DNA of 64,000 nucleotides from SAR202 cluster bacterium (lineage in GTDB: Bacteria > Chloroflexota > Dehalococcoidia > Lucifugimonadales > UBA2962). The translations under genes and the position numbers were made by a program. Positions 1 through 64,000 of this stretch are shown one piece after another. The notes below the pieces were generated by a model. It was not told the DNA's origin, did not search any database, and saw nothing but the letters and a program-made list of their open reading frames with translations. The number at the start of each line of letters is the position of its first letter. The stretch's first letter is position 1. The stretch is from the NCBI GenBank assembly GCA_022447925.1, contig JAKUTS010000003.1, positions 1 through 64,000 on the forward strand, given 5' to 3'.

Positions 1-1003
1 AAACCTTATCTAAAGTTTCTTCTGCATCTTTACCAGTTACGTTAATGGGTCTTAAGTCAACCAGTACCATATGGGTATCCGTCCCTCCAGAAACAATACG
101 CAAACCGCCGGTGGCCAAAATATCAGCGAGCTTAATTGCATTTTTTACTACTTGGTTCGAGTAATCTATAAAGTCCGCAGACATTGCTTCTCCAAAAGCA
201 ACCGCTTTTGCGGCTATTGTGTTTTCTAAAGGTCCTCCTTGTACGTTTGGAAACACCCCTCTATCTACATTCTTAGCGTGAATTTCTTTAGATAGGATCA
301 TACCGCCTCTTGGTCCTCTGAGGGTTTTGTGGGTAGTTGAGGTTACTACGTCAGCATATGGTACGGGAGAAGGATGTACCTTTGCAGCAACCAAGCCTGA
401 CACATGAGCCATATCAACCATTAATATTGCATTTACCGCGTTAGCTACTTCTCGGAATCGGTTATATTCAAATATCCTCGGATATGCAGTTGCACCAGCA
501 ACGATGATTTTTGGTTTATGTTCCTGAGCTAATGCTAATACTTCATCAATGTTAACTAGCTCAGTTTCCTTATCCACTCCATAGGATACAAAATTATAGT
601 GCTTACCTGAGAAGTTCACTTTACTACCGTGCGTTAAATGACCTCCTTGATCCAGTCTTAGGCCGAGTACAGTATCGCCCGGTTCCAAAAGAGAGTGATA
701 TACAGCCATATTTGCTTGCGCACCAGAGTGAGGCTGAACGTTTGCATGTTCTGCTTGGAACAATGCCTTAGCTCTATCTATCGCTAAGGTTTCAGCAATA
801 TCAATGTGTTCGCAGCCGCCATAGTAGCGTTTTCCAGGATATCCTTCAGCGTATTTATTTGTCATCACAGAAGCTTGTGCTTCCATCACAGATTTGCTTG
901 CATAATTTTCTGATGCAATAAGATTTATGTTTCTGCTCTGCCGGTTCTCCTCCAATTCAATTGCAGAATAAATTTCAGGATCGGATGTTTTTAAGGTGTT
1001 CAA
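1..1003 (-). CDS. glyA: Serine hydroxymethyltransferase, 3' end cut by window edge
   Basis: Interconverts serine plus tetrahydrofolate with glycine plus methylene-tetrahydrofolate; cytosolic, PLP-dependent, and the main source of one-carbon units. About 334 N-terminal residues are present of roughly 420 usual for the family; the C-terminus lies left of the window. The N-terminus has the family motif LIASENYAS, and [11 protein letters not shown] carries the PLP-binding lysine at about residue 226. The best start is a TTG at 1003-1001, six bases after a GGAG ribosome-binding site; no ATG fits as well. It is transcribed away from the plus-strand gene at 1292, across a 288-base AT-rich intergenic stretch in which I see no RNA gene. 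Family assignment is firm. Confidence 0.95.
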
Positions 1004-1291
1004 TTTAGGCTCCAGTTTAATAAGCAAGTCATATTAAGTTGATCATTTAATTTTAAATAGAAAATAATGTATATTGACGGATAAAATATCAATAATAAGA
1101 GCACAAATCCGTGCCTGCATATCTATATTAGCAACTTTAATTCTATGGGTATTTTCAACCGTATTCAAGTTGGATAATTCAACTAAGAACTGGTATAAAT
1201 AACTATTATGTATATATAAATGTTGTTAGTTAAATTATATTTATGCAAATAATAAATAACTTATATACAAATATGCTGCTTTCCACTGCAT

Positions 1292-2308
1292 ATGTTCGAA
1301 AGACAGGGTGATTCAATTCTAAATCTTAATGTTGAGAAATTACTTTTAAATGAAAAAACTATTGATGATTATTACATCAAGGAATGGGATGATTTACTTA
1401 ATCGGGTAGATAGTGCCAGCATGTTTTCTTCTTATTGGTTTTTGTCATCATGGCAAGATGTGTTTGTTCCTAACATGAGTCTCACAATTTTTTTAATTCG
1501 CAAAAATAATTGTTTGGTAGGCATGATTCCTGTCTTGGAAGATGAGTTTCGATTGACGATAGCTGGAGATCCTGAGTTATTCGATTATCAGCAGCTTGTT
1601 ATTCAGAAGGACATGGAAACGGAAGTAATTAATACATTTTTCGATTATCTAGAAAATGAAAGCTGGAAATATTTTGAACTAGCCTCTGTGTCTAACAATT
1701 TGCAGAAAAACATATTGATGAAAATTGCTGACGAACGAGGTTATTCTATAAACAGTGAACAGGTCGCTGTATGTCCGATTTTGGAACTACCAGATTCCTG
1801 GGATGAATACATCTCTACATTAAAGAAAAAATACAGACATGAACTTCGTCGTAAAATCCGACGTATTGAAAGTATGGGAGAGGTTGCTCATATATCTTTC
1901 AGTAATCCATCTAATGAAGATATAAATGAATTTTTTCGATTGATGCGTCTTACCGGAGAGGCGAAATCAGTATTTTTGACCTCGAAAGTAGAGAACTTTT
2001 TTAGGTTATTGATTCAAAATGCATCTAAAAGGAATCACGTCAATTTGTCGTTTCTAGAATTTAATTCACAAAGAGTGGCTGGTTGCATGGTTTTTGATTA
2101 TCAAAATGATTTCATGCTTTACAATAGCGGTTATGATTTTTCGAATCGACAGCTTGGCGCAGGGTTGATTAATAAAGCCTATGCAATAAGAGAAGCAATT
2201 AATTTAGGCAGATCGAGTTTTAATTTTTTAAAGGGGTCAGAGCGTTATAAGTATGAATTGGGAGGTATAGACACACCAGTTCATAACATAGTTATAAAAA
2301 AACATTAA
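1292..2308 (+). CDS. FemAB/CelD-like GNAT-fold transferase
   Basis: 338 residues. The C-terminal half has the pattern of the Acetyltransf_6 (BioF2/CelD/FemAB-like) group: a basic HELRRKIRRI stretch near residue 183, a YNSGYD turn, and FLKGSERYKYELGG close to the C-terminus. Such proteins move acyl or aminoacyl groups onto sugars, peptides or peptidoglycan precursors; the donor and acceptor cannot be read from the sequence. There is no signal peptide or membrane segment, so it should be cytosolic. It ends 43 bases before the MshA-like glycosyltransferase on the same strand and may be co-transcribed with it. No clear ribosome-binding site precedes the ATG at 1292. Fold-level call only. Confidence 0.7.
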   Translation: MFERQGDSILNLNVEKLLLNEKTIDDYYIKEWDDLLNRVDSASMFSSYWFLSSWQDVFVPNMSLTIFLIRKNNCLVGMIPVLEDEFRLTIAGDPELFDYQQLVIQKDMETEVINTFFDYLENESWKYFELASVSNNLQKNILMKIADERGYSINSEQVAVCPILELPDSWDEYISTLKKKYRHELRRKIRRIESMGEVAHISFSNPSNEDINEFFRLMRLTGEAKSVFLTSKVENFFRLLIQNASKRNHVNLSFLEFNSQRVAGCMVFDYQNDFMLYNSGYDFSNRQLGAGLINKAYAIREAINLGRSSFNFLKGSERYKYELGGIDTPVHNIVIKKH

Positions 2309-2351
2309 TATGAATACCAAAGAGATAACTTTTATGAAACAAGGTGTGTAA

Positions 2352-3605
2352 TTGGAATATCGAGTAGCATTCCTGAGTTTGCATGGCTGTCCTGTAGCTC
2401 GTTTAGGAGAAAAAGATACCGGGGGTATGAACGTTTATCTAAAAGAAACGGCAAAGCAACTAGGAAAATTAGGAATAAAAGTTGACGTTTTTACTAGAGT
2501 TCATGATCCTAATGATGAGGAAGTAATACAGTTAGGAATTAATGCTAGGGTTATTCATCTAAAAGCTGGAGAATCTACTTATAGAAAAGAAGATTTATAT
2601 CAAGCTGGACCTGAGTTTGTGGAAAACGTTTTACGTTTTCAAAAGCATGAGAACACTGAATATAACCTGATTCATTCTCATTATTGGTTATCTAGCTATC
2701 CTGGAATCACATTATCTAAATTATGGTCAGTGCCTCTGGTTTCTACTTTTCATACATTAGCCAAATTGAAATTGAAGGCAAAAGCTGAAGAAAAAGAATC
2801 GCGCCGTAGAATTACGACCGAGACTGAAGCAATCCTACAGTCCGATGGGATTGTCGTTTCAACCGATTCTGAGATTTCGGATATTAAAGAACTCTACTTT
2901 AAATCAGACAAAACTTTTAAGCACTCTAAAATTAAGGTAATAACCCCTGGGGTTAATCTGGAGATTTTTCGTCCTGGAAACAGGTCAGAAGCAAAGAAAA
3001 AATTAAAGTTATCCACAAGGAAAATGGTTTTATATGCCGGAAGGGTAGAGCCGTTAAAAGGAATAGATATAGCTATTTCTGCCGTTGCTATGCTTGAAAT
3101 TAATGAGGAGGTCGATTTGATAGTGGTGGGTGGAGACTCAACTTCTGCTGATATTGTGGCGGAGCTAAAGGAATTGGCTAGTTCTTTGGGTATATCGGAA
3201 AGAGTCAAATTTGTTGGCTCTATTAGTCAATCTGAATTAGGTGATTTTTATAGGGCTGCTGATGTTCTTATATTTCCGTCCTATTATGAAAGTTTTGGAT
3301 TAGTAGCACTGGAGGCTATGGCATCCGGAACACCTGTAGTTGCTTCCCGGGTCGGTGGTTTAACTAAATTATTAAAGAATGGTGAAACAGGGTATTTAGT
3401 TCCATTTAGATGTGCTGAATCATTTACTGAGAAGCTTGAGGTTATTTTGTCCAACCCTGCATTACAAGATGCAATTAGTTATTCTGCACGACGTGATGCG
3501 ATCGGCTATGGATGGGCAGATTTAGCTAGGAAGCTGGCGGGGTTTTATACTTCACTGTCTGATCAATATAGTTTAGTATCAGATTCGGCCGTAGAAATAG
3601 TTTGA
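2352..3605 (+). CDS. MshA-like GT4 glycosyltransferase
   Basis: 417 residues, a retaining GT-B glycosyltransferase of family GT4. The N-terminal domain has GGMNVY (residues 24-29) and HSHYW (108-112); the C-terminal domain has YAGRVEPLKG (about 228-237) and the E-x7-E nucleotide-sugar site ESFGLVALE (313-321). GGMNVY and HSHYWLS are typical of MshA, which joins GlcNAc from UDP-GlcNAc to inositol 3-phosphate as the first step of mycothiol synthesis. Related GT4 enzymes with other acceptors share these motifs, so the substrate is inferred. The start is TTG at 2352. Its neighbours are a GNAT-like protein upstream, a tandem-GNAT gene convergent 3 bases downstream, and an LmbE deacetylase 1 kb on, which fits a thiol or inositol-sugar pathway. 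Confidence 0.8.
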   Translation: MEYRVAFLSLHGCPVARLGEKDTGGMNVYLKETAKQLGKLGIKVDVFTRVHDPNDEEVIQLGINARVIHLKAGESTYRKEDLYQAGPEFVENVLRFQKHENTEYNLIHSHYWLSSYPGITLSKLWSVPLVSTFHTLAKLKLKAKAEEKESRRRITTETEAILQSDGIVVSTDSEISDIKELYFKSDKTFKHSKIKVITPGVNLEIFRPGNRSEAKKKLKLSTRKMVLYAGRVEPLKGIDIAISAVAMLEINEEVDLIVVGGDSTSADIVAELKELASSLGISERVKFVGSISQSELGDFYRAADVLIFPSYYESFGLVALEAMASGTPVVASRVGGLTKLLKNGETGYLVPFRCAESFTEKLEVILSNPALQDAISYSARRDAIGYGWADLARKLAGFYTSLSDQYSLVSDSAVEIV

Positions 3606-3608
3606 TTT

Positions 3609-4529
3609 TTAATGAGTTAAATTGAGCTCGTACCATACCGTTTCCTCAAGTAATTCAAAACCTAATGATAGGTAAAGTTCCCTCGCTGACATGTTGCTGG
3701 CGTCTACCTCTAGAGTCACGTTAGGTATTTTTAGCGATCCTAGGTAGTTTATGCCTGATTGAACAATGTAACGCCCTAGTCCCAAGCCCCTAAGTTCTGG
3801 GTGAATGCCTGTCATCCCTATATATCCATTCGCAGAATCATTCTTTTTAGGTCGATGAGTCCAATTATAGCCGACCATTTCTTGGTTCGAATTTTCGAGT
3901 ATAAGGATTCCATCACTTTCCCATTCAGTCAGCCTCGCTTTAGACGATATTTGGTTGACTGTATTTGGACTAAAGCCCCAGCTTCCTGCAAAAGATTTGT
4001 TTTGTAATTTTGTAAGTTCTTCCTCGTCTTTATCCATATTGAAAAATCTAAGCCGATAACCGGAAGGCGTTTTATCTTCATAAATCACTTGATTCTTTTT
4101 GGTCAGTTTCCAGTATCTTCTTACCGCAGCAAACCCAGCTTGTTCCAAGAGGAATCTTCCGGCGTCATTATTGACCGCTACTTGAATATGCAATATCTGA
4201 GAATTTAATTTGTCTGCGCGTTCGATAGCTGTTTGGAGTAGTTGCCTTCCAATTCCAAAGCGTCTGTACTCCGGATTTACAAATAAATTTGCTACTGCAC
4301 GTTCGATTTTAGCTTCATGCGTGACTCGTAAAATTCCAACAGGTGTATCTTCGATGTCAGCTATAAAGCAATTATTTTCTGGTTCAATGTCCGGTTGCTT
4401 TAAGAATAATTCTTTCGATGTTTGATTAATGTACAGGTCGTTATCAGAAGCTAAACCGTGGTTGAGCATTTCTGTCCACACATCTAATTTATCCCAGGCA
4501 AATGTATTAATTACAGCGATGCTTTGCAT
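3609..4529 (-). CDS. Tandem GNAT acetyltransferase, MshD-like
   Basis: 306 residues made of two GNAT domains. Each has the acetyl-CoA pyrophosphate loop: RRFGIG at 89-94 and RGLGLG at 247-252. The C-terminal domain follows the layout of mycothiol synthase MshD: an N-x-SFAG segment near 177-182, DGILIL near 206-211, GYNWT near 220-224, then the acetyl-CoA loop and LEVDASN. MshD (about 315 residues, also two GNAT domains) acetylates the cysteine amine of Cys-GlcN-Ins. However, Chloroflexota carry many tandem GNATs with a similar AFA-x-x-WGF region, so the MshD role is a hypothesis supported by neighbours rather than a firm call. It converges on the MshA-like gene with 3 bases between the stops. 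Confidence 0.65.
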   Translation of the reverse strand: MQSIAVINTFAWDKLDVWTEMLNHGLASDNDLYINQTSKELFLKQPDIEPENNCFIADIEDTPVGILRVTHEAKIERAVANLFVNPEYRRFGIGRQLLQTAIERADKLNSQILHIQVAVNNDAGRFLLEQAGFAAVRRYWKLTKKNQVIYEDKTPSGYRLRFFNMDKDEEELTKLQNKSFAGSWGFSPNTVNQISSKARLTEWESDGILILENSNQEMVGYNWTHRPKKNDSANGYIGMTGIHPELRGLGLGRYIVQSGINYLGSLKIPNVTLEVDASNMSARELYLSLGFELLEETVWYELNLTH

Positions 4530-4693
4530 AGAAATGTAATATTAATAGTATTAGTTTTACTTAGCATAACAAGCGGTGGGAGTGTATCAGAGGGATAAAT
4601 CACTAACAATACCTTTTTAGGTAACTGTTAAAATCTCATAGCGTTATTATGATTTTAATTAAAGTTTTTTAATATTTGAGTGGATGGTTATAT

Positions 4694-5386
4694 ATGTATA
4701 TTCCAAAAAGTTTTATGGTTATTACCCCGCATCCGGATGACGCTGAGCTAGGTTGCGGTGGAACGATATCCAAATGGATTTCTGAAAAAGCATACGGGGT
4801 TTTATTGGTGTGCACCAATGGAGATAAAGGCTCCGCAGAGCCTCATATGACATCTCAAATGCTGTCTGGTATTCGTGCTGCAGAGCAAGAGTCTGCCTCA
4901 AAAGTACTCGGATTACAGGAAGTTGTATCCTTTGGTTATCCTGATGGTGAGCTGGATGATACAAAAGAATTTAGAGAACGTATCGTGAAGAATATAAGAA
5001 AATATCAGCCAGAAGTTGTGTTATCTACCGATCCTATAAGACAGAGCTTTTATATTCATAGAGACCATAGAATTACAGGTCAGGTAGTTCTTGATGCAAT
5101 CTATCCTTATTCTAGAGATAGATTGTATTATCCTCATCACGAAAAAGAAGGAATTTTAACTCATAAAGTGAAAGATGTTTTATTGTGGGGTTCCGAAAGT
5201 CCTAATGAGATAGTTAATATAACTGAATATATTGATACCAAAATCGAGGCCCTAAGCGAACACTCGAGTCAACTATCAGACATTGATAGTGTGGGTTCAA
5301 GACTTAAAGATAGTGCGAAAAGAGCGGCAGCTAACCAAGATTATCAATATGGAGAGGCCTTTAGGCGTATAGTTTTTCGCCAGTAA
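4694..5386 (+). CDS. LmbE-family zinc deacetylase (BshB/MshB-like)
   Basis: Zinc-dependent N-deacetylase of the LmbE family, which removes acetyl from GlcNAc-linked small molecules such as GlcNAc-inositol (MshB) or GlcNAc-malate (BshB). Metal and catalytic motifs are visible: HPDDAELG at residues 13-20 and HRDH at 122-125. I place the start at ATG 4694 (230 residues); the frame is open upstream to a TTG at 4676 that would add six residues. The length is closer to BshB1 or generic LmbE proteins than to MshB (about 300). The stop is followed after 2 bases by the start of a PHP-type phosphatase, so the two are almost surely co-translated. Fold and chemistry are firm; the substrate is inferred from the MshA-like and MshD-like neighbours. 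Confidence 0.85.
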   Translation: MYIPKSFMVITPHPDDAELGCGGTISKWISEKAYGVLLVCTNGDKGSAEPHMTSQMLSGIRAAEQESASKVLGLQEVVSFGYPDGELDDTKEFRERIVKNIRKYQPEVVLSTDPIRQSFYIHRDHRITGQVVLDAIYPYSRDRLYYPHHEKEGILTHKVKDVLLWGSESPNEIVNITEYIDTKIEALSEHSSQLSDIDSVGSRLKDSAKRAAANQDYQYGEAFRRIVFRQ

Positions 5387-5388
5387 CT

Positions 5389-6120
5389 ATGTATGACCTG
5401 CACTCCCATATATTACCGGGGATAGATGATGGTCCTCGAAGTAAAAATGAAAGTTTAGAATTAATTCTTGCGGCTTCACGTAGTGGAATCAAAACATTAA
5501 TCGCTACACCTCATATGAAAGATGTAAATGAGAAAAGGTCAGTTAGATATACTCAAGAAGTACTTAGATTATTACAACAAGATGTTAAAAGCTTGAATTT
5601 AAGTATTAGGTTAAAGATGGGGATGGAGAATCATCTTGCACCAAATACTCCAGATATGTTTAAAGCGGGTAAATCTTTGACAATTAATTCAACTAATTTC
5701 GCATTAATCGAGTTACCGTTCTTTGGTTATCCAGACTATGTTGATGATACTTTACAGGAACTTCAGCAAAACGGCATAACCCCTGTGCTGGCTCATCCAG
5801 AGAGAATCGAGCTTATTCAAAATAACCCTGCTAAATTGGAGCAATTCGTAAATCAAGGTATGGTTTCACAAGTGACATCAGGAAGTTTAATTGGTCAATT
5901 TGGCAAAGAGGTAAAGTCTTTTACAGAAATGCTTGTTACCAAAGGCATGGCACATGTCATGTCATCAGATTGTCACAGACCATTTGGGCGTCGGGCACCT
6001 GATTTACATGTCGGGTATCAAGCTGCATATCGTTTGATCGGAGAGGCTAAAGCCAAAATGTTGGTGTGCCATAACCCTAAGTCGATTATTAATGGAACTT
6101 ATACAAGTCATACATTATGA
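5389..6120 (+). CDS. PHP-domain phosphatase, CpsB/YwqE-like
   Basis: 243 residues of the polymerase-and-histidinol-phosphatase (PHP) fold. Metal-binding motifs are in order: DLHSHILPGIDDG at the N-terminus (HSH at 5-7), ATPHM, a buried GMEN, LAHPER and SSDCHRP. This is the CpsB/YwqE group, annotated as manganese-dependent protein-tyrosine phosphatases that control capsule export in Firmicutes. No tyrosine kinase or capsule gene lies nearby. Instead it sits 2 bases after the LmbE deacetylase in a mycothiol-like neighbourhood, so a small-molecule phosphatase role is possible. Its 3' end overlaps by 6 bases the convergent gene at 6115. The family is secure; the substrate is open. Confidence 0.85.
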   Translation: MYDLHSHILPGIDDGPRSKNESLELILAASRSGIKTLIATPHMKDVNEKRSVRYTQEVLRLLQQDVKSLNLSIRLKMGMENHLAPNTPDMFKAGKSLTINSTNFALIELPFFGYPDYVDDTLQELQQNGITPVLAHPERIELIQNNPAKLEQFVNQGMVSQVTSGSLIGQFGKEVKSFTEMLVTKGMAHVMSSDCHRPFGRRAPDLHVGYQAAYRLIGEAKAKMLVCHNPKSIINGTYTSHTL

Positions 6121-6525
6121 GTCAAAAAATTCAACAACCTTCTGTGGGGTAAAGGTAATTAAAATAAACTTACTAGTTTGTTTAATTTCATTTGCATATT
6201 TATCCCCTGCAATTTCACCTAAGTATTTAATAGATAATTCCATTAAAAGATCCTCATCTTTGCAATCAGATATTTTTGCATGCCCATTAAACATCACATA
6301 AGAGTATGGCGGATCAGTTTTGGAAATTAAAATTGCGACTCTATTGTCATGCTCAATGTTTCTGACTTTTACTGTTTTAGGCTCAGAAAGTATCAGGTAA
6401 TTCTCACCGTCATACTTGTACCATACAGGAGCTATGTGAGGTGAACCATCAGGCATTAAAGTAACAAGATCAGCAAGGTATTTACCTTTGACAAGAGATT
6501 CGGCACTTTTTGATAAATTGATCAT
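6115..6525 (-). CDS. PPOX-class probable F420/FMN-dependent protein
   Basis: 136 residues with the split beta-barrel layout of pyridoxamine-5-phosphate-oxidase-like proteins: YLADLVTLMPDGSPHIAPVW near the N-terminus, VRNIEHDNRVAI in the middle, then GHAKI. This matches the small PPOX-class group often labelled probable F420-dependent enzymes; many bind F420, others FMN or heme. The reaction is unknown. The start overlaps the tmk stop by 4 bases, so it is translationally coupled to tmk. A second possible F420 user, the Ddn-like protein, is at 28314. Confidence 0.75.
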   Translation of the reverse strand: MINLSKSAESLVKGKYLADLVTLMPDGSPHIAPVWYKYDGENYLILSEPKTVKVRNIEHDNRVAILISKTDPPYSYVMFNGHAKISDCKDEDLLMELSIKYLGEIAGDKYANEIKQTSKFILITFTPQKVVEFFDS

Positions 6526-7172
6526 TGCAGGTTAGTATCAGATCCCTTTATTACTTCCAATGCTAAAGACAATATTTGTTTAGACAATGTTTTTTCATCT
6601 AATGTTCCATCTACGATTTTCCACCGATCATGATTTTCATTTGCTAACTCGATAAACCCGTTTCTCACCCTTTGATGAAAGTCATTTGGCTTTGTTTCGA
6701 ACCTGCTCACTTTTCCGGTTCTAGAAATCGTCCGAGCTATCGAGGTTTCAATCGGGCAGTCAATCAATATCGTCAGGTTTGGTACAAAATCGCCGATCGC
6801 ATTCGAATTAGCCTGTTTTATAAAATTAATATCAAACCCAAACCCATAACCTTGGTATGCTACAGTTGAATCAATGTATCTATCACAAATTATGACATTG
6901 TTTGGTTCTATTAGAACAGGGCTAATTCTTTCTGCAACCAGCTGAGCCCTTGCAGCTAGAAATAAATAAAGCTGCGACATGTCAGTTAGGCCAGCATGGT
7001 GTCTTTGGCCGTCATTAAGTATTTCCCTTAAGTTTTCTCCTAAATTGGTACCACCAGGTTCTCTTAATGAAGTAACGTTATACCCTCTACCAAGTAAAGC
7101 CGTTGATAACAGTCTTGACTGGGTAGACTTACCCGACCCATCTCCACCTTCAAGCGTTATAAGAATTGACAT
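6522..7172 (-). CDS. tmk: Thymidylate kinase
   Basis: Phosphorylates dTMP to dTDP with ATP in the cytosol, needed for all dTTP synthesis. 216 residues, normal length. The P-loop is GGDGSGKST at residues 9-17, followed by the dTMP-binding REPGGT motif and the DRY-like ICDRYIDSTVAYQGYG segment. The downstream PPOX-class gene overlaps by 4 bases. It follows the R3H ATPase gene by 51 bases on the same strand, so it may be read with the long minus-strand run from gap to here. Confidence 0.97.
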   Translation of the reverse strand: MSILITLEGGDGSGKSTQSRLLSTALLGRGYNVTSLREPGGTNLGENLREILNDGQRHHAGLTDMSQLYLFLAARAQLVAERISPVLIEPNNVIICDRYIDSTVAYQGYGFGFDINFIKQANSNAIGDFVPNLTILIDCPIETSIARTISRTGKVSRFETKPNDFHQRVRNGFIELANENHDRWKIVDGTLDEKTLSKQILSLALEVIKGSDTNLQ

Positions 7173-7223
7173 GATTAGATCCAGGAGTAATTAAATTTAT
7201 TAATTTTGGGATATTCAACATAG

Positions 7224-8798
7224 TTATTTGTATATGATCACCTTTCTTTTTGGATCACGGCCTGTACTAGTGGACGATATTCCATATCGATCAGCAATGG
7301 CGTGTTGCAGGTGTCTGATGTATGCGCCTTGTGGTGTAAGCTCGATTTCCTTTTTACCCTCTATCACTTCAGATACAGCCTTTTTGACTTCTTGAAGAGC
7401 ACTGGAAATAGCAGGAGTGTCCCTGTTAAAGTCATTTTGACGTGAAATAGCTTTAATGAACTGTTCAATTTGTTGAGAAGTGTTTCTCCTCACTACGTAT
7501 ACCGGTCTGCCTTGATTTTCAGCTTCCCTCAATGCCTTTGTTCGTTTTCGGTAGTAATTTTTAGTGGTTAAAAGTAAGTCTGCATTTTTAATATCATTAA
7601 CAAGTTCAATTTTTAAATTAGAATCAATGATAGCTTTTTGTAATCTGCCTTTATTAACGCCATAGGGCATTATTCTAGTGGTTCTTAAATTTAGTTCAGA
7701 CTCAACGATTTCATTTGCATTGACAGGGTTGTCGCTAAATTTTATTTTTTCCGATATGGCTTTAGTTGACTCATTGTTAAGTAGTATATTTCCCGATTCG
7801 TCTATACTTCTGATTTCAGGCTTAAATAAAGAGTCACGTAAGATTTCATCTACAGTAGAAGCAACATTTTCATGAACTGCTACTAAGTTCCTGCCTTGGA
7901 TTTCAATTAAAACATCAAAGGTTGGTGGAGAACGCCTCTCGAGAACCGTTTTCTGTGTGCGTCGTCTTCTAGCTTCATCGTCACCTAAAGTAACTGTGTG
8001 AATACCTCCGATTAAGTCAGATAGTGTGGGGTTTCTAATTAAGTTTTCCAGGGTGTTTCCGTGAGCTGTGGCAACCAATTGAACACCTCTTTCCGCAATA
8101 GTTCTTGCTGCATTAGCTTCAAGTTCAGTACCTATCTCATCAATTACAATTACTTCTGGCATGTGATTTTCGACAGCTTCAATCATGACCGAGTGCTGTT
8201 CTAAAGGAGTGGATACTTGCATTCGGCGAGCATTTCCTATACTCGGATGAGGGATATCACCATCACCTGCAATTTCATTTGAAGTATCCACTATAACTAC
8301 TCTTTTATGAGCAGTATCAGCAAGTACCCGTGCCACTTCTCTGAGCATAGTGGTTTTACCTATACCAGGACGGCCTAATAATAACGTGCTTTTCCCTGTT
8401 AGAATTAGGTCTTCAATAATTTTTATGGTGCCGAAAACTGCTCTGCCTACTCGCAGTGTTAGTCCAATTATTTTATTCGACCTATTACGAATTGCAGAGA
8501 TTCTATGTAGAGTTCGTTCAATACCGGCACGATTGTCCTCTCCAAAATCTCCAATTCGCTGGGTTATATAATTTATATCCTCGACTGTTACCTCTCTACT
8601 TCCTAGGGAATTTGTACCCGTTGTGAATCTGGCTTGTGGCACTCTCCCTAAGTCGATTACTACTTCTAATAAATGAGTCAATTCCTCAATTGATAGTAGT
8701 GGGTCCTTGATATTACTTGGTAATATCTCGGTTAGAGTCTCAATGTCATGATCCTTTATAGAATCATTAGATGGTTGTTGATTATGTGACAAATCCAA
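7224..8798 (-). CDS. SpoIIIAA/Ycf45-like AAA ATPase with C-terminal R3H domain
   Basis: 524 residues. The central ATPase domain has the P-loop GRPGIGKTT (142-150), VIVDTSNEIAGDGDIPHP, a Walker B IVIDEIG near 208-214 and VATAHG, the set seen in Ycf45/SpoIIIAA-type ATPases of Cyanobacteria, plastids and Chloroflexota. The C-terminus carries an R3H-like single-strand nucleic acid binding motif (RHLQHAIADRYGI... then DPKRKV). A region around 370-450 is less conserved. The cellular role is not established; RNA or DNA remodelling is the usual guess. It overlaps the upstream unknown gene by 17 bases, which implies translational coupling. The domain call is firm; the function is unknown. Confidence 0.88.
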   Translation of the reverse strand: MDLSHNQQPSNDSIKDHDIETLTEILPSNIKDPLLSIEELTHLLEVVIDLGRVPQARFTTGTNSLGSREVTVEDINYITQRIGDFGEDNRAGIERTLHRISAIRNRSNKIIGLTLRVGRAVFGTIKIIEDLILTGKSTLLLGRPGIGKTTMLREVARVLADTAHKRVVIVDTSNEIAGDGDIPHPSIGNARRMQVSTPLEQHSVMIEAVENHMPEVIVIDEIGTELEANAARTIAERGVQLVATAHGNTLENLIRNPTLSDLIGGIHTVTLGDDEARRRRTQKTVLERRSPPTFDVLIEIQGRNLVAVHENVASTVDEILRDSLFKPEIRSIDESGNILLNNESTKAISEKIKFSDNPVNANEIVESELNLRTTRIMPYGVNKGRLQKAIIDSNLKIELVNDIKNADLLLTTKNYYRKRTKALREAENQGRPVYVVRRNTSQQIEQFIKAISRQNDFNRDTPAISSALQEVKKAVSEVIEGKKEIELTPQGAYIRHLQHAIADRYGISSTSTGRDPKRKVIIYK

Positions 8799-9699
8799 CA
8801 GCTGTCTCCTCTGCAGCTAATTTTTGAGTGGCGGTAATTGGTAAAACATAGATGTCATAACTAGTACTTTTACACAGATCAATTTCTAATGCAGCTGTAT
8901 GAGCACTAACTTGAAAATCTGGTATAAAAACCTTTACTCCGTCTATCTCATTCAAAACTGTTAAGCTAAATTGTAACAAGTGTTTCAGAATATTATAGTT
9001 ATATTCTGGATTAGCCATCAAAGTAACAATTTGAGTTCGCTTTGATCGATAGGTTTTTAGGTGTGCTTTGATATCAAGATTTTCTACTATTGTATATTCA
9101 TGAGCAATATTTTTATATTGCCCATTTAAATCTTGCCAGTCTGATAGAGTAGGGCATAATAAGGATCTAACTTCTAGCGGTGTGGTTTGGTTATAGAGTC
9201 TATATATGGCTAGGTCATCATTGTCAGATTTTTTTTTAACTTCGACCTCAATTTGATCTAACGTTATTGGTTTGCCTTCAAATAAAGACTCTGTATGTGA
9301 ACGCTTAAAACCAGATTTTTTTAAAAGTTCATCCAAATCGTCATTTTTTTTAATTCTTACAATAATTCTATTAGCTCCGACTTGTGACAACTCCATAGCC
9401 ATCAAGGCAACAAGTGAAGGTAGAGTTTCTATCGGTTTAGTAGCAACCGCGAGTCGAGTTAGCAACCAATTCCTGTTACTTACTATTGGATTTGCGGTTA
9501 TCAGTGATAGGTATTTTGTGTTGATGAATGACCTAGGGTTTTTTGTGCCAATAATCTTATTAATGGAATCAATTAATAATGATAATGGAGATATATTGGA
9601 ATCATCACTAATTGTTGGTGTGCAAGCAAAATTAAAACCAACTCGATTGTATGAAAGTAGGTACTGCAGCAAGTCGGTAAGTTCGAGCATTTTTTGCAT
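8782..9699 (-). CDS. Unknown protein with GNAT-like central segment
   Basis: 305 residues that I do not recognise as a named family. The segment LDELLKKSGFKRSHTESLFEG near residues 128-148 looks like the C-terminal strand-turn of a GNAT acetyltransferase, and the rest could be a second, diverged GNAT domain, but no clear acetyl-CoA loop is seen. There is no signal peptide, membrane helix or metal motif. It lies between pdxT (9 bases upstream) and the R3H ATPase (17-base overlap), so it is an operon member whose product probably works with the ATPase or is simply co-expressed. Being a real gene is well supported by length, overlap and context. Confidence 0.75.
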   Translation of the reverse strand: MQKMLELTDLLQYLLSYNRVGFNFACTPTISDDSNISPLSLLIDSINKIIGTKNPRSFINTKYLSLITANPIVSNRNWLLTRLAVATKPIETLPSLVALMAMELSQVGANRIIVRIKKNDDLDELLKKSGFKRSHTESLFEGKPITLDQIEVEVKKKSDNDDLAIYRLYNQTTPLEVRSLLCPTLSDWQDLNGQYKNIAHEYTIVENLDIKAHLKTYRSKRTQIVTLMANPEYNYNILKHLLQFSLTVLNEIDGVKVFIPDFQVSAHTAALEIDLCKSTSYDIYVLPITATQKLAAEETAVGFVT

Positions 9700-9708
9700 T
9701 GCTAATAC

Positions 9709-10290
9709 TTATGTCGAATCTTCAATCATTTTTGCAAACAGCAAATGCATTCTAGAGTCACTGGTTAATTCAGGGTGAAAAGCAGTTGCCAAAAGATTTT
9801 TTTGGCGTACCGCAACTGCATTTCCATTATCTAGCTTAGACAGCACTTCCACTTGCTTGCCAACTTTGGTAACTATTGGAGCTCTTATAAATACCGCTCT
9901 GAAAGGCCCATCGTCAATGCCAGATACACTTATATCAGCTTCGAAGCTGTCTACTTGTCTACCAAAAGCATTACGAGTTACTACTATATCCATTAGTTGC
10001 AGAGGATCGGGTCTTTTATCTGTTAATTCAGATGCCATTACGATCATGCCGGCGCATGTTCCCCAAATAGGGAACCCTTTACTAGATTTAGCCTTTAATG
10101 AATCCCGAAATTTATATATGTCAATTAATTGAACTATAGTCGTGCTTTCACCGCCTGGAATTATCAAGCCATCGACAGATTCAAGTTCTTCGGGAAGTCG
10201 TATCTCAACAGACTCCAACCCTACTCTTTCTAGGGCGTGAGAGTGTTCTATAAAGTCACCTTGAACAGCAAGTACTCCTACTCGAACCAT
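9709..10290 (-). CDS. pdxT: PLP synthase glutaminase subunit
   Basis: Class I glutamine amidotransferase that hydrolyses glutamine and passes ammonia to PdxS for pyridoxal 5-phosphate synthesis. 193 residues, normal length. Family motifs are GVLAVQGDF at the N-terminus, PGGEST, the nucleophile-cysteine elbow GTCAGM, and a C-terminal FHPEL with the catalytic His-Glu. It follows pdxS by 29 bases on the same strand, the standard order for the DXP-independent vitamin B6 route. The start is ATG 10290. Confidence 0.97.
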   Translation of the reverse strand: MVRVGVLAVQGDFIEHSHALERVGLESVEIRLPEELESVDGLIIPGGESTTIVQLIDIYKFRDSLKAKSSKGFPIWGTCAGMIVMASELTDKRPDPLQLMDIVVTRNAFGRQVDSFEADISVSGIDDGPFRAVFIRAPIVTKVGKQVEVLSKLDNGNAVAVRQKNLLATAFHPELTSDSRMHLLFAKMIEDST

Positions 10291-10319
10291 ATTAGTATCT
10301 TGTTGCCTTGTTTATATTG

Positions 10320-11237
10320 CTACCATCCTCGAGTAGCAAGTTGCTCTTCAACAGGCATAGTTCTGACATCCAATCCTCTCATGGCGTCTCCTAATCCAGT
10401 TGACACTTCAGCAATTATGTCTGGGTCTTCATAGTGTGTTGTTGCTTTCACGATAGCATTAGCCATTAGTTGGGGATTATTTGATTTAAAAATACCGGAC
10501 CCAACGAAAACCCCTTCCACGCCAATCTGCATCATCAGTGCGGCGTCTGAGGGCGTTGCTATTCCTCCAGCTGCAAAATTTACGACTGGTAATTTACCGG
10601 TTTCATGGATTTCAGCAACTAGTTCATATGGAGCCTGCAAATCTCTGGCTGTGGCCATCAATTCGGTACTGTCCATATGCTGTATTCTTTTGATTTCCCC
10701 AAGAACTGATCTGGCATGTCTAACAGCTTCAACCACGTTACCTGTACCAGCTTCTCCTTTGGTTCTTATCATTGCTGCTCCTTCACCGATCCTTCGCAAT
10801 GCTTCACCCAGGTTGCGACATCCACAGACAAACGGCACCTTGAAATCATGTTTGTTTATATGGTTGTTTTCGTCGGCAGGCGTTAGGACCTCCGATTCAT
10901 CAACATAGTCTACCCCTAATGCTTCTAATGTTTGGGCTTCAACGAAATGACCTATTCTGGCTTTCGCCATAACTGGAATCGTTACTGCATCAATAATCCC
11001 TTTTATCATAGTGGGATCCGACATACGAGCTACTCCTCCAGCAGTCCTAATGTCTGAGGGTACTCTTTCTAAAGCCATTACCGCACAAGCACCCGCATCC
11101 TCAGCAATTTTTGCTTGATCAGGTGTCACTACATCCATAATGACTCCACCCTTGAGCATTTGAGCTAGCCCAGATTTAACCCGCCATGTAGCGGTTTCTG
11201 TAGCATCTTGCTTTTTTGATTTCGTTTCAGTTGCCAT
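10320..11237 (-). CDS. pdxS: PLP synthase lyase subunit
   Basis: Forms pyridoxal 5-phosphate from ribose 5-phosphate, glyceraldehyde 3-phosphate and ammonia from PdxT, as a dodecameric TIM barrel. 305 residues. Motifs include [30 protein letters not shown], the lysine in VMAKARIGH and [12 protein letters not shown] with the second active-site lysine. The first 20 or so residues are a polar extension. A strong AGGAG ribosome-binding site lies just before ATG 11237. The gap gene, which handles the substrate glyceraldehyde 3-phosphate, is next upstream, 125 bases away. Confidence 0.98.
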
Positions 11238-11362
11238 ATTGTTCTCCTCTTGCTATACACATATTAATAACAGAACATAAAAATATTTTAAGTACTTAGC
11301 AGGCTATTATAAACATTGTTATTATTTATAAGCAATTTTACTTAGCTGTTTAGGTTTTTATG

Positions 11363-12376
11363 TTAAAAACCAAGTTTAGCAATATAGTTTGCTAAGTCCG
11401 ATGTTCTGCAGCTGTATCCCCACTCATTATCATACCATCCCACGACCTTTACTAGGCTTCCATCCATTGACATTGTCGATGGACCATCGATTATTGTGCT
11501 GTGGGTATTTTGTTTAAAGTCACTGCTTACTAATGGTTCATCGGTATATTCCAAAATTCCTTTAAGATTTGATTCGGCTGATTTTTTATACGCGTTATTT
11601 ATGTCATCTACTGAAGCAGATTTATTTAGAACTACGGTGAAATCGGTTACTGATACAGTGGATGTTGGTACCCTGTAAGCCATTCCATGTATTTTGCCAT
11701 TCAGATGTGGCAGCACCAACCCAACAGCTTTAGCAGCACCAGTTGAGGTAGGTATAATGTTCATAGCAGCAGCACGAGCCCTTCGTAAATCCGAAGCAAC
11801 CTGATCTAAGACTTTTTGATCATTAGTATAAGAGTGTATAGTACTCATCAAGCCATGGTTTATGCCGAATTCATCGTCAAGGATTTTAGCCATAGGGGCG
11901 ATACAATTTGTTGTACAGGAAGCGTTTGATAAAACATTATGTTTATCCGGCTGGTATTGATTTTCGTTGACACCCATCACCATAGTAATGTCTTCGCCTT
12001 TAGCTGGGGCTGATATTATTACCTTTTTTGCTCCGCCCTTTAGATGCCCGGAAGCTTTATCACCACTAGTGAAGAATCCGGTTGATTCGATAACTATATC
12101 AACTCCAAGTTTTCCCCAAGGTAAATTGCTTGGGTCTCGCTCAGCGAGAACCGAAATGGGATATCCTCCAACAATTATAGAATTCTCAGTAAACTCGACG
12201 GTTTCCGGAGACACTCCATAGTTAGTGTCATATTTAAACATGTGAGCATTTGTTTTTGTATCAGTCAGATCATTAATTGCCACCACCTCAAGGGTGTTTG
12301 GGTGACGTTCTCTTATGGCTCTTAATACTTGTCTTCCTATTCGTCCGAAACCGTTTATTCCTATTTTTGTGGGCAT
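11363..12376 (-). CDS. gap: Glyceraldehyde-3-phosphate dehydrogenase
   Basis: Oxidises glyceraldehyde 3-phosphate to 1,3-bisphosphoglycerate with NAD in glycolysis. 337 residues. The Rossmann motif INGFGRIGR is at the N-terminus, the nucleophile is in SNASCTTNC, and the substrate loop in STGAAKAVG. The C-terminal WYDNEWGYS is intact. A GGGAG ribosome-binding site precedes ATG 12376. It lies 69 bases downstream of eno, so two lower-glycolysis genes are side by side without pgk or tpi between them. Confidence 0.98.
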   Translation of the reverse strand: MPTKIGINGFGRIGRQVLRAIRERHPNTLEVVAINDLTDTKTNAHMFKYDTNYGVSPETVEFTENSIIVGGYPISVLAERDPSNLPWGKLGVDIVIESTGFFTSGDKASGHLKGGAKKVIISAPAKGEDITMVMGVNENQYQPDKHNVLSNASCTTNCIAPMAKILDDEFGINHGLMSTIHSYTNDQKVLDQVASDLRRARAAAMNIIPTSTGAAKAVGLVLPHLNGKIHGMAYRVPTSTVSVTDFTVVLNKSASVDDINNAYKKSAESNLKGILEYTDEPLVSSDFKQNTHSTIIDGPSTMSMDGSLVKVVGWYDNEWGYSCRTSDLANYIAKLGF

Positions 12377-12445
12377 TCGCTTGTTTTATTCTCCCTATTA
12401 TCTAAATTTTATTTTTGACTTTACCATAACTCATATCTAATGCGT

Positions 12446-13783
12446 TCAATTGTCGAAAAAATGTTGGTATGCAGAGTTTCCAGCAAAAGATACTTTTTCA
12501 GAAAGCTCAGCTTCAATGTTCAATAATCGATTGTATTTCGCCGTACGTTCGCTTCTAGCTGGCGCTCCCGCTTTTATTTGCCTGGTTCCGGTTCCAATTG
12601 CCAGGTCAGCAATCATAGTGTCTTCGGTCTCAGCAGATCTATGGCTAATAATCGCGCTCCACCCAGCATCTCTTGTTGTTGATATGGCGTCCAGAGTTTC
12701 CGTAAGTGTGCCAATTTGATTTGGTTTGATGAGTACAGCGTTACTAGCATTTGAAACGATACCGTTTTTTATAATAGATGTATTGGTGGCATATAGGTCA
12801 TCGCCGACAATTTGTACTTTGTTTCCTAATTTAGATGTCATGTTCTGCCAGCCGTCCCAGTCTGTTTCGGACATTCCATCTTCAATGCTAATTAATGGAT
12901 ATTGTCCTACCCAATTATCGTATACTTCAATTAGTTTTTCTGAATTTAGAATTGTATCCACACTAGTTAAATCATAGTGATAGTCGGTATTTGCGGGCGC
13001 AGAAGATGTTTGGAGTTCGGTCGCCGCAACATCAATTGCAATATGGCAATGCTTTCCTGGCTCGTAACCAGCTTCCTCAATTGCGTTAAGGATCCATTCT
13101 AAAGCCTGGCGGTTATTTTTTAGACTAGGAGCAAAACCGCCTTCATCCCCCACAATGGTAGTTTTACCTCTTTGTTGAAGGATTCGCTTTAAATTATGAT
13201 ATATTTCAGCCCCAGCTCTTAGTGACTCTTCATAAGTGTTGAATCCACTAGGAATGACCATAAATTCTTGAAAATCTGTAGATTCGTATGCATGTTTTCC
13301 ACCATTAATAATATTAAACATTGGAACCGGAATAATATAGTCTTCATTAGCCTTTGATCCGCTGTACTGGTCGCCTATGTATGAATATAAGCTCTGTTTC
13401 ATACTAATTGCCGATGCTCTTGCAAAAGCAATAGAAACTGGAAGTATTGAGTTTGCACCTAATCTGCTTTTATCTGATGTGCCATCTATGTCAATCATAG
13501 TTTGATCTAATTCTCTTTGGTCCTTATATAAGTTACCAACTAATTGTTCCCTTATTTCTGATTGAATATTTTGTACAGCTTTTAGGACTCCATAACCTCC
13601 ATATCGTTTTTCATCTCCATCTCTGAGTTCAAGCGCTTCGCGTGAGCCAGTACTAGCACCAGATGGTATTGATGCTCTACCCAAAGAGCCGTCCAGCAGT
13701 TGTACATCAGCTTCCACTGTCGGATTCCCTCTTGAGTCTAGGATTTCTCGGGCAGTTATATTTTTGATCTTAGGTTTATTCAA
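12446..13783 (-). CDS. eno: Enolase
   Basis: Converts 2-phosphoglycerate to phosphoenolpyruvate; a magnesium-dependent cytosolic enzyme. 445 residues, slightly long. Signature regions are AREILDSRGNPTVE, DFQEFMVIPSG (catalytic Glu), ISIEDGMSETDW, VGDDLYATN (metal Asp) and the SHRSAETED loop. The lysine region reads LIKPNQIGT, a proline where many enolases have valine; all metal and catalytic residues I can place are kept. It follows the LOG-like gene by 10 bases and precedes gap. Confidence 0.97.
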   Translation of the reverse strand: MNKPKIKNITAREILDSRGNPTVEADVQLLDGSLGRASIPSGASTGSREALELRDGDEKRYGGYGVLKAVQNIQSEIREQLVGNLYKDQRELDQTMIDIDGTSDKSRLGANSILPVSIAFARASAISMKQSLYSYIGDQYSGSKANEDYIIPVPMFNIINGGKHAYESTDFQEFMVIPSGFNTYEESLRAGAEIYHNLKRILQQRGKTTIVGDEGGFAPSLKNNRQALEWILNAIEEAGYEPGKHCHIAIDVAATELQTSSAPANTDYHYDLTSVDTILNSEKLIEVYDNWVGQYPLISIEDGMSETDWDGWQNMTSKLGNKVQIVGDDLYATNTSIIKNGIVSNASNAVLIKPNQIGTLTETLDAISTTRDAGWSAIISHRSAETEDTMIADLAIGTGTRQIKAGAPARSERTAKYNRLLNIEAELSEKVSFAGNSAYQHFFDN

Positions 13784-13793
13784 TTTGTTTATC

Positions 13794-14288
13794 TTACTTT
13801 ATAGATTGATTTAACTTATCTCTTTTTACAGCTGCCTGAATTGCTAAATTGACTGCCTCCGATGGCGACTGGGTCACGGTGAATAATTCATTATCTAGGT
13901 TTTCTTGATCAAAATTCCATGTTCTCAATCCAATCACCGGAATATTGTCTCCCAATGCATGCCCGATTTCAGATAATGTTCCATAAGCCCCGCCGACCGC
14001 AATTACTGATAATCCAGTTTTCACAACTATCACATTTCTTGCATACCCTATACCCGTGCAAATTGGTATATCTACAAATTCGTTAGCAGATAGCGGATCA
14101 TTTCCTGGCAGTATACCAATAGTTACACCGCCCGCTTGTTTTGCTCCTTTACACACTGCTGTCATTACACCGCCCAAGCCTCCACATACAATCATAACTC
14201 CATTTTGAGCCAATTCGTATCCGACTTTAGTTGCAAGTTTTACAAGTTCTTGATTTGCTTCTGATGAGCCAATAACTGCAATAATCAT
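13794..14288 (-). CDS. TIGR00725/LOG-like Rossmann protein
   Basis: 164 residues of the lysine-decarboxylase-like (LOG) superfamily, closest in layout to the TIGR00725 group. It shows the nucleotide or phosphoribosyl binding pattern CGGLGGVMTAVCKGA near 39-53 and the signature GGAYGTLSEIG near 105-115. LOG proteins cleave nucleoside 5-monophosphates to free bases, as in cytokinin activation, but the TIGR00725 subgroup has no established substrate. It is cytosolic and just upstream of eno (10 bases), so probably co-transcribed with glycolytic genes. Confidence 0.82.
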   Translation of the reverse strand: MIIAVIGSSEANQELVKLATKVGYELAQNGVMIVCGGLGGVMTAVCKGAKQAGGVTIGILPGNDPLSANEFVDIPICTGIGYARNVIVVKTGLSVIAVGGAYGTLSEIGHALGDNIPVIGLRTWNFDQENLDNELFTVTQSPSEAVNLAIQAAVKRDKLNQSIK

Positions 14289-14357
14289 TTAATTCTTTAT
14301 AATATATTCGACTGTTAAAGGTCTCATGTCTACCAGTTTAATAAGGTATGTGTTCAG

Positions 14358-15212
14358 ATGTCTGGCAATTTTAGGAAAACAGTTTTCATTACTGGAGCTT
14401 CATCCGGTATTGGAAAAATAGCGTCGTTATATCTTTGTGAGAAAGGTTATAAAGTTATTGGCTCTAGTAGAAAACTAGGTCGATTGGAAGCGCTGGCTAC
14501 AGAAGCTAATAAAACACGGGAACGTTTCTTCCCTATAGAACTCGACATAAATTTAAAAAATGGAGAGCCAGGATGTATAGAAGAAGTTTTACCAACTTTG
14601 ATAGATCAGCATAATTCAATTGATGTTTTAGTTAACAATGCAGGTTATGGTTTATGGGGCCCTCTAGAAAGCATTTCAGTTTCTGAAATGGAAGATCAGT
14701 TCAAAACTAACGTGTTTGCTCCATTTAGATTGTCTAAACTTTTAATTTCTAATATGCGCGAAAGAGGTTATGGGAGAATAATTAATATCAGCTCAGTAGC
14801 CGGTTGGGTAGCGACACCATTCAATGGGGCGTATGCGTCCTCTAAGTTTGCTTTAGAGGCACAAACAGAAGCTCTTAGAATGGAATTATGGCCATTTGGA
14901 GTGACTGTTTCTTCAATTCAGCCGGGCCTTTTTGATACTGATTTCCAAAGTAACATGGTTCAAGGAATGGATGCTGAATCAGAAGAATTGCCTTATAAAA
15001 ATTTAATAAATCGTTATCGTCGTAAGCACAAAAAATGGCGAAAAGTAATACATGACCCTATCAGAATTGCCAAGCTGATTGAACGGATTATTGAGTCTGA
15101 CAGGCCGCGCTTGAGATACCCAATTGGTTTTGAGGCTAGGGCAGGCATATTAGGATCGAAAATCTTTCCAGAACGGATTTATCAGTGGATGATAAGTCGT
15201 ACTTCAATGTAG
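14358..15212 (+). CDS. Short-chain dehydrogenase/reductase
   Basis: 284 residues of the classical SDR family, NAD(P)-dependent. Cofactor motif TGASSGIGK at about 11-19, NNAGYG near 94-99, catalytic Ser in NISSVAGW and YASSKFALE with the Tyr-x3-Lys pair. The C-terminal 60 residues (basic stretch RYRRKHKKWRKV, then RLRYPIGFEA) are typical of SDRs annotated as acting on lipids or sterol-like substrates, but the substrate cannot be assigned. It is a single plus-strand gene between two long minus-strand runs, divergent from the LOG gene and convergent with recO (11 bases apart). Confidence 0.9.
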   Translation: MSGNFRKTVFITGASSGIGKIASLYLCEKGYKVIGSSRKLGRLEALATEANKTRERFFPIELDINLKNGEPGCIEEVLPTLIDQHNSIDVLVNNAGYGLWGPLESISVSEMEDQFKTNVFAPFRLSKLLISNMRERGYGRIINISSVAGWVATPFNGAYASSKFALEAQTEALRMELWPFGVTVSSIQPGLFDTDFQSNMVQGMDAESEELPYKNLINRYRRKHKKWRKVIHDPIRIAKLIERIIESDRPRLRYPIGFEARAGILGSKIFPERIYQWMISRTSM

Positions 15213-15223
15213 AAGTCTCATAA

Positions 15224-15985
15224 TTAATCAATTCCTTTAAAAAATGAGCTCGATCTAAGTTTTCGGTCTATATGATGATTGATATGCAAGTTAAGAATTT
15301 CATTCACCTCTGATATCACCGATTCAGGTATCGTGAATTGCTCTAAACTTTTTATGTCAGCGTTTTCTATATATCTGAGAACTTTTATTGAATTAACGGA
15401 TAAATTTATAAAAGAACCAATTTGTTTATTTGTACAATTTGGGCAAATAGTCCCCCCAGATGTTGCACTATATAGGTGGTCTTGTTGTGTGAGTTCATCT
15501 CTACATTCGACACATGCTTTATACTCAGGAGCTAGACCAGAAATGAAAAGTAAGTTTAGTTGGTAATACGCCAATAGTTTTTCAGCATTATCTTCCTCGG
15601 TTACATTCAGTCTGCTGATTGTCTGGTCAAGCAGGTCATAAATCATTTCATTGCCTGGTCCTTCTGTTGAAAGGTTTAGGGCTAGTTCAGTAATATTTAG
15701 CGCACAGGACAAAATATTTAGGCTATTATTTATTTTAATCGGGGTTTTTAGTATCTCAACTTCGGTTATTACATCCGTATTTTTCCCTATAGCAAGAGAA
15801 ACTCGAACATTATAAAAAAGCTCTAAGTGCCCAGTAAGTTTACTGGTGGAACGACGCACACCTCTTGCGAAACCTTGGACTTGACCGAGATCTCTAGACA
15901 AAAAAGTTATAAACCGGTCTGATTCACCATAGTTGCGGTATTTAAGTACGATAGCTGTAGTTGTGTAAATGCGTGGTTTGGCCAT
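15224..15985 (-). CDS. recO: DNA repair protein RecO
   Basis: Mediator of RecFOR recombination: loads RecA on SSB-coated gaps and anneals strands, working with RecR. 253 residues. The N-terminal OB-fold begins TTTAIVLKYRNYGESDRF; the C-terminal zinc finger has Cys at about 158, 161, 181 and 184. It follows recR by 23 bases, so the two partners are encoded together downstream of dnaX. Confidence 0.95.
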   Translation of the reverse strand: MAKPRIYTTTAIVLKYRNYGESDRFITFLSRDLGQVQGFARGVRRSTSKLTGHLELFYNVRVSLAIGKNTDVITEVEILKTPIKINNSLNILSCALNITELALNLSTEGPGNEMIYDLLDQTISRLNVTEEDNAEKLLAYYQLNLLFISGLAPEYKACVECRDELTQQDHLYSATSGGTICPNCTNKQIGSFINLSVNSIKVLRYIENADIKSLEQFTIPESVISEVNEILNLHINHHIDRKLRSSSFFKGID

Positions 15986-16008
15986 TTAGCCGCCTTAAAA
16001 TCAACTTA

Positions 16009-16617
16009 CTAAAACGGTTGTCTGCCTTCCATTGCTCTTGATAAAGTAATCTCATCCGCATACTCTAAATCTCCACCGACTGGTAAGCCTCTAGCAGGCC
16101 TAGTAATCTTCACCGAAAAAGGTTCAAGTAGTCTTTGGATGTACAGAGCAGTCGCTTCTCCTTCAACGTTAGGGTTAGTTGCTATGATTATCTCTTCTAC
16201 TTCAAGCAATTTCATTCTTTTGAGCAAATCATCAATGCGCAAATCATCTGGTCCAATATCATTCATTGGCGATATGGCTCCATGCAACACATGATACGTC
16301 CCTGTATAAGATCTGGTTTTTTCCAGTGCCCGAACATCTAGTGGTTCTTCAACTACACATATCCTAGTCTTATCTCTGGTGGTGTCGGCACATATTTGGC
16401 ATGGATTATTCTCGGTGATATCGAAACATTCAGAGCAAAAGTCTATTTTTTCCTTAACTGCATTGATTGATTCAGCAAGTTTTATAGCATCGTCTTTTGG
16501 CACTCTCACTAGATAATAAGCCAGTCGTTGAGCCGTTTTAGGCCCTATCCCTGGTAGCTTGTGTAATTCTGTAACTAGCCTTTCAATAGGACCGTTATTT
16601 ATATGGTTTGAATTCAA
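16009..16617 (-). CDS. recR: Recombination protein RecR
   Basis: Ring-forming clamp that binds RecO or RecF at DNA gaps. 202 residues, normal length. Helix-hairpin-helix near the N-terminus (LHKLPGIGPKTAQRLAYYL), four-cysteine zinc finger (CSEC...CQIC), then a Toprim domain (ICVVEEPLDV, ATNPNVEGEAT) and Walker-B-like C-terminus. It lies 5 bases after the ybaB stop in the conserved dnaX-ybaB-recR order. Confidence 0.98.
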   Translation of the reverse strand: MNSNHINNGPIERLVTELHKLPGIGPKTAQRLAYYLVRVPKDDAIKLAESINAVKEKIDFCSECFDITENNPCQICADTTRDKTRICVVEEPLDVRALEKTRSYTGTYHVLHGAISPMNDIGPDDLRIDDLLKRMKLLEVEEIIIATNPNVEGEATALYIQRLLEPFSVKITRPARGLPVGGDLEYADEITLSRAMEGRQPF

Positions 16618-16622
16618 AGTTA

Positions 16623-16925
16623 TTAAGTAATACCTGGAATGTTTAGGCCGCCAGTGACCGCACCCATTCTTGTAGAAGCCATTTCTTGTGCTTTATCCAA
16701 GGCTTCGTTTATAGCCGCTGTTACTAGGTCTTGTAACAATTCAACATCTTCGGAAATGACCTCTGGGTCTATCATTATAGAGTCCAGGCGCATTTTACCC
16801 GTGACCGTAGCTTTAACTGCTCCGCCTCCAGAAGATCCCTCAACCTTTGCCGACTCAAGCTCAGCTTGTATGGTCATCATTTGTTTTTGTAGTTGTTGTG
16901 CTTGTTGTAAAAACTTTTTGTTCAA
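16623..16925 (-). CDS. ybaB: YbaB/EbfC nucleoid-associated protein
   Basis: 100-residue DNA-binding dimer of the YbaB/EbfC family, usually found between dnaX and recR as here. The sequence has the N-terminal helix rich in Gln (QQAQQLQKQM), the VEGSSGGGAVKATVTG hairpin and the helix around residues 60-90. The start overlaps the dnaX stop by 4 bases, implying translational coupling. The precise role in repair or nucleoid structure is not settled for the family. Confidence 0.95.
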   Translation of the reverse strand: MNKKFLQQAQQLQKQMMTIQAELESAKVEGSSGGGAVKATVTGKMRLDSIMIDPEVISEDVELLQDLVTAAINEALDKAQEMASTRMGAVTGGLNIPGIT

Positions 16926-18598
16926 TTATCTAATTCCCTTTTGGTGCTTTGTTCAATAATCTGAGCCCCCATCGACTGAGCTGCTCGGATTAGTGGGCTG
17001 CTTAAATCATTATTTATTTTATCTTTTCCGGCATTAACATTATCGTTTTCCAGAATCAATTCATACCGCTTGCCCATGATTTTCTCAAATGAATCACTCA
17101 ATACCTTACGGCTTTCAGGGATTGTCAATTCATGTTCCATTCTCTCTCGATGTGAAGGGTGAGAAAATCCTAGAATAATAGAATTATCTTTGAGTTTTTG
17201 ACTAGTGCAGGTGACCAGTAGTGCCTTCAGGTTGAATTTTTGCCCTTTGGTATATCTTAGTGATTCCAAAATAGCCTGCCACCCATTTTCAAGCTTTTCA
17301 TTAGTTTGATTCTTGTTCGGTGAAGCAGAGTTTGTGGTTTCTGGTGTTTTTATTTGATCAGTGTTTACGGGGCTTGACTCACTAACAGTTTTAGGTGGGA
17401 TTGGTTTTGTTAAATTCTCTTTATCTTTTTTCTCTTCAATTTTTTGTTCCTGTCTTTTTCGTTGTACAGGCCCATCATCAGTATTTTGTGACGTATTAGG
17501 CTCATCTAGAGTACTTATATTTTGAATTAATTCCGTTCCAGTTTCCACAATGGCTAACTCAAGGCTAAGAGGGTTGGATGAATCTGGCTTTAGATCAGGA
17601 TTAGTTAATATTTTCAGACAATTTAAGATGGAATCAAGTTCGAAGTTTTGTGATATAGATTCAATTTTCTGATACACGTCCTCACTAAAACTTGAATCCA
17701 ATTTTATATTTGATTTAATCAAAAGGATTGCTCGAAGGTATTTAATTAAGCCCATATGAACATATCGTAAATCAGTCCCAGAATTAGCTGCAGCGTTGAC
17801 AGTTTCTAATGCTTTAGTAATGTTTTTCTCTAGAAGGAATTTGGTTAAGTCTATGTTGATTGTTTCATCGCCAATATCCATCAGATTTCTAACCTTCGCT
17901 TGAGATATTGGGGGATCATCTGAAACAACTGATTGTTCTAATATGTTTATAGCATCTCGCAAAGCCCCACTGGAGAGGTTGGATATTAAGGTTATAGCGT
18001 CAGCTTCAACATCGAATTCCTCAACTTTGCATATTTCCGTCAACCTATCAAAAATTACCTCAGTAGTAATTCTTGCGAAATCATAGCGTTGGCATCTTGA
18101 AAGAATAGTAGGAGGAATCTTGTGAGATTCTGTGGTTGCAAGTATGAATATCACTTTGTCTGGTGGCTCCTCTAGCGTTTTAAGGAGTGCATTAAATGCT
18201 TGATCAGTTAACATGTGGGCTTCATCTATGATATAAACCTTATGGCTCGCTTCGTTAGGTGCATAACGAGCCTTTTCTCTAAGATCTCGTATGTCATCTA
18301 TACCTCTGTTGCTTGCTGCATCTATTTCGATTAAATCTAATGCAAAACCTTCATCAATTGAACTGCAAATTCTGCATGAATTATTCGTGTTACAAGAATC
18401 CTTAGTTTCGCAATTAATAGATTTTGCTAGTATTCGAGCGGTACTCGTTTTACCTGTTCCTCTCGGCCCACAAAATAAATATGCATGAGCTAATCTGTCG
18501 CTTTGTACCGCCCGACTCAAAGTTTGAACGACATGAGGTTGACCGACAATATCGGCAAATTGTTTTGGTCGCCATTTTCGGTATAGAACTTCAGTCAT
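16922..18598 (-). CDS. dnaX: DNA polymerase III subunit tau/gamma
   Basis: Clamp-loader ATPase that opens the sliding clamp and organises the replisome. 558 residues. P-loop GPRGTGKTS at 44-52, a four-Cys zinc module at 63, 69, 75 and 78, Walker B YIIDEAHML and sensor-1 ILATTES. A polar linker rich in Lys, Glu, Pro and Ser (about 370-440) joins a C-terminal domain that would be tau-specific. No convincing slippery heptamer for a gamma form is in frame. It overlaps ybeY and ybaB by 4 bases on each side. Confidence 0.97.
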   Translation of the reverse strand: MTEVLYRKWRPKQFADIVGQPHVVQTLSRAVQSDRLAHAYLFCGPRGTGKTSTARILAKSINCETKDSCNTNNSCRICSSIDEGFALDLIEIDAASNRGIDDIRDLREKARYAPNEASHKVYIIDEAHMLTDQAFNALLKTLEEPPDKVIFILATTESHKIPPTILSRCQRYDFARITTEVIFDRLTEICKVEEFDVEADAITLISNLSSGALRDAINILEQSVVSDDPPISQAKVRNLMDIGDETINIDLTKFLLEKNITKALETVNAAANSGTDLRYVHMGLIKYLRAILLIKSNIKLDSSFSEDVYQKIESISQNFELDSILNCLKILTNPDLKPDSSNPLSLELAIVETGTELIQNISTLDEPNTSQNTDDGPVQRKRQEQKIEEKKDKENLTKPIPPKTVSESSPVNTDQIKTPETTNSASPNKNQTNEKLENGWQAILESLRYTKGQKFNLKALLVTCTSQKLKDNSIILGFSHPSHRERMEHELTIPESRKVLSDSFEKIMGKRYELILENDNVNAGKDKINNDLSSPLIRAAQSMGAQIIEQSTKRELDN

Positions 18599-19113
18599 GC
18601 TAAATAATCAACTTCTATATGAAGGCTTGATTCACCTAACATGGCATATAGAGTTTTCCTATGCAAGTTTTCCATTTCAATTCTTTCATTTTCAGTTTCA
18701 TGATCGTAACCTAAAAGATGTAAAATCCCGTGAGCTAGTAGAAACGCAACTTCGTCAAGAAAGGATATGTTTTTTGTATCGGATTGTCGCTTCGCTTGAT
18801 GGCTACTAATTACTACTTCTCCAATAACCCCAGGTGCGGCATCATTTTCCTCGCCTGAATATAAACTTATATCGACTGGACTTATATTCGAAAAGGATAA
18901 CACGTCTGTCGTTCTATCTATACCCAAATGTCTGAGATTTAGTTCTCTCATCTTTTGATCATTTGTTATAGCAATTTCTATAGATTTGCTTCTAGTTATT
19001 TTCAGATGATTTAGCGCAGAATCTGTGATCTCACTTAGCCAATTTTCCGTCATGCGATCGTCAACAATAACTATGTCTGGGTCTATAAAAACTGCAGTAA
19101 TTCGTTTTTGCAA
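18595..19113 (-). CDS. ybeY: Endoribonuclease YbeY (rRNA maturation)
   Basis: Zinc-dependent single-strand RNA endonuclease for 16S rRNA 3'-end maturation and ribosome quality control. 172 residues. The zinc motif H-x3-H-x5-H is seen as HGILHLLGYDHE near the C-terminus, with the upstream LRHLGIDRTTDVLSFS segment typical of the family. It overlaps dnaX by 4 bases and starts the ybeY-dnaX-ybaB-recR-recO run. A 152-base spacer with no gene separates it from hflC. Confidence 0.95.
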   Translation of the reverse strand: MQKRITAVFIDPDIVIVDDRMTENWLSEITDSALNHLKITRSKSIEIAITNDQKMRELNLRHLGIDRTTDVLSFSNISPVDISLYSGEENDAAPGVIGEVVISSHQAKRQSDTKNISFLDEVAFLLAHGILHLLGYDHETENERIEMENLHRKTLYAMLGESSLHIEVDYLA

Positions 19114-19265
19114 TGGGAACCTTTACCATAATAACTGATGTTAATTGGAAGGTTATCATTTTATTGCAAAACTAGATAAAAATTGTTGCAAGTAAAAACG
19201 AATTAAAAACAGAGATGCAGGTTTAATGGAGAGATTTACGTCTGAAAAAATTAGCGGGTAAAAGC

Positions 19266-20144
19266 CTATTCACCCGAATTAACTTTTGGTGATTCTAGAA
19301 ACGCGAATAATTCAGAGTCGGATGGCAAAATAACAGTTGTGTTTTCGTTAAACACTTGTTGATAAGTTTCTAGGCTTCTTTGGAACCTATAAAATTCAGG
19401 GTCCTGCTCTAAAGCTTCAGCGAAAATTCTTATGGCCTCAGCCTCACCTTCACCTCTTAGAACATTAGCATCTCTTTCAGCTTCTGCAGTTATTATTTGT
19501 GCTTGCTTATCAACATTGGATCGTATTTCAAGATCAGCTTTTGCTCCAGCAGCCCTTTCTGCGTCAGCTATACGTTTACGTTCAGCCTGCATTCTTGCAT
19601 ATACTGCCGTCGCTATTTCATTTGGAAAGTCCGCTCTTTTGATACGTATATCAACAGTTTTCATGCCAAATTCATTCAACTTAGGCAAGACATCATATTT
19701 AACTTCCGCCATTATTCCTTCTCGTTTATCACGAATAATGTCAACTTGATCGTCATCAGCGATTTTTTTACGTAATTCAGAAGCTACAAGGTCATTTACT
19801 CTTGTCAGAGACCTCTGTGAATTTTGAAGTGTTTCCCTAAAAAGCAAAGGGTTCGAAATCTTTGCTATAGCGTATGCGTCAATGACGAGACGCTTTTTGT
19901 CAGCTGTTAACAGGGCATCTGGATTAGCATCGAAAAGCACATTACGCTTTTCAAAATATGTAACTGAGTCAACAAATGGAGTTTTTGATCTTATTCCAGG
20001 GCTAACAATTGTTTGTTTGACGCTTCCAAATCTGGTGACAATTGCTAGTTGTGTTTCATCGACGACGAAGAAACTTTGCGGACCTAGGATACCTACTAAG
20101 ATAACCAATATTACAAATATAATTGCTGATCTATTAATACTCAT
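19266..20144 (-). CDS. hflC: HflC-like SPFH-domain membrane protein
   Basis: 292 residues. One N-terminal membrane helix (about residues 7-26) is followed by an SPFH/prohibitin domain starting FVVDETQLAIVTRFG and a coiled region RMQAERKRIADAERAAG with GEGEAEAIRIFAEA. HflC pairs with HflK around the membrane protease FtsH and limits its activity. hflK is 2 bases upstream on the same strand, the usual pair. No ftsH is in the window. Confidence 0.93.
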   Translation of the reverse strand: MSINRSAIIFVILVILVGILGPQSFFVVDETQLAIVTRFGSVKQTIVSPGIRSKTPFVDSVTYFEKRNVLFDANPDALLTADKKRLVIDAYAIAKISNPLLFRETLQNSQRSLTRVNDLVASELRKKIADDDQVDIIRDKREGIMAEVKYDVLPKLNEFGMKTVDIRIKRADFPNEIATAVYARMQAERKRIADAERAAGAKADLEIRSNVDKQAQIITAEAERDANVLRGEGEAEAIRIFAEALEQDPEFYRFQRSLETYQQVFNENTTVILPSDSELFAFLESPKVNSGE

Positions 20145-20146
20145 AA

Positions 20147-21211
20147 CTATTCCGTCAATTGCTCCAGAGAATCGAGTGTTGTATTGTCGCCATTATTCGT
20201 TAATGGTAGGAATTGTAGTAAGTTTCCTCCTACTTCTCCATCAATGATGTACTTTGTAACACCTGGCAAAATAGCCTCCATTGTTTCAAGATACAATCTC
20301 TGCCTGGTTACTTCCTTTGCTTTATTGTATTCAGCTAAAACTGATAGAAACCTGTCGGATTGACCCGTTGCTCCAGCAATCTTTTCCTGTTTGTAAGCCT
20401 CAGCAAGCTGGAGAACACGTTGTGCCTCTCCTAGTGCTCTAGGAATAATGTCAGCCTCATAAGCTTGTGCTAAGTTAATAGTTCTTTCTTTATCTTCTCT
20501 CGCTCTAACCACGTCATCAAACGCATCTTGAACTTGAGATGGAGGCCGCACATTTTGGAGTTTCACTTCAGTAACGTTTATACCTGTATCGTATAGATCA
20601 AGCAAATCCTGAAGAAGTAATTTTGTTTCTGCCTGCACTGATTCTTTTTCAGTTGTAAGCACATCATCTATGTTACGCTGTCCGACAACTTGTCTAACTG
20701 CTGTTTCAACAGCTCCTTTTAGGATTATAGTGTCAGGATTTACAGATTTGAACAGAAATGCTTCTACATCTTTAATGTTGTACTGGATCAACAGTTGAAC
20801 ATCCACGATATTTGTGTCACCGCTTATCATTAAAGATTCAACTGGAATGGGAGTCTCTCCTCTAAAACCAAGTTCTAACCTTCTGATCTCATCTACAGCG
20901 ACTACATTTAAAGTGCCAATTGGAGCAGGGTAGTACCAATGAAGTCCCGGATCCACGCCACCAACAAATCCGCCAGTATCAGTAGCAGTTCTATATTCAC
21001 CAAAGGTTCGAATAGCTGCTTGCTCTCCTGGCTGGACTGTATAGAATCCAGTTCCTAGCCAAATTAAAGCAGATATAGCGAAAATTACAAAAATTATAAT
21101 TCCAGGCAGACTATTTTTTGAAGGACCACCAGAACTACCAAAAATAGACCGCAATCTATTTGCGATATCGTCTAAGTTAATTTCTGGTTCGCGTTGGTTA
21201 TTAGGGTTCAT
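20147..21211 (-). CDS. hflK: HflK-like SPFH-domain membrane protein
   Basis: 354 residues. A short polar N-terminus with a Gly/Ser-rich patch precedes one membrane helix (about 41-62), then the SPFH domain (FYTVQPGEQAAIRTFGEY) and a coiled C-terminus with the Ala/Gln/Glu pattern of the family (AYEADIIPRALGEAQRVL). It forms the outer partner of HflC in the FtsH-associated complex. It is translated first, 2 bases before hflC. Confidence 0.93.
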   Translation of the reverse strand: MNPNNQREPEINLDDIANRLRSIFGSSGGPSKNSLPGIIIFVIFAISALIWLGTGFYTVQPGEQAAIRTFGEYRTATDTGGFVGGVDPGLHWYYPAPIGTLNVVAVDEIRRLELGFRGETPIPVESLMISGDTNIVDVQLLIQYNIKDVEAFLFKSVNPDTIILKGAVETAVRQVVGQRNIDDVLTTEKESVQAETKLLLQDLLDLYDTGINVTEVKLQNVRPPSQVQDAFDDVVRAREDKERTINLAQAYEADIIPRALGEAQRVLQLAEAYKQEKIAGATGQSDRFLSVLAEYNKAKEVTRQRLYLETMEAILPGVTKYIIDGEVGGNLLQFLPLTNNGDNTTLDSLEQLTE

Positions 21212-21279
21212 TTAGTGAAAAAACCGGCTTTGAATATGCCCTTTAATAAAATTTATTTAATAAACTAATACTAGTATAT

Positions 21280-22485
21280 TTACTCACAAATAAATGGTAC
21301 CACAGTTGAATTAGTATGTGTTCTTTTTGGTGACGCGTCTTGTGCTTTAATATTCAGAAGCGAGTCCTCGAATTCATGATAGCTATCGATTTTAGAGATG
21401 TTTGTTACGAATTCACTTAGACCGTTGAAGTAACTGCGATATTCTTCCACCTGAGGCCCTATTATACTGATCGACCCTGGTCTATCAGCATAAGTTCCAT
21501 AAAAAGCAAAGTATGCTTGATTCAACTTACGTATGGGATATCCGTTTGAGTTAAATACTAATCTTTGGTTTTCCATGTAGCTCTCAGCTTCATCTATTTT
21601 GCCTTCCATAAGCAATTCCTCCACGGTTGTTCGAGTATCCCTCATTTCATTAGAGAAATTAAATTGGCTGTGGGTTTTTAGTTTAGGTTGGTTTATAAAT
21701 TTGCATAAATCTGTTTGTTTACCACTATCAGCCAAAAGCATATTAAACGCGGTTATACCTATCTCCTTTCCTACTATATTTGCTACAGTCTCATTTAAGA
21801 TCTGCATTTCGGCACTATTAAACATATTGAATCCTAAAGGCCTAAAAAATAGAAATGTATGTAGCCATTCGTGAGCTGCCGTCTGTAGGCTCCATAGTAG
21901 GTCATTAGATTTTGTAACGATAACTGGATAAGTCGCGATACCGCCTACAGGAATCACCAGAGATGACAAATTTTCTTGCTTCATGAGTTTATTCTCAATA
22001 TCAATAACTTGCTGCAACGATATGTTGGAGGTTAACAAGGCTTCATCACCTCTCATAATTTTGTCTCTGGGTGAGGTAATTAAAATATACGGCGCTGACT
22101 CGAGAGAAATTGATACAGGAGGGAAAATTATTCGATTTAAATATGTTATACCTTCGAGCTTAATGGCATCACTGATCAAGCTTTCAAAACTGGCTTCGAT
22201 ATCTGGACGAGATAATTGATCCAAGTCATTTTTGCTAGTATCTAAGTATGAATATATGTTTTCTAGGCGATTAGATTTTGATTCGTGATCATTTTTAATT
22301 AACGATTTAATTTTGTAAGACCACTTGTTTGGTAATCTGTGTACCTCCCAGTCTAATATACTGAAAAGGTGATGCCTGCCGATTTCTTCAGGGATATTAA
22401 GCCTATTGACATCCGTAACTAGCAAGGTTCCAGACAAAATAGCTGTAATTAAAATCAACTTTAATAATTTAGTGGAAAGTCGCAT
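21280..22485 (-). CDS. Unknown secreted or anchored protein with HEWLH metalloprotease-like motif
   Basis: 401 residues; not a family I recognise. A basic start and a hydrophobic stretch (about 8-24) form a signal peptide or anchor. The motif AAHEWLHTFL gives a HEXXH zinc site at 205-209, and NETVANIVGKE (231-241) may supply the third ligand as in gluzincin-like peptidases. The upstream segment VIPVGGIATYPVIVTKS fits the beta-strand that normally precedes the active-site helix. It stands alone between hflK (68 bases downstream) and the unknown gene at 22653. An extracytoplasmic peptidase is likely; the substrate is unknown. Confidence 0.65.
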   Translation of the reverse strand: MRLSTKLLKLILITAILSGTLLVTDVNRLNIPEEIGRHHLFSILDWEVHRLPNKWSYKIKSLIKNDHESKSNRLENIYSYLDTSKNDLDQLSRPDIEASFESLISDAIKLEGITYLNRIIFPPVSISLESAPYILITSPRDKIMRGDEALLTSNISLQQVIDIENKLMKQENLSSLVIPVGGIATYPVIVTKSNDLLWSLQTAAHEWLHTFLFFRPLGFNMFNSAEMQILNETVANIVGKEIGITAFNMLLADSGKQTDLCKFINQPKLKTHSQFNFSNEMRDTRTTVEELLMEGKIDEAESYMENQRLVFNSNGYPIRKLNQAYFAFYGTYADRPGSISIIGPQVEEYRSYFNGLSEFVTNISKIDSYHEFEDSLLNIKAQDASPKRTHTNSTVVPFICE

Positions 22486-22652
22486 TAGTACTAAACCTAT
22501 ATCCTCATACTGTGTCTTCAGCTTACACTTCCCTATTATGCTTGCAAGTCACTGAGAAAGTTCAAAAAGCTAATGATTACAAAACAGGTGAAAGATTATA
22601 CTTGTTTTGTTAACAGTTTAAGTTATGGAAGCGTGTAAGTTAGCTTGTTGTT

Positions 22653-23354
22653 TTAACTTTGTCGATACAAAGAAAGAAACCTGGATTCATAATGTTTAAA
22701 AAGACCCCATCTATCTAACTCGGATTTTAAATTATCTCTGTCTTCCATTGATGATGCTTCATTGAATAGTTTTTCAATTCTTTCTATAGCCACTTTCGGA
22801 GCCCCTCCAAAACTTGTTTGTGGTTTCAATAATCCTCTCGCAGAAAACTCTTGAAAATTAGTTGTAGCAGAATTTGAGGTAAACTCATATATGAATTTTA
22901 GTAAAGCTACGTCCCACCATTCATCTACCCCTACCATAACCACTGATAAATCCTGATCCTTTTTATCTAGATCATTAGCTATGTTGTGAGCTATTTCAGA
23001 TGGCTCTCCTTTTACTATCTCAAAATTTTCAGGTTCATTTTTATACTTGTATAAAATACCTGGATGTTGAGGTCCTAAATTCAAAGAAATTTGTTTGAGA
23101 TATTCATAAGCTTCAGGCCTGAAACCTTCTAAATTTAAAGCGTATGTAGGAGTTATAATAGTTGGTTTTTCAGCCAATACTCGACCTTTTCTAACAACGC
23201 CTTCTTGACCACCCTGATCTATTTCTCTATAAATAGGTTCTGTGACTACATAGTAAGCGATGTTGGTTATACCAAATGTGGCTAAATTCTGTTTCGGATA
23301 ACGCACAATCCAAGTTTGTTCAATGGCGCGTATCCAATCTTGTAGGTCTTCCAT
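22653..23354 (-). CDS. Conserved-looking protein of unknown function
   Basis: 233 residues, cytosolic by appearance (no signal or membrane segment). I do not recognise the family. It has features of a folded globular protein: aromatic-rich N-terminus (DLQDWIRAIEQTW), a KPTIITPTYALNLEGF segment, a VVMVGVDEWWDVALLKF block and a charged C-terminal helix (LKSELDRWGLFKHYESRFL). No catalytic motif is evident. It diverges from the ylxP gene with 65 bases between the starts. Length and amino-acid composition support a real gene. Confidence 0.65.
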   Translation of the reverse strand: MEDLQDWIRAIEQTWIVRYPKQNLATFGITNIAYYVVTEPIYREIDQGGQEGVVRKGRVLAEKPTIITPTYALNLEGFRPEAYEYLKQISLNLGPQHPGILYKYKNEPENFEIVKGEPSEIAHNIANDLDKKDQDLSVVMVGVDEWWDVALLKFIYEFTSNSATTNFQEFSARGLLKPQTSFGGAPKVAIERIEKLFNEASSMEDRDNLKSELDRWGLFKHYESRFLSLYRQS

Positions 23355-23419
23355 ATATAAAATTATATATCTAACTTTGGTTACTTAGTCCAGTATTACA
23401 TGAATAGGAGAAGGCAAAG

Positions 23420-23713
23420 ATGCATGTCACAGTTGTTAAATTGACGTTAATGTTAGATGACATTCATAGTCTAAAAGCCAAAAGAAATACAATTAGACCT
23501 ATAATTGAAAAAGTTAAGTCCAGGCATAACGTATCTATTTCAGAAATCAGCCTACAAGATGATTTCAAAGTTTCTATATTAGGCTTAAGTTACGTATCTA
23601 ATAGTTACGCAAACAACCTGAAAATTATTAATAAAGTATTGGATTTTATTAATTCTCTTTCTGATGGGTTTGCAATAATAGACACCGAAATTGAAACTAT
23701 AACTGGCTTCTAG
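23420..23713 (+). CDS. ylxP: YlxP-like DUF503 protein
   Basis: 97 residues of DUF503, which includes YlxP, often found in nusA-infB-rbfA operons and linked to ribosome assembly or mRNA binding. The typical pattern is seen: a beta-strand start, the HSLKAKRNTIRPIIEKVKSRHNVSISEI segment read as helix-strand, and a C-terminal helix with LDFIN. Here it stands alone, 51 bases before tRNA-Pro, not next to the translation-factor genes. An AGGAGAAGGC ribosome-binding site precedes the ATG. Confidence 0.85.
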   Translation: MHVTVVKLTLMLDDIHSLKAKRNTIRPIIEKVKSRHNVSISEISLQDDFKVSILGLSYVSNSYANNLKIINKVLDFINSLSDGFAIIDTEIETITGF

Positions 23714-23764
23714 TTAATTTGAATATTAAACACTTAAATGATAGAAATTTAAGCTTTCATAAGT

Positions 23765-23841
23765 CGGGGTGTGGCGCAGCTTGGTAGCGCACCTGCATGG
23801 GGTGCAGGGGGTCGCCGGTTCAAGTCCGGCCACCCCGACCA
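23765..23841 (+). tRNA. tRNA-Pro (anticodon GGG)
   Basis: Full cloverleaf by eye. Acceptor CGGGGTG pairs with CACCCCG; D stem GCGC/GCGC; anticodon stem CCTGC/GCAGG with loop ATGGGGT, giving anticodon GGG at 23799-23801 and G37 as expected for proline; T stem GCCGG/CCGGC with loop TTCAAGT. The discriminator is A and the 3' CCA is encoded (23839-23841). Confidence 0.97.
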
Positions 23842-23942
23842 CGAAATATTCATAAGCCCTAATGCTTCGTTTGGAAATAAGACGTAGATTAAATTTTCAA
23901 TACCTATAATCCAAAATCTATTCTTACAATGGGTTTGTATCA

Positions 23943-25454
23943 TTAAGTAAGTGTGCTTACTAATCGCTCGGCAACCATTGCTACCGGTATATTCGTATTG
24001 CCTCTTGGAACATCAGGCATTATAGATGCATCAATCACATATAGATTATCCACTCCGTGAACTTTACCCATGTTGTCTACTACTGCATTTGAATCGGATT
24101 CAGGTCCCATCTTGCATGTACCTACAGGATGATAATAGTGCAATGCTAATTTACGTATATCGTCGATTGAGACTATGCTGCTTGTTTCGATTAGTTCTTT
24201 ACCTATTAATTCGGAAATATCCTTTTGATGTGATATTTCTCTGCTAAGTTCTAACCCTTCCATTAAAATTCCAATATCTTTATCTTCGGAGTCGTTTAAA
24301 TATCCTTGATCGATTATTGGCCGTTCAATTGGATTAGCACTGTTAAGAGCTAAATGGCCGCGTGATATAGGCGCCATATTAGCTGCATAAATTGCACAAT
24401 CCCATTTGCCATTACTGTTCTCAGTAATCCCAGTGACTGGGTATACGTGTAAATCAAAGCCCTCTTTGCAATTCTTGCTTTGGGCTTTAGCTATAGTCTG
24501 CTCGCTATAAACGACATTTCCATTTTGTCTAAACTCTCTCATCAAATTTGATAATAGATCAGTTCCCTGAAATTTTATATTTATAGACGGGTGATCATGT
24601 AGGTTTTCGCCTACGCCATTCAGGTTGATTTGGGGTTTAATTCCTAAGTGAGACAAATTCGATGAGCAGCCAATTCCAGAGCGCATGAGAATACATGGAG
24701 ACTCATAAGCACCCCCAGAAACAATTATTCGTTCAGCAGTAATATTAATACGCTTTTTATTAATAATTGCGTCTACTGAGCATGCTTTATTTCCACGTAA
24801 ATTTATTTTATCGACTAATGCATCTCCAACAATTGATAAATAACCATTTTCTCTTACTGGATCCAGGTAACCGAATGCTGCGTTAAACCTTTGCCCATTC
24901 AAATTATTGACTGGAGATATATCCACTCCATTATCTTCGTACAAGTCATTTAAATTATTGGTGCGGGGTATGCCGGTTTTTTCTATTGCGGTTACACACG
25001 CGCTGTGAAAAGGTGTAACTTCCGACTTTTTGAAATCTCTAACACCTAGGGTTTTATTTGCTTTATTAAAATATGGTAGTACTTCCTTAGCTGACCAACC
25101 TTGATTTCCATAAGATTCCCAGGTGTCATAATCAACATAACTTCCCCATATGGCAATACAGCCATTATGTGAAGAACATCCTCCGATCACTTTAGCTCGT
25201 TCAAGGTTATGATTAGGTTCACCATTCTTGCTTGAACTTTTGTATCCCCAGTCATGTGTTTCTCCAATGACTGTTCCATTAAGTAGATCAACGGGCCACT
25301 TTTTATTATCGAGTGACCCGAAATCTGGTCCTGCTTCTAATAGAACAACATGTTGGTTTTCTTTACTAGCAAGACGACCGGCAATTATTGAACCAGCAGT
25401 TCCAGCACCAATTACTAATGTATCCGCATGTTTTGGAATGTTTGACAATTCCAT
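23943..25454 (-). CDS. GMC-family FAD oxidoreductase
   Basis: 503 residues of the glucose-methanol-choline oxidoreductase family. FAD-binding VIGAGTAGSIIAGRLA at the N-terminus (about 15-30), VIGGCSSHNGCIAIWG, the second signature SGGAYESPCILMRSGIG, and the active-site YHPVGTCKMG near the C-terminus, with RGNTNIPVAMVAERL closing the FAD site. It is closest to choline or alcohol dehydrogenases; the alcohol substrate is not readable. No signal peptide. It diverges from a second flavoenzyme at 25599 with a 144-base shared upstream region, so the two may be co-regulated. Confidence 0.93.
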   Translation of the reverse strand: MELSNIPKHADTLVIGAGTAGSIIAGRLASKENQHVVLLEAGPDFGSLDNKKWPVDLLNGTVIGETHDWGYKSSSKNGEPNHNLERAKVIGGCSSHNGCIAIWGSYVDYDTWESYGNQGWSAKEVLPYFNKANKTLGVRDFKKSEVTPFHSACVTAIEKTGIPRTNNLNDLYEDNGVDISPVNNLNGQRFNAAFGYLDPVRENGYLSIVGDALVDKINLRGNKACSVDAIINKKRINITAERIIVSGGAYESPCILMRSGIGCSSNLSHLGIKPQINLNGVGENLHDHPSINIKFQGTDLLSNLMREFRQNGNVVYSEQTIAKAQSKNCKEGFDLHVYPVTGITENSNGKWDCAIYAANMAPISRGHLALNSANPIERPIIDQGYLNDSEDKDIGILMEGLELSREISHQKDISELIGKELIETSSIVSIDDIRKLALHYYHPVGTCKMGPESDSNAVVDNMGKVHGVDNLYVIDASIMPDVPRGNTNIPVAMVAERLVSTLT

Positions 25455-25598
25455 AATTTGCCCTTTTTGTTTTACTAACTAAGAATTGATTCTAAAGCTA
25501 TGATTTAGCAGGTTATGTTAAATTTAGCATATTGATAGTGAGTCGGAAAATATTCTATGTTAAATATGTGGATCATTTCTGATTAGGAGAAAAAATAG

Positions 25599-26708
25599 TT
25601 GAAGTCGTCTGTTAATGTAGCAGTAATTGGTGGAGGCATAATTGGAGCTTCCACAGCATTTTATCTTTCTCAGTTGGGTTCGAAAGTGACGGTTTTTGAG
25701 AAAGACGAGCCTGCATCTGGAGCAAGTGGACATTCATTTGCATGGATTAATGCCTTCAATAAATTTCCTCGATCGTACCATGACCTTAATCATGATTCCA
25801 TGGAGCGGTGGGGTCGTTTTGAAAGGACTTTAAATCAAGATATTGGGTTGAAATGGGGAGGTAATGTTACTTTTGCTATAGACTCAAAAAGCGGAGATAA
25901 GCTTTACCAAGATGTTAATCGATTACAAAAATGGGGATACCCCTCTAGGCTCATAACGCAAAAAGAATTGCTTGAGCTTGAGCCATCACTGGAAATACCC
26001 GAATTTCACTCTGCTGCATACACTTGGTCAGAGGGGCATGTAATGCCTGGCAAAGTTATTCAAGCTTGCTTAAACAGAATTGTCGAAAATGGTGGAAATG
26101 TAATGTTGCATAGTCCAGTAGATGCAATTAGCGAAGATGGCTCAGGGGTTTCAGTTCTAAGTGAGGGACAGGTGCACAAATTTGATGTAGCTGTAGTTGC
26201 AGCAGGTATAAATTCAAGTAAATTGTGTGAATCCTACGGTGTAAAATTGCCTCAACGTGTTAGCCCAGGAGTAGTTGTTAAGACCAATTCAATCCCTCAA
26301 ATATTACGATCATTATCGGTACTGCAGATTCTCAATGGAGCAGGTCGAATAGAACAAATACATGTCAGGCAGGATGCAGACGGCGTAGTCATGATTGGCA
26401 CAGGCAGCCAAGAACATGAAACGACAGATGACTCTCCGGAACATGCGAACAGTTTAATTGAAGAAGCCGCTAGATATATAACAAGATTAAAAAATGTATC
26501 CCCCGTTATAGTACCGGTAGGCTTTCGTCCAATGCCAATCGATGAACTTCCTGTTATAGGATGCACACCTAAAGCACCTAATATCTATGTTTTATTGATG
26601 CATAGCGGAGTGACGCTAGCCCCACTAGTAGCTGAGTTAGCTGCAATGGAGATTGTAGAAAATACTGAAGTAGAAATCTTGTCGAATTATAGACCTACCA
26701 GATTCTGA
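25599..26708 (+). CDS. DAO-family FAD-dependent oxidoreductase
   Basis: 369 residues of the D-amino-acid oxidase/glycine oxidase fold. The dinucleotide motif AVIGGGIIGASTAFYL lies at about 8-23, and the FAD-closing C-terminal region has GFRPMPIDELPVIG. Substrates of the family are amines and amino acids such as sarcosine, glycine or D-amino acids. The GASGHSFAWINAF segment near residue 45 resembles glycine/sarcosine-oxidase-like members. Start is TTG 25599 after a clear AGGAGA ribosome-binding site. It is divergent from the GMC gene. Confidence 0.88.
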   Translation: MKSSVNVAVIGGGIIGASTAFYLSQLGSKVTVFEKDEPASGASGHSFAWINAFNKFPRSYHDLNHDSMERWGRFERTLNQDIGLKWGGNVTFAIDSKSGDKLYQDVNRLQKWGYPSRLITQKELLELEPSLEIPEFHSAAYTWSEGHVMPGKVIQACLNRIVENGGNVMLHSPVDAISEDGSGVSVLSEGQVHKFDVAVVAAGINSSKLCESYGVKLPQRVSPGVVVKTNSIPQILRSLSVLQILNGAGRIEQIHVRQDADGVVMIGTGSQEHETTDDSPEHANSLIEEAARYITRLKNVSPVIVPVGFRPMPIDELPVIGCTPKAPNIYVLLMHSGVTLAPLVAELAAMEIVENTEVEILSNYRPTRF

Positions 26709-26845
26709 ACAGCAAAACGTTTATCCAGCTGAATTAAAGTCACAAAAATCATTTTAAATTGTACAAAAAGAAGGATTATAAATTAGCGAATAGTTGGATA
26801 ATTCGGTCAGATATATATAGGTATGTATGCCAAGGAGGTAATTTA

Positions 26846-27541
26846 ATGCGGCGCGCAATATTAGTTTGGTGTTCGGTTGTTGTAGCTGGTTTCGTAGGAC
26901 TCTCCTTATTTTTAATAGTGTCTGCAGTTACCGATTCAGCCGATTCTGCTGATCAGCAAATAGCACGTGCTCGGCAGATTGATGGAGATGGGATACAAGT
27001 TCATGGTAATTGGGACTTAGAAATATATGACTCGAGTGGCATGTTGTTGGAAACTCATGTTTTTCAGAATGAATTAACCACAGAGGCAAAGCCAATATTA
27101 ATAGATTTCCTTCGTGCATCATGGCCGGAAACTCATGGAGTCACAAAATGGGATTTATTGGGTTATGGATTTAAAAGATATGGGGTTCCATACCAACCGT
27201 GGAGTTCTGGGAATCTAGATGAGTTACTTAGTTATTCTGTAAACGACCTTGCAGGATCTGATATCGAAACTGTTTTCATGTCCGGAGATGATACTGGTGC
27301 TGAGTGTGATGATACACTTTCCACTGCCCCTGCTGGAACAACAGTACTTATGCTGTCAATGTCATGCACTTTTAACCAGGATGCAAATATAGGGTATTTT
27401 TCAACATATTTCGAATATTATGTTTCAAGTCCAATTGAGGATTTTAAATATAAAAAGTATCTTACATATAAGAGATTAGACCCCATAATTGTTCTGGCTG
27501 GCCAAAAAGTGTCGGTCAACATGAACATTTCTTTCGAGTAA
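26846..27541 (+). CDS. Secreted or membrane-anchored protein of unknown function
   Basis: 231 residues. The frame opens earlier, but the true start is very probably ATG 26846, seven bases after a near-perfect AAGGAGGT ribosome-binding site (26832-26839). An N-terminal hydrophobic helix (about 5-27) acts as signal or anchor; the rest is extracytoplasmic. GNWDLEIYDSSGMLLETHVF suggests a beta-sandwich with a strand-rich core, and two Cys residues (in GAECDD and SMSCTF) could form a disulfide. I cannot name the family. The next gene starts 4 bases after the stop, so the two form an operon. Confidence 0.75.
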   Translation: MRRAILVWCSVVVAGFVGLSLFLIVSAVTDSADSADQQIARARQIDGDGIQVHGNWDLEIYDSSGMLLETHVFQNELTTEAKPILIDFLRASWPETHGVTKWDLLGYGFKRYGVPYQPWSSGNLDELLSYSVNDLAGSDIETVFMSGDDTGAECDDTLSTAPAGTTVLMLSMSCTFNQDANIGYFSTYFEYYVSSPIEDFKYKKYLTYKRLDPIIVLAGQKVSVNMNISFE

Positions 27542-27545
27542 AGTC

Positions 27546-28301
27546 ATGATTAGATTTGTGGCTTCATTGATCGTGTTTGGCATGCCATTGCTTTTTTTGA
27601 ACGGTGTTGTTTTTGCAGAGGAACCAGATATAGAAATTAATATCAATGAAACAATCTCTGTAGGCGATAATAGAAATGCTGAGCAGGATTCCTTTAAAGA
27701 GGAAATTCGCGTTAAGGAAACTTTTACCTCGGATACTGATATAGAAACAGAGTCGATTAACTTGGTTGATGAAATGGATGTTGAAGTTTTTGGTCAGCCA
27801 ATTAAAGTGAAGACTCCTGTTGTATTGGAAGATAAATCTGTGGAAAAGAACGATCTCGAGTCAACAGATTTAAATGGATCAGAGGAGATTGGAAAAACTA
27901 AGGATGAATCTTCCACAGGCCAAAAAGAACTTAGTGAAGAAACAATAAAGGATTCGGGTCGTAAAATAAAAGTTTCGTCTGGGTCCAGCAAAGATTCTAG
28001 CGAAGACTTCAGTTCTATTGATACAGATACTGATGATGAACAAAAGATTTCTGAATATCTCGAACCTGATGAGCTATCCGATCTGAATACAGCTGAAATA
28101 GGGCAGGAGTATAGTATTGATTCTAATACAAACACCGAGAGTAAAGGTGAGGAAACGAGCACACCACTAGTATCGGAGTCTGAAGTTAATGAAGGTGCTA
28201 ACGGCTCCTGTTCTTCAACCCACAATCAAGGATTTGATGCTTCAATAATTGTAATGAGCATGTTGTTTGTACCTATTGTCTTTAGGCGATTGCGACGTTA
28301 G
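27546..28301 (+). CDS. Acidic secreted protein with Cys-helix-Arg C-terminal tail
   Basis: 251 residues. Signal peptide at 1-24 with cleavage after VFA. The body is very acidic and rich in Ser, Thr, Asp and Glu with little predicted fold, as in surface spacers. The C-terminus has a three-part tail: NGSCSSTHNQG, then a hydrophobic helix (SIIVMSMLFVPIVF), then RRLRR. This resembles CTERM sorting signals, and a protein at 43358 ends in the same arrangement. It is co-transcribed with the gene ending at 27541. It is likely processed and attached at the surface, carrying or spacing its partner; this is inference. Confidence 0.75.
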   Translation: MIRFVASLIVFGMPLLFLNGVVFAEEPDIEININETISVGDNRNAEQDSFKEEIRVKETFTSDTDIETESINLVDEMDVEVFGQPIKVKTPVVLEDKSVEKNDLESTDLNGSEEIGKTKDESSTGQKELSEETIKDSGRKIKVSSGSSKDSSEDFSSIDTDTDDEQKISEYLEPDELSDLNTAEIGQEYSIDSNTNTESKGEETSTPLVSESEVNEGANGSCSSTHNQGFDASIIVMSMLFVPIVFRRLRR

Positions 28302-28313
28302 AAAAAACTAAAA

Positions 28314-28787
28314 TCAAATCTGTTGATTGTGATTTAATGGATCGAGAATTACAACTGGGATAGTTCGTCCCGAAAGTTCTTCATACTTACCAAAGCTGGG
28401 ATAGAATTCTAAAAGTTTTGGCCAAACCACCACCCGTGTTTTAGCATCGGCAACTGTAGCCGTTGCAGCTAATTTTTTGCGAGGTATATGTACTGTTACT
28501 TTTCCATCTTCTTTTATGTTTAGTAGCCAAGCAGGCGGTTTGGGATTGCCTCCAAATGATGCAACTATTAAATACTTATTTTCCCATTCAAGATATATCA
28601 AGGCAGAAGTTCTGAGTTTTCCGGTACGCCTTCCTTTTGTGGTTAGAAGTAAACTTGGTAGTCCAGCAAGCGAGCCGAGTAGCATGCCATTTGTTATGCG
28701 AAATAATATTATGTGGATCGAATTAAAGAGTCTTATTAGAACATAATTTTGTGAAAATAAATCTTGAATTTGTTTTAGGAATAACAT
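28314..28787 (-). CDS. Ddn-like (DUF385) deazaflavin-dependent nitroreductase/quinone reductase
   Basis: 157 residues of the F420H2-dependent Ddn/FGD-type split-barrel family (DUF385). Recognisable pattern: LLLTTKGRRTGKLRTSALIYLEWENKYLIVAS, then GGNPKPPAWLLNI and HIPRKK. Members reduce quinones or nitro compounds with F420H2. The family makes F420 use likely but no F420 synthesis gene is in the window. It converges on the acidic secreted protein gene. Confidence 0.87.
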   Translation of the reverse strand: MLFLKQIQDLFSQNYVLIRLFNSIHIILFRITNGMLLGSLAGLPSLLLTTKGRRTGKLRTSALIYLEWENKYLIVASFGGNPKPPAWLLNIKEDGKVTVHIPRKKLAATATVADAKTRVVVWPKLLEFYPSFGKYEELSGRTIPVVILDPLNHNQQI

Positions 28788-28901
28788 GTTTATACTGGAT
28801 TATGAGTGTTGCAATTGAGTAATCAGGTGCTTACTAATCATACTATGCATTATAAAAATATAGTTATCTATTGTTAAATGCTTGAGACTACAGGATTCTA
28901 T

Positions 28902-28934
28902 TTGACAAAAACGTTTTTGAATCAGAGTTATAAT
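28902..28934 (+). promoter_or_regulatory. Possible promoter with palindrome in spacer
   Basis: Exact consensus hexamers TTGACA (28902-28907) and TATAAT (28929-28934) lie upstream of the small membrane protein gene. The spacer is 21 bases, longer than the usual 16-18. It contains the perfect 12-base palindrome AAAAACGTTTTT (28907-28918), which could be an operator or could bend the DNA. Hexamers are seen directly; promoter function is inferred. Confidence 0.35.
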
Positions 28935-28990
28935 TGCTTCAGCTGATATTTTATATATGAGTAATTTTATTGTTCTTAAAAGTGGAATTA

Positions 28991-29242
28991 GTGAAACGTG
29001 ATCAATTATTTAATGGTGTTTTAATTGCCTTATTGATATTTGTTGGTTTTATATACACCAATTGGATGGATAAGCTTATTTTCGGAATCTTTTGGGTCGT
29101 TCTGTCTGGGGTTTTCATAGTTCGAGCAATAGAATTGATGGAGCGCCCACATTTTAGTAAGACTGTACTTAAAAGATCTCAGTATTTGATAACTGCCGTA
29201 GCTCTTATATTTATGATTGTCGGATTGCTTCGATATTCTTAG
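28991..29242 (+). CDS. Small membrane protein of unknown function
   Basis: 83 residues from GTG 28991; a TTG at 28970 in the same frame would add seven. Three hydrophobic helices are visible: GVLIALLIFVGFIY, LIFGIFWVVLSGVFIV and YLITAVALIFMIVGLL, joined by short basic loops. No family recognised. A possible promoter lies at 28902-28934. It is convergent with the kelch-like gene at 29286. Confidence 0.6.
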   Translation: MKRDQLFNGVLIALLIFVGFIYTNWMDKLIFGIFWVVLSGVFIVRAIELMERPHFSKTVLKRSQYLITAVALIFMIVGLLRYS

Positions 29243-29285
29243 TTATAAGTTCGTGAATCATAATTGAGTACTGTATACGGTTAAA

Positions 29286-30485
29286 TTAGTCCTGATACAC
29301 TTCCACCGATGCTAGCATCCCATCTTTACCTACTCCAGCCATAATTAGTACCCTTCCGTCAGACAGTCGTGTGACAGCTGGTCGAATTCGACCAGTATTT
29401 AAAGTTCCAGCAATACTCCAAGCTAACGTATTAGGATCAAAAATCTCGGTATCTGTAAGATAGCCAATTCCGCCAGTAACTAATACCGTTCCATCTCTTA
29501 AAAGTAAAGCGGCATGGTCACCTCTGGACGTGTTAGTTTCGCCTGCAAGTGTCCATGTATCTGTCTCTGGATCGTATATCTCAGCCAATGTTAATTTGCC
29601 TTTACCTCCAACCACTAATACCTTTCCATCCGATAAAACAGTTGCCGTATGGGCGACTCTACCCTTTGTCATGTCCGCACCAAATTTCCAAGTGTTTGTA
29701 TTTGGATCGTAGATCTCTATGGACTTCAAGTACGGTCCATCTGTTTTTCCTCCACCTATAACTAAAACTTTTCCATCGTTGAGAACCAATGCTGAGTGGT
29801 TAGCTCTCTTTTCCGACATTGGAGCAGCTTCTGTCCATGTTTCCAGCTCAGGATCAAATATCTCTGTTTCTTTACTTAATGCAACTTGAAATCCGACGTC
29901 CTCATCATAAGACGAGCCACCTATAACCATGAATCTACCGTCATTTAAAGTCACCGCACCCATTTCATTATGAGATCTGATCATGTCTGGGCCCATGCTA
30001 AAAGTTCCAGTATCTGAATCCAATATCTCAGTTGAGATTAAAGGATCTCTGGCACCACTTAATCCACCTATAACCATAACGTTGCCGTTTGGCAGCTCGA
30101 AGAGAACAGGAGACATACGCTCTTCCTTCATTTCACCAGTGAATGTCCACTGATTTTTAACGGGATCAAATATCTCAACAGTACGATTGAAATTCCCGCT
30201 TTGTGCTTGCATGCCTACTTCTTTTCCTCCTGCAGCAATTAAGTTTCCATTACTTAAAACTAATAATGCAAAACGATCACGCTTAGACTCCATAGCTTGC
30301 CCTAGTTCAAATGACAGAGACTTTTTGCCGACGTCTCCTTGTGCCACAGCATCCGATTCGTTTGAAATTGTCCGTGATTCTGACGTTTCTTCAGCCCCGC
30401 AGGATATTACTATTAAAGTCAGAATAACTGATATAGCCAAATATAATAATTTGTTATTAATCGGTATGTGGTTAGAGGTAGTCAT
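29286..30485 (-). CDS. Kelch-repeat lipoprotein
   Basis: 399 residues. N-terminal lipoprotein signal with lipobox VISC followed by an acidic linker. The rest is a kelch-type beta-propeller: about six repeats, each with a VLVIGG or VMVIGG strand, a conserved EIFDP or EIYDP and a W three to five residues later. Kelch propellers bind proteins or carbohydrates; bacterial secreted forms include sugar oxidases and N-acetylneuraminate epimerases, but no catalytic site is evident. Likely anchored on the outer face of the membrane. It lies 27 bases downstream of a small membrane protein gene on the same strand. Confidence 0.85.
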   Translation of the reverse strand: MTTSNHIPINNKLLYLAISVILTLIVISCGAEETSESRTISNESDAVAQGDVGKKSLSFELGQAMESKRDRFALLVLSNGNLIAAGGKEVGMQAQSGNFNRTVEIFDPVKNQWTFTGEMKEERMSPVLFELPNGNVMVIGGLSGARDPLISTEILDSDTGTFSMGPDMIRSHNEMGAVTLNDGRFMVIGGSSYDEDVGFQVALSKETEIFDPELETWTEAAPMSEKRANHSALVLNDGKVLVIGGGKTDGPYLKSIEIYDPNTNTWKFGADMTKGRVAHTATVLSDGKVLVVGGKGKLTLAEIYDPETDTWTLAGETNTSRGDHAALLLRDGTVLVTGGIGYLTDTEIFDPNTLAWSIAGTLNTGRIRPAVTRLSDGRVLIMAGVGKDGMLASVEVYQD

Positions 30486-30512
30486 ATTTTTGAACCTTAA
30501 TTCGATTTATTT

Positions 30513-31016
30513 TTAATCGTCAGACCCATCAATTGCCTGCGTGTTGGAGCTTCGTTTAATAACCATTTTACTTATGTATGAGAGCTTAAACATAATTAAT
30601 GATATCGATAACCAAAAAGTAACTAGCCCGCCATAAAGTCCAACCAGAATAACCCATTTAAAAACAAGCCAATCAGTGCCTGTTTTTTGATCTCTAAATT
30701 CTGGTACTAGTCCTGATATGACAAGAAATCCTGCTGTGGCAATTAGCGCGAGAATCGCAGCAATATCATATGTATGCTCATTTGAATTATTTCTACTCGA
30801 GAGTTTTATTGCAAGGCCAGAGACCAAGATAGTAATAATTGGTAAAACATAAGGAAATGCCGACCCTGTTGCAGAATCCTGATTGTTAGCAAATGATGAG
30901 AACCAAAAGAATATGGATACTGCAGCAAATCCAGTTGCAACCAATCCGAAAATCAATATTAAAGAATCAAAAAGCTTCATTGAGTTCTTAGTTAGTGTAA
31001 GTAAGTTAATATTCAT
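30513..31016 (-). CDS. Four-helix membrane protein of unknown function
   Basis: 167 residues with four predicted membrane helices (about 17-38, 51-70, 84-106 and 118-145) and a polar C-terminal tail. No family motif recognised. An AAGGAT ribosome-binding site supports the ATG at 31016. It is upstream of and probably co-transcribed with the kelch lipoprotein, so it may be its membrane partner. It is divergent from the hydrolase operon at 31159. Confidence 0.65.
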   Translation of the reverse strand: MNINLLTLTKNSMKLFDSLILIFGLVATGFAAVSIFFWFSSFANNQDSATGSAFPYVLPIITILVSGLAIKLSSRNNSNEHTYDIAAILALIATAGFLVISGLVPEFRDQKTGTDWLVFKWVILVGLYGGLVTFWLSISLIMFKLSYISKMVIKRSSNTQAIDGSDD

Positions 31017-31095
31017 AATAATCCTTACTTATTTTTCCATAATACTGCGTTTTAACCAAGCATTAGTTAAAAGACCTGATTTAACTTTAAGTTGA

Positions 31096-31124
31096 TTGAC
31101 GCTTTTTATTAACCAAAATAAACT
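31096..31124 (+). promoter_or_regulatory. Possible promoter of the hydrolase operon
   Basis: TTGACG (31096-31101), 17 bases, TAAACT (31119-31124), about 35 bases before ATG 31159. Five of six and four of six match the sigma-70 consensus with ideal spacing. Inferred from sequence only. Confidence 0.4.
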
Positions 31125-31158
31125 CATTATTTATTCTCATAAGAACTGAAATTATTAA

Positions 31159-32217
31159 ATGAACACTAAAGAATTTAATGGACAGATTAATACTGTATTA
31201 GGTCCGATATCTCCAGAAGATTTAGGAGCGACCTTAACACATGAACACCTGTTAACTAGTCTGGATTGTTACTACCAAACTCCAGAGGAATCATCACAAC
31301 GTCTGTTAGCTAGTGAAAAACTTTCGTTTAAAAATATTGGCAAAATGCCTGGTAAATGGCTTCATCATCCTGAATCTATGAACTTGTCAGATATATCAAT
31401 TGCTATTGAAGAGGTTATGGACTGGAAACTAGAAGGCGGAGGTGCAGTTGTGGATGCAACATCGATTGGCATAGGAAGAGACCCAATGGGCTTGGCTAAA
31501 ATTGCAAGAGCTACGGGACTCAACATAATCATGGGATGCGGTTACTATTTACCTTCGAGCTACGCTGTAAACATGGATTTTGTAACACAAAAAGATATTG
31601 AGATTGAGATTGTAAATGATTTGATAGCTGGAGTAGGCGGTACAGGGATAAAGAGTGGAATAATAGGAGAAATTGGGTGCGACTTTCCTTTAACCAAAAA
31701 CATCAAAAAGGTTTTATGCGCTGCTGTTGAAGCGCAAAAAGTTACAGGAGCTCCTATTTTGATTCATCCAGGTCATAGCCCTCATGCACCAATTGAGATA
31801 GTTGAAATTTTACTTAAACATGGTGCAGCAAGGGACAATATAATCATTGGTCATCTAGATGCCAGGATTGTCGATTATTCAATTTTGCCAGAGTTAGGTA
31901 ATACTGGCGTGTTTTTAGAATTAGATACCTTTGGCATTGAAGACACTGAGTTTGGTGGTAGTCATATGGCAAGCGATATTCCTAGTGATTTTCAACGCAT
32001 TGAGATGGTTAAGTTTTTAATCGATAACGGTTATGAAGACCAAATTTTGATAGCACATGATGTCTGCGACCAGTGGAGATATAAACGTTTTGGTGGCAAA
32101 AACTATGGTCACATTTTAAATTCTATAGTTCCAAGGATGCTTGTTCATGGAATATCAAGAAAACAAGTAAAAAAAATAATATATGATAATCCAGCTCGTT
32201 CATTAACTTTTAAATAA
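31159..32217 (+). CDS. Phosphotriesterase-family metal hydrolase
   Basis: 352 residues of the phosphotriesterase/PHP amidohydrolase family (binuclear metal TIM barrel). Metal ligands: THEH (His 28 and 30), the bridging acid in GIIGEIG (Glu 171, as in the E. coli PHP-type subgroup rather than the carboxylated Lys of true PTEs), HPGH (His 203), GHLDA (His 232) and IAHD (Asp 301). Members hydrolyse lactones, including acyl-homoserine lactones, and phosphoesters. First gene of a three-hydrolase operon: 10 bases separate it from the penicillin-acylase-like gene. No signal peptide. Confidence 0.92.
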   Translation: MNTKEFNGQINTVLGPISPEDLGATLTHEHLLTSLDCYYQTPEESSQRLLASEKLSFKNIGKMPGKWLHHPESMNLSDISIAIEEVMDWKLEGGGAVVDATSIGIGRDPMGLAKIARATGLNIIMGCGYYLPSSYAVNMDFVTQKDIEIEIVNDLIAGVGGTGIKSGIIGEIGCDFPLTKNIKKVLCAAVEAQKVTGAPILIHPGHSPHAPIEIVEILLKHGAARDNIIIGHLDARIVDYSILPELGNTGVFLELDTFGIEDTEFGGSHMASDIPSDFQRIEMVKFLIDNGYEDQILIAHDVCDQWRYKRFGGKNYGHILNSIVPRMLVHGISRKQVKKIIYDNPARSLTFK

Positions 32218-32227
32218 CGGATTTAAG

Positions 32228-34573
32228 ATGAAATTTTCAGAAGACAGTTTGCAAATAGGATTACCTGATACAGATTCTAATTTCGATTTAACTGGTTTGA
32301 CATCAACGGTTGAAATCAGACGAGATAAATATGGTATACCTCATGTAAGAGCTAATAATGTGAAAGATGTTTTTTTTGGCCAAGGATTTGTGACTGCCCA
32401 AGACCGTCTTTGGCATATGGATTATGATCGAATGCGCGCATATGGAAGGTGGGCAGAATATGCTGGTGAGCAAGGATTGGAGAATGATTTATTTACAAGG
32501 CCATTGCAGATATATTCATCTGTTATCCGTGATTACGCTGAACTAGATGAAAATACAATCGAGATGCTTGATGCATATGCGTCCGGCGTTAACGCATTTA
32601 TTCATTCCGCTAAAGATTTGCCCGTGGAATATGAATTAATTAATTCGACGCCCGAACAGTGGTATCCGTGGGACTGTTTGGCTGTTTACAAAATAAGGCA
32701 TGTAATGATGGGTGGATTTGAACCGAAGTTAACTAGGGCACGATTAGTTAACGAAATTGGCCCAGAAAAGACATCTGAATTGTATAAAGGTTATCAACCA
32801 AACCATTTGTTGGTTGTTCCGCCTGGGCAAATATATTCAGGCCCATATGCAAAAGGGGAAAGTATATTTAAAGAAATGAGTCAACACATCTTAGGTTTAA
32901 CAGAACCGGATTCAGGCTCGAATAGTTGGGTTTTGGACGGCACTAGAACGAAAAGTGGATTACCTTTGATTGGTGGCGATCCTCATAGAGGTCTCGATGT
33001 GCCAAATGTGTATTATCAGAATCATCTTGCTTGCGATGAATTTGACGTTATAGGGATGTCTTTTCCAGGGTGTCCGGGATTTCCCCATTTTGGGCATAAC
33101 AACAATGTGGCTTGGTGTGTAACTCATGCCATGTCAGACTATCAGGATCTTTATATTGAGAAATTTAACCCGAATGACGCGAGCCAATATGAATACGAAG
33201 GTAAATGGCTCAATGCTCAAATTATTCCTGATACGATAAAAGTTCGTGATTCTCATGATCGATCGATTGAACTAGTATCTACAATACATGGACCAATTAT
33301 CTCAGGTAAACCCGCTGACGGAAAAGCAATAGCAATTAAATATACCGCCCTCGAACCTGACAATAAAAACGCAGATTCGATCAGGTCTATGCTTTCAGTA
33401 GAAAATGTAGATCATATGGACGCTTGTATGAAGGATTGGGTCGATCCTTGTAATAACTTTGTTTTTGCTGACGTCGAAGGATCAATTCGGTACTTAAATC
33501 GGGGTAAGATACCGATTCGGCCTGAGCAAAATGTTTGGTTACCTGTGCCTGGTTGGACCAGTGAGGGAGAGTGGGATGGTTATGTAAAACACGAAGATCT
33601 TCCTAGAATTGTTAATCCTGAGGTAGGCTTTATTGTCACAGCTAATCAAAAGATTGTAGACGATAACTACCCCTATCTACTCTCTTTAGACTATGCTCCG
33701 GGATATAGGGCTCAGGTAATTCATGATTTAGTTAAAGATCTGAAGAATGCTGAATTAAAGGACATGACTGAAATACATTCAGCATGTCGATCGATTCCTG
33801 CTGAAGTTTATTGCAGCTTACTTAAAAACGTAGACTCTCCAAGCAAAAGATTCGAAGAAGTTAAAAACTTGTTGATTGATTGGGATGGATCTATGAATAA
33901 GGAGTCCATTGAACCTACGATTTATTCAGCTATGAGAATCACATTAAACAAAAAGCTTGTAGAACATAATTTAGGTGATATCGCAGAGAGTGCTGCGAAT
34001 GCTGCAGGCAGTGGCACGGGTATACCTGGCCTGATGAGACAATTAGAGGCTTTGTTTGTAGCTCATGCGAAAGACAACAATACCGAGCTATTACCTGATG
34101 GTTTAGAGTGGAGTTCATTAGTTAAAGACTCTCTTGTCGATGGGGTTCAATGGTTAACTGAGTGGATTGGAGAGGATATCCATTGTTGGAAATGGGGTAA
34201 TGTTCACAAGACTGATCCTACTCACACACTATCAGATACTTTTCCTGATATATCTGATTCATTTAATCCACCCTCTATAGGTTTAAGTGGAGATGGCGAC
34301 ACACCGCACGCTGGATTTTTTGGACCAGCTAAACCATTTAATATAATGTCTACTTCAGTAGCACGATATGTGTTTGATTTGTCTAATTGGGAGCAGTGCC
34401 ATTGGATCGTTCCATTCGGATCCTCTGGCCACCCAGGCAGCATACATTACTATGACCAGATGGAGATGTGGAGTCAGAGCAAGCTGATACCGATGTTTTA
34501 CGATTGGCAGGTTATTAGAGACAATTCAATATCGTTTCAGGTTTTAAAGCCTTTAACTAAGGGAGATAAATGA
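32228..34573 (+). CDS. Penicillin acylase-family Ntn hydrolase
   Basis: 781 residues, the usual length of the precursor. After self-cleavage the N-terminal Ser of the beta chain would attack amide bonds; the site here is Gly230-Ser231 in SGSNSWVLDG, with GGDPH following as in the family. The alpha chain has IRRDKYGIPHVRA and GFVTAQDRLWHMD. Substrates of relatives are beta-lactams, acyl-homoserine lactones and acylated peptides. Unlike most relatives, which are exported, I see no signal peptide, so it may act in the cytosol. The stop overlaps the next start by 4 bases. Confidence 0.93.
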   Translation: MKFSEDSLQIGLPDTDSNFDLTGLTSTVEIRRDKYGIPHVRANNVKDVFFGQGFVTAQDRLWHMDYDRMRAYGRWAEYAGEQGLENDLFTRPLQIYSSVIRDYAELDENTIEMLDAYASGVNAFIHSAKDLPVEYELINSTPEQWYPWDCLAVYKIRHVMMGGFEPKLTRARLVNEIGPEKTSELYKGYQPNHLLVVPPGQIYSGPYAKGESIFKEMSQHILGLTEPDSGSNSWVLDGTRTKSGLPLIGGDPHRGLDVPNVYYQNHLACDEFDVIGMSFPGCPGFPHFGHNNNVAWCVTHAMSDYQDLYIEKFNPNDASQYEYEGKWLNAQIIPDTIKVRDSHDRSIELVSTIHGPIISGKPADGKAIAIKYTALEPDNKNADSIRSMLSVENVDHMDACMKDWVDPCNNFVFADVEGSIRYLNRGKIPIRPEQNVWLPVPGWTSEGEWDGYVKHEDLPRIVNPEVGFIVTANQKIVDDNYPYLLSLDYAPGYRAQVIHDLVKDLKNAELKDMTEIHSACRSIPAEVYCSLLKNVDSPSKRFEEVKNLLIDWDGSMNKESIEPTIYSAMRITLNKKLVEHNLGDIAESAANAAGSGTGIPGLMRQLEALFVAHAKDNNTELLPDGLEWSSLVKDSLVDGVQWLTEWIGEDIHCWKWGNVHKTDPTHTLSDTFPDISDSFNPPSIGLSGDGDTPHAGFFGPAKPFNIMSTSVARYVFDLSNWEQCHWIVPFGSSGHPGSIHYYDQMEMWSQSKLIPMFYDWQVIRDNSISFQVLKPLTKGDK

Positions 34574-36459
34574 GCAATAATCAATATCAGGGGTCAGTAC
34601 AATCGTATGACTCCATCTGTGACCAAAATGTTACGGTTACTGCCCGTGATGGAATTAAGCTGGCTACAGACATATATTTTCCAGCTGCAAATGAAACTAA
34701 AGTAAACGGTAAGTTTCCGGTGATCTTGGAACGTACTCCCTATGATAAATCTTCTCCATCTAACGTATACAAAGCTAAATTTTTCGCCCGACGCGGTTAT
34801 ATATGTGCTATCCAGGACGTGAGAGGCAGGTTCCAATCTGGAGGCATATGGTATCCATTTGCTAAAGAAGCAAATGATGGATTCGATACAGTTGAGTGGT
34901 TAGGTACGCAGAGCTGGTCTGATGGCAAAGTCGGAACTATGGGTGATTCATATGCAGGTAGTGACCAGTCTGCTCTTGCAACCTTAAATCCCCCCCATCT
35001 GTCAACGATGATAGTAGCTGTAGGTGCTTCCAATTACTTTCATTCATCTATGAGGCAAAACGGGGCGCTTGAGCAACGTTTTCACATATACACTTTTCGG
35101 ATGGCTGCAAATAGTAAAGAAGCTGAGGCTAATCCAGCTATAAAAAAACACCTTCAGAAAATTTGGCCTGATGGACTTAGGGAAATAATTAATACTTTTC
35201 CAGTGCGGAAAGGCTCAACGATTTTGAGAGAGTTGCCGAATTATGAACAGTGGGCAGTGGATATATTAACCAACGTAAAGTACGACGAGTATTGGAAACA
35301 ACGAGGATATGCAATAAACGAATATATCGAAGAGCATGCGGACGTACCATCTTTATACTTGGGAGGCTGGTACGATACTTATCCAAGGAACACGATACAA
35401 AACTTCCTAGATTTCTCGGCTAATAAGGACTCTGATCAAAGACTTTTAATGGGCCCATGGACACATGGAGAATATGAGGTTACATATGCTGGAGATTCTG
35501 ATTTCGGCATAGAATCACATATAAATTACAACGACTTAAAACTTAGCTGGTTTGATCATTATTTAAAAGGCATGGATACTGAGGTATCTTCATGGACTAA
35601 CGTTAAATTTTTTACTATGGGTACTGGGGATGGAAATATTGATTACGAGGGTCGACTGAGAAGAGGAGGTTATTGGAGAACTTCCTCAGACTGGCCTCTA
35701 AAGTCTACAGAATACAAAGAGTTTTATTTAGATCGAAACGGCAGGCTCACTGCGGAAATACTTGATTTAGATAACGAGAGTTATAGCACGTTCACTTTCG
35801 ATCCTAAGAATCCAGTTCCTACCATAGGAGGTTCATTATCAGCTGCGGCTCCATGGCTGTGTCCAGGCGCATTTGACCAAAGAGGCGACCCTGATCGTTT
35901 TATTGGTAGCAATAATAAATTACCGTTAAATTCCAGGGACGACATTTTGACTTTTCAGACAGAAGAATTAGATATAGATACGGAGGTAACTGGGCCTATT
36001 AAGGTTAAGTTATGGATTGCATCTTCAGCCAAAGATACTGATTTCACGGTAAAGCTGATAGATTTATTTCCTTCCACAGATGAATATGTTGAAGGTTTGG
36101 CGATCAATATTACTGATTCCATTATGAGGACGAGATTCAGAAATGGATGGGAAAAGGAAGAGTTAATGGAGCCAGGAACTCCTTACCTTATCGAATTTGA
36201 TCTTTTTCCCACTTCGAATATATTTAAAGCCGGTCACAGGATACGGATTGATGTTTCTTCTAGTAATTGGCCTCGATTTGATGTTAATAACAATACAGGT
36301 GGCAAGATAGGTATAGATAAATCATATATCTCTGCAGAGCAGACTGTTTTTCATAATCAAATGATGCCTTCATGTGTGATTTTACCCTTACAGCCTTCTC
36401 GGCATTTAATTCTTCCAGATCCATCAATGGGCCATATTGGGTCGCCTACCGGAATATAA
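34570..36459 (+). CDS. CocE/NonD-family serine hydrolase
   Basis: 629 residues of the CocE/NonD (X-Pro dipeptidyl-peptidase S15) family: an alpha/beta hydrolase core plus a C-terminal jelly-roll domain. The catalytic triad can be placed: Ser127 in GDSYAG, Asp269 in GGWYDTYP and His299 in GPWTHGEY, matching the spacing of cocaine esterase. The jelly-roll follows from about residue 400 to the end. Relatives cleave esters and amides such as cocaine, alpha-amino acid esters and glutaryl-cephalosporin. Third gene of the operon, translationally coupled to the acylase. Confidence 0.93.
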   Translation: MSNNQYQGSVQSYDSICDQNVTVTARDGIKLATDIYFPAANETKVNGKFPVILERTPYDKSSPSNVYKAKFFARRGYICAIQDVRGRFQSGGIWYPFAKEANDGFDTVEWLGTQSWSDGKVGTMGDSYAGSDQSALATLNPPHLSTMIVAVGASNYFHSSMRQNGALEQRFHIYTFRMAANSKEAEANPAIKKHLQKIWPDGLREIINTFPVRKGSTILRELPNYEQWAVDILTNVKYDEYWKQRGYAINEYIEEHADVPSLYLGGWYDTYPRNTIQNFLDFSANKDSDQRLLMGPWTHGEYEVTYAGDSDFGIESHINYNDLKLSWFDHYLKGMDTEVSSWTNVKFFTMGTGDGNIDYEGRLRRGGYWRTSSDWPLKSTEYKEFYLDRNGRLTAEILDLDNESYSTFTFDPKNPVPTIGGSLSAAAPWLCPGAFDQRGDPDRFIGSNNKLPLNSRDDILTFQTEELDIDTEVTGPIKVKLWIASSAKDTDFTVKLIDLFPSTDEYVEGLAINITDSIMRTRFRNGWEKEELMEPGTPYLIEFDLFPTSNIFKAGHRIRIDVSSSNWPRFDVNNNTGGKIGIDKSYISAEQTVFHNQMMPSCVILPLQPSRHLILPDPSMGHIGSPTGI

Positions 36460-36472
36460 TAGATTACAAAGA

Positions 36473-38011
36473 TTAGTTCAGCGCTTCCGCTTTAAATACA
36501 TAAGCGTCGCCAACTTTTTCTATAAGATTCCACGAATCTTTAATTTTTTGGATTGATGGGTGATTTTTATTAAAAACTAATTCGCGATCACAATTGTGGA
36601 ACAGGCTGCCGTCTAGTATGGAATCCTCTGTTATTAGATTTTGCTTTACCATTAGGCTTAAAGCAGCAGCTCCCCATTTGTCTGGTTCTGCATCATAAAT
36701 CTGTTCTCCGCTGCGTTTAAAAGAATGATAAGCGATATCTAGAATTTGACTAAGGTAATTTGTTTTGTCATGAATTTCAGCGACTAACCATGTGGCAAAG
36801 TAATGGGCTGCACCTTCCATAAGCCATCTGGTATTCGAGTTTCTCGGATCCCTCTCCCTCATGTCTTGACATTTCCCTTCCATTTCTAAGTCTTGCTGAA
36901 ATGCATGATATAACTCGTGAATTAAAAAGTTTTGGAAATTCTCTAGTGGCTCGTAAGATCGCATATTTTCAGTTACGCCCATTGCAACAATCCGGGTTTC
37001 TTCACATACCCCATGCATTGTGGAGGCATCTGCTCCATTTTCAAGCCAACTTCTGTAATCACTAAGATTGCGTCTAATGTCTCTACTATCGAGGCAAGGA
37101 TCACCGGCAAACCAATCCTCCACTTGGTCTAGAATAACCTCGATATCATTTTGAGTTAACAGTACTTCATGTTCCACGAATACTTGATCAGCATAATCCG
37201 ATCTAACAGGTTTCTCTGGCCTTTTCATTTCTCCTACGGGATAGATAAAGAAAAGAATCCTTGCTCTCCTGTTTTTCATTTTCGATTCCGCTAGATTAAT
37301 CCAGTTTTCTAGATCATTAATAGAGTAATCAGTATAGTTAATGATTTTGATTCCTGGAAAACTAGAATTTTGGCCCGCCTGCGCCTCAACGGTACTGTTT
37401 TCATCTTTATCGTAGCTTGAATCGATAAATTCCATTTCCACTGCCATTTTGCAAGCTTGTCTTAACTGATCATCTTCTAAGATTTCACAATTGATACTAC
37501 CCATTGACTCCATCAAATCTATGATATCTTCGATGTCCATGCCCTTATCTGCAGCAATTCGACACATATCTCTTTGCTCCAAATCAACAATGTCATCACA
37601 AATATCTCTGGACCTGCTCAATGCCTTTAAAAGGATCTTGTCCATCTCATGCAGTTCTTGGTCAATATCCAAGTCTTCCGTGGCGACAATTTCTTCTTCT
37701 GGCTCAGTGATTATTTCTACTTCTAATGAGTTCGTTTCGGCTTCCTCGAAAACATCAGTGCTCGATTGTTCCGATAGTGTCTGTTTTTCGTCATTTTCTG
37801 GAGCGAAATTACTTTTCTCAAGCTCGATGTTTTCGTTTTCGGGTTTATTTGATGATTCGATAGTTAGTTCAGTATAAACCTCTTCTGTTGGACTGAGCTC
37901 GCTATCTATTTTGGTCCTATTATTTTCTGAGCACCCTAATAATATTAATGCCAAAATCAGTAATAGAGTAAAGCATGAATTTTTTATTACGTGAACGGAT
38001 TGATTGCTCAT
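36473..38011 (-). CDS. Lipoprotein with HEXXH zinc-peptidase-like domain
   Basis: 512 residues. Lipoprotein signal with lipobox LLGC (Cys27), then an acidic low-complexity linker (about 30-120). A Cys-containing helical region (137-190) is followed by the catalytic-like part: HELYHAFQQ gives HEXXH at 365-369 and WLMEGAAHYF supplies Glu399, the gluzincin arrangement. Probably a surface-anchored metallopeptidase. No family name recognised. It converges on the hydrolase operon, 13 bases from its end. Confidence 0.72.
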   Translation of the reverse strand: MSNQSVHVIKNSCFTLLLILALILLGCSENNRTKIDSELSPTEEVYTELTIESSNKPENENIELEKSNFAPENDEKQTLSEQSSTDVFEEAETNSLEVEIITEPEEEIVATEDLDIDQELHEMDKILLKALSRSRDICDDIVDLEQRDMCRIAADKGMDIEDIIDLMESMGSINCEILEDDQLRQACKMAVEMEFIDSSYDKDENSTVEAQAGQNSSFPGIKIINYTDYSINDLENWINLAESKMKNRRARILFFIYPVGEMKRPEKPVRSDYADQVFVEHEVLLTQNDIEVILDQVEDWFAGDPCLDSRDIRRNLSDYRSWLENGADASTMHGVCEETRIVAMGVTENMRSYEPLENFQNFLIHELYHAFQQDLEMEGKCQDMRERDPRNSNTRWLMEGAAHYFATWLVAEIHDKTNYLSQILDIAYHSFKRSGEQIYDAEPDKWGAAALSLMVKQNLITEDSILDGSLFHNCDRELVFNKNHPSIQKIKDSWNLIEKVGDAYVFKAEALN

Positions 38012-38052
38012 ATTGTTTTACTTTTGACCTTATTAAAAGTTGTTTCCAAATA

Positions 38053-38388
38053 TTAACGACCCATCATGTGTGCGAAACAGTCATCAATCGATATTTCTTT
38101 ACCTCTCATGTGTTGTTGTTCAAAGTGCTCGAACCAACCTAATTCTTGTATTCTTTTCTCAAAAATTTCTACTGTTTGTTTGTCTGGCATTTGCCATAAA
38201 GCGAGATATTCATAATCAAGTCGTTCAGCAGTCTCTGGGTCATTAATTGCCCAGCCGATAGCCTTGCAATCTGGCTCCAAAATATCCTTCACACCATCAC
38301 TTATTTTTTGAAAGAACTCTGATCTTTCGGTTTCTGATAACGCTAACCAAGATTCTTTTGCGCTCCATAACTCGAGGAATAAATACAT
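38053..38388 (-). CDS. Small conserved protein, DUF6616-like (tentative)
   Basis: 111 residues, cytosolic. Starts MYLFLELWSAKESWLAL, continues with a charged helix and KAIGWAINDPETAERLDYEYLALWQM, then FEKRIQELGWFEHFEQ, a pattern like ferredoxin-like alpha/beta-barrel domains (Dabb or EthD type) and, from memory, like DUF6616. No reaction can be given. It lies 41 bases upstream of the lipoprotein start on the same strand and is divergent from prfB. Confidence 0.6.
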   Translation of the reverse strand: MYLFLELWSAKESWLALSETERSEFFQKISDGVKDILEPDCKAIGWAINDPETAERLDYEYLALWQMPDKQTVEIFEKRIQELGWFEHFEQQHMRGKEISIDDCFAHMMGR

Positions 38389-38506
38389 GATATTGTCTCT
38401 CCTAGTACTACTGTTTAAATGTCATGTAAAGAAGTTTAGCTATATGTTCTACGCACATCAACTATTGTGATATGGGATAAAAGATTACTCAAAATGTTTT
38501 TGTTAT

Positions 38507-38515
38507 TGGTATAAT
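38507..38515 (+). promoter_or_regulatory. Extended -10 promoter of prfB
   Basis: TGGTATAAT at 38507-38515 is an exact TGnTATAAT extended -10 element, about 60 bases before the prfB ATG; no good -35 is present, as is usual with extended -10 promoters. Inferred transcription start near 38522. Confidence 0.5.
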
Positions 38516-38573
38516 TATTTTTGTATAGCAGCTTATATTAGCGCATCATTTTTGAAATGAGAGGCATATAAAT

Positions 38574-39669
38574 ATGCAAGATAAATATCAGGAAATTAAA
38601 CTTATTCGCCAACGCGTATCTGATCTAATGGTGCGTCTTTGACGTTGAGTCAAAACAAACAGCGATAAATGAGCTAGAAAAAGAAGCATCCTCATCTGAA
38701 TTTTGGACTGATTCAAAAGTTGCACAAAATAGTATGAGAAACTTGGCCCAATTAAAAAAACAGGTGAATGATTGGAACACTTTATTTTCTGAAGTGGACG
38801 ATTTGGCTGAATTCACTAAACTCTGTATAAGTGAAGAGGATTCTTCAATGTTTGAATCCATTACAGATGACTTGCTTATGGTTAGGACCAAATCGGAACG
38901 CTTAGAGTTGGATTTATTCCTGTCAGGAGAATACGATAATCGAAATGCCATATTGACATTGCATGCAGGCGCAGGTGGAGTCGATTCACAAGATTGGGCG
39001 GAAATGCTTTTGCGAATGTATTCGCGATGGTCTAATTCTGCTGGAAATACAATAGAGATACTTGAATCATCTCCAGGTGATGAAGCTGGAATAAAAAGTG
39101 CTACATTGCAAATAAAAGGAGACAATGCCTACGGATATTTGAAAGCTGAAAAAGGAGTTCATCGTCTCGTTCGGCTTTCTCCATATGATTCCGATCATGC
39201 TAGACATACATCCTTTGCTTTAGTAGAGGTGGTGCCAGAGGTGGAAGAGGGGGTTGATATCGAAGTTGATACAGATGATTTACGGATTGACGTTTTCAAA
39301 GCTGGAGGGGCCGGCGGCCAGAGTGTCCAAAAGAATTCTACCGCTATTAGAATAACTCACATTCCTACGGGTATAAAAGTATCATGCCAAAACGAACGAT
39401 CTCAACACCAAAACAAAGTAATTGCCATGCGTATATTGGTGTCACGTTTAGCAGATTTGCAGCGAATACAACGTGAAAAACATATTTCTGAAATCAAAGG
39501 GAAGCATGTCTCTGCGGAATGGGGAAATCAGATCAGGAGCTATGTATTACATCCATACAAACTAGTTAAAGACCATCGAACCGGAGAAGAAACTGCAGAT
39601 GCTGACGGTGTATTGGACGGAGACATTGATCAGTTTATTAGGTCTTATCTCACGTCAACCGTTGGATAA
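38574..39669 (+). CDS. prfB: Peptide chain release factor 2, with programmed +1 frameshift
   Basis: Recognises stop codons UGA and UAA and triggers peptide release. The gene is in two frames: ATG 38574 opens a 22-codon leader ending CTT TGA C (38637-38643); a +1 shift at CTT continues as GAC (38641) to the stop at 39669, for about 364 residues, the normal RF2 length. The large frame alone has an ATG at 38734, but starting there would lose 53 residues. The catalytic GGQ is at about 247-249 in AGGAGGQSVQ. The codon-reading motif is SPY (about 202-204) instead of SPF. AGAGG at 38560-38564 is a good ribosome-binding site for ATG 38574. Confidence 0.95.
38637..38643 (+). other. Programmed +1 frameshift site of prfB
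   Basis: CTT TGA C, the classic RF2 slippery site with an in-frame UGA that RF2 itself reads. When RF2 is scarce the ribosome slips from CTT to TTT and continues in the +1 frame. The usual upstream Shine-Dalgarno-like AGGGGG is weak here (only GGTG near 38630-38633). Confidence 0.93.
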
Positions 39670-39752
39670 ATGATTTAATATGGGCAACTTTATTCACTGC
39701 TCAGTCGTTGTAATTAGTGAAGGAAAAATAAACATAAAACATTGGAGCTAAC

Positions 39753-41408
39753 ATGAAGAAGTTCGGTTTATTTATAGTATTTTTATCTATCGCATTAATT
39801 GTTGGTTGTGGAGACGGTTCTACTTCCGAAGAAATTCCAGCTGTAGCAGAGCAGGAAATAAGGCTGACGGATGCGATTCCGGAAAACCCTGTTAATCAAC
39901 CAGTTGCGGAAGGTGTCTTTAGGCGGATATGGTCTGATCCACCGACACTTGATCCAGCACTAGTATCAGACACAACTTCTATGGGTATTGTTGCTGAAGT
40001 TTTTAGTGGTTTAGTGACATTAAACACTGATTTGAGGCTTGAGCCAGATTTGGCAGAAAGTTGGGAGATTAGCAGTGATGGAACTGTTTATACATTTAAA
40101 ATTAGCGAGAATGCCAAATTTCATAATGGTAAGCAGGTAACTGCAACAGATTTTAAGTGGTCTTTAGAAAGAGCTGCTAATCCGCAAACAGTATCACCAG
40201 TTGCTGAAACATATCTTAACGATATCGTCGGTGTAATGGATGTAATTGAAGGCAGAGCGTCAGAGATAACAGGAATTAAAGTAATAGATGATCGAACTTT
40301 ACAGATTACTATTGATGCTCCAAAGGCATATTTTCTAGCTAAATTAACCTATCCCACCGCATTTGTCGTTGACCGGGAAAACGTAGAGTCTGGTGGTCAG
40401 ACTTGGACTGATGAAATTAACGGCACAGGTCCATTTAAACTCAAAGAATACAAAATTGGTGAACGAATTGTTCTAGAAAGATTTGATAATTTGGATGAAA
40501 ATGCGGGTGGTGTTGATTTAATTGTTATGAATCTGGCCGGCGGCCAGTCGATGGCAATGTATGAAAATAACGAAATAGATATAACTGGAGTAGGACTTTT
40601 TGATTTGGAACGAGTTCTAGATCCTAATGAGCCATTGAATCGTGAATTAGTGATAGCTCCACCAGATTTTTCCATTTCATATATTGGTTTTAATACGCAG
40701 ATGGCACCGTTTGATGATGTGAAATTTAGACAAGCGTTAAACCATGCAATAGATAAGAAGTTAATTGCTGAAGAAGTTTTATCGAATCTTGTAACACCAG
40801 CTTATGGGATATTACCTCCAGGTTTTCCTGGATATAACGAACAATTAGAAGGTCTAAGGTATGATTCGGAATTAGCTAAACAGTTGCTAGCGGAATCAAA
40901 GTATTCAGACGGTGCAACAAGGCCTAGAATTGTCGTTACTGTTCCAGGAAGAGGCGGGAGTGTTGGCCTTGATATGGAGGTAATTTTAGAAATGTGGAGG
41001 CAGGTTTTGGGGGTGGAAGTGGAAATTCAGCAGGTTGAATGGGCCACATATTTAGAAGACTTGAATCAGAATAAATTCCAAGCATTTGCTGGGCTTGGAT
41101 GGGAAGCAGATTACCCTGACCCACAGGATTTTCTAGACATATTGTTTCATTCTGACAGCAAACTTAATCATGGTAAGTATTCCAACGGTCAGGTTGACTT
41201 AATCTTAGAAAATGCCCGGATCAACCCAGACCCAGTTGACAGAGTTGAACTCTATCAAGATGCTGAGCAATTAATAGTTACGGATGCTGCTTGGGTTCCC
41301 TTATGGTTTGAAGGAGAAAGGCATGTTTTAATCAAACCTTACGTAAAAGGTTATAGATTAACACCAATGACGGTGCCTAAACTAAGCCAGGTCAAGATAG
41401 AAAAGTAA
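39753..41408 (+). CDS. ABC importer substrate-binding lipoprotein, oligopeptide type
   Basis: 551 residues of solute-binding family 5 (DppA/OppA/NikA type). Lipoprotein signal with lipobox IVGC near residue 19. Family features: PPTLDPALVSD, the LAESWEISSDGTVYTFKI signature near 110-125, and AFRQALNHAIDKK-like (FRQALNHAIDKKLIA) in the hinge region. It captures peptides or similar ligands outside the membrane and hands them to the two permeases that follow (58-base gap, then 2-base gap). The ligand cannot be told. Start ATG 39753. Confidence 0.93.
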   Translation: MKKFGLFIVFLSIALIVGCGDGSTSEEIPAVAEQEIRLTDAIPENPVNQPVAEGVFRRIWSDPPTLDPALVSDTTSMGIVAEVFSGLVTLNTDLRLEPDLAESWEISSDGTVYTFKISENAKFHNGKQVTATDFKWSLERAANPQTVSPVAETYLNDIVGVMDVIEGRASEITGIKVIDDRTLQITIDAPKAYFLAKLTYPTAFVVDRENVESGGQTWTDEINGTGPFKLKEYKIGERIVLERFDNLDENAGGVDLIVMNLAGGQSMAMYENNEIDITGVGLFDLERVLDPNEPLNRELVIAPPDFSISYIGFNTQMAPFDDVKFRQALNHAIDKKLIAEEVLSNLVTPAYGILPPGFPGYNEQLEGLRYDSELAKQLLAESKYSDGATRPRIVVTVPGRGGSVGLDMEVILEMWRQVLGVEVEIQQVEWATYLEDLNQNKFQAFAGLGWEADYPDPQDFLDILFHSDSKLNHGKYSNGQVDLILENARINPDPVDRVELYQDAEQLIVTDAAWVPLWFEGERHVLIKPYVKGYRLTPMTVPKLSQVKIEK

Positions 41409-41466
41409 TCAAATAACAACTGGAAGATAACTATTAATCAATATAATCATCTAGCGGGTACGTGAA

Positions 41467-42396
41467 ATGTGGATCTATATCGTTCGCAGATTGGTGTGGA
41501 TCCCGATTCTTCTTTTATTTGTGTCGTTAGTTACCTTTGCTCTGGGTAGATTTGGACCTGGTGACCCAGTTGTTGTGATGCTAGGTAATCGTTATGACGA
41601 AAGTACAGCTGAGCGATTAAGGGATGAACTAGGATTAAACAGGCCGTTCGTAGTCCAATACGGTGATTATATGTGGGGTTTTTTTAGAGGTGATTTTGGA
41701 GAGAGTCTTAGATTTAGGGGTAGGCCGGTACGTGATTTAATACTTCCGAAGATGTGGGTATCGGCCCAGCTTGGTTTTGCTGCTTTGATAATTAGCGTCG
41801 GTGTAGGTTTGCCACTTGGCTTTTATATTGCAACTCGCCAAGGTAGTTGGATTGATCCGACATCTGTAGCCTTGAGTCTTTTTATTATGTCTATTCCAGT
41901 AATGGTAATTGCCCCGGCATTACTTTGGGTAGGGTGTCTCAAATTAAGTTGGTTTCCATGCTCCGGATGGGGTGGTTTCTTTGATTCTCGATTGGTAATA
42001 CCTGCAATTGTAATGGGAGTACCTGGTATAGCAGGCATGACAAGGATTATGCGTGCCAGTACGCTGGACGTGTTAGGTCAGGATTTCATCCGTACAGCTC
42101 GAGCTAAGGGTCTTTCTAATTGGAAAGTCAATTCAGTTCATGTTTTTCAAAATGCGATGATCCCAATAGTGACTATTTTGGCCTTCTCTTTTGCAGGTCT
42201 AATAGGAGGAGCTTTTATTACTGAAACTATTCTTGGAATTCCTGGAATAGGTAGATTCGCGGTTGACTCAATTTTTGATCGTGATTATCCAGTAATTATG
42301 GCTATTACTTTAATTGGATCGATAGCTTTTGTCATTGCGAATTTAATTGCGGACATATCTTATGCATTTATTGATCCTCGAATAAGGTTGAATTAG
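41467..42396 (+). CDS. ABC importer permease, DppB type
   Basis: 309 residues, six membrane helices, starting WIYIVRRLVWIPILLLFVSL as in DppB/OppB. The cytoplasmic EAA loop is present as DFIRTARAKGLSNWKV about residue 212-227 and contacts the ATPase. Pairs with the DppC-type permease that starts 2 bases after its stop. Confidence 0.95.
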   Translation: MWIYIVRRLVWIPILLLFVSLVTFALGRFGPGDPVVVMLGNRYDESTAERLRDELGLNRPFVVQYGDYMWGFFRGDFGESLRFRGRPVRDLILPKMWVSAQLGFAALIISVGVGLPLGFYIATRQGSWIDPTSVALSLFIMSIPVMVIAPALLWVGCLKLSWFPCSGWGGFFDSRLVIPAIVMGVPGIAGMTRIMRASTLDVLGQDFIRTARAKGLSNWKVNSVHVFQNAMIPIVTILAFSFAGLIGGAFITETILGIPGIGRFAVDSIFDRDYPVIMAITLIGSIAFVIANLIADISYAFIDPRIRLN

Positions 42397-42398
42397 AT

Positions 42399-43355
42399 TT
42401 GAAGCTCGAATCCTTTTTTCATCTTATAAAAAGTAACGATCGGCATTTGCCCAGATTCATCCAGCGTTTGCTTCGTAAAAAAATTGCGATGGTATGTATA
42501 TTGGCACTTGTAGTTCTTTATACCTGTGGCATATTTGCGGAATGTGTGAGTCCGTATGGTTATACAGATCAAGATTATTCATCTATATTACAATCTCCAA
42601 ATTCTGATCACTGGGCAGGTACAGATAGGACAGGCAGAGATGTGTTAACCAGGACATTATGGGGGGTTCAAAACACATTGATACTCACTGTTGTAGCAAT
42701 GTTAACTGGCGGGTTAGTAATAGGATTAACATTGGGTCTAGTTGCAGGATACATGGGTGGTAAAACAGACGGTGTAATAATGCGTGTGGGGGAGGTTTTT
42801 GCATCATTCCCAGATATTTTATTGGTAATAATTCTTGCTGCTACGTTAAGGCCCAGAATTTTGGAATTAGCGCGGTGGTTGGAAGATACCACAGCCCTTG
42901 AGGGAATTGTAAGGACTGGTGTCGTAGACTATTTTGTAGTTTCTTTTGCTCTGGTTGCTTTCGGCTGGGTGGGTATGGCGAGATTAGTTCGGGGTCAAAT
43001 ATTGGCTTTAAGGGAGACAGATTATATACAGGCGGCAAGGGCGATTGGAGCGTCGACAAAGCGTATTTTGTTCATGCATTTACTACCGAATTGTATTAGT
43101 GTGATTGTTGTAACGGTCAGTATGGGTATGGGTGCATTAACTGGAACAGAGATTGTGCTCAGCTGGCTTGGGTTAGGTATACAACCTCCAAGGCCAAGTC
43201 TTGGAACGATGCTTTTGGGAGCAGGGAATATTGGCACCTTGCGTGATACCCCCTGGGAATTACTAGTCCCGGGATTGGCAGCTTTTATAATGGTGGTTGC
43301 TTGGAATTTGCTTGGAGATGCATTAAGTGATGCATTAAATCCAAGAACCCGTTAA
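42399..43355 (+). CDS. ABC importer permease, DppC type
   Basis: 318 residues with an N-terminal cytoplasmic part and six membrane helices. The DppC/OppC signature GTDRTGRDVLTR lies near residue 72 and the EAA loop ALRETDYIQAARAIGAS near 205. Start is TTG 42399. The operon ends here: no ATPase gene (DppD or DppF) follows, so the two ATPases must be encoded elsewhere. It converges on the peptidase-MA-like gene with 2 bases between. Confidence 0.95.
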   Translation: MKLESFFHLIKSNDRHLPRFIQRLLRKKIAMVCILALVVLYTCGIFAECVSPYGYTDQDYSSILQSPNSDHWAGTDRTGRDVLTRTLWGVQNTLILTVVAMLTGGLVIGLTLGLVAGYMGGKTDGVIMRVGEVFASFPDILLVIILAATLRPRILELARWLEDTTALEGIVRTGVVDYFVVSFALVAFGWVGMARLVRGQILALRETDYIQAARAIGASTKRILFMHLLPNCISVIVVTVSMGMGALTGTEIVLSWLGLGIQPPRPSLGTMLLGAGNIGTLRDTPWELLVPGLAAFIMVVAWNLLGDALSDALNPRTR

Positions 43356-43357
43356 AT

Positions 43358-44752
43358 TTAGGATTTTCGTCTAAAGCGGCGCGTGCTAATTACGGCAATA
43401 AATAAGAACATCGAAACCACGCCGATTTCAGTCCCATTGTCAGATTGAGTGTTACAAGAGCCAGAAGTGGATTGTAATTGGGTAGACTGGTTATTATCAA
43501 TTGAGTCTGCAACAGTCCGTCCTCCAGCCTTTGGAGTTAAGGTGAACGCTTCAACTGTTGGGTAGCTAACAGCTGTGGGCTTAGATTCAGCTATATTGGG
43601 CGGTACGTATGGACTAGCGCCTAATTCACTTCTCCATGCGTTGGTGAGTTCAAGGCGATCCATTCCATATACGGACATTAAAGCATCATCCATGTTCGTA
43701 CCGTCTTGGTGCAGCTTTAATAGCTGGCGCATTCCTGAGTTGCCTTCAAGAAAAATCATGTATTCCACAATACTTCTCGATTGTCCATAGAAAATTATGA
43801 TGTCTTCGGGATCACCTGGCAAAATCTGCATAAAAAGGTGGGGCAGCAATCTATCTGCTGCTATAGCAAATTCTAAAGCGTAGCTGTATGAATACCCGGG
43901 TTCAATATTCCCGTATTCAGCTAATCCTTCATGGAGCCATGAGGGTATTCTACGAAATATGCTGTGACCTGCCCGGTGATTTAAAATATGGGTTACTTCA
44001 TGCGAAGCTGTTCCATTGGCCATAGATCCGCCAACAAGTATCACTAAACTACCCTCTTCATTGAATGCCATGCCTTCTGTTATTAATTCTCTTCCAACTG
44101 CTGCGCTACCAATCGGCAGGGCATCTAGCATTTCTTTTTGGTTGTTATATAACGTTACTCTAATAGGTTCGCTAGTCTCAGCGCCAAGAACTGGTCCCAT
44201 ATTTTTTAAGGTGTCAATGATTACTTGTAATATGGTTTCTGCTCTTGATTGAATCGGACCATGGAATGCTACAGTAACTTCATCTTTAGATACTCGATCC
44301 CAGTCAAATCGAGCATCCTCATAAATAAGTTCTTGAGGTTCAGTATTATAAACATTTTGATTGGAATCTTGGATTTCAAACGTGTATTTTATTATTGTTT
44401 CTGGCGGTATATATCCAGCTAGGGTATTGGTACTATAAAACAACTCAGCATTAACTGTATCGGCAGGGTCATATGAAAGATATTCATAAACTCCAGTGGT
44501 TATTAATCCTATCTTGAACCTAACAGCTATTGATTCAATCTTGCTTGTCGATGTCGCTTTAACTTTAAATCGGATTCCTTTTGGGAATTCACTTGTTGCT
44601 GAAAAATCGATCACCTCGATAGGGGGATTGGTAGCATTAATGGAAGTCGTTGGCAGGATTAGTAATAAACCAAAAACTAAGATTAATATTGATGCTGATG
44701 AAATATTTTTAATACAAGTTGGGATCATATTTTGCCATGATAACTGATTCAA
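43358..44752 (-). CDS. Peptidase-MA-like secreted protein with Cys-helix-Arg tail
   Basis: 464 residues. An N-terminal hydrophobic helix (about 19-40) is a signal or anchor; a beta-sandwich-like domain (45-145) follows. The peptidase region has HEVTH at 251-255 and WLHEGLAEY at 272-280, the HEXXH plus Glu layout of the peptidase-MA superfamily. The C-terminus ends with SGSCNTQSDNG, a hydrophobic helix (GVVSMFLFIAVIS) and RRFRRKS, the same three-part tail as the protein at 27546. Its start overlaps by 4 bases the end of the phosphatidyltransferase gene, so it belongs to the ino1 operon. Substrate unknown. Confidence 0.85.
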   Translation of the reverse strand: MNQLSWQNMIPTCIKNISSASILILVFGLLLILPTTSINATNPPIEVIDFSATSEFPKGIRFKVKATSTSKIESIAVRFKIGLITTGVYEYLSYDPADTVNAELFYSTNTLAGYIPPETIIKYTFEIQDSNQNVYNTEPQELIYEDARFDWDRVSKDEVTVAFHGPIQSRAETILQVIIDTLKNMGPVLGAETSEPIRVTLYNNQKEMLDALPIGSAAVGRELITEGMAFNEEGSLVILVGGSMANGTASHEVTHILNHRAGHSIFRRIPSWLHEGLAEYGNIEPGYSYSYALEFAIAADRLLPHLFMQILPGDPEDIIIFYGQSRSIVEYMIFLEGNSGMRQLLKLHQDGTNMDDALMSVYGMDRLELTNAWRSELGASPYVPPNIAESKPTAVSYPTVEAFTLTPKAGGRTVADSIDNNQSTQLQSTSGSCNTQSDNGTEIGVVSMFLFIAVISTRRFRRKS

Positions 44753-45360
44753 TTTCTCTTACTAATCTGTCTAACAACTATTAAAAACCTTTGGATAGAA
44801 GTAATAATAGTTACAACGGCTAGTATGCCCATAATTATTTCGAGCATGGTTAACCACCAGTTTGCGACTAACAAGCCAATAAAAAGGCATATAATCCTTT
44901 CTGGTCTTGCCATTAATCCCGTTTTACATTCTATTTTTAAAGCTTCCGCTCTGGCACGAATATAGCTAACAGTTAAAGACCCGCCTAATCCAACTAATGT
45001 GAGTGAGGCCCCAACTGCGTTATCGTTCATGCTGAAGTATATTGTTAAGCCCAAAAATATAGCTATTTCACCGATTCGATCTGATAGTGAATCAATAAAA
45101 GCACCTAATTTAGTCACATTGTCGGTCAATCTTGCGACTGCACCGTCAAATAAGTCCATTATTCCGGATAAAAGCATAATAATGGCTGCAAAGAGAAAAT
45201 GATTATTAATTGATGTGTCTGCAATTAAATAGGCGCTAACAATTGCAAGGGCTAGTCCGATAAGGGTGACCAAATTTGGTGAAAGTCTTAATTTAATTAA
45301 GAATTTTGCTATTGGAATTTCAAAATATCTTGCAGTAATGTTTCTTATTTTATAAAGCAT
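44749..45360 (-). CDS. CDP-alcohol phosphatidyltransferase, PI-synthase-like
   Basis: 203 residues, about six membrane helices. The complete CDP-OH-P catalytic motif D-x2-DG-x2-AR-x8-G-x3-D-x3-D is present (Asp69, Asp72, Gly73, Ala76, Arg77, Gly86, Asp90, Asp94). Enzymes of this type replace CMP of CDP-diacylglycerol with an alcohol; next to ino1 and a PimA-like gene, the alcohol is most likely inositol 1-phosphate, giving phosphatidylinositol phosphate, as in Actinobacteria and archaea. Choice of alcohol is from context. It lies 15 bases after the glycosyltransferase stop. Confidence 0.88.
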   Translation of the reverse strand: MLYKIRNITARYFEIPIAKFLIKLRLSPNLVTLIGLALAIVSAYLIADTSINNHFLFAAIIMLLSGIMDLFDGAVARLTDNVTKLGAFIDSLSDRIGEIAIFLGLTIYFSMNDNAVGASLTLVGLGGSLTVSYIRARAEALKIECKTGLMARPERIICLFIGLLVANWWLTMLEIIMGILAVVTIITSIQRFLIVVRQISKRN

Positions 45361-45375
45361 TAAAATCTAAAGGCG

Positions 45376-46578
45376 TCAGATTGACCAGACGATTGGGCGA
45401 TCAGTACTTTTAACTTTACCACTTTTCGTCACATTTAATTTTAATTGTTTTTTATAAACCTTGAGTACTTTGTCAGTTACTTTTGCCCAGTTATATTGTT
45501 CGACATCTTTATTGCCAGATGCGATTAATTTTTTAGTTAGCTTTTTATCTTCAATGAGCCTGGATATGCTTTTAACTATCTCATAGGAGTTTTTTGGGGG
45601 TACTAATAAACCATTTCTCTCATTAGTTATTACACTAGAATACCCCTCTATATTTGTTGCAACTAATGGAGTGCCCGCAGCCATGGCTTCAATTAGTACG
45701 ATACCGAAACTTTCATTTCCGGTAGCCGGACTACAATAAATATCTGCAGTTTTATAAAAGGATGCTTTGATTTCGTCAGAAACACTTCCTACAAAAGTGA
45801 TGTCTTTTAAGTTTCTTTCGCTCATTATCCTGTAACAGTCACCATCAGGTTCGCCTGAGCCTACCACGATCAGTCTTAGTTTTGGGTAATCCCATTTTAA
45901 AGTTCCATATGCTTCTAATAAATATTTTAGTCCTTTGCGCTTAGCCAGAGCTCCCACCCACAATAGATTTATATGATCGTCTTTATATTTTTCAAGCGGA
46001 AGTGCACGTGAATAAAATTCGACATTGACTCCGTTTGGAATGATGTCATATTCACCTGGATAATGTTGGCTTATGAATTGTCTAGCAGGTTCCGAAACAG
46101 CGATTTTCCCATGAAGTCTTTTGAAATATGGATTACCTACCCAGCTAAGGCCCATACGATACACTTTATGTCCGCCGTATGTATGGAATGTGCCTATATT
46201 AACTGAATTTGACAGAGCTAAGGTATTGACCGTAAGGGAGCCTGCGAAGGGTTCATGAAAATGTAAGACATCAAAGTTTTCATTTGCAAGCATTGCTTGA
46301 ATTCGCCGTCTATTCCAAAGAGATACCGATACCCTTGCCCAATTACCACCGCTGGGAATAATGATAGGTCTATCAAATGGGATGAAATCCAAGTCATCAA
46401 TTAAATCGTTTTTAGAACAAGGGGCAATTATTTTGACAGTATAGTCGCGGCTGCGAAGTTCAGTAGCTAAATTCTGAACGTGATCCCGTACTCCGCCATG
46501 AGCTGAATGATCATATGCTGAAACTATACCGATTTTTATCGGAGCTTTCGTTTTGGAGGATAATATTTGTCGATTCAA
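45376..46578 (-). CDS. PimA-like GT4 glycosyltransferase
   Basis: 400 residues, GT-B fold, family GT4. N-terminal GIVSAYDHSAHGGVRDHVQNL has the acceptor-loop GGV of PimA-type enzymes; the donor site has WVGALAKRKG and ESFGIVLIEAMAAGTP (E-x7-E). PimA adds mannose from GDP-mannose to phosphatidylinositol at the inner membrane face. The C-terminal 30 residues are Lys-rich and may bind membrane. It sits between ino1 (42 bases) and the phosphatidyltransferase, which supports a lipid-glycosylation role. Sugar and acceptor are inferred. Confidence 0.83.
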   Translation of the reverse strand: MNRQILSSKTKAPIKIGIVSAYDHSAHGGVRDHVQNLATELRSRDYTVKIIAPCSKNDLIDDLDFIPFDRPIIIPSGGNWARVSVSLWNRRRIQAMLANENFDVLHFHEPFAGSLTVNTLALSNSVNIGTFHTYGGHKVYRMGLSWVGNPYFKRLHGKIAVSEPARQFISQHYPGEYDIIPNGVNVEFYSRALPLEKYKDDHINLLWVGALAKRKGLKYLLEAYGTLKWDYPKLRLIVVGSGEPDGDCYRIMSERNLKDITFVGSVSDEIKASFYKTADIYCSPATGNESFGIVLIEAMAAGTPLVATNIEGYSSVITNERNGLLVPPKNSYEIVKSISRLIEDKKLTKKLIASGNKDVEQYNWAKVTDKVLKVYKKQLKLNVTKSGKVKSTDRPIVWSI

Positions 46579-46620
46579 TTCGACTTCTTTCGTTTTATGT
46601 TAGAACGCTTTTAATCCTAG

Positions 46621-47700
46621 CTATTCAGTTCCCGATATAAAGTTCTCAACCATTGTTCTAGCTTCTGAATCAGTATATTGATCTAGAGGTGATTTCATGA
46701 AATATGCAGATGGCCCAGCAATTGGACCGGATTCCCCACGATCTAATCCAATTTTTGCACATCTTATTGCATCAATTACTACACCAGCTGAATTTGGGCT
46801 ATCCCAAACCTCAAGCTTTAATTCCATATTTAGTGGTGCGTCACCGAATCCTGTGCCTTCCATTCTGATGTAACACCATTTTCTATCCTTTAACCAAGGC
46901 ACATGGTCACTGGGACCAATGTGGATATCTTCTTTTTTCATTTCATAGTCAAGCTGAGACGTCACAGACTGTGTTTTAGATATCTTCTTTGTTACTAAAC
47001 GGTCTCTTTCAAGCATATTTAGAAAGTCGGTGTTTCCGCCGAAGTTAAGCTGATAGGAATCATTTAATTTAACTCCACGATCCATCATTAGCCTGGTTAG
47101 TACACGATGGACTATTGTTGCGCCAACCTGAGATTTAATGTCATCGCCAATTATAGGTACTCCGGCTTCTCTAAACCTTTGTTGCCAATAATCTCCTGCA
47201 CCGCTTGCTATGAAAACGGGTACACAATTTATAAATGCGCATTTTGCTTGAAGTACTTGTTCTACATACCATTTTGTGGCCTCTTCAGACCCTACGGGTA
47301 AATAATTTATCACCACATCCACTTCTTTTTCACGCAGGATATTCGCGACGTCATCTGTGCTACCATCCGATTTCTCAACAACCTCTGACAGATATTTGCC
47401 AATTCCATCGTGTGTCATGCCGCGTTGAACCTTTACGCCTAGATTTGGTACGTCGGCAAATTTAATTGTATTGTTTGGCTCAGCAAATATAGCCTCAGAT
47501 ACGTCTAGGCCGACTTTGTTTTTATCTACATCAAAAGCAGCTACTATTTTAATGTCGCCTATGCCATATTCTCCAAGCACAGGATGCATGAGGCCAGGTA
47601 CTTCTGAACTAGAATCAGAGTCTGCATATTTACTAATCCCTTGTACTAAGGATGATGCGCAGTTTCCTACTCCGATTATTGCAACGTTAATGTTTCCCAT
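46621..47700 (-). CDS. ino1: Inositol-3-phosphate synthase
   Basis: Converts glucose 6-phosphate to 1D-myo-inositol 3-phosphate with catalytic NAD. 359 residues, the short actinobacterial/archaeal form. NAD motif [12 protein letters not shown] near 7-18, then FDVDKNKVG, the [14 protein letters not shown] segment and the conserved [14 protein letters not shown] and [11 protein letters not shown] active-site blocks. First gene of the ino1, PimA-like, phosphatidyltransferase, peptidase operon; GGGAG before ATG 47700. A 243-base spacer without a gene precedes it. Confidence 0.97.
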
Positions 47701-47943
47701 ATTTCTCCCAATTATGCACAGCCTTTAAGTATTCATTTGATTTGAGGTACTATGATGGCTGCAATCAGTGATATTTATTCTTAATACAAATTTATTGTTA
47801 ATTGTATACGCAGAATTAACTACATGCACTAGCTGACAGGTTAAAAAAACTGCAGCAATAAGACATACAGCATCTTAGCATCAGTTTTATGCCAGTAACA
47901 AGTTTAAATCATCCCTACTTTTTTTCCGTTATAAAGTATATTT

Positions 47944-49134
47944 TTATATAACTCCATTATGTTTAAGAGACTTTATTTGGTTCAGCTCTATACCTAGTAA
48001 TTCTGTTAAAACTTCTTCAGTATTTTGGCCGAGTAGAGGAGGGGGAGTTATATCGATTTCAGAGTTGCCGACTTTGATTGGGCAACCAATAGCTTTGTAT
48101 TCACCTCGATCAGGATCATTCAAATTAACAATCATTTGACGCTCTGATAGATGTTCATCATTTAATAGCTCTACCGTGTCTTTTACAGGACTACATGGGA
48201 TTCCCAAATCGCTCAGTATTTCCATAATTTCGTTTTTTGAATGAGTCTTTGTCCACGCAGCAATAATTTCGTATATCTCATCAGCATGTTCTTTGCGACT
48301 ATCTTCAGTTTCGTAAATTTTGTTTCCAATCAAATTAGAATTACCAGAAAGTGCTAGCAGGCTTTCCCATGCATCACCGGTAATAACCATAGTTACATAG
48401 TCATTAGGCCCATTGGGCCTGCATGGGAAAACACATTTTGGACTATCCCAAACACTGTTTCCGGACCTTTTAACTGCTTGGCCATCATTAAATGTTTCAA
48501 CAAATCGCACTCTCAGCAGATTTAGCACAGCGTCCTGCATCGATATATCGACAGATGGAGCTTCGCCGCATAGGTCTCTTTGTCTCAAGGCTGCAAGAAT
48601 GCCGATTGCGCAATGTAACCCAGAACCCGAATCACCAATGCCTGTTGAAGTAAATAATGGAGGTCCTTCATTGAAACCGTTAGTGCTCATCGCACCGCCA
48701 GCAGCTTGAGCGACATGCTCATAGCTTTTTAAATTTGAATTTGGCCCACTATTTCCGAATCCCTTTATCGAAGCATAAACAACATGAGGATATTTTTCAT
48801 TAAGATAGTTTTTGCTTAGACCAAACTCCTCCATGCGCCCAGGTGCGTAATTTTCGATAACGACATCCGAGATTTCTAGCAACTTTTTGAATATAGAGAT
48901 TCCTTCTCGATTTTTCAAATTTAGGGTCATGCTTTTTTTATTGGCATTAAAAACCAGGAAGTAAAAGCTATCAATATTTTCATTGCCAGCCATTTCCCAA
49001 CGGGTTCTATCTCCTTTCCCTGGCTCCTCAATTTTGATGACATCTGCGCCTAGCCAAGCTAATAATTGAGTGCATGATGGGCCAGCTTGAACCTGGGTTA
49101 AATCAAGGATTCTGACACCGTTTAATGGCAACAT
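47944..49134 (-). CDS. CaiB/BaiF-family CoA transferase
   Basis: 396 residues of the class III (CaiB/BaiF) CoA transferases, which move CoA between carboxylic acids. N-terminal GVRILDLTQVQAGPSCTQLLAWLGADVIKIE and the active-site Asp in GIGDSGSGLH near residue 167 are typical. The acid cannot be identified. It lies 27 bases after a 2-hydroxyacid dehydrogenase gene, so the pair may activate and oxidise the same acid. ATG 49134. Confidence 0.95.
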   Translation of the reverse strand: MLPLNGVRILDLTQVQAGPSCTQLLAWLGADVIKIEEPGKGDRTRWEMAGNENIDSFYFLVFNANKKSMTLNLKNREGISIFKKLLEISDVVIENYAPGRMEEFGLSKNYLNEKYPHVVYASIKGFGNSGPNSNLKSYEHVAQAAGGAMSTNGFNEGPPLFTSTGIGDSGSGLHCAIGILAALRQRDLCGEAPSVDISMQDAVLNLLRVRFVETFNDGQAVKRSGNSVWDSPKCVFPCRPNGPNDYVTMVITGDAWESLLALSGNSNLIGNKIYETEDSRKEHADEIYEIIAAWTKTHSKNEIMEILSDLGIPCSPVKDTVELLNDEHLSERQMIVNLNDPDRGEYKAIGCPIKVGNSEIDITPPPLLGQNTEEVLTELLGIELNQIKSLKHNGVI

Positions 49135-49161
49135 AACGTTAAGCTCCTAATCCAATCTGTT

Positions 49162-50217
49162 TTAACCGGCTCCCGGTCCGCGTTCCATCGAGAATGGTTG
49201 CCATCTGATTAGCTTGGTATTAGGAAGGACATGAGGGTTTACGCAAGTTCTCGGCCATTTTCCAGACAAAACTAAAGTCAACTCTTGCCCGACTCTTCGC
49301 CGGGTTTCAGGACCCATCCTAAGAGAAGCTGATGCAACATGTGGGGTGATAATCACGTTATCCATTTTGAGTAAAGGGTTATCAGGGCTGGGGGGTTCTG
49401 TTTCTAAAACATCTAACCCTGCGCCAGCTATCCAGTTATTTTGTAGAGCTTTGATCAAAGCTTGTTCGTCTACAGTCGTGCCGCGACCTGTATTAATAAA
49501 CAGAGCATCATTTTTCATTAGTTTGAATTGTTTAGTAGACATCATCTGTTGTGCTTCTGTTGTGGACGGTGCATGCATGGATACTATATCTGAACGTTTC
49601 AATAAATCGTTTAAGCTGACAGGCTCAACTCCGTACTCTGACATTTTAAGTTCTTCAATATATGGATCATAAGCCAACATCCGGACACCGAAAGGCGCAG
49701 CTCTTTGAGCCGTTAAACGTGCAACATGACCGAATGAAATAAAGCCTAGGGTTAGCCCGTATAGTCTAGGGAGAGTAGATAGAGCAGGACGACCCTCCTC
49801 CCATCTTCCATCCCTTGACATTCGGTCTTGTACCAAAAGTCTACGAAATGTAGCAAGTATCAGCATCATTGCATGATCAGCAACTTCTTCAATGAATGTA
49901 TCAGGCACGTTTGTAACAGGTATGTTGTGCTCAGTAGCTGCATGAACGTCAATGGTGTCTGTACCAACACCTCCCATAGAAATGACTTTACATGATTCTA
50001 GGTTTTCAATTATTTTCCTTGTGATTTTTCTGCCTCTAGCTATGATGGCATCTGCGTAACGTACGGCATCTATAAATTCATCTTCTGACTCAGCGTCAAC
50101 TTCTATTATTTCGGCGTCAATTGCACTCAGTGCTTCCATTTCAAGATCGAATTTTCCATCAGCCATATCGAAAGTAACTTTACTAGGTTTTTGGGTGTAA
50201 ATTTTATATTTAGACAT
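49162..50217 (-). CDS. D-2-hydroxyacid dehydrogenase, NAD-dependent
   Basis: 351 residues from the ATG at 50217; an ATG 9 bases earlier (50226) is also possible, but GAGG just before the inner ATG and the lack of one before the outer favour 50217. Formate/glycerate dehydrogenase-type Rossmann fold: GLTLGFISFGHVARLTAQ, active-site NTGRGTTVDE (Arg), LDVLETEPP (Glu) and ITPHVAS (His). Reduces or oxidises 2-oxo/2-hydroxy acids. CtBP-like members look similar. Upstream of the CoA transferase in the same operon. Confidence 0.93.
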   Translation of the reverse strand: MSKYKIYTQKPSKVTFDMADGKFDLEMEALSAIDAEIIEVDAESEDEFIDAVRYADAIIARGRKITRKIIENLESCKVISMGGVGTDTIDVHAATEHNIPVTNVPDTFIEEVADHAMMLILATFRRLLVQDRMSRDGRWEEGRPALSTLPRLYGLTLGFISFGHVARLTAQRAAPFGVRMLAYDPYIEELKMSEYGVEPVSLNDLLKRSDIVSMHAPSTTEAQQMMSTKQFKLMKNDALFINTGRGTTVDEQALIKALQNNWIAGAGLDVLETEPPSPDNPLLKMDNVIITPHVASASLRMGPETRRRVGQELTLVLSGKWPRTCVNPHVLPNTKLIRWQPFSMERGPGAG

Positions 50218-50330
50218 TTTCCTCATATCACTGGTTTTAGGTATATTTTCATTACTTTGGTTTTAACTTAACTATCTTACAGAATAATGGTGATTAAAGT
50301 ATGTTGTCCAGCATTTTGTAGAAGGTGATC

Positions 50331-50360
50331 TTGACATGCCGGTAAAGCCGTTGCTAGCAT
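50331..50360 (+). promoter_or_regulatory. Possible glmU promoter
   Basis: TTGACA (50331-50336), 18 bases, TAGCAT (50355-50360), in the 253-base gap before glmU. Perfect -35 and four of six -10 bases. It would give a 5' leader of about 110 bases that includes the inverted repeat at 50401-50442. Confidence 0.4.
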
Positions 50361-50400
50361 TCTATCGATGAATGTGTCTAATCACATTAATTTCTCTTTA

Positions 50401-50442
50401 AAAGTAAACTTAAGCGCATTACGCGCTGGAGATATTTACTTT
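50401..50442 (+). repeat. Nested inverted repeat in glmU leader
   Basis: AAAGTAAA (50401-50408) pairs with TTTACTTT (50435-50442); inside lies GCGC (50414-50417) pairing with GCGC (50423-50426). Eight plus four base pairs with a poorly paired middle. No T-run follows, so not a terminator; a leader structure or protein site ending 37 bases before the glmU ATG. It does not resemble the glmS ribozyme. Confidence 0.4.
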
Positions 50443-50479
50443 CTATCTATGCATTTCAAAAAAGTAAGGTATACGAGTT

Positions 50480-51811
50480 ATGAATGAACCTGTTGTGGTT
50501 TTAGCTGCAGGTAAAGGCACTCGCATGCACTCTAGTTTGCCAAAAGTTTTACACCCTGTTTGTGGAAAGCCCATGATTTCTTACGTTTTGGATGTTGCTG
50601 AATCTGTTTCGAACACTGAAATAATAGTTGTGGTGCCAAAAGAAAATGGTCATATAAAGGATGTTGTTGGAAATACGGTTTCATATTCCATTCAAGAAGA
50701 GCCAGTAGGTACTGGTGATGCTCTATTGAGTGCTAGAAGATTATTAGATGGTCATAATAATGTGATTGTCATGTCTGGTGATGTGCCTTTAGTGCCAACT
50801 GAACTAATAAGTACGCTCATTGCAAAACATCATGAAACTCATGCCTGCGTAACATTAATAACCGCAGATGTCGAAGATACAGATGGATTAGGTAGAGTTG
50901 TTCGAAATCCTGATGGATCTATATCAAAAATTGTTGAACACGATGATGCATCTGTGGATGAGTTAGGTATAACTGAAATCAATGCTGGGATATATTTATT
51001 TGACACTAGCTGGTTGTGGGATGTGCTTACTAGGGTGCCTAAATCTAAATCAGGAGAGGTTTACTTAACTTCGCTAATTGATTATGCCGCAACTGATAAT
51101 AAGACTGTGTCTACAGTTAAGGCAGATAATGAGTATGAAGTGTTAGGTGTTAATAATCAAATTCAGTTATCAGTTGCGGAAGGGTATATGCGCGAGAAGA
51201 TCAATATGGCGTTTATGTTGAATGGAGTTACAATACCTGATCCAAAATCTGTTTATATTGATTCTGATGTTGTTATATCCTCCGGTACAACTATAAATCC
51301 AAACACACACATATTAGGTAAAAGTAAAATTTCTGCGAGATCTGAAATTGGCCCAAATACCGTAATCAAAAATGTTGTGGTTGGAAAGGAATGTAAAATT
51401 GAATCTTCATATATATCCGACTCAAATGTTGAAAATGGAGTCTCCATAGGGCCATTTAGTAATATTAGAGCGAATACATTACTCGGTAGTAATGTTAGGG
51501 TCGGAAATTTTGTGGAAATCAAAAATAGTAAAGTGGCAGAAAATACGCGCATACTGCACCATAGTTACATTGGGGATGCAGAGATCGGGAAAAATGTAAA
51601 TATAGGAGCTGGCAGTATCACGTGTAATTTTGATGGCTCCAGGAAGAATTATACTGAAATTGGTGATTCAGCATTTATTGGCTCAAGTACTATGATGGTT
51701 GCCCCTGTAAAAATTGGAATTGGGGCGAAAACTGGGGCTGGAAGTGTAATTACTAGTGATGTGCCAGATGGAGTTAGTGTTATGGGTGTTCCGGCTCGTA
51801 TCAAAAAGTGA
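50480..51811 (+). CDS. glmU: Bifunctional GlcNAc-1-P uridyltransferase/GlcN-1-P acetyltransferase
   Basis: Makes UDP-GlcNAc for peptidoglycan and other glycans in two steps. 443 residues. N-terminal Rossmann-like uridyltransferase: VVLAAGKGTRMHSSLPKVLH and GTGDALLSA; C-terminal left-handed beta-helix of hexapeptide repeats with the catalytic His in HHSYIGDAEIG and NIGAGSITCNFDG. Stands alone on the plus strand with its own likely promoter. UDP-GlcNAc is also the donor an MshA-type enzyme would need. Confidence 0.97.
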   Translation: MNEPVVVLAAGKGTRMHSSLPKVLHPVCGKPMISYVLDVAESVSNTEIIVVVPKENGHIKDVVGNTVSYSIQEEPVGTGDALLSARRLLDGHNNVIVMSGDVPLVPTELISTLIAKHHETHACVTLITADVEDTDGLGRVVRNPDGSISKIVEHDDASVDELGITEINAGIYLFDTSWLWDVLTRVPKSKSGEVYLTSLIDYAATDNKTVSTVKADNEYEVLGVNNQIQLSVAEGYMREKINMAFMLNGVTIPDPKSVYIDSDVVISSGTTINPNTHILGKSKISARSEIGPNTVIKNVVVGKECKIESSYISDSNVENGVSIGPFSNIRANTLLGSNVRVGNFVEIKNSKVAENTRILHHSYIGDAEIGKNVNIGAGSITCNFDGSRKNYTEIGDSAFIGSSTMMVAPVKIGIGAKTGAGSVITSDVPDGVSVMGVPARIKK

Positions 51812-51899
51812 ATAAAGGGGGAATAAGGCACAAAAGTGTCATGTATTAACGCGCCTTCCACGTTGTTTGTAGGAAGGTTGAGAAAAATAAATTATATTA

Positions 51900-53168
51900 G
51901 TGAATACTGTGTCTAGTATTTTATTAGCAGTTTCACTTTTCCTGTATTCATATTTTACATTTGTTCAATATGGCCTTATAGCTATTCTGAAGAGTCAAGC
52001 TATAAGTAACAAGAGTTCATCTGATGACGGCAACGGCGGTGTTAAATTTTCTGAAGAACAAATCAGGTTAACTTTAGGAGGTTTACGTGTACTAGCTTTT
52101 GGTTCAATTGGATGCTCCTTTATTACAGCATCATGGATAGTTTTTGATAGCACTGAACACATATGGGTTTGGCTGCTCGTTGCATCTATCTTAAATTTCG
52201 TCGTAATACTTATATTAAGATCTGTATCTATAAGTGTTGCTCATGTCGCTTCTAACGTAATTAGTAATCTTAGTCCGTCTCTGATTAAGCTTTTTGGCTT
52301 AATATCTTTCATATCTGTGCCGATTGATATTATGTCGCAAAGCTTAATTCGACTATTGAAAATACTTTCTAAATCTCAAAAGTTGGATAATATATCGCCT
52401 TCTGAAATTGATTCATACTTTGAAATGGAAGGAGAATCTCTGGATGAGAGGGAAGTTAAAATGATCCAAGCTGTAGTTAGACAAGACAAAACTGTTGTTA
52501 GAGAGATTATGGTTCCAAGAGTAGACGTTACTGCTGTTGAGATCGACACACCTATTGTAGAACTTGCCGACATTATGCTTGAATCTGGGCATAGTAAGAT
52601 TCCAGTTTTCACAGATGAGTTGGATCAAATATCGGGAGTTGCATATTCAATGGATTTAATAGGTGCTTTAAAAGCTCAAGGAAGTGATGTTGTTAAGCTG
52701 GACACTTTGCTTCGTACGCCTCTTTTGATACCTGAGTCTAAAACATTGGAAGGTTTACTTAGAGAGTTTCAAGACAAAAGGGTTCAGTTAGCGATTGTTG
52801 TTGATGAATATGGCGGTGTATCGGGAGTGGTAACAATCGAAGATTTATTAGAAGAAATTGTTGGTGAAATAGAAGATGAATTTGATATAGATGAGCCAGA
52901 GATAGTTAATTTATCTGACTATACCGACAAAGATGATCATCTTGATTTATTAATAGATGCACGTGTGAGTATTGATCAGTTGGAGGAATTAACAGGAATA
53001 GTTGTGAAAGGGGAAGGGTTTGATACTTTAGGTGGATTAGTTTTAGACCTTTTAGGTCGAATGCCAAATAAAGGCGATACAGTTGAATATAATGGCATAA
53101 TCATCCATGTTGTATCAACGTCTGGACGTAGGCTTAAAAGACTGCGGGTAAACAGGACTTCTAGTTAA
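51900..53168 (+). CDS. CNNM/CorC-HlyC-type membrane protein with CBS pair
   Basis: 422 residues. Three to four helices in a DUF21 (CNNM) membrane domain at the N-terminus, then a CBS pair (MVPRVDVTAV, IPVFTDELDQISGVAY, LLREFQDKRVQLAIVVDEYGG) and a C-terminal CorC/HlyC transporter-associated domain. Relatives move or sense magnesium or cobalt; the name hemolysin is historical. Start GTG 51900, 88 bases after glmU. Ends 3 bases before the convergent collagen-like gene. Confidence 0.92.
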   Translation: MNTVSSILLAVSLFLYSYFTFVQYGLIAILKSQAISNKSSSDDGNGGVKFSEEQIRLTLGGLRVLAFGSIGCSFITASWIVFDSTEHIWVWLLVASILNFVVILILRSVSISVAHVASNVISNLSPSLIKLFGLISFISVPIDIMSQSLIRLLKILSKSQKLDNISPSEIDSYFEMEGESLDEREVKMIQAVVRQDKTVVREIMVPRVDVTAVEIDTPIVELADIMLESGHSKIPVFTDELDQISGVAYSMDLIGALKAQGSDVVKLDTLLRTPLLIPESKTLEGLLREFQDKRVQLAIVVDEYGGVSGVVTIEDLLEEIVGEIEDEFDIDEPEIVNLSDYTDKDDHLDLLIDARVSIDQLEELTGIVVKGEGFDTLGGLVLDLLGRMPNKGDTVEYNGIIIHVVSTSGRRLKRLRVNRTSS

Positions 53169-53171
53169 GGG

Positions 53172-54074
53172 TTATTTTTCTGCAACAACAACTAATGGCC
53201 AAGTCGCTATAGACCCTTTGTCTCCAATTGCAATAGCAGTGTATACGCCAGCGGACAAATCAATAATCGGTTCCAATATTATGGTTCCACTGGAGTCGGC
53301 ATCACGAGCAACCAGGAACTCAGGTCCGCCAACTATTCCGAGAGTTACACGTTCATTTGATTCGAATCCAGAACCCCAAAAGCTATTACGAGTCCCGCTC
53401 ACGGCTACAGTTGCTACTATCGAAGCTTTCAAGTCGTCTTTTAAGGCTTCAAAGTTCGCTTCTGTATCATCAGCTTTATCGGTGACAACAATTAGTGGAT
53501 CTATGCTGGATTCAATAGATAATGGTGCGTTTGCTATGCTTCCACCAGATCCCTTTGCACTAACCGTGTATACCTCATCCAGCTTAATTCTAGATAGAAC
53601 CCGTGGGTCCGCGTCTATATTTTCAATCAAAACCTTAAAAGCTCCACTTAAGCTAGTTACAGTATCCGATAGAACAAGTTGTAGGGAATCATCAATTTGA
53701 AGTGAGATTATTACATTTTCGTTAGGGTTAAAGCCAGAGCCAAAAATCTCTAAACTATCATTTAACGTAGTTAAATTTGGCCGAATTTCTGTTTCTATCA
53801 AAATTGAGGCTCGAAGTTGCGACTCTACAGTTTCGGAAACACCTTGTTCACCTGGCGGTCCAGGAAGACCCGGTAAACCTCTGTTGCCTGGTGGTCCAGC
53901 TGGGCCCGGGTCTCCTTGTTGTCCTTGTTCACCTTCTGGCCCGGTTGGCCCATCAACGCCGATTGGACCGGCAGGACCGGTGCATGAAATAAGTAGCAGC
54001 AATGAAATACATGTTAGTAAAACTAAAAACAACTTAAATAAATGAATGACCCTGGAATTTAGTTTTAATTTCAT
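53172..54074 (-). CDS. Collagen-like lipoprotein with two repeated domains
   Basis: 300 residues from ATG 54074; GAGG just upstream supports this over the GTG at 54089. Lipoprotein signal ends at LLISC, followed at once by about 16 Gly-X-Y triplets with many Pro at X, a stiff collagen-type stalk on the outer face. Two copies of a beta-sandwich-like domain follow, each with a GSGF...NE start (GSGFNPNEN and GSGFESNER) and a YT...G...A-x-x-PL end. The protein at 54226 has one copy. Likely a surface stalk holding binding domains; the ligand is unknown. Confidence 0.85.
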
Positions 54075-54151
54075 GTTAATTCGCCTCACACTATAAATTG
54101 TGTGGCTTTAAGGGATGTTATTGGAAGGGGAGTTTAGGTTAAGTTTTTAAT

Positions 54152-54205
54152 ATTAATAAGAAAAGGCCCCTGAATATTGTGATTCAGGGGCCTTTTCTTA
54201 TTAAT
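54152..54205. terminator. Strong bidirectional intrinsic terminator
   Basis: A perfect 24-base inverted repeat (54152-54175 and 54182-54205) with loop ATTGTG. The stem has a GC core (GGCCCCTGA) flanked by AAGAAAA and TTTTCTT, so either strand gives a hairpin followed by U-rich RNA. It lies 20 bases after the stop of the collagen-like gene at 54226 and before its paralogue, and separates their transcripts. Confidence 0.9.
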
Positions 54206-54225
54206 TAACTAGTTTAGCGGATTTA

Positions 54226-54786
54226 CTATTTACTACCTACTAGTAAAGGCGCAGTTGCTGTGGTCTTCTTTGAACCATTTGCCCAAAGAGTGTAAAGACC
54301 GTCGGCTAGTGCACTTACATCAATGTCCGCTTGAAATGATCCATCTACGTTAGCAAATTGACTACCAAGTACAACATCGTCCGCCATTAAAGTTATGGCC
54401 TCACCAAGCTTAAATCCGGAACCATACACAGTAGCTGTGCCACTGGTGGCTTGTGTAGCTACTACACTGGCTACGCCGTTAACAGCGTCTCGTCCGTCTC
54501 GTCCATCTTCACCCGCAGGTCCAGCTGGGCCTGAAGGACCATCTGATCCTGGAGATCCTGGAGGTCCGGATGCACCTCTGGCTCCTTGTTTACCTTGTAC
54601 GCCTTGCATACCTTGGCTACCTGAAGATCCGTCACTGCCATCTATGCCTGCGGTTCCTTGTGAACCAGGTGCGCCGGCAGGACCTTGAGGTCCGGCAGGA
54701 CCGGTACAAGCCACTAAGGCTATTATTGCTAGACTGGAAACTATCAGGGCTAGGGTAGTGCCCTTACCACTAATGAGCTTTTTCAT
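54226..54786 (-). CDS. Collagen-like lipoprotein with one C-terminal domain
   Basis: 186 residues. Lipoprotein signal with lipobox LVAC, then directly about 24 Gly-X-Y triplets (GPAGPQGPAGAPGSQG...), then one copy of the GSGF-start, YTLWANGS-end domain shared with the neighbour at 53172. The collagen part is more GC-rich than its surroundings because Gly and Pro codons are. Transcription probably ends at the 54152-54205 terminator. Likely a surface protein on a collagen-type stalk. Confidence 0.87.
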   Translation of the reverse strand: MKKLISGKGTTLALIVSSLAIIALVACTGPAGPQGPAGAPGSQGTAGIDGSDGSSGSQGMQGVQGKQGARGASGPPGSPGSDGPSGPAGPAGEDGRDGRDAVNGVASVVATQATSGTATVYGSGFKLGEAITLMADDVVLGSQFANVDGSFQADIDVSALADGLYTLWANGSKKTTATAPLLVGSK

Positions 54787-55183
54787 TTGACCCCCCGGAT
54801 CGAAAAATTTGATTTAACTATTATACATAAAGCCGCCTATTAAATCACATGCAGCAGCCTTATCTCAATTAACAATGCCTCAATTTAAGGCAGAATGTTA
54901 TCTTTTTAATTAGTACTTTTTAGGTACTGGCAGCCCCATCTTAGTAATCCGTGCGGCTCGATGTCAAGTCCTTTAGGGTCTGTTGATTCAGATACAATCG
55001 AGTTTTTAATGTGTCTTAAGTTTATTTCATTAATCACATGCTTAAGTTTGATAAAGATAAATTCAATAATAAACTTTTATTCAATAAATTAAATATCTAA
55101 CTTTTCATCGATAGAGGGAGCTTGATTCATGTATAATTTAGCTAGATTTTTTTGCCACATCCTGACTGGAATTTAAATAACAC
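54787..55183. other. 397-base gap without a recognised gene
   Basis: Shared upstream region of the collagen-like gene (minus) and the antiporter (plus). A GC-richer patch at about 54925-54990 was checked for tRNA, SRP RNA and riboswitch features and none fits. A 15-codon frame (ATG 55130, after GAGGGAG) ends 7 bases before the antiporter start and might be a leader peptide, but evidence is thin. Confidence 0.6.
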
Positions 55184-56419
55184 TTGCACGATGAAATTAT
55201 AAGATTAATGTTTCAGCTTGCCATCATTTTGGCTGCAGCCAAAATTGGAGGTGAGATATCTGAGCGTTATTTGAAGATCCCATCTGTTTTAGGTGAACTT
55301 GCTGCAGGTATATTAATTGGCCCGTTTGCCTTAGGCGCCATCGATATTTGGAGTTATGGTCCAATGTTTCCACTAGATCATTCCTCAAGTTCACACAGCG
55401 TTCCTGTGTCTCAAAGTATGTGGTCGATTGCTCAAATTGGCTCAGTGGTCTTGTTGTTTGGTGCTGGTCTAGAGACAGATCTACGGCAGTTTATGAGATA
55501 TGCAAAACCTGCATTAATTGTAGCTATTGGTGGAGTTATCATTCCGTTTGCATTGGGAGCGGCCGTTACGGTTTTGTTTGGATTTGCTGATGGATTCAGT
55601 GACCCTAAAGCGCTTTTCATGGGCACTATTTTGACTGCTACTTCAATCGGTATATCCGTCAGAGTATTGGGAGACATGCGCGTTTTAGATACCCCGGAAG
55701 GAATAACAACTCTGGCAGCAGCAGTAGTCGATGATATTTTAGGCATCCTAGTCTTGACAGTCGTAATTGGAATACATTTAACTGGAGGGTTTTCTGCATC
55801 GTCAGTCGGTATAGTGGCTCTAAAAACCATAGGATTTTGGTTGGTTTTGACAGGATTAGGTTTACTCTTGTCAAAACATATTTCCAGATTTTTTGACCGT
55901 TTCAGAGTTTCAGGAGCTGCGTTGGCATTATCTTTAGCCTTAGCTTTCTTGGCCGCGGCATTAGCCGAAAGTTTCGGATTGGCAATGATTATAGGCGCTT
56001 TCTCAATAGGCTTAGCTTTATCTGGAACTCCTCTGGCTCATCGTTTAGAAGATCCATTACGTGGTGTATACAATGCTCTAGTACCTGTATTTTTTGTAGT
56101 AATGGGAATGATGGTTGATGTAACTCAACTTGGTGATGTTTGGGTGTTTGGACTTGTCGTAAGTGTATTAGCAGCCGTTGGCAAAATAGCTGGCTCAGGA
56201 TTGCCTTCTCTAATGTGTAAGTTCAGCAGAGCGGAATCTTGGAGAATTGGAGTGGGTATGATGCCAAGAGGTGAAGTTGCACTAATAATGGGTGGAGTAG
56301 CATTTGGTCAGGGCTTGATAGGCCAGGACTTATTTAGTGTATGTATTATTATGACAATAATTACTACATTATTGGCTCCCTTAATTTTGGTTAGATCATT
56401 TAAAAATAAATCTACATAA
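55184..56419 (+). CDS. CPA2-type cation:proton antiporter
   Basis: 411 residues, about 12 membrane helices, monovalent cation:proton antiporter-2 family (KefB/NapA-like). Family features: PSVLGELAAGILIGPFALG near 32-50, and the DD-type ion site region AAAVVDDILGILVLTV near 180-195, with two adjacent Asp. No C-terminal TrkA-N or RCK domain, so regulation by nucleotides is unlikely. Likely start TTG 55184; ATG 55208 is eight codons on. Exchanges Na+ or K+ for H+; the ion is not certain. Confidence 0.9.
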   Translation: MHDEIIRLMFQLAIILAAAKIGGEISERYLKIPSVLGELAAGILIGPFALGAIDIWSYGPMFPLDHSSSSHSVPVSQSMWSIAQIGSVVLLFGAGLETDLRQFMRYAKPALIVAIGGVIIPFALGAAVTVLFGFADGFSDPKALFMGTILTATSIGISVRVLGDMRVLDTPEGITTLAAAVVDDILGILVLTVVIGIHLTGGFSASSVGIVALKTIGFWLVLTGLGLLLSKHISRFFDRFRVSGAALALSLALAFLAAALAESFGLAMIIGAFSIGLALSGTPLAHRLEDPLRGVYNALVPVFFVVMGMMVDVTQLGDVWVFGLVVSVLAAVGKIAGSGLPSLMCKFSRAESWRIGVGMMPRGEVALIMGGVAFGQGLIGQDLFSVCIIMTIITTLLAPLILVRSFKNKST

Positions 56420-56476
56420 ATGAAAAGTCATGAAGATATAAACAAAGGCAAATTTGTTTTAGTAAAGGAGATATAG

Positions 56477-56863
56477 ATGCAAGATACATATGAAGTTGTT
56501 GTTACTCAAGCTGGCAAAACCATGTTTCAAGAGGCTTTCTACAATTACATGGCTTTATTGGGTTTTGCTCATATGAGCATCGGCGGACGTCTCGGCGGTT
56601 TAACTTCATATGATTTTACATCGGATTCTGGAACCGTGAGCCTGGATATAACTAATGTAGACCAAAGCCATTTCAAGCTAACAGTACATTCAACAAATAT
56701 TTCTGTACAACCACTTGTTTTGGATGCACTCACTGAAGGTGTTGCTGATTTCCTTGAGCCATTTTATGACAATTTAGATGTAGATTCTGCGGGGTCAAAA
56801 CTAAGGAGTCTTATATCTCAGCTTCGCGACTCTTTCGAACAAACAATCAACATACTAAAATAA
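56477..56863 (+). CDS. Unknown 128-residue protein
   Basis: 128 residues, soluble, no family recognised. It opens with a strand-rich half (SIGGRLGGLTSYDFTSDSGTVSLDIT) and ends with helices (DSAGSKLRSLISQLRDSFEQTINIL). A strong AAAGGAGATATAG ribosome-binding site precedes the ATG. It follows the antiporter by 57 bases and precedes tRNA-Arg by 15; co-transcription with the antiporter is likely. A short adaptor or ligand-binding protein is possible, but this is a guess. Confidence 0.7.
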   Translation: MQDTYEVVVTQAGKTMFQEAFYNYMALLGFAHMSIGGRLGGLTSYDFTSDSGTVSLDITNVDQSHFKLTVHSTNISVQPLVLDALTEGVADFLEPFYDNLDVDSAGSKLRSLISQLRDSFEQTINILK

Positions 56864-56878
56864 AAGAATCCGTTCATA

Positions 56879-56951
56879 GCCCCCGTAGCTCAGAGGATAG
56901 AGCACAGGTTTCCTAAACCTGGTGTCGTGCGTTCGAATCGCACCGGGGGCG
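56879..56951 (+). tRNA. tRNA-Arg (anticodon CCT)
   Basis: Acceptor GCCCCCG (56879-56885) with CGGGGGC (56944-56950); D stem GCTC/GAGC; anticodon stem CAGGT/ACCTG with loop TTCCTAA, anticodon CCT at 56912-56914, reading AGG; T stem GTGCG/CGCAC with loop TTCGAAT. Discriminator G, 3' CCA not encoded, unlike tRNA-Pro in this window. Confidence 0.97.
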
Positions 56952-57016
56952 CGTTTATTCTTCACATACTAAGTAGTTTTTATTAAAATCGTTGCAATCA
57001 ATAAGGAAATACATTT

Positions 57017-57196
57017 ATGGGGCGCGGAACTTGGTATTATGAGGGGCATCCTCCAACTTGCACTTGTGTCAAATGCAGTACAGAAAGATCTAAAGATTCA
57101 TTGACCGATCAGGTGGTTAGATTTTTGTTGGACAAATCGATTATGATGCCGGTTCGATATGTTAGGTTTGTTTTAAGAGCTTTACGTATTATTTAA
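57017..57196 (+). CDS. 59-residue Cys-rich small protein
   Basis: 59 residues, ATG 57017 after AAGGAAAT, stop TAA at 57194. N-terminus GTWYYEGHPPTCTCVKCS has a CxCxxC knot with a His nearby, which could bind zinc or iron; the C-terminal half (DQVVRFLLDKSIMM...VRYVRFVLRALRII) is a basic, hydrophobic helix that may lie on a membrane or nucleic acid. I know of no family. It sits between tRNA-Arg and phoU, convergent with phoU (29-base gap). Coding is supported by the clear ribosome-binding site, the organised composition and the motif. Confidence 0.7.
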   Translation: MGRGTWYYEGHPPTCTCVKCSTERSKDSLTDQVVRFLLDKSIMMPVRYVRFVLRALRII

Positions 57197-57225
57197 CTCG
57201 GATATCATCAAATATGATGAATATA

Positions 57226-57885
57226 CTACCTATCAGAAATATCCCATTTTTTTCCAGTGACCATGAATATCGTTCTTTCTGATATATTTGTAGCCCGATC
57301 TGCTATTCTTTCAAGATCATGAGCTACCCATAATAAATAGGTAGCACGTTGGATATTCTTTGGATTTTCAATCATCATCAGCACCAACTCACGATATATT
57401 TGATTGTATAGAGCATCTACATCATCATCCATCAATATAACCTGTTTAGCTCCTTCTACGTCTCTTGATACAAGAGTTTCTAAACTTAATCGGAGCATGT
57501 TGCTCGCTAAATCTCCTATTCTTGGTATATCAATTAATGGTTTAAGCAGAGCCTCTTCTCCGATTCTTGAACTGATTTTGGCTATTCCTTCTGCATAATC
57601 CCCCATTCTTTCTAACTCGCTCGAAACTAGTAAAAGAGTCACTATTGTTCGAAGATCTCCAGCAAGAGGTTGCTGAGTTGCCATTAAATCAATGCAAGTC
57701 TCCTCTATTTCCACAGCTTTATCGTCAATTGCATCATCATCTGTAATCACTTCTTGCGAGAGTTTGAGATCACGGGTTTTCAACGCATCTAGTGATAAAA
57801 GTACCGATTTCTGAACCATGCTACCTAACGATAAAAGTTCGTCCATTAAGGTGTTAAGTTCTCTATCAAAATCTGTTCTAGCCAT
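57226..57885 (-). CDS. phoU: Phosphate transport regulator PhoU
   Basis: 219 residues of two three-helix PhoU repeats, each with the E-x-x-D metal-binding pattern (VEIEETCIDLMATQQPLAGDLRTI and the C-terminal LERIADRATNISE). PhoU links PstB to the PhoR kinase so that the regulon is off when phosphate is plentiful. It lies 25 bases after pstB in the pst operon, ending the transcript. Confidence 0.95.
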   Translation of the reverse strand: MARTDFDRELNTLMDELLSLGSMVQKSVLLSLDALKTRDLKLSQEVITDDDAIDDKAVEIEETCIDLMATQQPLAGDLRTIVTLLLVSSELERMGDYAEGIAKISSRIGEEALLKPLIDIPRIGDLASNMLRLSLETLVSRDVEGAKQVILMDDDVDALYNQIYRELVLMMIENPKNIQRATYLLWVAHDLERIADRATNISERTIFMVTGKKWDISDR

Positions 57886-57910
57886 TGTATTGTCCTTTAA
57901 TAAAGGTAAA

Positions 57911-58717
57911 TTAACTAAATCGACCTGTTATGTATGCTTCTGTTCTTTCTTCTGTTGGGTTAGTAAAGATTTGTTGTGTGTCTCCAGTTTCTACCAGATA
58001 TCCGGCACGATCATCTCCGACCATGAGGAAAGCTGTTTCATCAGATACTCTTGCTGCCTGTTGCATGTTATGAGTGACGATAATTATTGTATATTTTGAA
58101 ATCAATTCGCGAATTAGCTCTTCGATTGCTAGAGTAGCAATTGGATCTAGTGCCGAACATGGCTCATCCATCAGAACAATGTCAGGTTCAATAGCGAGAG
58201 CTCTAGCTATACATAATCGTTGTTGCTGACCACCGGATAAAGTTAGACCACTATCTTTTAATCGATCTTTAACCTCGTCCCATAGGGCAGCCTGTTTTAG
58301 TGATTTTTCCACAGCTTCTTCAATATCACCTTGATATCCATTGATCCTAAGTCCAAAAGCAACGTTATCATATATTGATTTTGGAAAAGGATTTGGTTTC
58401 TGGAACACCATTCCAATAGAGGATCGTATTTCTGTTGCGTCAACTCCTGAGGAATATAGGTCTATGCCGTTATAAACAACTTCACCTTCCACTGAGGCAG
58501 ATAATACAAGATCATTCATTCGATTGAAGCATCTTAATAAAGTGCTTTTGCCGCAGCCTGATGGACCTATCAAAGATAAAACCTTATTCTTTTTGACGCT
58601 CAAGTTAACGTCTTTTACTGCTCTAAAATTGCCGTAATAAACGTTCAAATTCCGAGCACTTATAATGGTGTCTTCTTTGGATGGTTTTAGATTTGTATTT
58701 GTTATTTCATTTTTCAT
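57911..58717 (-). CDS. pstB: Phosphate ABC importer ATPase PstB
   Basis: 268 residues. Walker [10 protein letters not shown], signature [16 protein letters not shown], Walker [14 protein letters not shown], and the His-switch [13 protein letters not shown]; the acidic [12 protein letters not shown] near 80 is typical of PstB. Powers phosphate uptake through PstA and PstC, and relays phosphate status to PhoU. Starts 2 bases after the pstA stop. Confidence 0.97.
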
Positions 58718-58719
58718 AT

Positions 58720-59610
58720 TTATTCTTCCGATTGTTTTTGGTATCGATTTCTTAAATATATTGCTATTGAGTTCATTCCAAGCAGTATAAGTAATAAAAT
58801 GATTATGCCTGCCGCGGCCAGACCTCGAAATTCATCTTGAGGTCGAGACACCCAGTTGAAAATTTGAATTGGCATTACAGTGAATCTAGATAATGGGTTA
58901 GTTGGAATGAATGTTAGGTAAACTAAGGCGCTAATAGCGATAATGGGAGCCGCCTCACCGATTGCCCTCGACAATGCTAAAATCACTCCGGTTAAAATGC
59001 TTGGCATAGCTGATGGTAGTACGACGCTTTTTTGAGTTTCCCATTTAGTTGCCCCTAGGGCATATGAAGCTTGACGATATGAATCTGGCACAGCCTTAAT
59101 TGCTTCTCGAGATGCTAGTATAACGATTGGTAGTACTAATAAGGCTAGAGTTAGAGCGCCAGCTAAAACTGCTCGTCCGATTGACATCCATTGTACAAAC
59201 AGCGCAAGTCCAAGAAGGCCATACACAATAGACGGAACGCCAGCCAAATTAGATATATTTATTTCGATAATTTGAGTGAACCAGTTTTTAGGAGAATATT
59301 CTTCTAAATATACTGCTGCACCTATTCCAATTGGCACGGTGAAAACTCCCGTTAATGCTATAGTCCAAATTGTTCCAAAAATCGCTGATTTCATTCCCGC
59401 TAATTCTGGATGTCTGGAAGGGAAATTAGTGATGAAATGCCAGCTTAACCAGTCCACACCATCAAATAGGATTCTAATTAATAAGACTAGCAGGCCGGCA
59501 ATTCCAATCAAAACACATGATAGCAACAAGAAATATATGATTTGGCCAAATCTTTTGCGCCTTTCCAGGTTTGAATTAAATTGGGATTGTTCAATTGGAA
59601 TCTTATTCAT
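58720..59610 (-). CDS. pstA: Phosphate ABC importer permease PstA
   Basis: 296 residues, six membrane helices, with the permease EAA loop ([17 protein letters not shown]...) and [15 protein letters not shown] typical of PstA. It overlaps pstC by 8 bases, which implies translational coupling and equal synthesis of the two permeases. Confidence 0.95.
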
Positions 59611-60535
59611 ATTTTTGTTGCCATTTCTTCACTACCAAACTGCCAATTAAATTCATTATCAAAGTAATACAAAACAGTAAAAGTCCAACTGCAAATATTG
59701 TGTTATATTCTAAAGATCCAAATGGCGCCTCCCCGAGGCTAAGTTGCACAATATACGCGGTCATGGTTTGGATACTCTCTATAGGATTAGCTGTTAATCT
59801 AGGAGTTGCTCCAGCCGCGATTGTTACTAACATGGTTTCACCGATTGCTCTTGAGATAGCTAATATGAAAGAAGCTATTATTCCGGATAATGCTGCGGGA
59901 ACTACTACACGGAGTGCAACTTCGAATTTTGTTGCTCCAAGTGCATAAGCCCCGTTTCGTAGAGATCTAGGAACAGACATCATCGCATCTTCGCTCAATG
60001 ACGAGACCATGGGTATGATCATGATTCCCATCACTAAGCCTGCGCTAAGCGCATTAAATACGATCATATTAGGAATGATTTCTTGAAGATATGGAGTTAC
60101 AAAGGTTAGGGCGAAGTACCCATATACGATTGTAGGTACTCCTGCTAATATTTCTAAAATTGGCTTAACTATGCGCCGCACACGATCGGCTGCATATTCA
60201 GATAAATAGATCGCCGCTCCAAGCCCGACTGGAGCAGCAAAAAGTATTGCGATGACTGAAACCAACATCGTTCCACCGACAAGCGGTAAAACTCCGTGAG
60301 CTCTAGGTTTTAAAATTGGAGACCATCGGGTACCTGTAAGGAATTCCCAAAGTGAAACTTCCATAAAGAAGTTCCATCCTTGAATGACCAAGCTAACAAC
60401 TATACCAATAGTTGTAGCGATAGAAACTAGGGCGCATGCTAGCAAGATCCATTTGATAGCTTTCCCTTCTATATAGGATCTAGGGCTGCGTTTATAAAGT
60501 TCTGATCTAAGGCCGATGTTTTTATTTTTATTCAA
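59603..60535 (-). CDS. pstC: Phosphate ABC importer permease PstC
   Basis: 310 residues, six membrane helices, with a cytoplasmic N-terminus (RSPRSYIEG...) and EAA loop [19 protein letters not shown]. First gene of the operon read from the Pho-box array. No pstS precedes it: the upstream gene is phoR and the spacer is 183 bases, so the phosphate-binding protein must be encoded elsewhere or replaced. Confidence 0.95.
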
Positions 60536-60647
60536 CTAATTTAACTAGTTCAGATGATCATAATTTTTTAAAAATGTACAAGTGTATGTTTTGAATATCG
60601 TAAAAATTAATTGACTATCTTTTTGTTTCATCTGACTATCGTTAGAG

Positions 60648-60710
60648 ACTATATCTACTTTCTATGTAGTCGTTTAATAATGAATTAAATTTTTGTTAAC
60701 AGAGTGTTAA
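60648..60710 (-). promoter_or_regulatory. Four-repeat Pho-box array and pst promoter
   Basis: Read on the minus strand, four hexamers start exactly every 11 bases: TTAACA (60710-60705), TTAACA (60699-60694), TTAATT (60688-60683) and TTAAAC (60677-60672). This is the tandem PhoP-box layout known from Bacillus (TTAACA-type repeats, 5-base spacers). A -10-like TATAGT follows at 60653-60648, 18 bases on, so the array would occupy the -30 to -70 region of a pstC promoter, bound by phosphorylated PhoB/PhoP. Repeats are seen directly; regulation is inferred. Confidence 0.75.
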
Positions 60711-60718
60711 AAACCTAT

Positions 60719-62104
60719 TTAATTTCTAGGTAGTTTGAAAGAAAATCTAGACCCTGAGCCCAGTTTACTTTCAACCGATAGAGATCCTTTATGCGCCATT
60801 ACAATATGTTTGGCTATTGCTAAGCCTAGACCGGTTCCTGTTCCTGTTCTTGAAGGATCAACCTTGTAAAATCTTTCAAAGACATGTTTTTGATCTTCCA
60901 AGTCAATTCCAGGTCCATCATCCGCAACCGTAACCTCAACCAGGCCTTCAATTTGCGATGTTGTAATAATTATCGAACCGTTATCAGGTGTAAATCTAAT
61001 AGCATTATCCAAAAGATTTATAATTACCTGAATTATCTTCCTCTTATCTGCTAAAACATCTAAATCAACACAGGGATTAGGGCAAGATACAGCAATATGT
61101 TTTTCTTTGGCTTTGTGCTCTAGACTCCTTGCCACATTAACAATTAAGTCGTTTATATTTATTGTTTCTATGTTCATATGAGCGCTACCGCTCTCTAAAG
61201 TGGACAACTCTAAGAGTTCACTAACAAGTTGATTCATTCGGTCTATATCTGTATTTATTCTTGATAGATAATCTTTAGATATATCTCTGTCATCAATTGC
61301 GCCACCTATAAGGGTCTCGATTAAAGCTTTTACAGATGCAAGCGGACTCCGAAGTTCGTGGCTAACATTACTTACAAATTCTCGGCGAGTGTTTTCGATA
61401 TTTTGATATTCTGTAATATTCCTTAAAGTGACTAGAACACCTTCAGAGCCCAGGTGTTTTATAGGTGTGGCTATAGTATTCACAATAATTCTGTCTGGTT
61501 GAAGCAAGATATCTTGACTAAGAGTTTCGGCATGCCTAATTGTGTTCAAAATCATGGTTCGTAATTCATGATCCCATATATGCCCCAGAGATTCATAATT
61601 CTTTGACTTAGCTAATTTGCTAGGTTCGTCTAAACCAACCCCGAGCAATTTTTGTGCTGCAGGATTCATTAAAATTATTTTGGCTTCAGAGTCAGCAACT
61701 ATGACTCCATCATTCATTGTTTCTAGTACTGCCGATAGCGTGAATCTTTCACTTTCTAATTCTCGTAAATTATTCCTCATGGTTTTAGCCATTACATTAA
61801 ATGAACTAGCAAAATTTTTTCTATCTTCATCTCCTTGAGTTGGAAATTGATAGTCTAAATTTCCTCCGGCTATCGAGCGCGCACCTTCAGAAAAATCGTT
61901 AATAATTGTTGATGTTTTAGTTCGAATTATTACGCCGATTATTGAGGATGAAATAATGATTATGATACCGGAAATAATTGTTGCTAAAACTACGTGTGCA
62001 TCTTTAGAGTTGATTATGTAAGCAACTAGACCAACCAAAATGATTGTGATCAAGATGGTATATGAAACAATCCACTGCCATTGTAAAAATTTAGGTATAT
62101 TCAC
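60719..62104 (-). CDS. phoR: Sensor histidine kinase PhoR-like
   Basis: 461 residues. Two N-terminal membrane helices (about 11-30 and 36-58) with almost no outer loop, then a HAMP-like linker, a PAS domain (about 125-240), HisKA with the phospho-His in VSNVSHELRSPLAS, and HATPase_c (DNAIRFTPDNG, DDGPGIDL, GTGLGLAI). Senses phosphate status, most likely through the Pst/PhoU complex rather than an outside ligand, given the missing outer domain. Overlaps phoB by 4 bases. Confidence 0.93.
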   Translation of the reverse strand: MNIPKFLQWQWIVSYTILITIILVGLVAYIINSKDAHVVLATIISGIIIIISSSIIGVIIRTKTSTIINDFSEGARSIAGGNLDYQFPTQGDEDRKNFASSFNVMAKTMRNNLRELESERFTLSAVLETMNDGVIVADSEAKIILMNPAAQKLLGVGLDEPSKLAKSKNYESLGHIWDHELRTMILNTIRHAETLSQDILLQPDRIIVNTIATPIKHLGSEGVLVTLRNITEYQNIENTRREFVSNVSHELRSPLASVKALIETLIGGAIDDRDISKDYLSRINTDIDRMNQLVSELLELSTLESGSAHMNIETININDLIVNVARSLEHKAKEKHIAVSCPNPCVDLDVLADKRKIIQVIINLLDNAIRFTPDNGSIIITTSQIEGLVEVTVADDGPGIDLEDQKHVFERFYKVDPSRTGTGTGLGLAIAKHIVMAHKGSLSVESKLGSGSRFSFKLPRN

Positions 62105-62814
62105 CCGTCAAACCGATATCCTATGCCTCTCACAGTAACTATTCTCAGAGGTTTTTCTGGGTTCGTTTCTAATTTTTGTCTGAGCCAACTTATATGGACA
62201 TCTACTGTTCGAGTGTCTCCAATGTAATCATGGCCCCATAAAGCCTCAAGAATTTGGAGCCTTGTTAAGGCCTTTCCTTTGTTACGCATAAAAAACGTTA
62301 GTAAATTGAACTCCCTTGGACGTAAATTGAGTTGAACATCGTTTAGTTTGGCTGTGTAGCTGTATGTATCGACTACTAAGTTTCCAAAATTTAAAATGTC
62401 GGTGGCGTTTGCTTTTGTGGTGCCATTTTTAGAGCTCGAATGACGTAATTGTACTTTTATTCTTGCTATTAATTCACGCATGCTAAAAGGTTTCGTGATG
62501 TAATCATCTGCACCAAGTTCAAGACCTAATACCTTGTCGATTTCTTCCGTTTTGGCTGTAAGCATTATTATTGGGACATTATTTTCTTCTCTGATCCTTT
62601 TGCATACTGTGAGCCCATCCATTCCTGGAAGCATTATGTCGAGTAAAATCAGATCTGGGCTATGATTTTGGGCTAGGGTTAAAGCTAGATCTCCATCATC
62701 TGCCAGAATAAGACGGTAGTTTTCTTTTTCAAGGCTATATCTAAGAGCTTCTTGAATATTTGGATCGTCTTCAACCACTAGGATAGTCTTTGGATCTTTT
62801 TCGCGATCACTCAT
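62101..62814 (-). CDS. phoB: Response regulator PhoB/PhoP-like
   Basis: 237 residues. Receiver domain with phospho-acceptor Asp in LILLDIMLPG, VVEDDPN acidic pocket and TAKTEEIDKVLGLELGADDYITKPF, then an OmpR-type winged-helix DNA-binding domain (LRPREFNLLTFFMRNKGKALTR, RTVDVHISWLRQKLE). Probably the protein that binds the 60648-60710 array. Its start overlaps the end of the FtsX-type permease gene by 8 bases, so phoB and phoR are co-transcribed with that gene. Confidence 0.95.
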   Translation of the reverse strand: MSDREKDPKTILVVEDDPNIQEALRYSLEKENYRLILADDGDLALTLAQNHSPDLILLDIMLPGMDGLTVCKRIREENNVPIIMLTAKTEEIDKVLGLELGADDYITKPFSMRELIARIKVQLRHSSSKNGTTKANATDILNFGNLVVDTYSYTAKLNDVQLNLRPREFNLLTFFMRNKGKALTRLQILEALWGHDYIGDTRTVDVHISWLRQKLETNPEKPLRIVTVRGIGYRFDG

Positions 62815-64000
62815 ACCTTAATGCCTCAGCAGGTGACACCTCTGATGCTTGAAGCGCAGGAATTAAAGTTGTTAATAATGACATTAAGTAAGCTCCAATC
62901 CCAATCAAAGCGAACTTTACCCAGGGGATGATTGTTTTTATGTCTGGGTCTGCTGAGTCTCTTATGTCAGCCATTACATTGATTCCCGTAACTATTCCCA
63001 AAATTATTCCGATCAATATGCCCATTATACCTATAAAAGAAGATTCTCCAATAAACGTCAGTAATACGTTGCGTTTTGAAAAACCTATTGCCCGCATTAC
63101 ACCGATTGCATGTCTTCTTTCTACTACAGCTCTAGCACTAATAACGCCTAAGGATACAATTCCCACAACTAGACCAAGCAACATGAATCCAGTTAAAAGA
63201 TCAAAGAAAGATCTTTGTTGGCTTTGCAGCTCTATCAATGTTTCTTCTAAATCGAGAGTTTGAATGGCATGTTCAAATAATCCTGACTCTATTGCTACAG
63301 ACGGATCAGGGTAGCCTTCTTCAACTCTGAACAAATATCTAGTTGCATCTGAATTTATTCCAGTTTTATCAAATAGGAATTCTTGGCTTGTAAATATGCC
63401 GCTTGGTAATATAGGGCCATTATCCGTGAATTGATCGAGCACGCCTATAACTGTTACTTCATATTCGCTGCCACTTTCTAAATCCCTGATAGTCACTTTG
63501 ACTTCGTTCATAAAATCATTTTCAATAAATAATTCTTCAACATCTAGAGTTAGGTTGTCGTTTTCAGAATCAAAAGCAAAGCTATTTTTTGTTGGTATCA
63601 TTCCTGAATCTACGACTGCAAGTCCAGGGTTATTTTTTAAATCTTCCCACACAGCTTTTGAATCAAATCCATTTTCAGTAATATATTTTTCCGTTGCTAA
63701 ACTTATTCTAAATTTATTAGATTCCATGAAACCATTATCTACACCAGTGATGTTTGTAGTTATAAAGTCGGTTTGATTCGAATCTACTACCAAACCTTCT
63801 GTGTCCCTAACGGTTCTGAAAGTACTGACCTCCGTGATAAACGAAAGTTCTTCGGTGCTATCGATTTTCTCCTCGATATTTTTAATTGGGTTTAAATCAC
63901 TTAAAACATATCCCACTGTGTCGTATCCGCCGGCAAACCTTTCTCTATCATTTAAAAGGTTATTAAAACCTTCAATTACCATAGAGTTAACCAGAACTGC
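62807..64000 (-). CDS. FtsX/MacB-type ABC permease, 5' end outside window
   Basis: C-terminal 397 residues of a permease of the FtsX/MacB type; the frame stays open to the right window edge, so the N-terminus is missing and no start is assigned. An outer domain (about the first 250 visible residues) is followed by three membrane helices with the FtsX signature ERRHAIGVMRAIGFSKRNV between the first two. Such proteins move lipids, antimicrobials or signal to cell-wall enzymes. Being fused by an 8-base overlap to phoB is unusual for this family. Confidence 0.85.
   Translation of the reverse strand, partial: AVLVNSMVIEGFNNLLNDRERFAGGYDTVGYVLSDLNPIKNIEEKIDSTEELSFITEVSTFRTVRDTEGLVVDSNQTDFITTNITGVDNGFMESNKFRISLATEKYITENGFDSKAVWEDLKNNPGLAVVDSGMIPTKNSFAFDSENDNLTLDVEELFIENDFMNEVKVTIRDLESGSEYEVTVIGVLDQFTDNGPILPSGIFTSQEFLFDKTGINSDATRYLFRVEEGYPDPSVAIESGLFEHAIQTLDLEETLIELQSQQRSFFDLLTGFMLLGLVVGIVSLGVISARAVVERRHAIGVMRAIGFSKRNVLLTFIGESSFIGIMGILIGIILGIVTGINVMADIRDSADPDIKTIIPWVKFALIGIGAYLMSLLTTLIPALQASEVSPAEALRYE

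Follow-up and report, generated by a model that had tools for sequence, protein, structure and literature searches.

Introduction

The pstS promoters of Firmicutes are activated by PhoP, and similar 11-base repeats are used by the related regulators WalR and MtrA. PHO boxes are defined by their shape, namely 11-base direct repeats to which the phosphorylated regulator binds head-to-tail (PMC4415409). In Synechocystis, the Pho boxes of SphR are made of CTTAACCT octamers separated by 3-base linkers (PMC1906773), and SenX3-RegX3 is the phosphate pair of mycobacteria (PMC4415409). The DNA analysed here, a stretch of 64,000 nucleotides referred to as the window, was assigned to SAR202 (Dehalococcoidia, Chloroflexota) because, among named organisms, those nearest to it are SAR202 cluster bacterium OSU_TB35, with 97% identity in PstC, and Chloroflexi bacterium NAT137, with 92%. 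SAR202 bacteria have, to our knowledge, not been cultured, and very little of their gene regulation has been described. In this study, an array of hexamers upstream of pstC was compared with the known phosphate operators, and very probably acts as a Pho box, i.e., a tandem operator through which the neighboring PhoB-type regulator would activate pst.

The pst locus and its upstream array

The operon has the order pstC-pstA-pstB-phoU, and the genes upstream of pstC, all co-directional, are phoR, phoB, a 1010-aa FtsX-type permease and an ABC ATPase. The features of the locus are as follows.

57226..57885, minus strand: phoU (TIGR02135, 215 bits, over cut-off)
57911..58717, minus strand: pstB (TIGR00972, 388 bits, over cut-off)
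58720..59610, minus strand: pstA (TIGR00974, 278 bits, over cut-off)
59603..60535, minus strand: pstC, first gene of the operon under the array (TIGR02138, 278 bits, over cut-off)
60646..60651, minus strand: probable -10, TAGTCT, 20 bases after hexamer 4 (TANNNT rule in relatives and in the pstS and phoBR promoters of the genus)
60648..60653, minus strand: alternative -10, TATAGT, 18 bases after hexamer 4 (5/6 match to TATAAT; 5/6 positions invariant)
60661..60666, minus strand: degenerate fifth slot, CATAGA (register analysis; 3/6 positions invariant in five genus genomes)
60672..60677, minus strand: hexamer 4, TTAAAC (sequence; 5/6 invariant in the same five)
60683..60688, minus strand: hexamer 3, TTAATT (sequence; 5/6 invariant in the same five)
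60694..60699, minus strand: hexamer 2, TTAACA (sequence; 6/6 invariant in the same five)
60705..60710, minus strand: hexamer 1, TTAACA (sequence; 6/6 invariant in the same five)
60719..62104, minus strand: PhoR/PnpS-type sensor histidine kinase (HisKA, HATPase_c, PAS; best NCBIfam match PnpS, 321 bits, cut-off of 400 not reached)
62101..62814, minus strand: PhoB-type response regulator (Response_reg and Trans_reg_C; best solved relative RegX3, 2oqr)
62807..64000, on to contig position 65839, minus strand: FtsX-type ABC permease, 1010 aa (PF02687, ORF map; co-directional, upstream of phoB)

A first-pass annotation of this DNA had claimed four TTAA-core hexamers at exact 11-base spacing upstream of pstC, and both the coordinates and the sequence were confirmed. 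The hexamers occupy 60710-60672 of the minus strand in exact 11-base steps, with one hexamer to each turn of the helix, between phoR (end 60719) and pstC (start 60535); a Pho box comprises at least two direct repeats of an 11-base unit, and four copies were found here. That annotation made no mention of the degenerate fifth slot, CATAGA, which lies 9 bases before the -10 at a position where many relatives carry a hexamer, or of the second -10-like element, TAGTCT, at 20 bases. Since the TTAA core is palindromic, the orientation of the hexamers is only weakly determined; expectation-maximization (EM) placed just 15 of 44 Dehalococcoidia arrays on the plus strand.

The intergenic region upstream of pst is A+T-rich and contains seven TTAA, which would favor the view that the array is simply TTAA recurring by chance in such DNA. 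However, when this region was subjected to 20,000 dinucleotide shuffles, four TTAA in 11-base register did not occur in any of them, and three occurred in 0.125%. Furthermore, the arrays are kept across the genus and are found in relatives with pstS regions of 60-64% G+C. Chance origin was thus ruled out by the shuffles and the conservation tests, its likelihood being vanishingly small. The window was also scanned on both strands for similarity to four TTAACA copies (maximum score 24) at periods of 7-15. The top score, 20/24, was obtained at period 11 only, other periods reaching at most 19, and it was reached nowhere in the window but at the pstC array, counting its opposite-strand reading and a one-slot shift.

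In the window's genome, pstS is absent from the pst locus and is located alone on another contig, beside a recN-like gene; in most relatives it lies immediately before pstC. On G000:C4 (L131 2482-3435), a secreted protein with tandem SHD-type repeats (NHGDASHADVWSNHSDDQSHS...) is encoded directly downstream of pstS, the contig ending inside the gene. The ABC ATPase and the 1010-aa FtsX-type permease precede phoB-phoR, co-directionally, in 5/5 genus genomes (window 62807-64000, on to contig position 66584), and their genes sit downstream of an array-bearing promoter. Elsewhere in the window, positions 53172-54786 of the minus strand hold two lipoprotein genes whose products have collagen-like Gly-X-Y repeats and, after these, a C-terminal domain; a gene resembling them is found downstream of phoU in G002 (L180 14122-14685). 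Finally, a 43-base intergenic block, TTAAAGAGAAATTAATGTGATTAGACACATTCATCGATAGAAT (50359-50401, minus strand), lies between divergent genes and is near-identical in four genus genomes; it is probably an ordinary promoter.

Conservation and predicted targets within the genus

Across five genomes of the genus, 22 of the 24 hexamer positions upstream of pstC are invariant, and the leader downstream of them is invariant at 32/110 (29%). The first-pass annotation had named beforehand the loss of spacing and hexamers upstream of pst in related genomes as the observation that would tell against it. Both are conserved, in 5/5 pstC and 4/4 pstS promoters of the genus, and the pattern was recovered de novo before pstS in other Dehalococcoidia.

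The five genomes were then searched with the exact seed pattern TTAA-N7-TTAA-N7-TTAA, which occurred at 14 loci, 12 of them promoters of pstC (in five genomes), pstS (in all four genomes that have pstS) or the ABC/phoBR operon (in three). Before the phoBR operon, the array of G004 is weak, and in G002 none is evident. The window's own genome has the pattern at just three loci, namely pstC, the unlinked pstS, and the ABC-transporter/phoB/phoR operon. The proposal that the array can serve as a seed for the phosphate regulon was therefore borne out for the exact three-TTAA pattern, which picks these promoters alone in that genome. Thus, the array is placed before pst and other phosphate genes and is common to their promoters. 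Looser patterns were not specific: a TTNACA-type pattern with 2 mismatches gave 65+72 matches genome-wide versus 61+69 in the reversed control, and the one-mismatch TTAA pattern gave 44 versus 47, i.e., no enrichment.

The remaining two exact-pattern loci are two copies of an unrelated lipoprotein promoter (G002:C40:71790 and G003:C28:18894). They were rejected as Pho boxes, being without the TTAAC bias and lying within a longer conserved block. A long conserved block, TTAAGTGGACATTAA ... TTTGATAAAGTTCA ... ATTCCACTTATGTT, precedes a lipoprotein gene in three genomes (L187 from 3017, L183 from 4791, L184 from 4895); the gene has a PstS-like signal peptide, and the contig ends just inside it in G000, G002 and G003.

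Conservation beyond the genus

The upstream regions of pstS were compared between 47 Dehalococcoidia and 40 Firmicutes (mostly Paenibacillus), the latter serving as positive control. With the TTAACA template and a score of at least 14/18, arrays were detected at period 11 in 19/47 Dehalococcoidia, as against 0-2 at the other periods of 8-14, and in 27/40 Firmicutes, as against 0-3. EM without any template, performed on 44 Dehalococcoidia pstS upstream regions, also returned a TTAA core with an 11-base period; the log-likelihood ratio there was 228, whereas no other period exceeded 94 and shuffled sequence gave 22. In the Firmicutes control (Paenibacillus and relatives), TTWACA repeats were found at period 11. 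The consensus of the Dehalococcoidia lineage has a strong TTAA and loose following positions, the fifth base being C, A or T. Individual arrays can be striking, such as TTAACG-TTAACG-TTAACA-TTAATG in L156 and, at 62% G+C, TTAACA-TTAAAC-TTAAAG-TTAAAC in L119; these two cannot be due to A+T bias. A clear array was absent in the pstS regions of 19/47 relatives.

Promoter geometry and the -10 element

A clear array was present in 28 relatives, and 13 of these had TANNNT exactly 20 bases past the third slot. Counted by phase modulo 11, TANNNT stood at phase 9 in 22 of 84 positions, and no other phase exceeded 6. In the pstS promoters of related Dehalococcoidia, the distance of TANNNT from the last hexamer is 20 (or 9) bases, and in the Firmicutes control TANNNT lies 9 bases past the array in 26/35. 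Within the genus, the phoBR operon has TATTAT or TAGTAT, and pstS has TACTTT, TAACTT or TAAATT, all at 20 bases. A fixed helical phase to a TAN3T -10, as in a Pho box, was thus seen in the relatives and in the pstC, pstS and phoBR promoters of the genus.

For pstC itself, the first-pass annotation had pointed to a -10-like TATAGT 18 bases after the array. This element is indeed present, with 18 bases separating hexamer 4 from 60653-60648, but as the actual -10, TAGTCT at 20 bases is the better candidate because it obeys the phase rule. We infer that the -10 is probably TAGTCT (60651-60646), bearing in mind that TATAGT is nearer to the sigma-70 consensus and equally conserved; TATAGTCT is invariant at 7/8 positions in the five genus genomes. 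No sigma-70 -35/-10 pair with a fair -35 was found in the region, as expected for an activator-dependent promoter.

The candidate regulator

The window was said to encode a PhoB/PhoR pair, and such a pair indeed adjoins pst, consisting of a protein with Response_reg and Trans_reg_C domains and a kinase with HisKA and HATPase_c; a PhoB-type regulator and a PhoR-type kinase are therefore both encoded in the genome. Regulator and kinase both score under the PhoB and PhoR equivalog cut-offs. Since the regulator gave 237.5 bits with the PhoB equivalog TIGR02154 (cut-off 296.2), it is a PhoB-type regulator by context and not a member of that equivalog. Among regulators with solved structure, the closest is RegX3 (2oqr, 222 bits). 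The phosphorylation aspartate, D53, is kept, and identity to E. coli PhoB over the whole protein is 99/223. Of the residues that we take to be DNA contacts in E. coli PhoB, R193, H198, R203, T217, R219 and Y223 are kept, and R201 is replaced by W in the genus.

It may be argued that the array lies before pst by accident and serves a different OmpR-family regulator, of the WalR/YycF or MtrA kind, in view of the similar 11-base repeats used by WalR and MtrA, and of the fact that the best-scoring models for the neighboring regulator itself are YycF and MtrA, albeit below cut-off. However, the arrays were found at pstS, pstC and the phoBR operon rather than at cell-wall genes, and the neighboring PhoB-type regulator is the one Trans_reg_C protein found in the genome, which is 87% complete, so that a second OmpR-type regulator could be missing from it. 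Overall, we consider such a regulator very unlikely.

Proposed mechanism

The array, its conservation, its sharing among three promoters, the fixed phase of the -10 and the single candidate regulator are results of computation; from them we infer binding of PhoB~P, activation rather than repression, and dependence on phosphate. When phosphate is scarce, PhoR would phosphorylate PhoB. Molecules of PhoB~P would line up head-to-tail on the four 11-base direct repeats, all on the same helical face and covering the -35 region. At this promoter, which has no usable -35, the bound PhoB~P would bring sigma-70 RNA polymerase to the -10, which is probably TAGTCT, and pstCAB-phoU would be transcribed. 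The same operator would act at pstS, on its separate contig, and at the ABC transporter-phoB-phoR operon, so that the PhoB/PhoR pair would also control its own synthesis.

The position of the hexamers, which overlap the -35 region, would also suit a repressor, in which case PhoB would block a basal promoter, and PhoB-family proteins do repress some genes elsewhere (PMC4415409). Nevertheless, no competing sigma-70 -35/-10 pair was seen in the region. Moreover, the geometry equals that of Firmicutes pstS promoters, for which the action of PhoP is activation. Repression is very unlikely, and activation of pst by PhoB remains the favored mechanism.

Possible further targets

The same combination of an 11-base TTAA array and TANNNT at 20 bases was seen upstream of some acr3 genes, which we take to be arsenite exporters from a reading of the sequence and not from a family search. 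Among 30 acr3 upstream regions, five had p<=0.01 against shuffles, namely those of G000 and G001 (same genus), of G015, and of two f34 genomes that share a genus, and period 11 with a gap of 20 were the best settings; most of the 30, including that of genus member G004, had no signal. In G000 and G001 the array reads ATAACT-TTAACA-TTAATT, and TATTAT follows at 20 bases; the array of G015 is TTAACA-TTAAGA-TTAATG, and that of G144 is TTAATA-TTAACA with TAATAT. G031 and relatives have two-slot versions. Tentatively, therefore, the Pho regulon of SAR202/Dehalococcoidia might extend to arsenite efflux, with acr3 of some families under direct PhoB control, although we would rate this as somewhat less probable than the contrary. 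Arsenate competes with phosphate for uptake by Pst (PMC3610870), which would make sense of such control: if true, the opening of Pst, through which arsenate also enters, would at once be coupled to a higher export of arsenite.

Arrays of TTAA at 11-base spacing, some with TANNNT at 20 bases and some without it, were noted before acr3-like genes at G000:C42:102336-102378 (L214), L262, L282 and L260; such arrays occur in several SAR202 families and are absent in others. Another promising lead is a TTAA array of five slots in G000 (G000:C20:2847-2922; L212), with TATCGT at a distance of 20 bases, upstream of a BNR-repeat (sialidase-like) gene, which is followed by a metallophosphoesterase; a search of the other four genomes of the genus did not find this BNR-repeat gene. 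An array upstream of a membrane pyrophosphatase gene (G000:C43:28683) was rejected, having no TANNNT at 20 bases.

Comparison with known Pho boxes

No earlier description of a Chloroflexota or SAR202 Pho box was found in the literature searched, the coverage of which was incomplete and included few subscription journals. By its shape, position and phase, the array is a Pho box, with putative binding of PhoB. With the mycobacterial SenX3-RegX3 system, the comparison was one of proteins, RegX3 (2oqr) being the closest solved regulator. The E. coli pho box (CTGTCAT repeats, 11-base unit) is alike in that 11-base direct repeats replace the -35, and six of the presumed DNA-contact residues of its PhoB are kept in the window's PhoB; the hexamer differs, as does R201, which is W in the SAR202 genus.

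The first-pass annotation had described a very close match to the Gram-positive PhoP box. The resemblance holds, but it is no closer than that to the cyanobacterial SphR box. Like the SAR202 array, the Bacillus/Paenibacillus box (TTWACA) has an 11-base period, two to four copies, and a -10 at 9 (or 9+11) bases past the last hexamer. Of the four pstC hexamers, two fit TTWACA exactly and two do not. In Firmicutes, however, position 3 is T or A and CA is kept at 5-6, whereas in the SAR202 lineage A is nearly fixed at 3 and positions 5-6 are loose. The SphR box shares with the SAR202 array the 11-base period, at least three tandem copies, the TTAAC core and pst operons among its targets (PMC1906773). 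Judged by its letters, the TTAAC core resembles CTTAACCT no less closely than it does the Gram-positive box. The differences are that the SAR202 positions around the core are looser (strong TTAA, fifth base C, A or T), that the phylum is another, and that the phoBR operon is also a SAR202 target, which is not general in cyanobacteria (PMC1906773).

Together, an operator that can be read from sequence, a fixed -10 phase and a single candidate regulator make the SAR202 phosphate regulon predictable from assembled genomes, and thereby testable in metatranscriptomes. The switch is thus of a known kind in a new lineage: the Chloroflexota and Firmicutes studied here have in common a TTAAC-type Pho box of 11-base period, together with its promoter geometry, and this box resembles the published cyanobacterial one.
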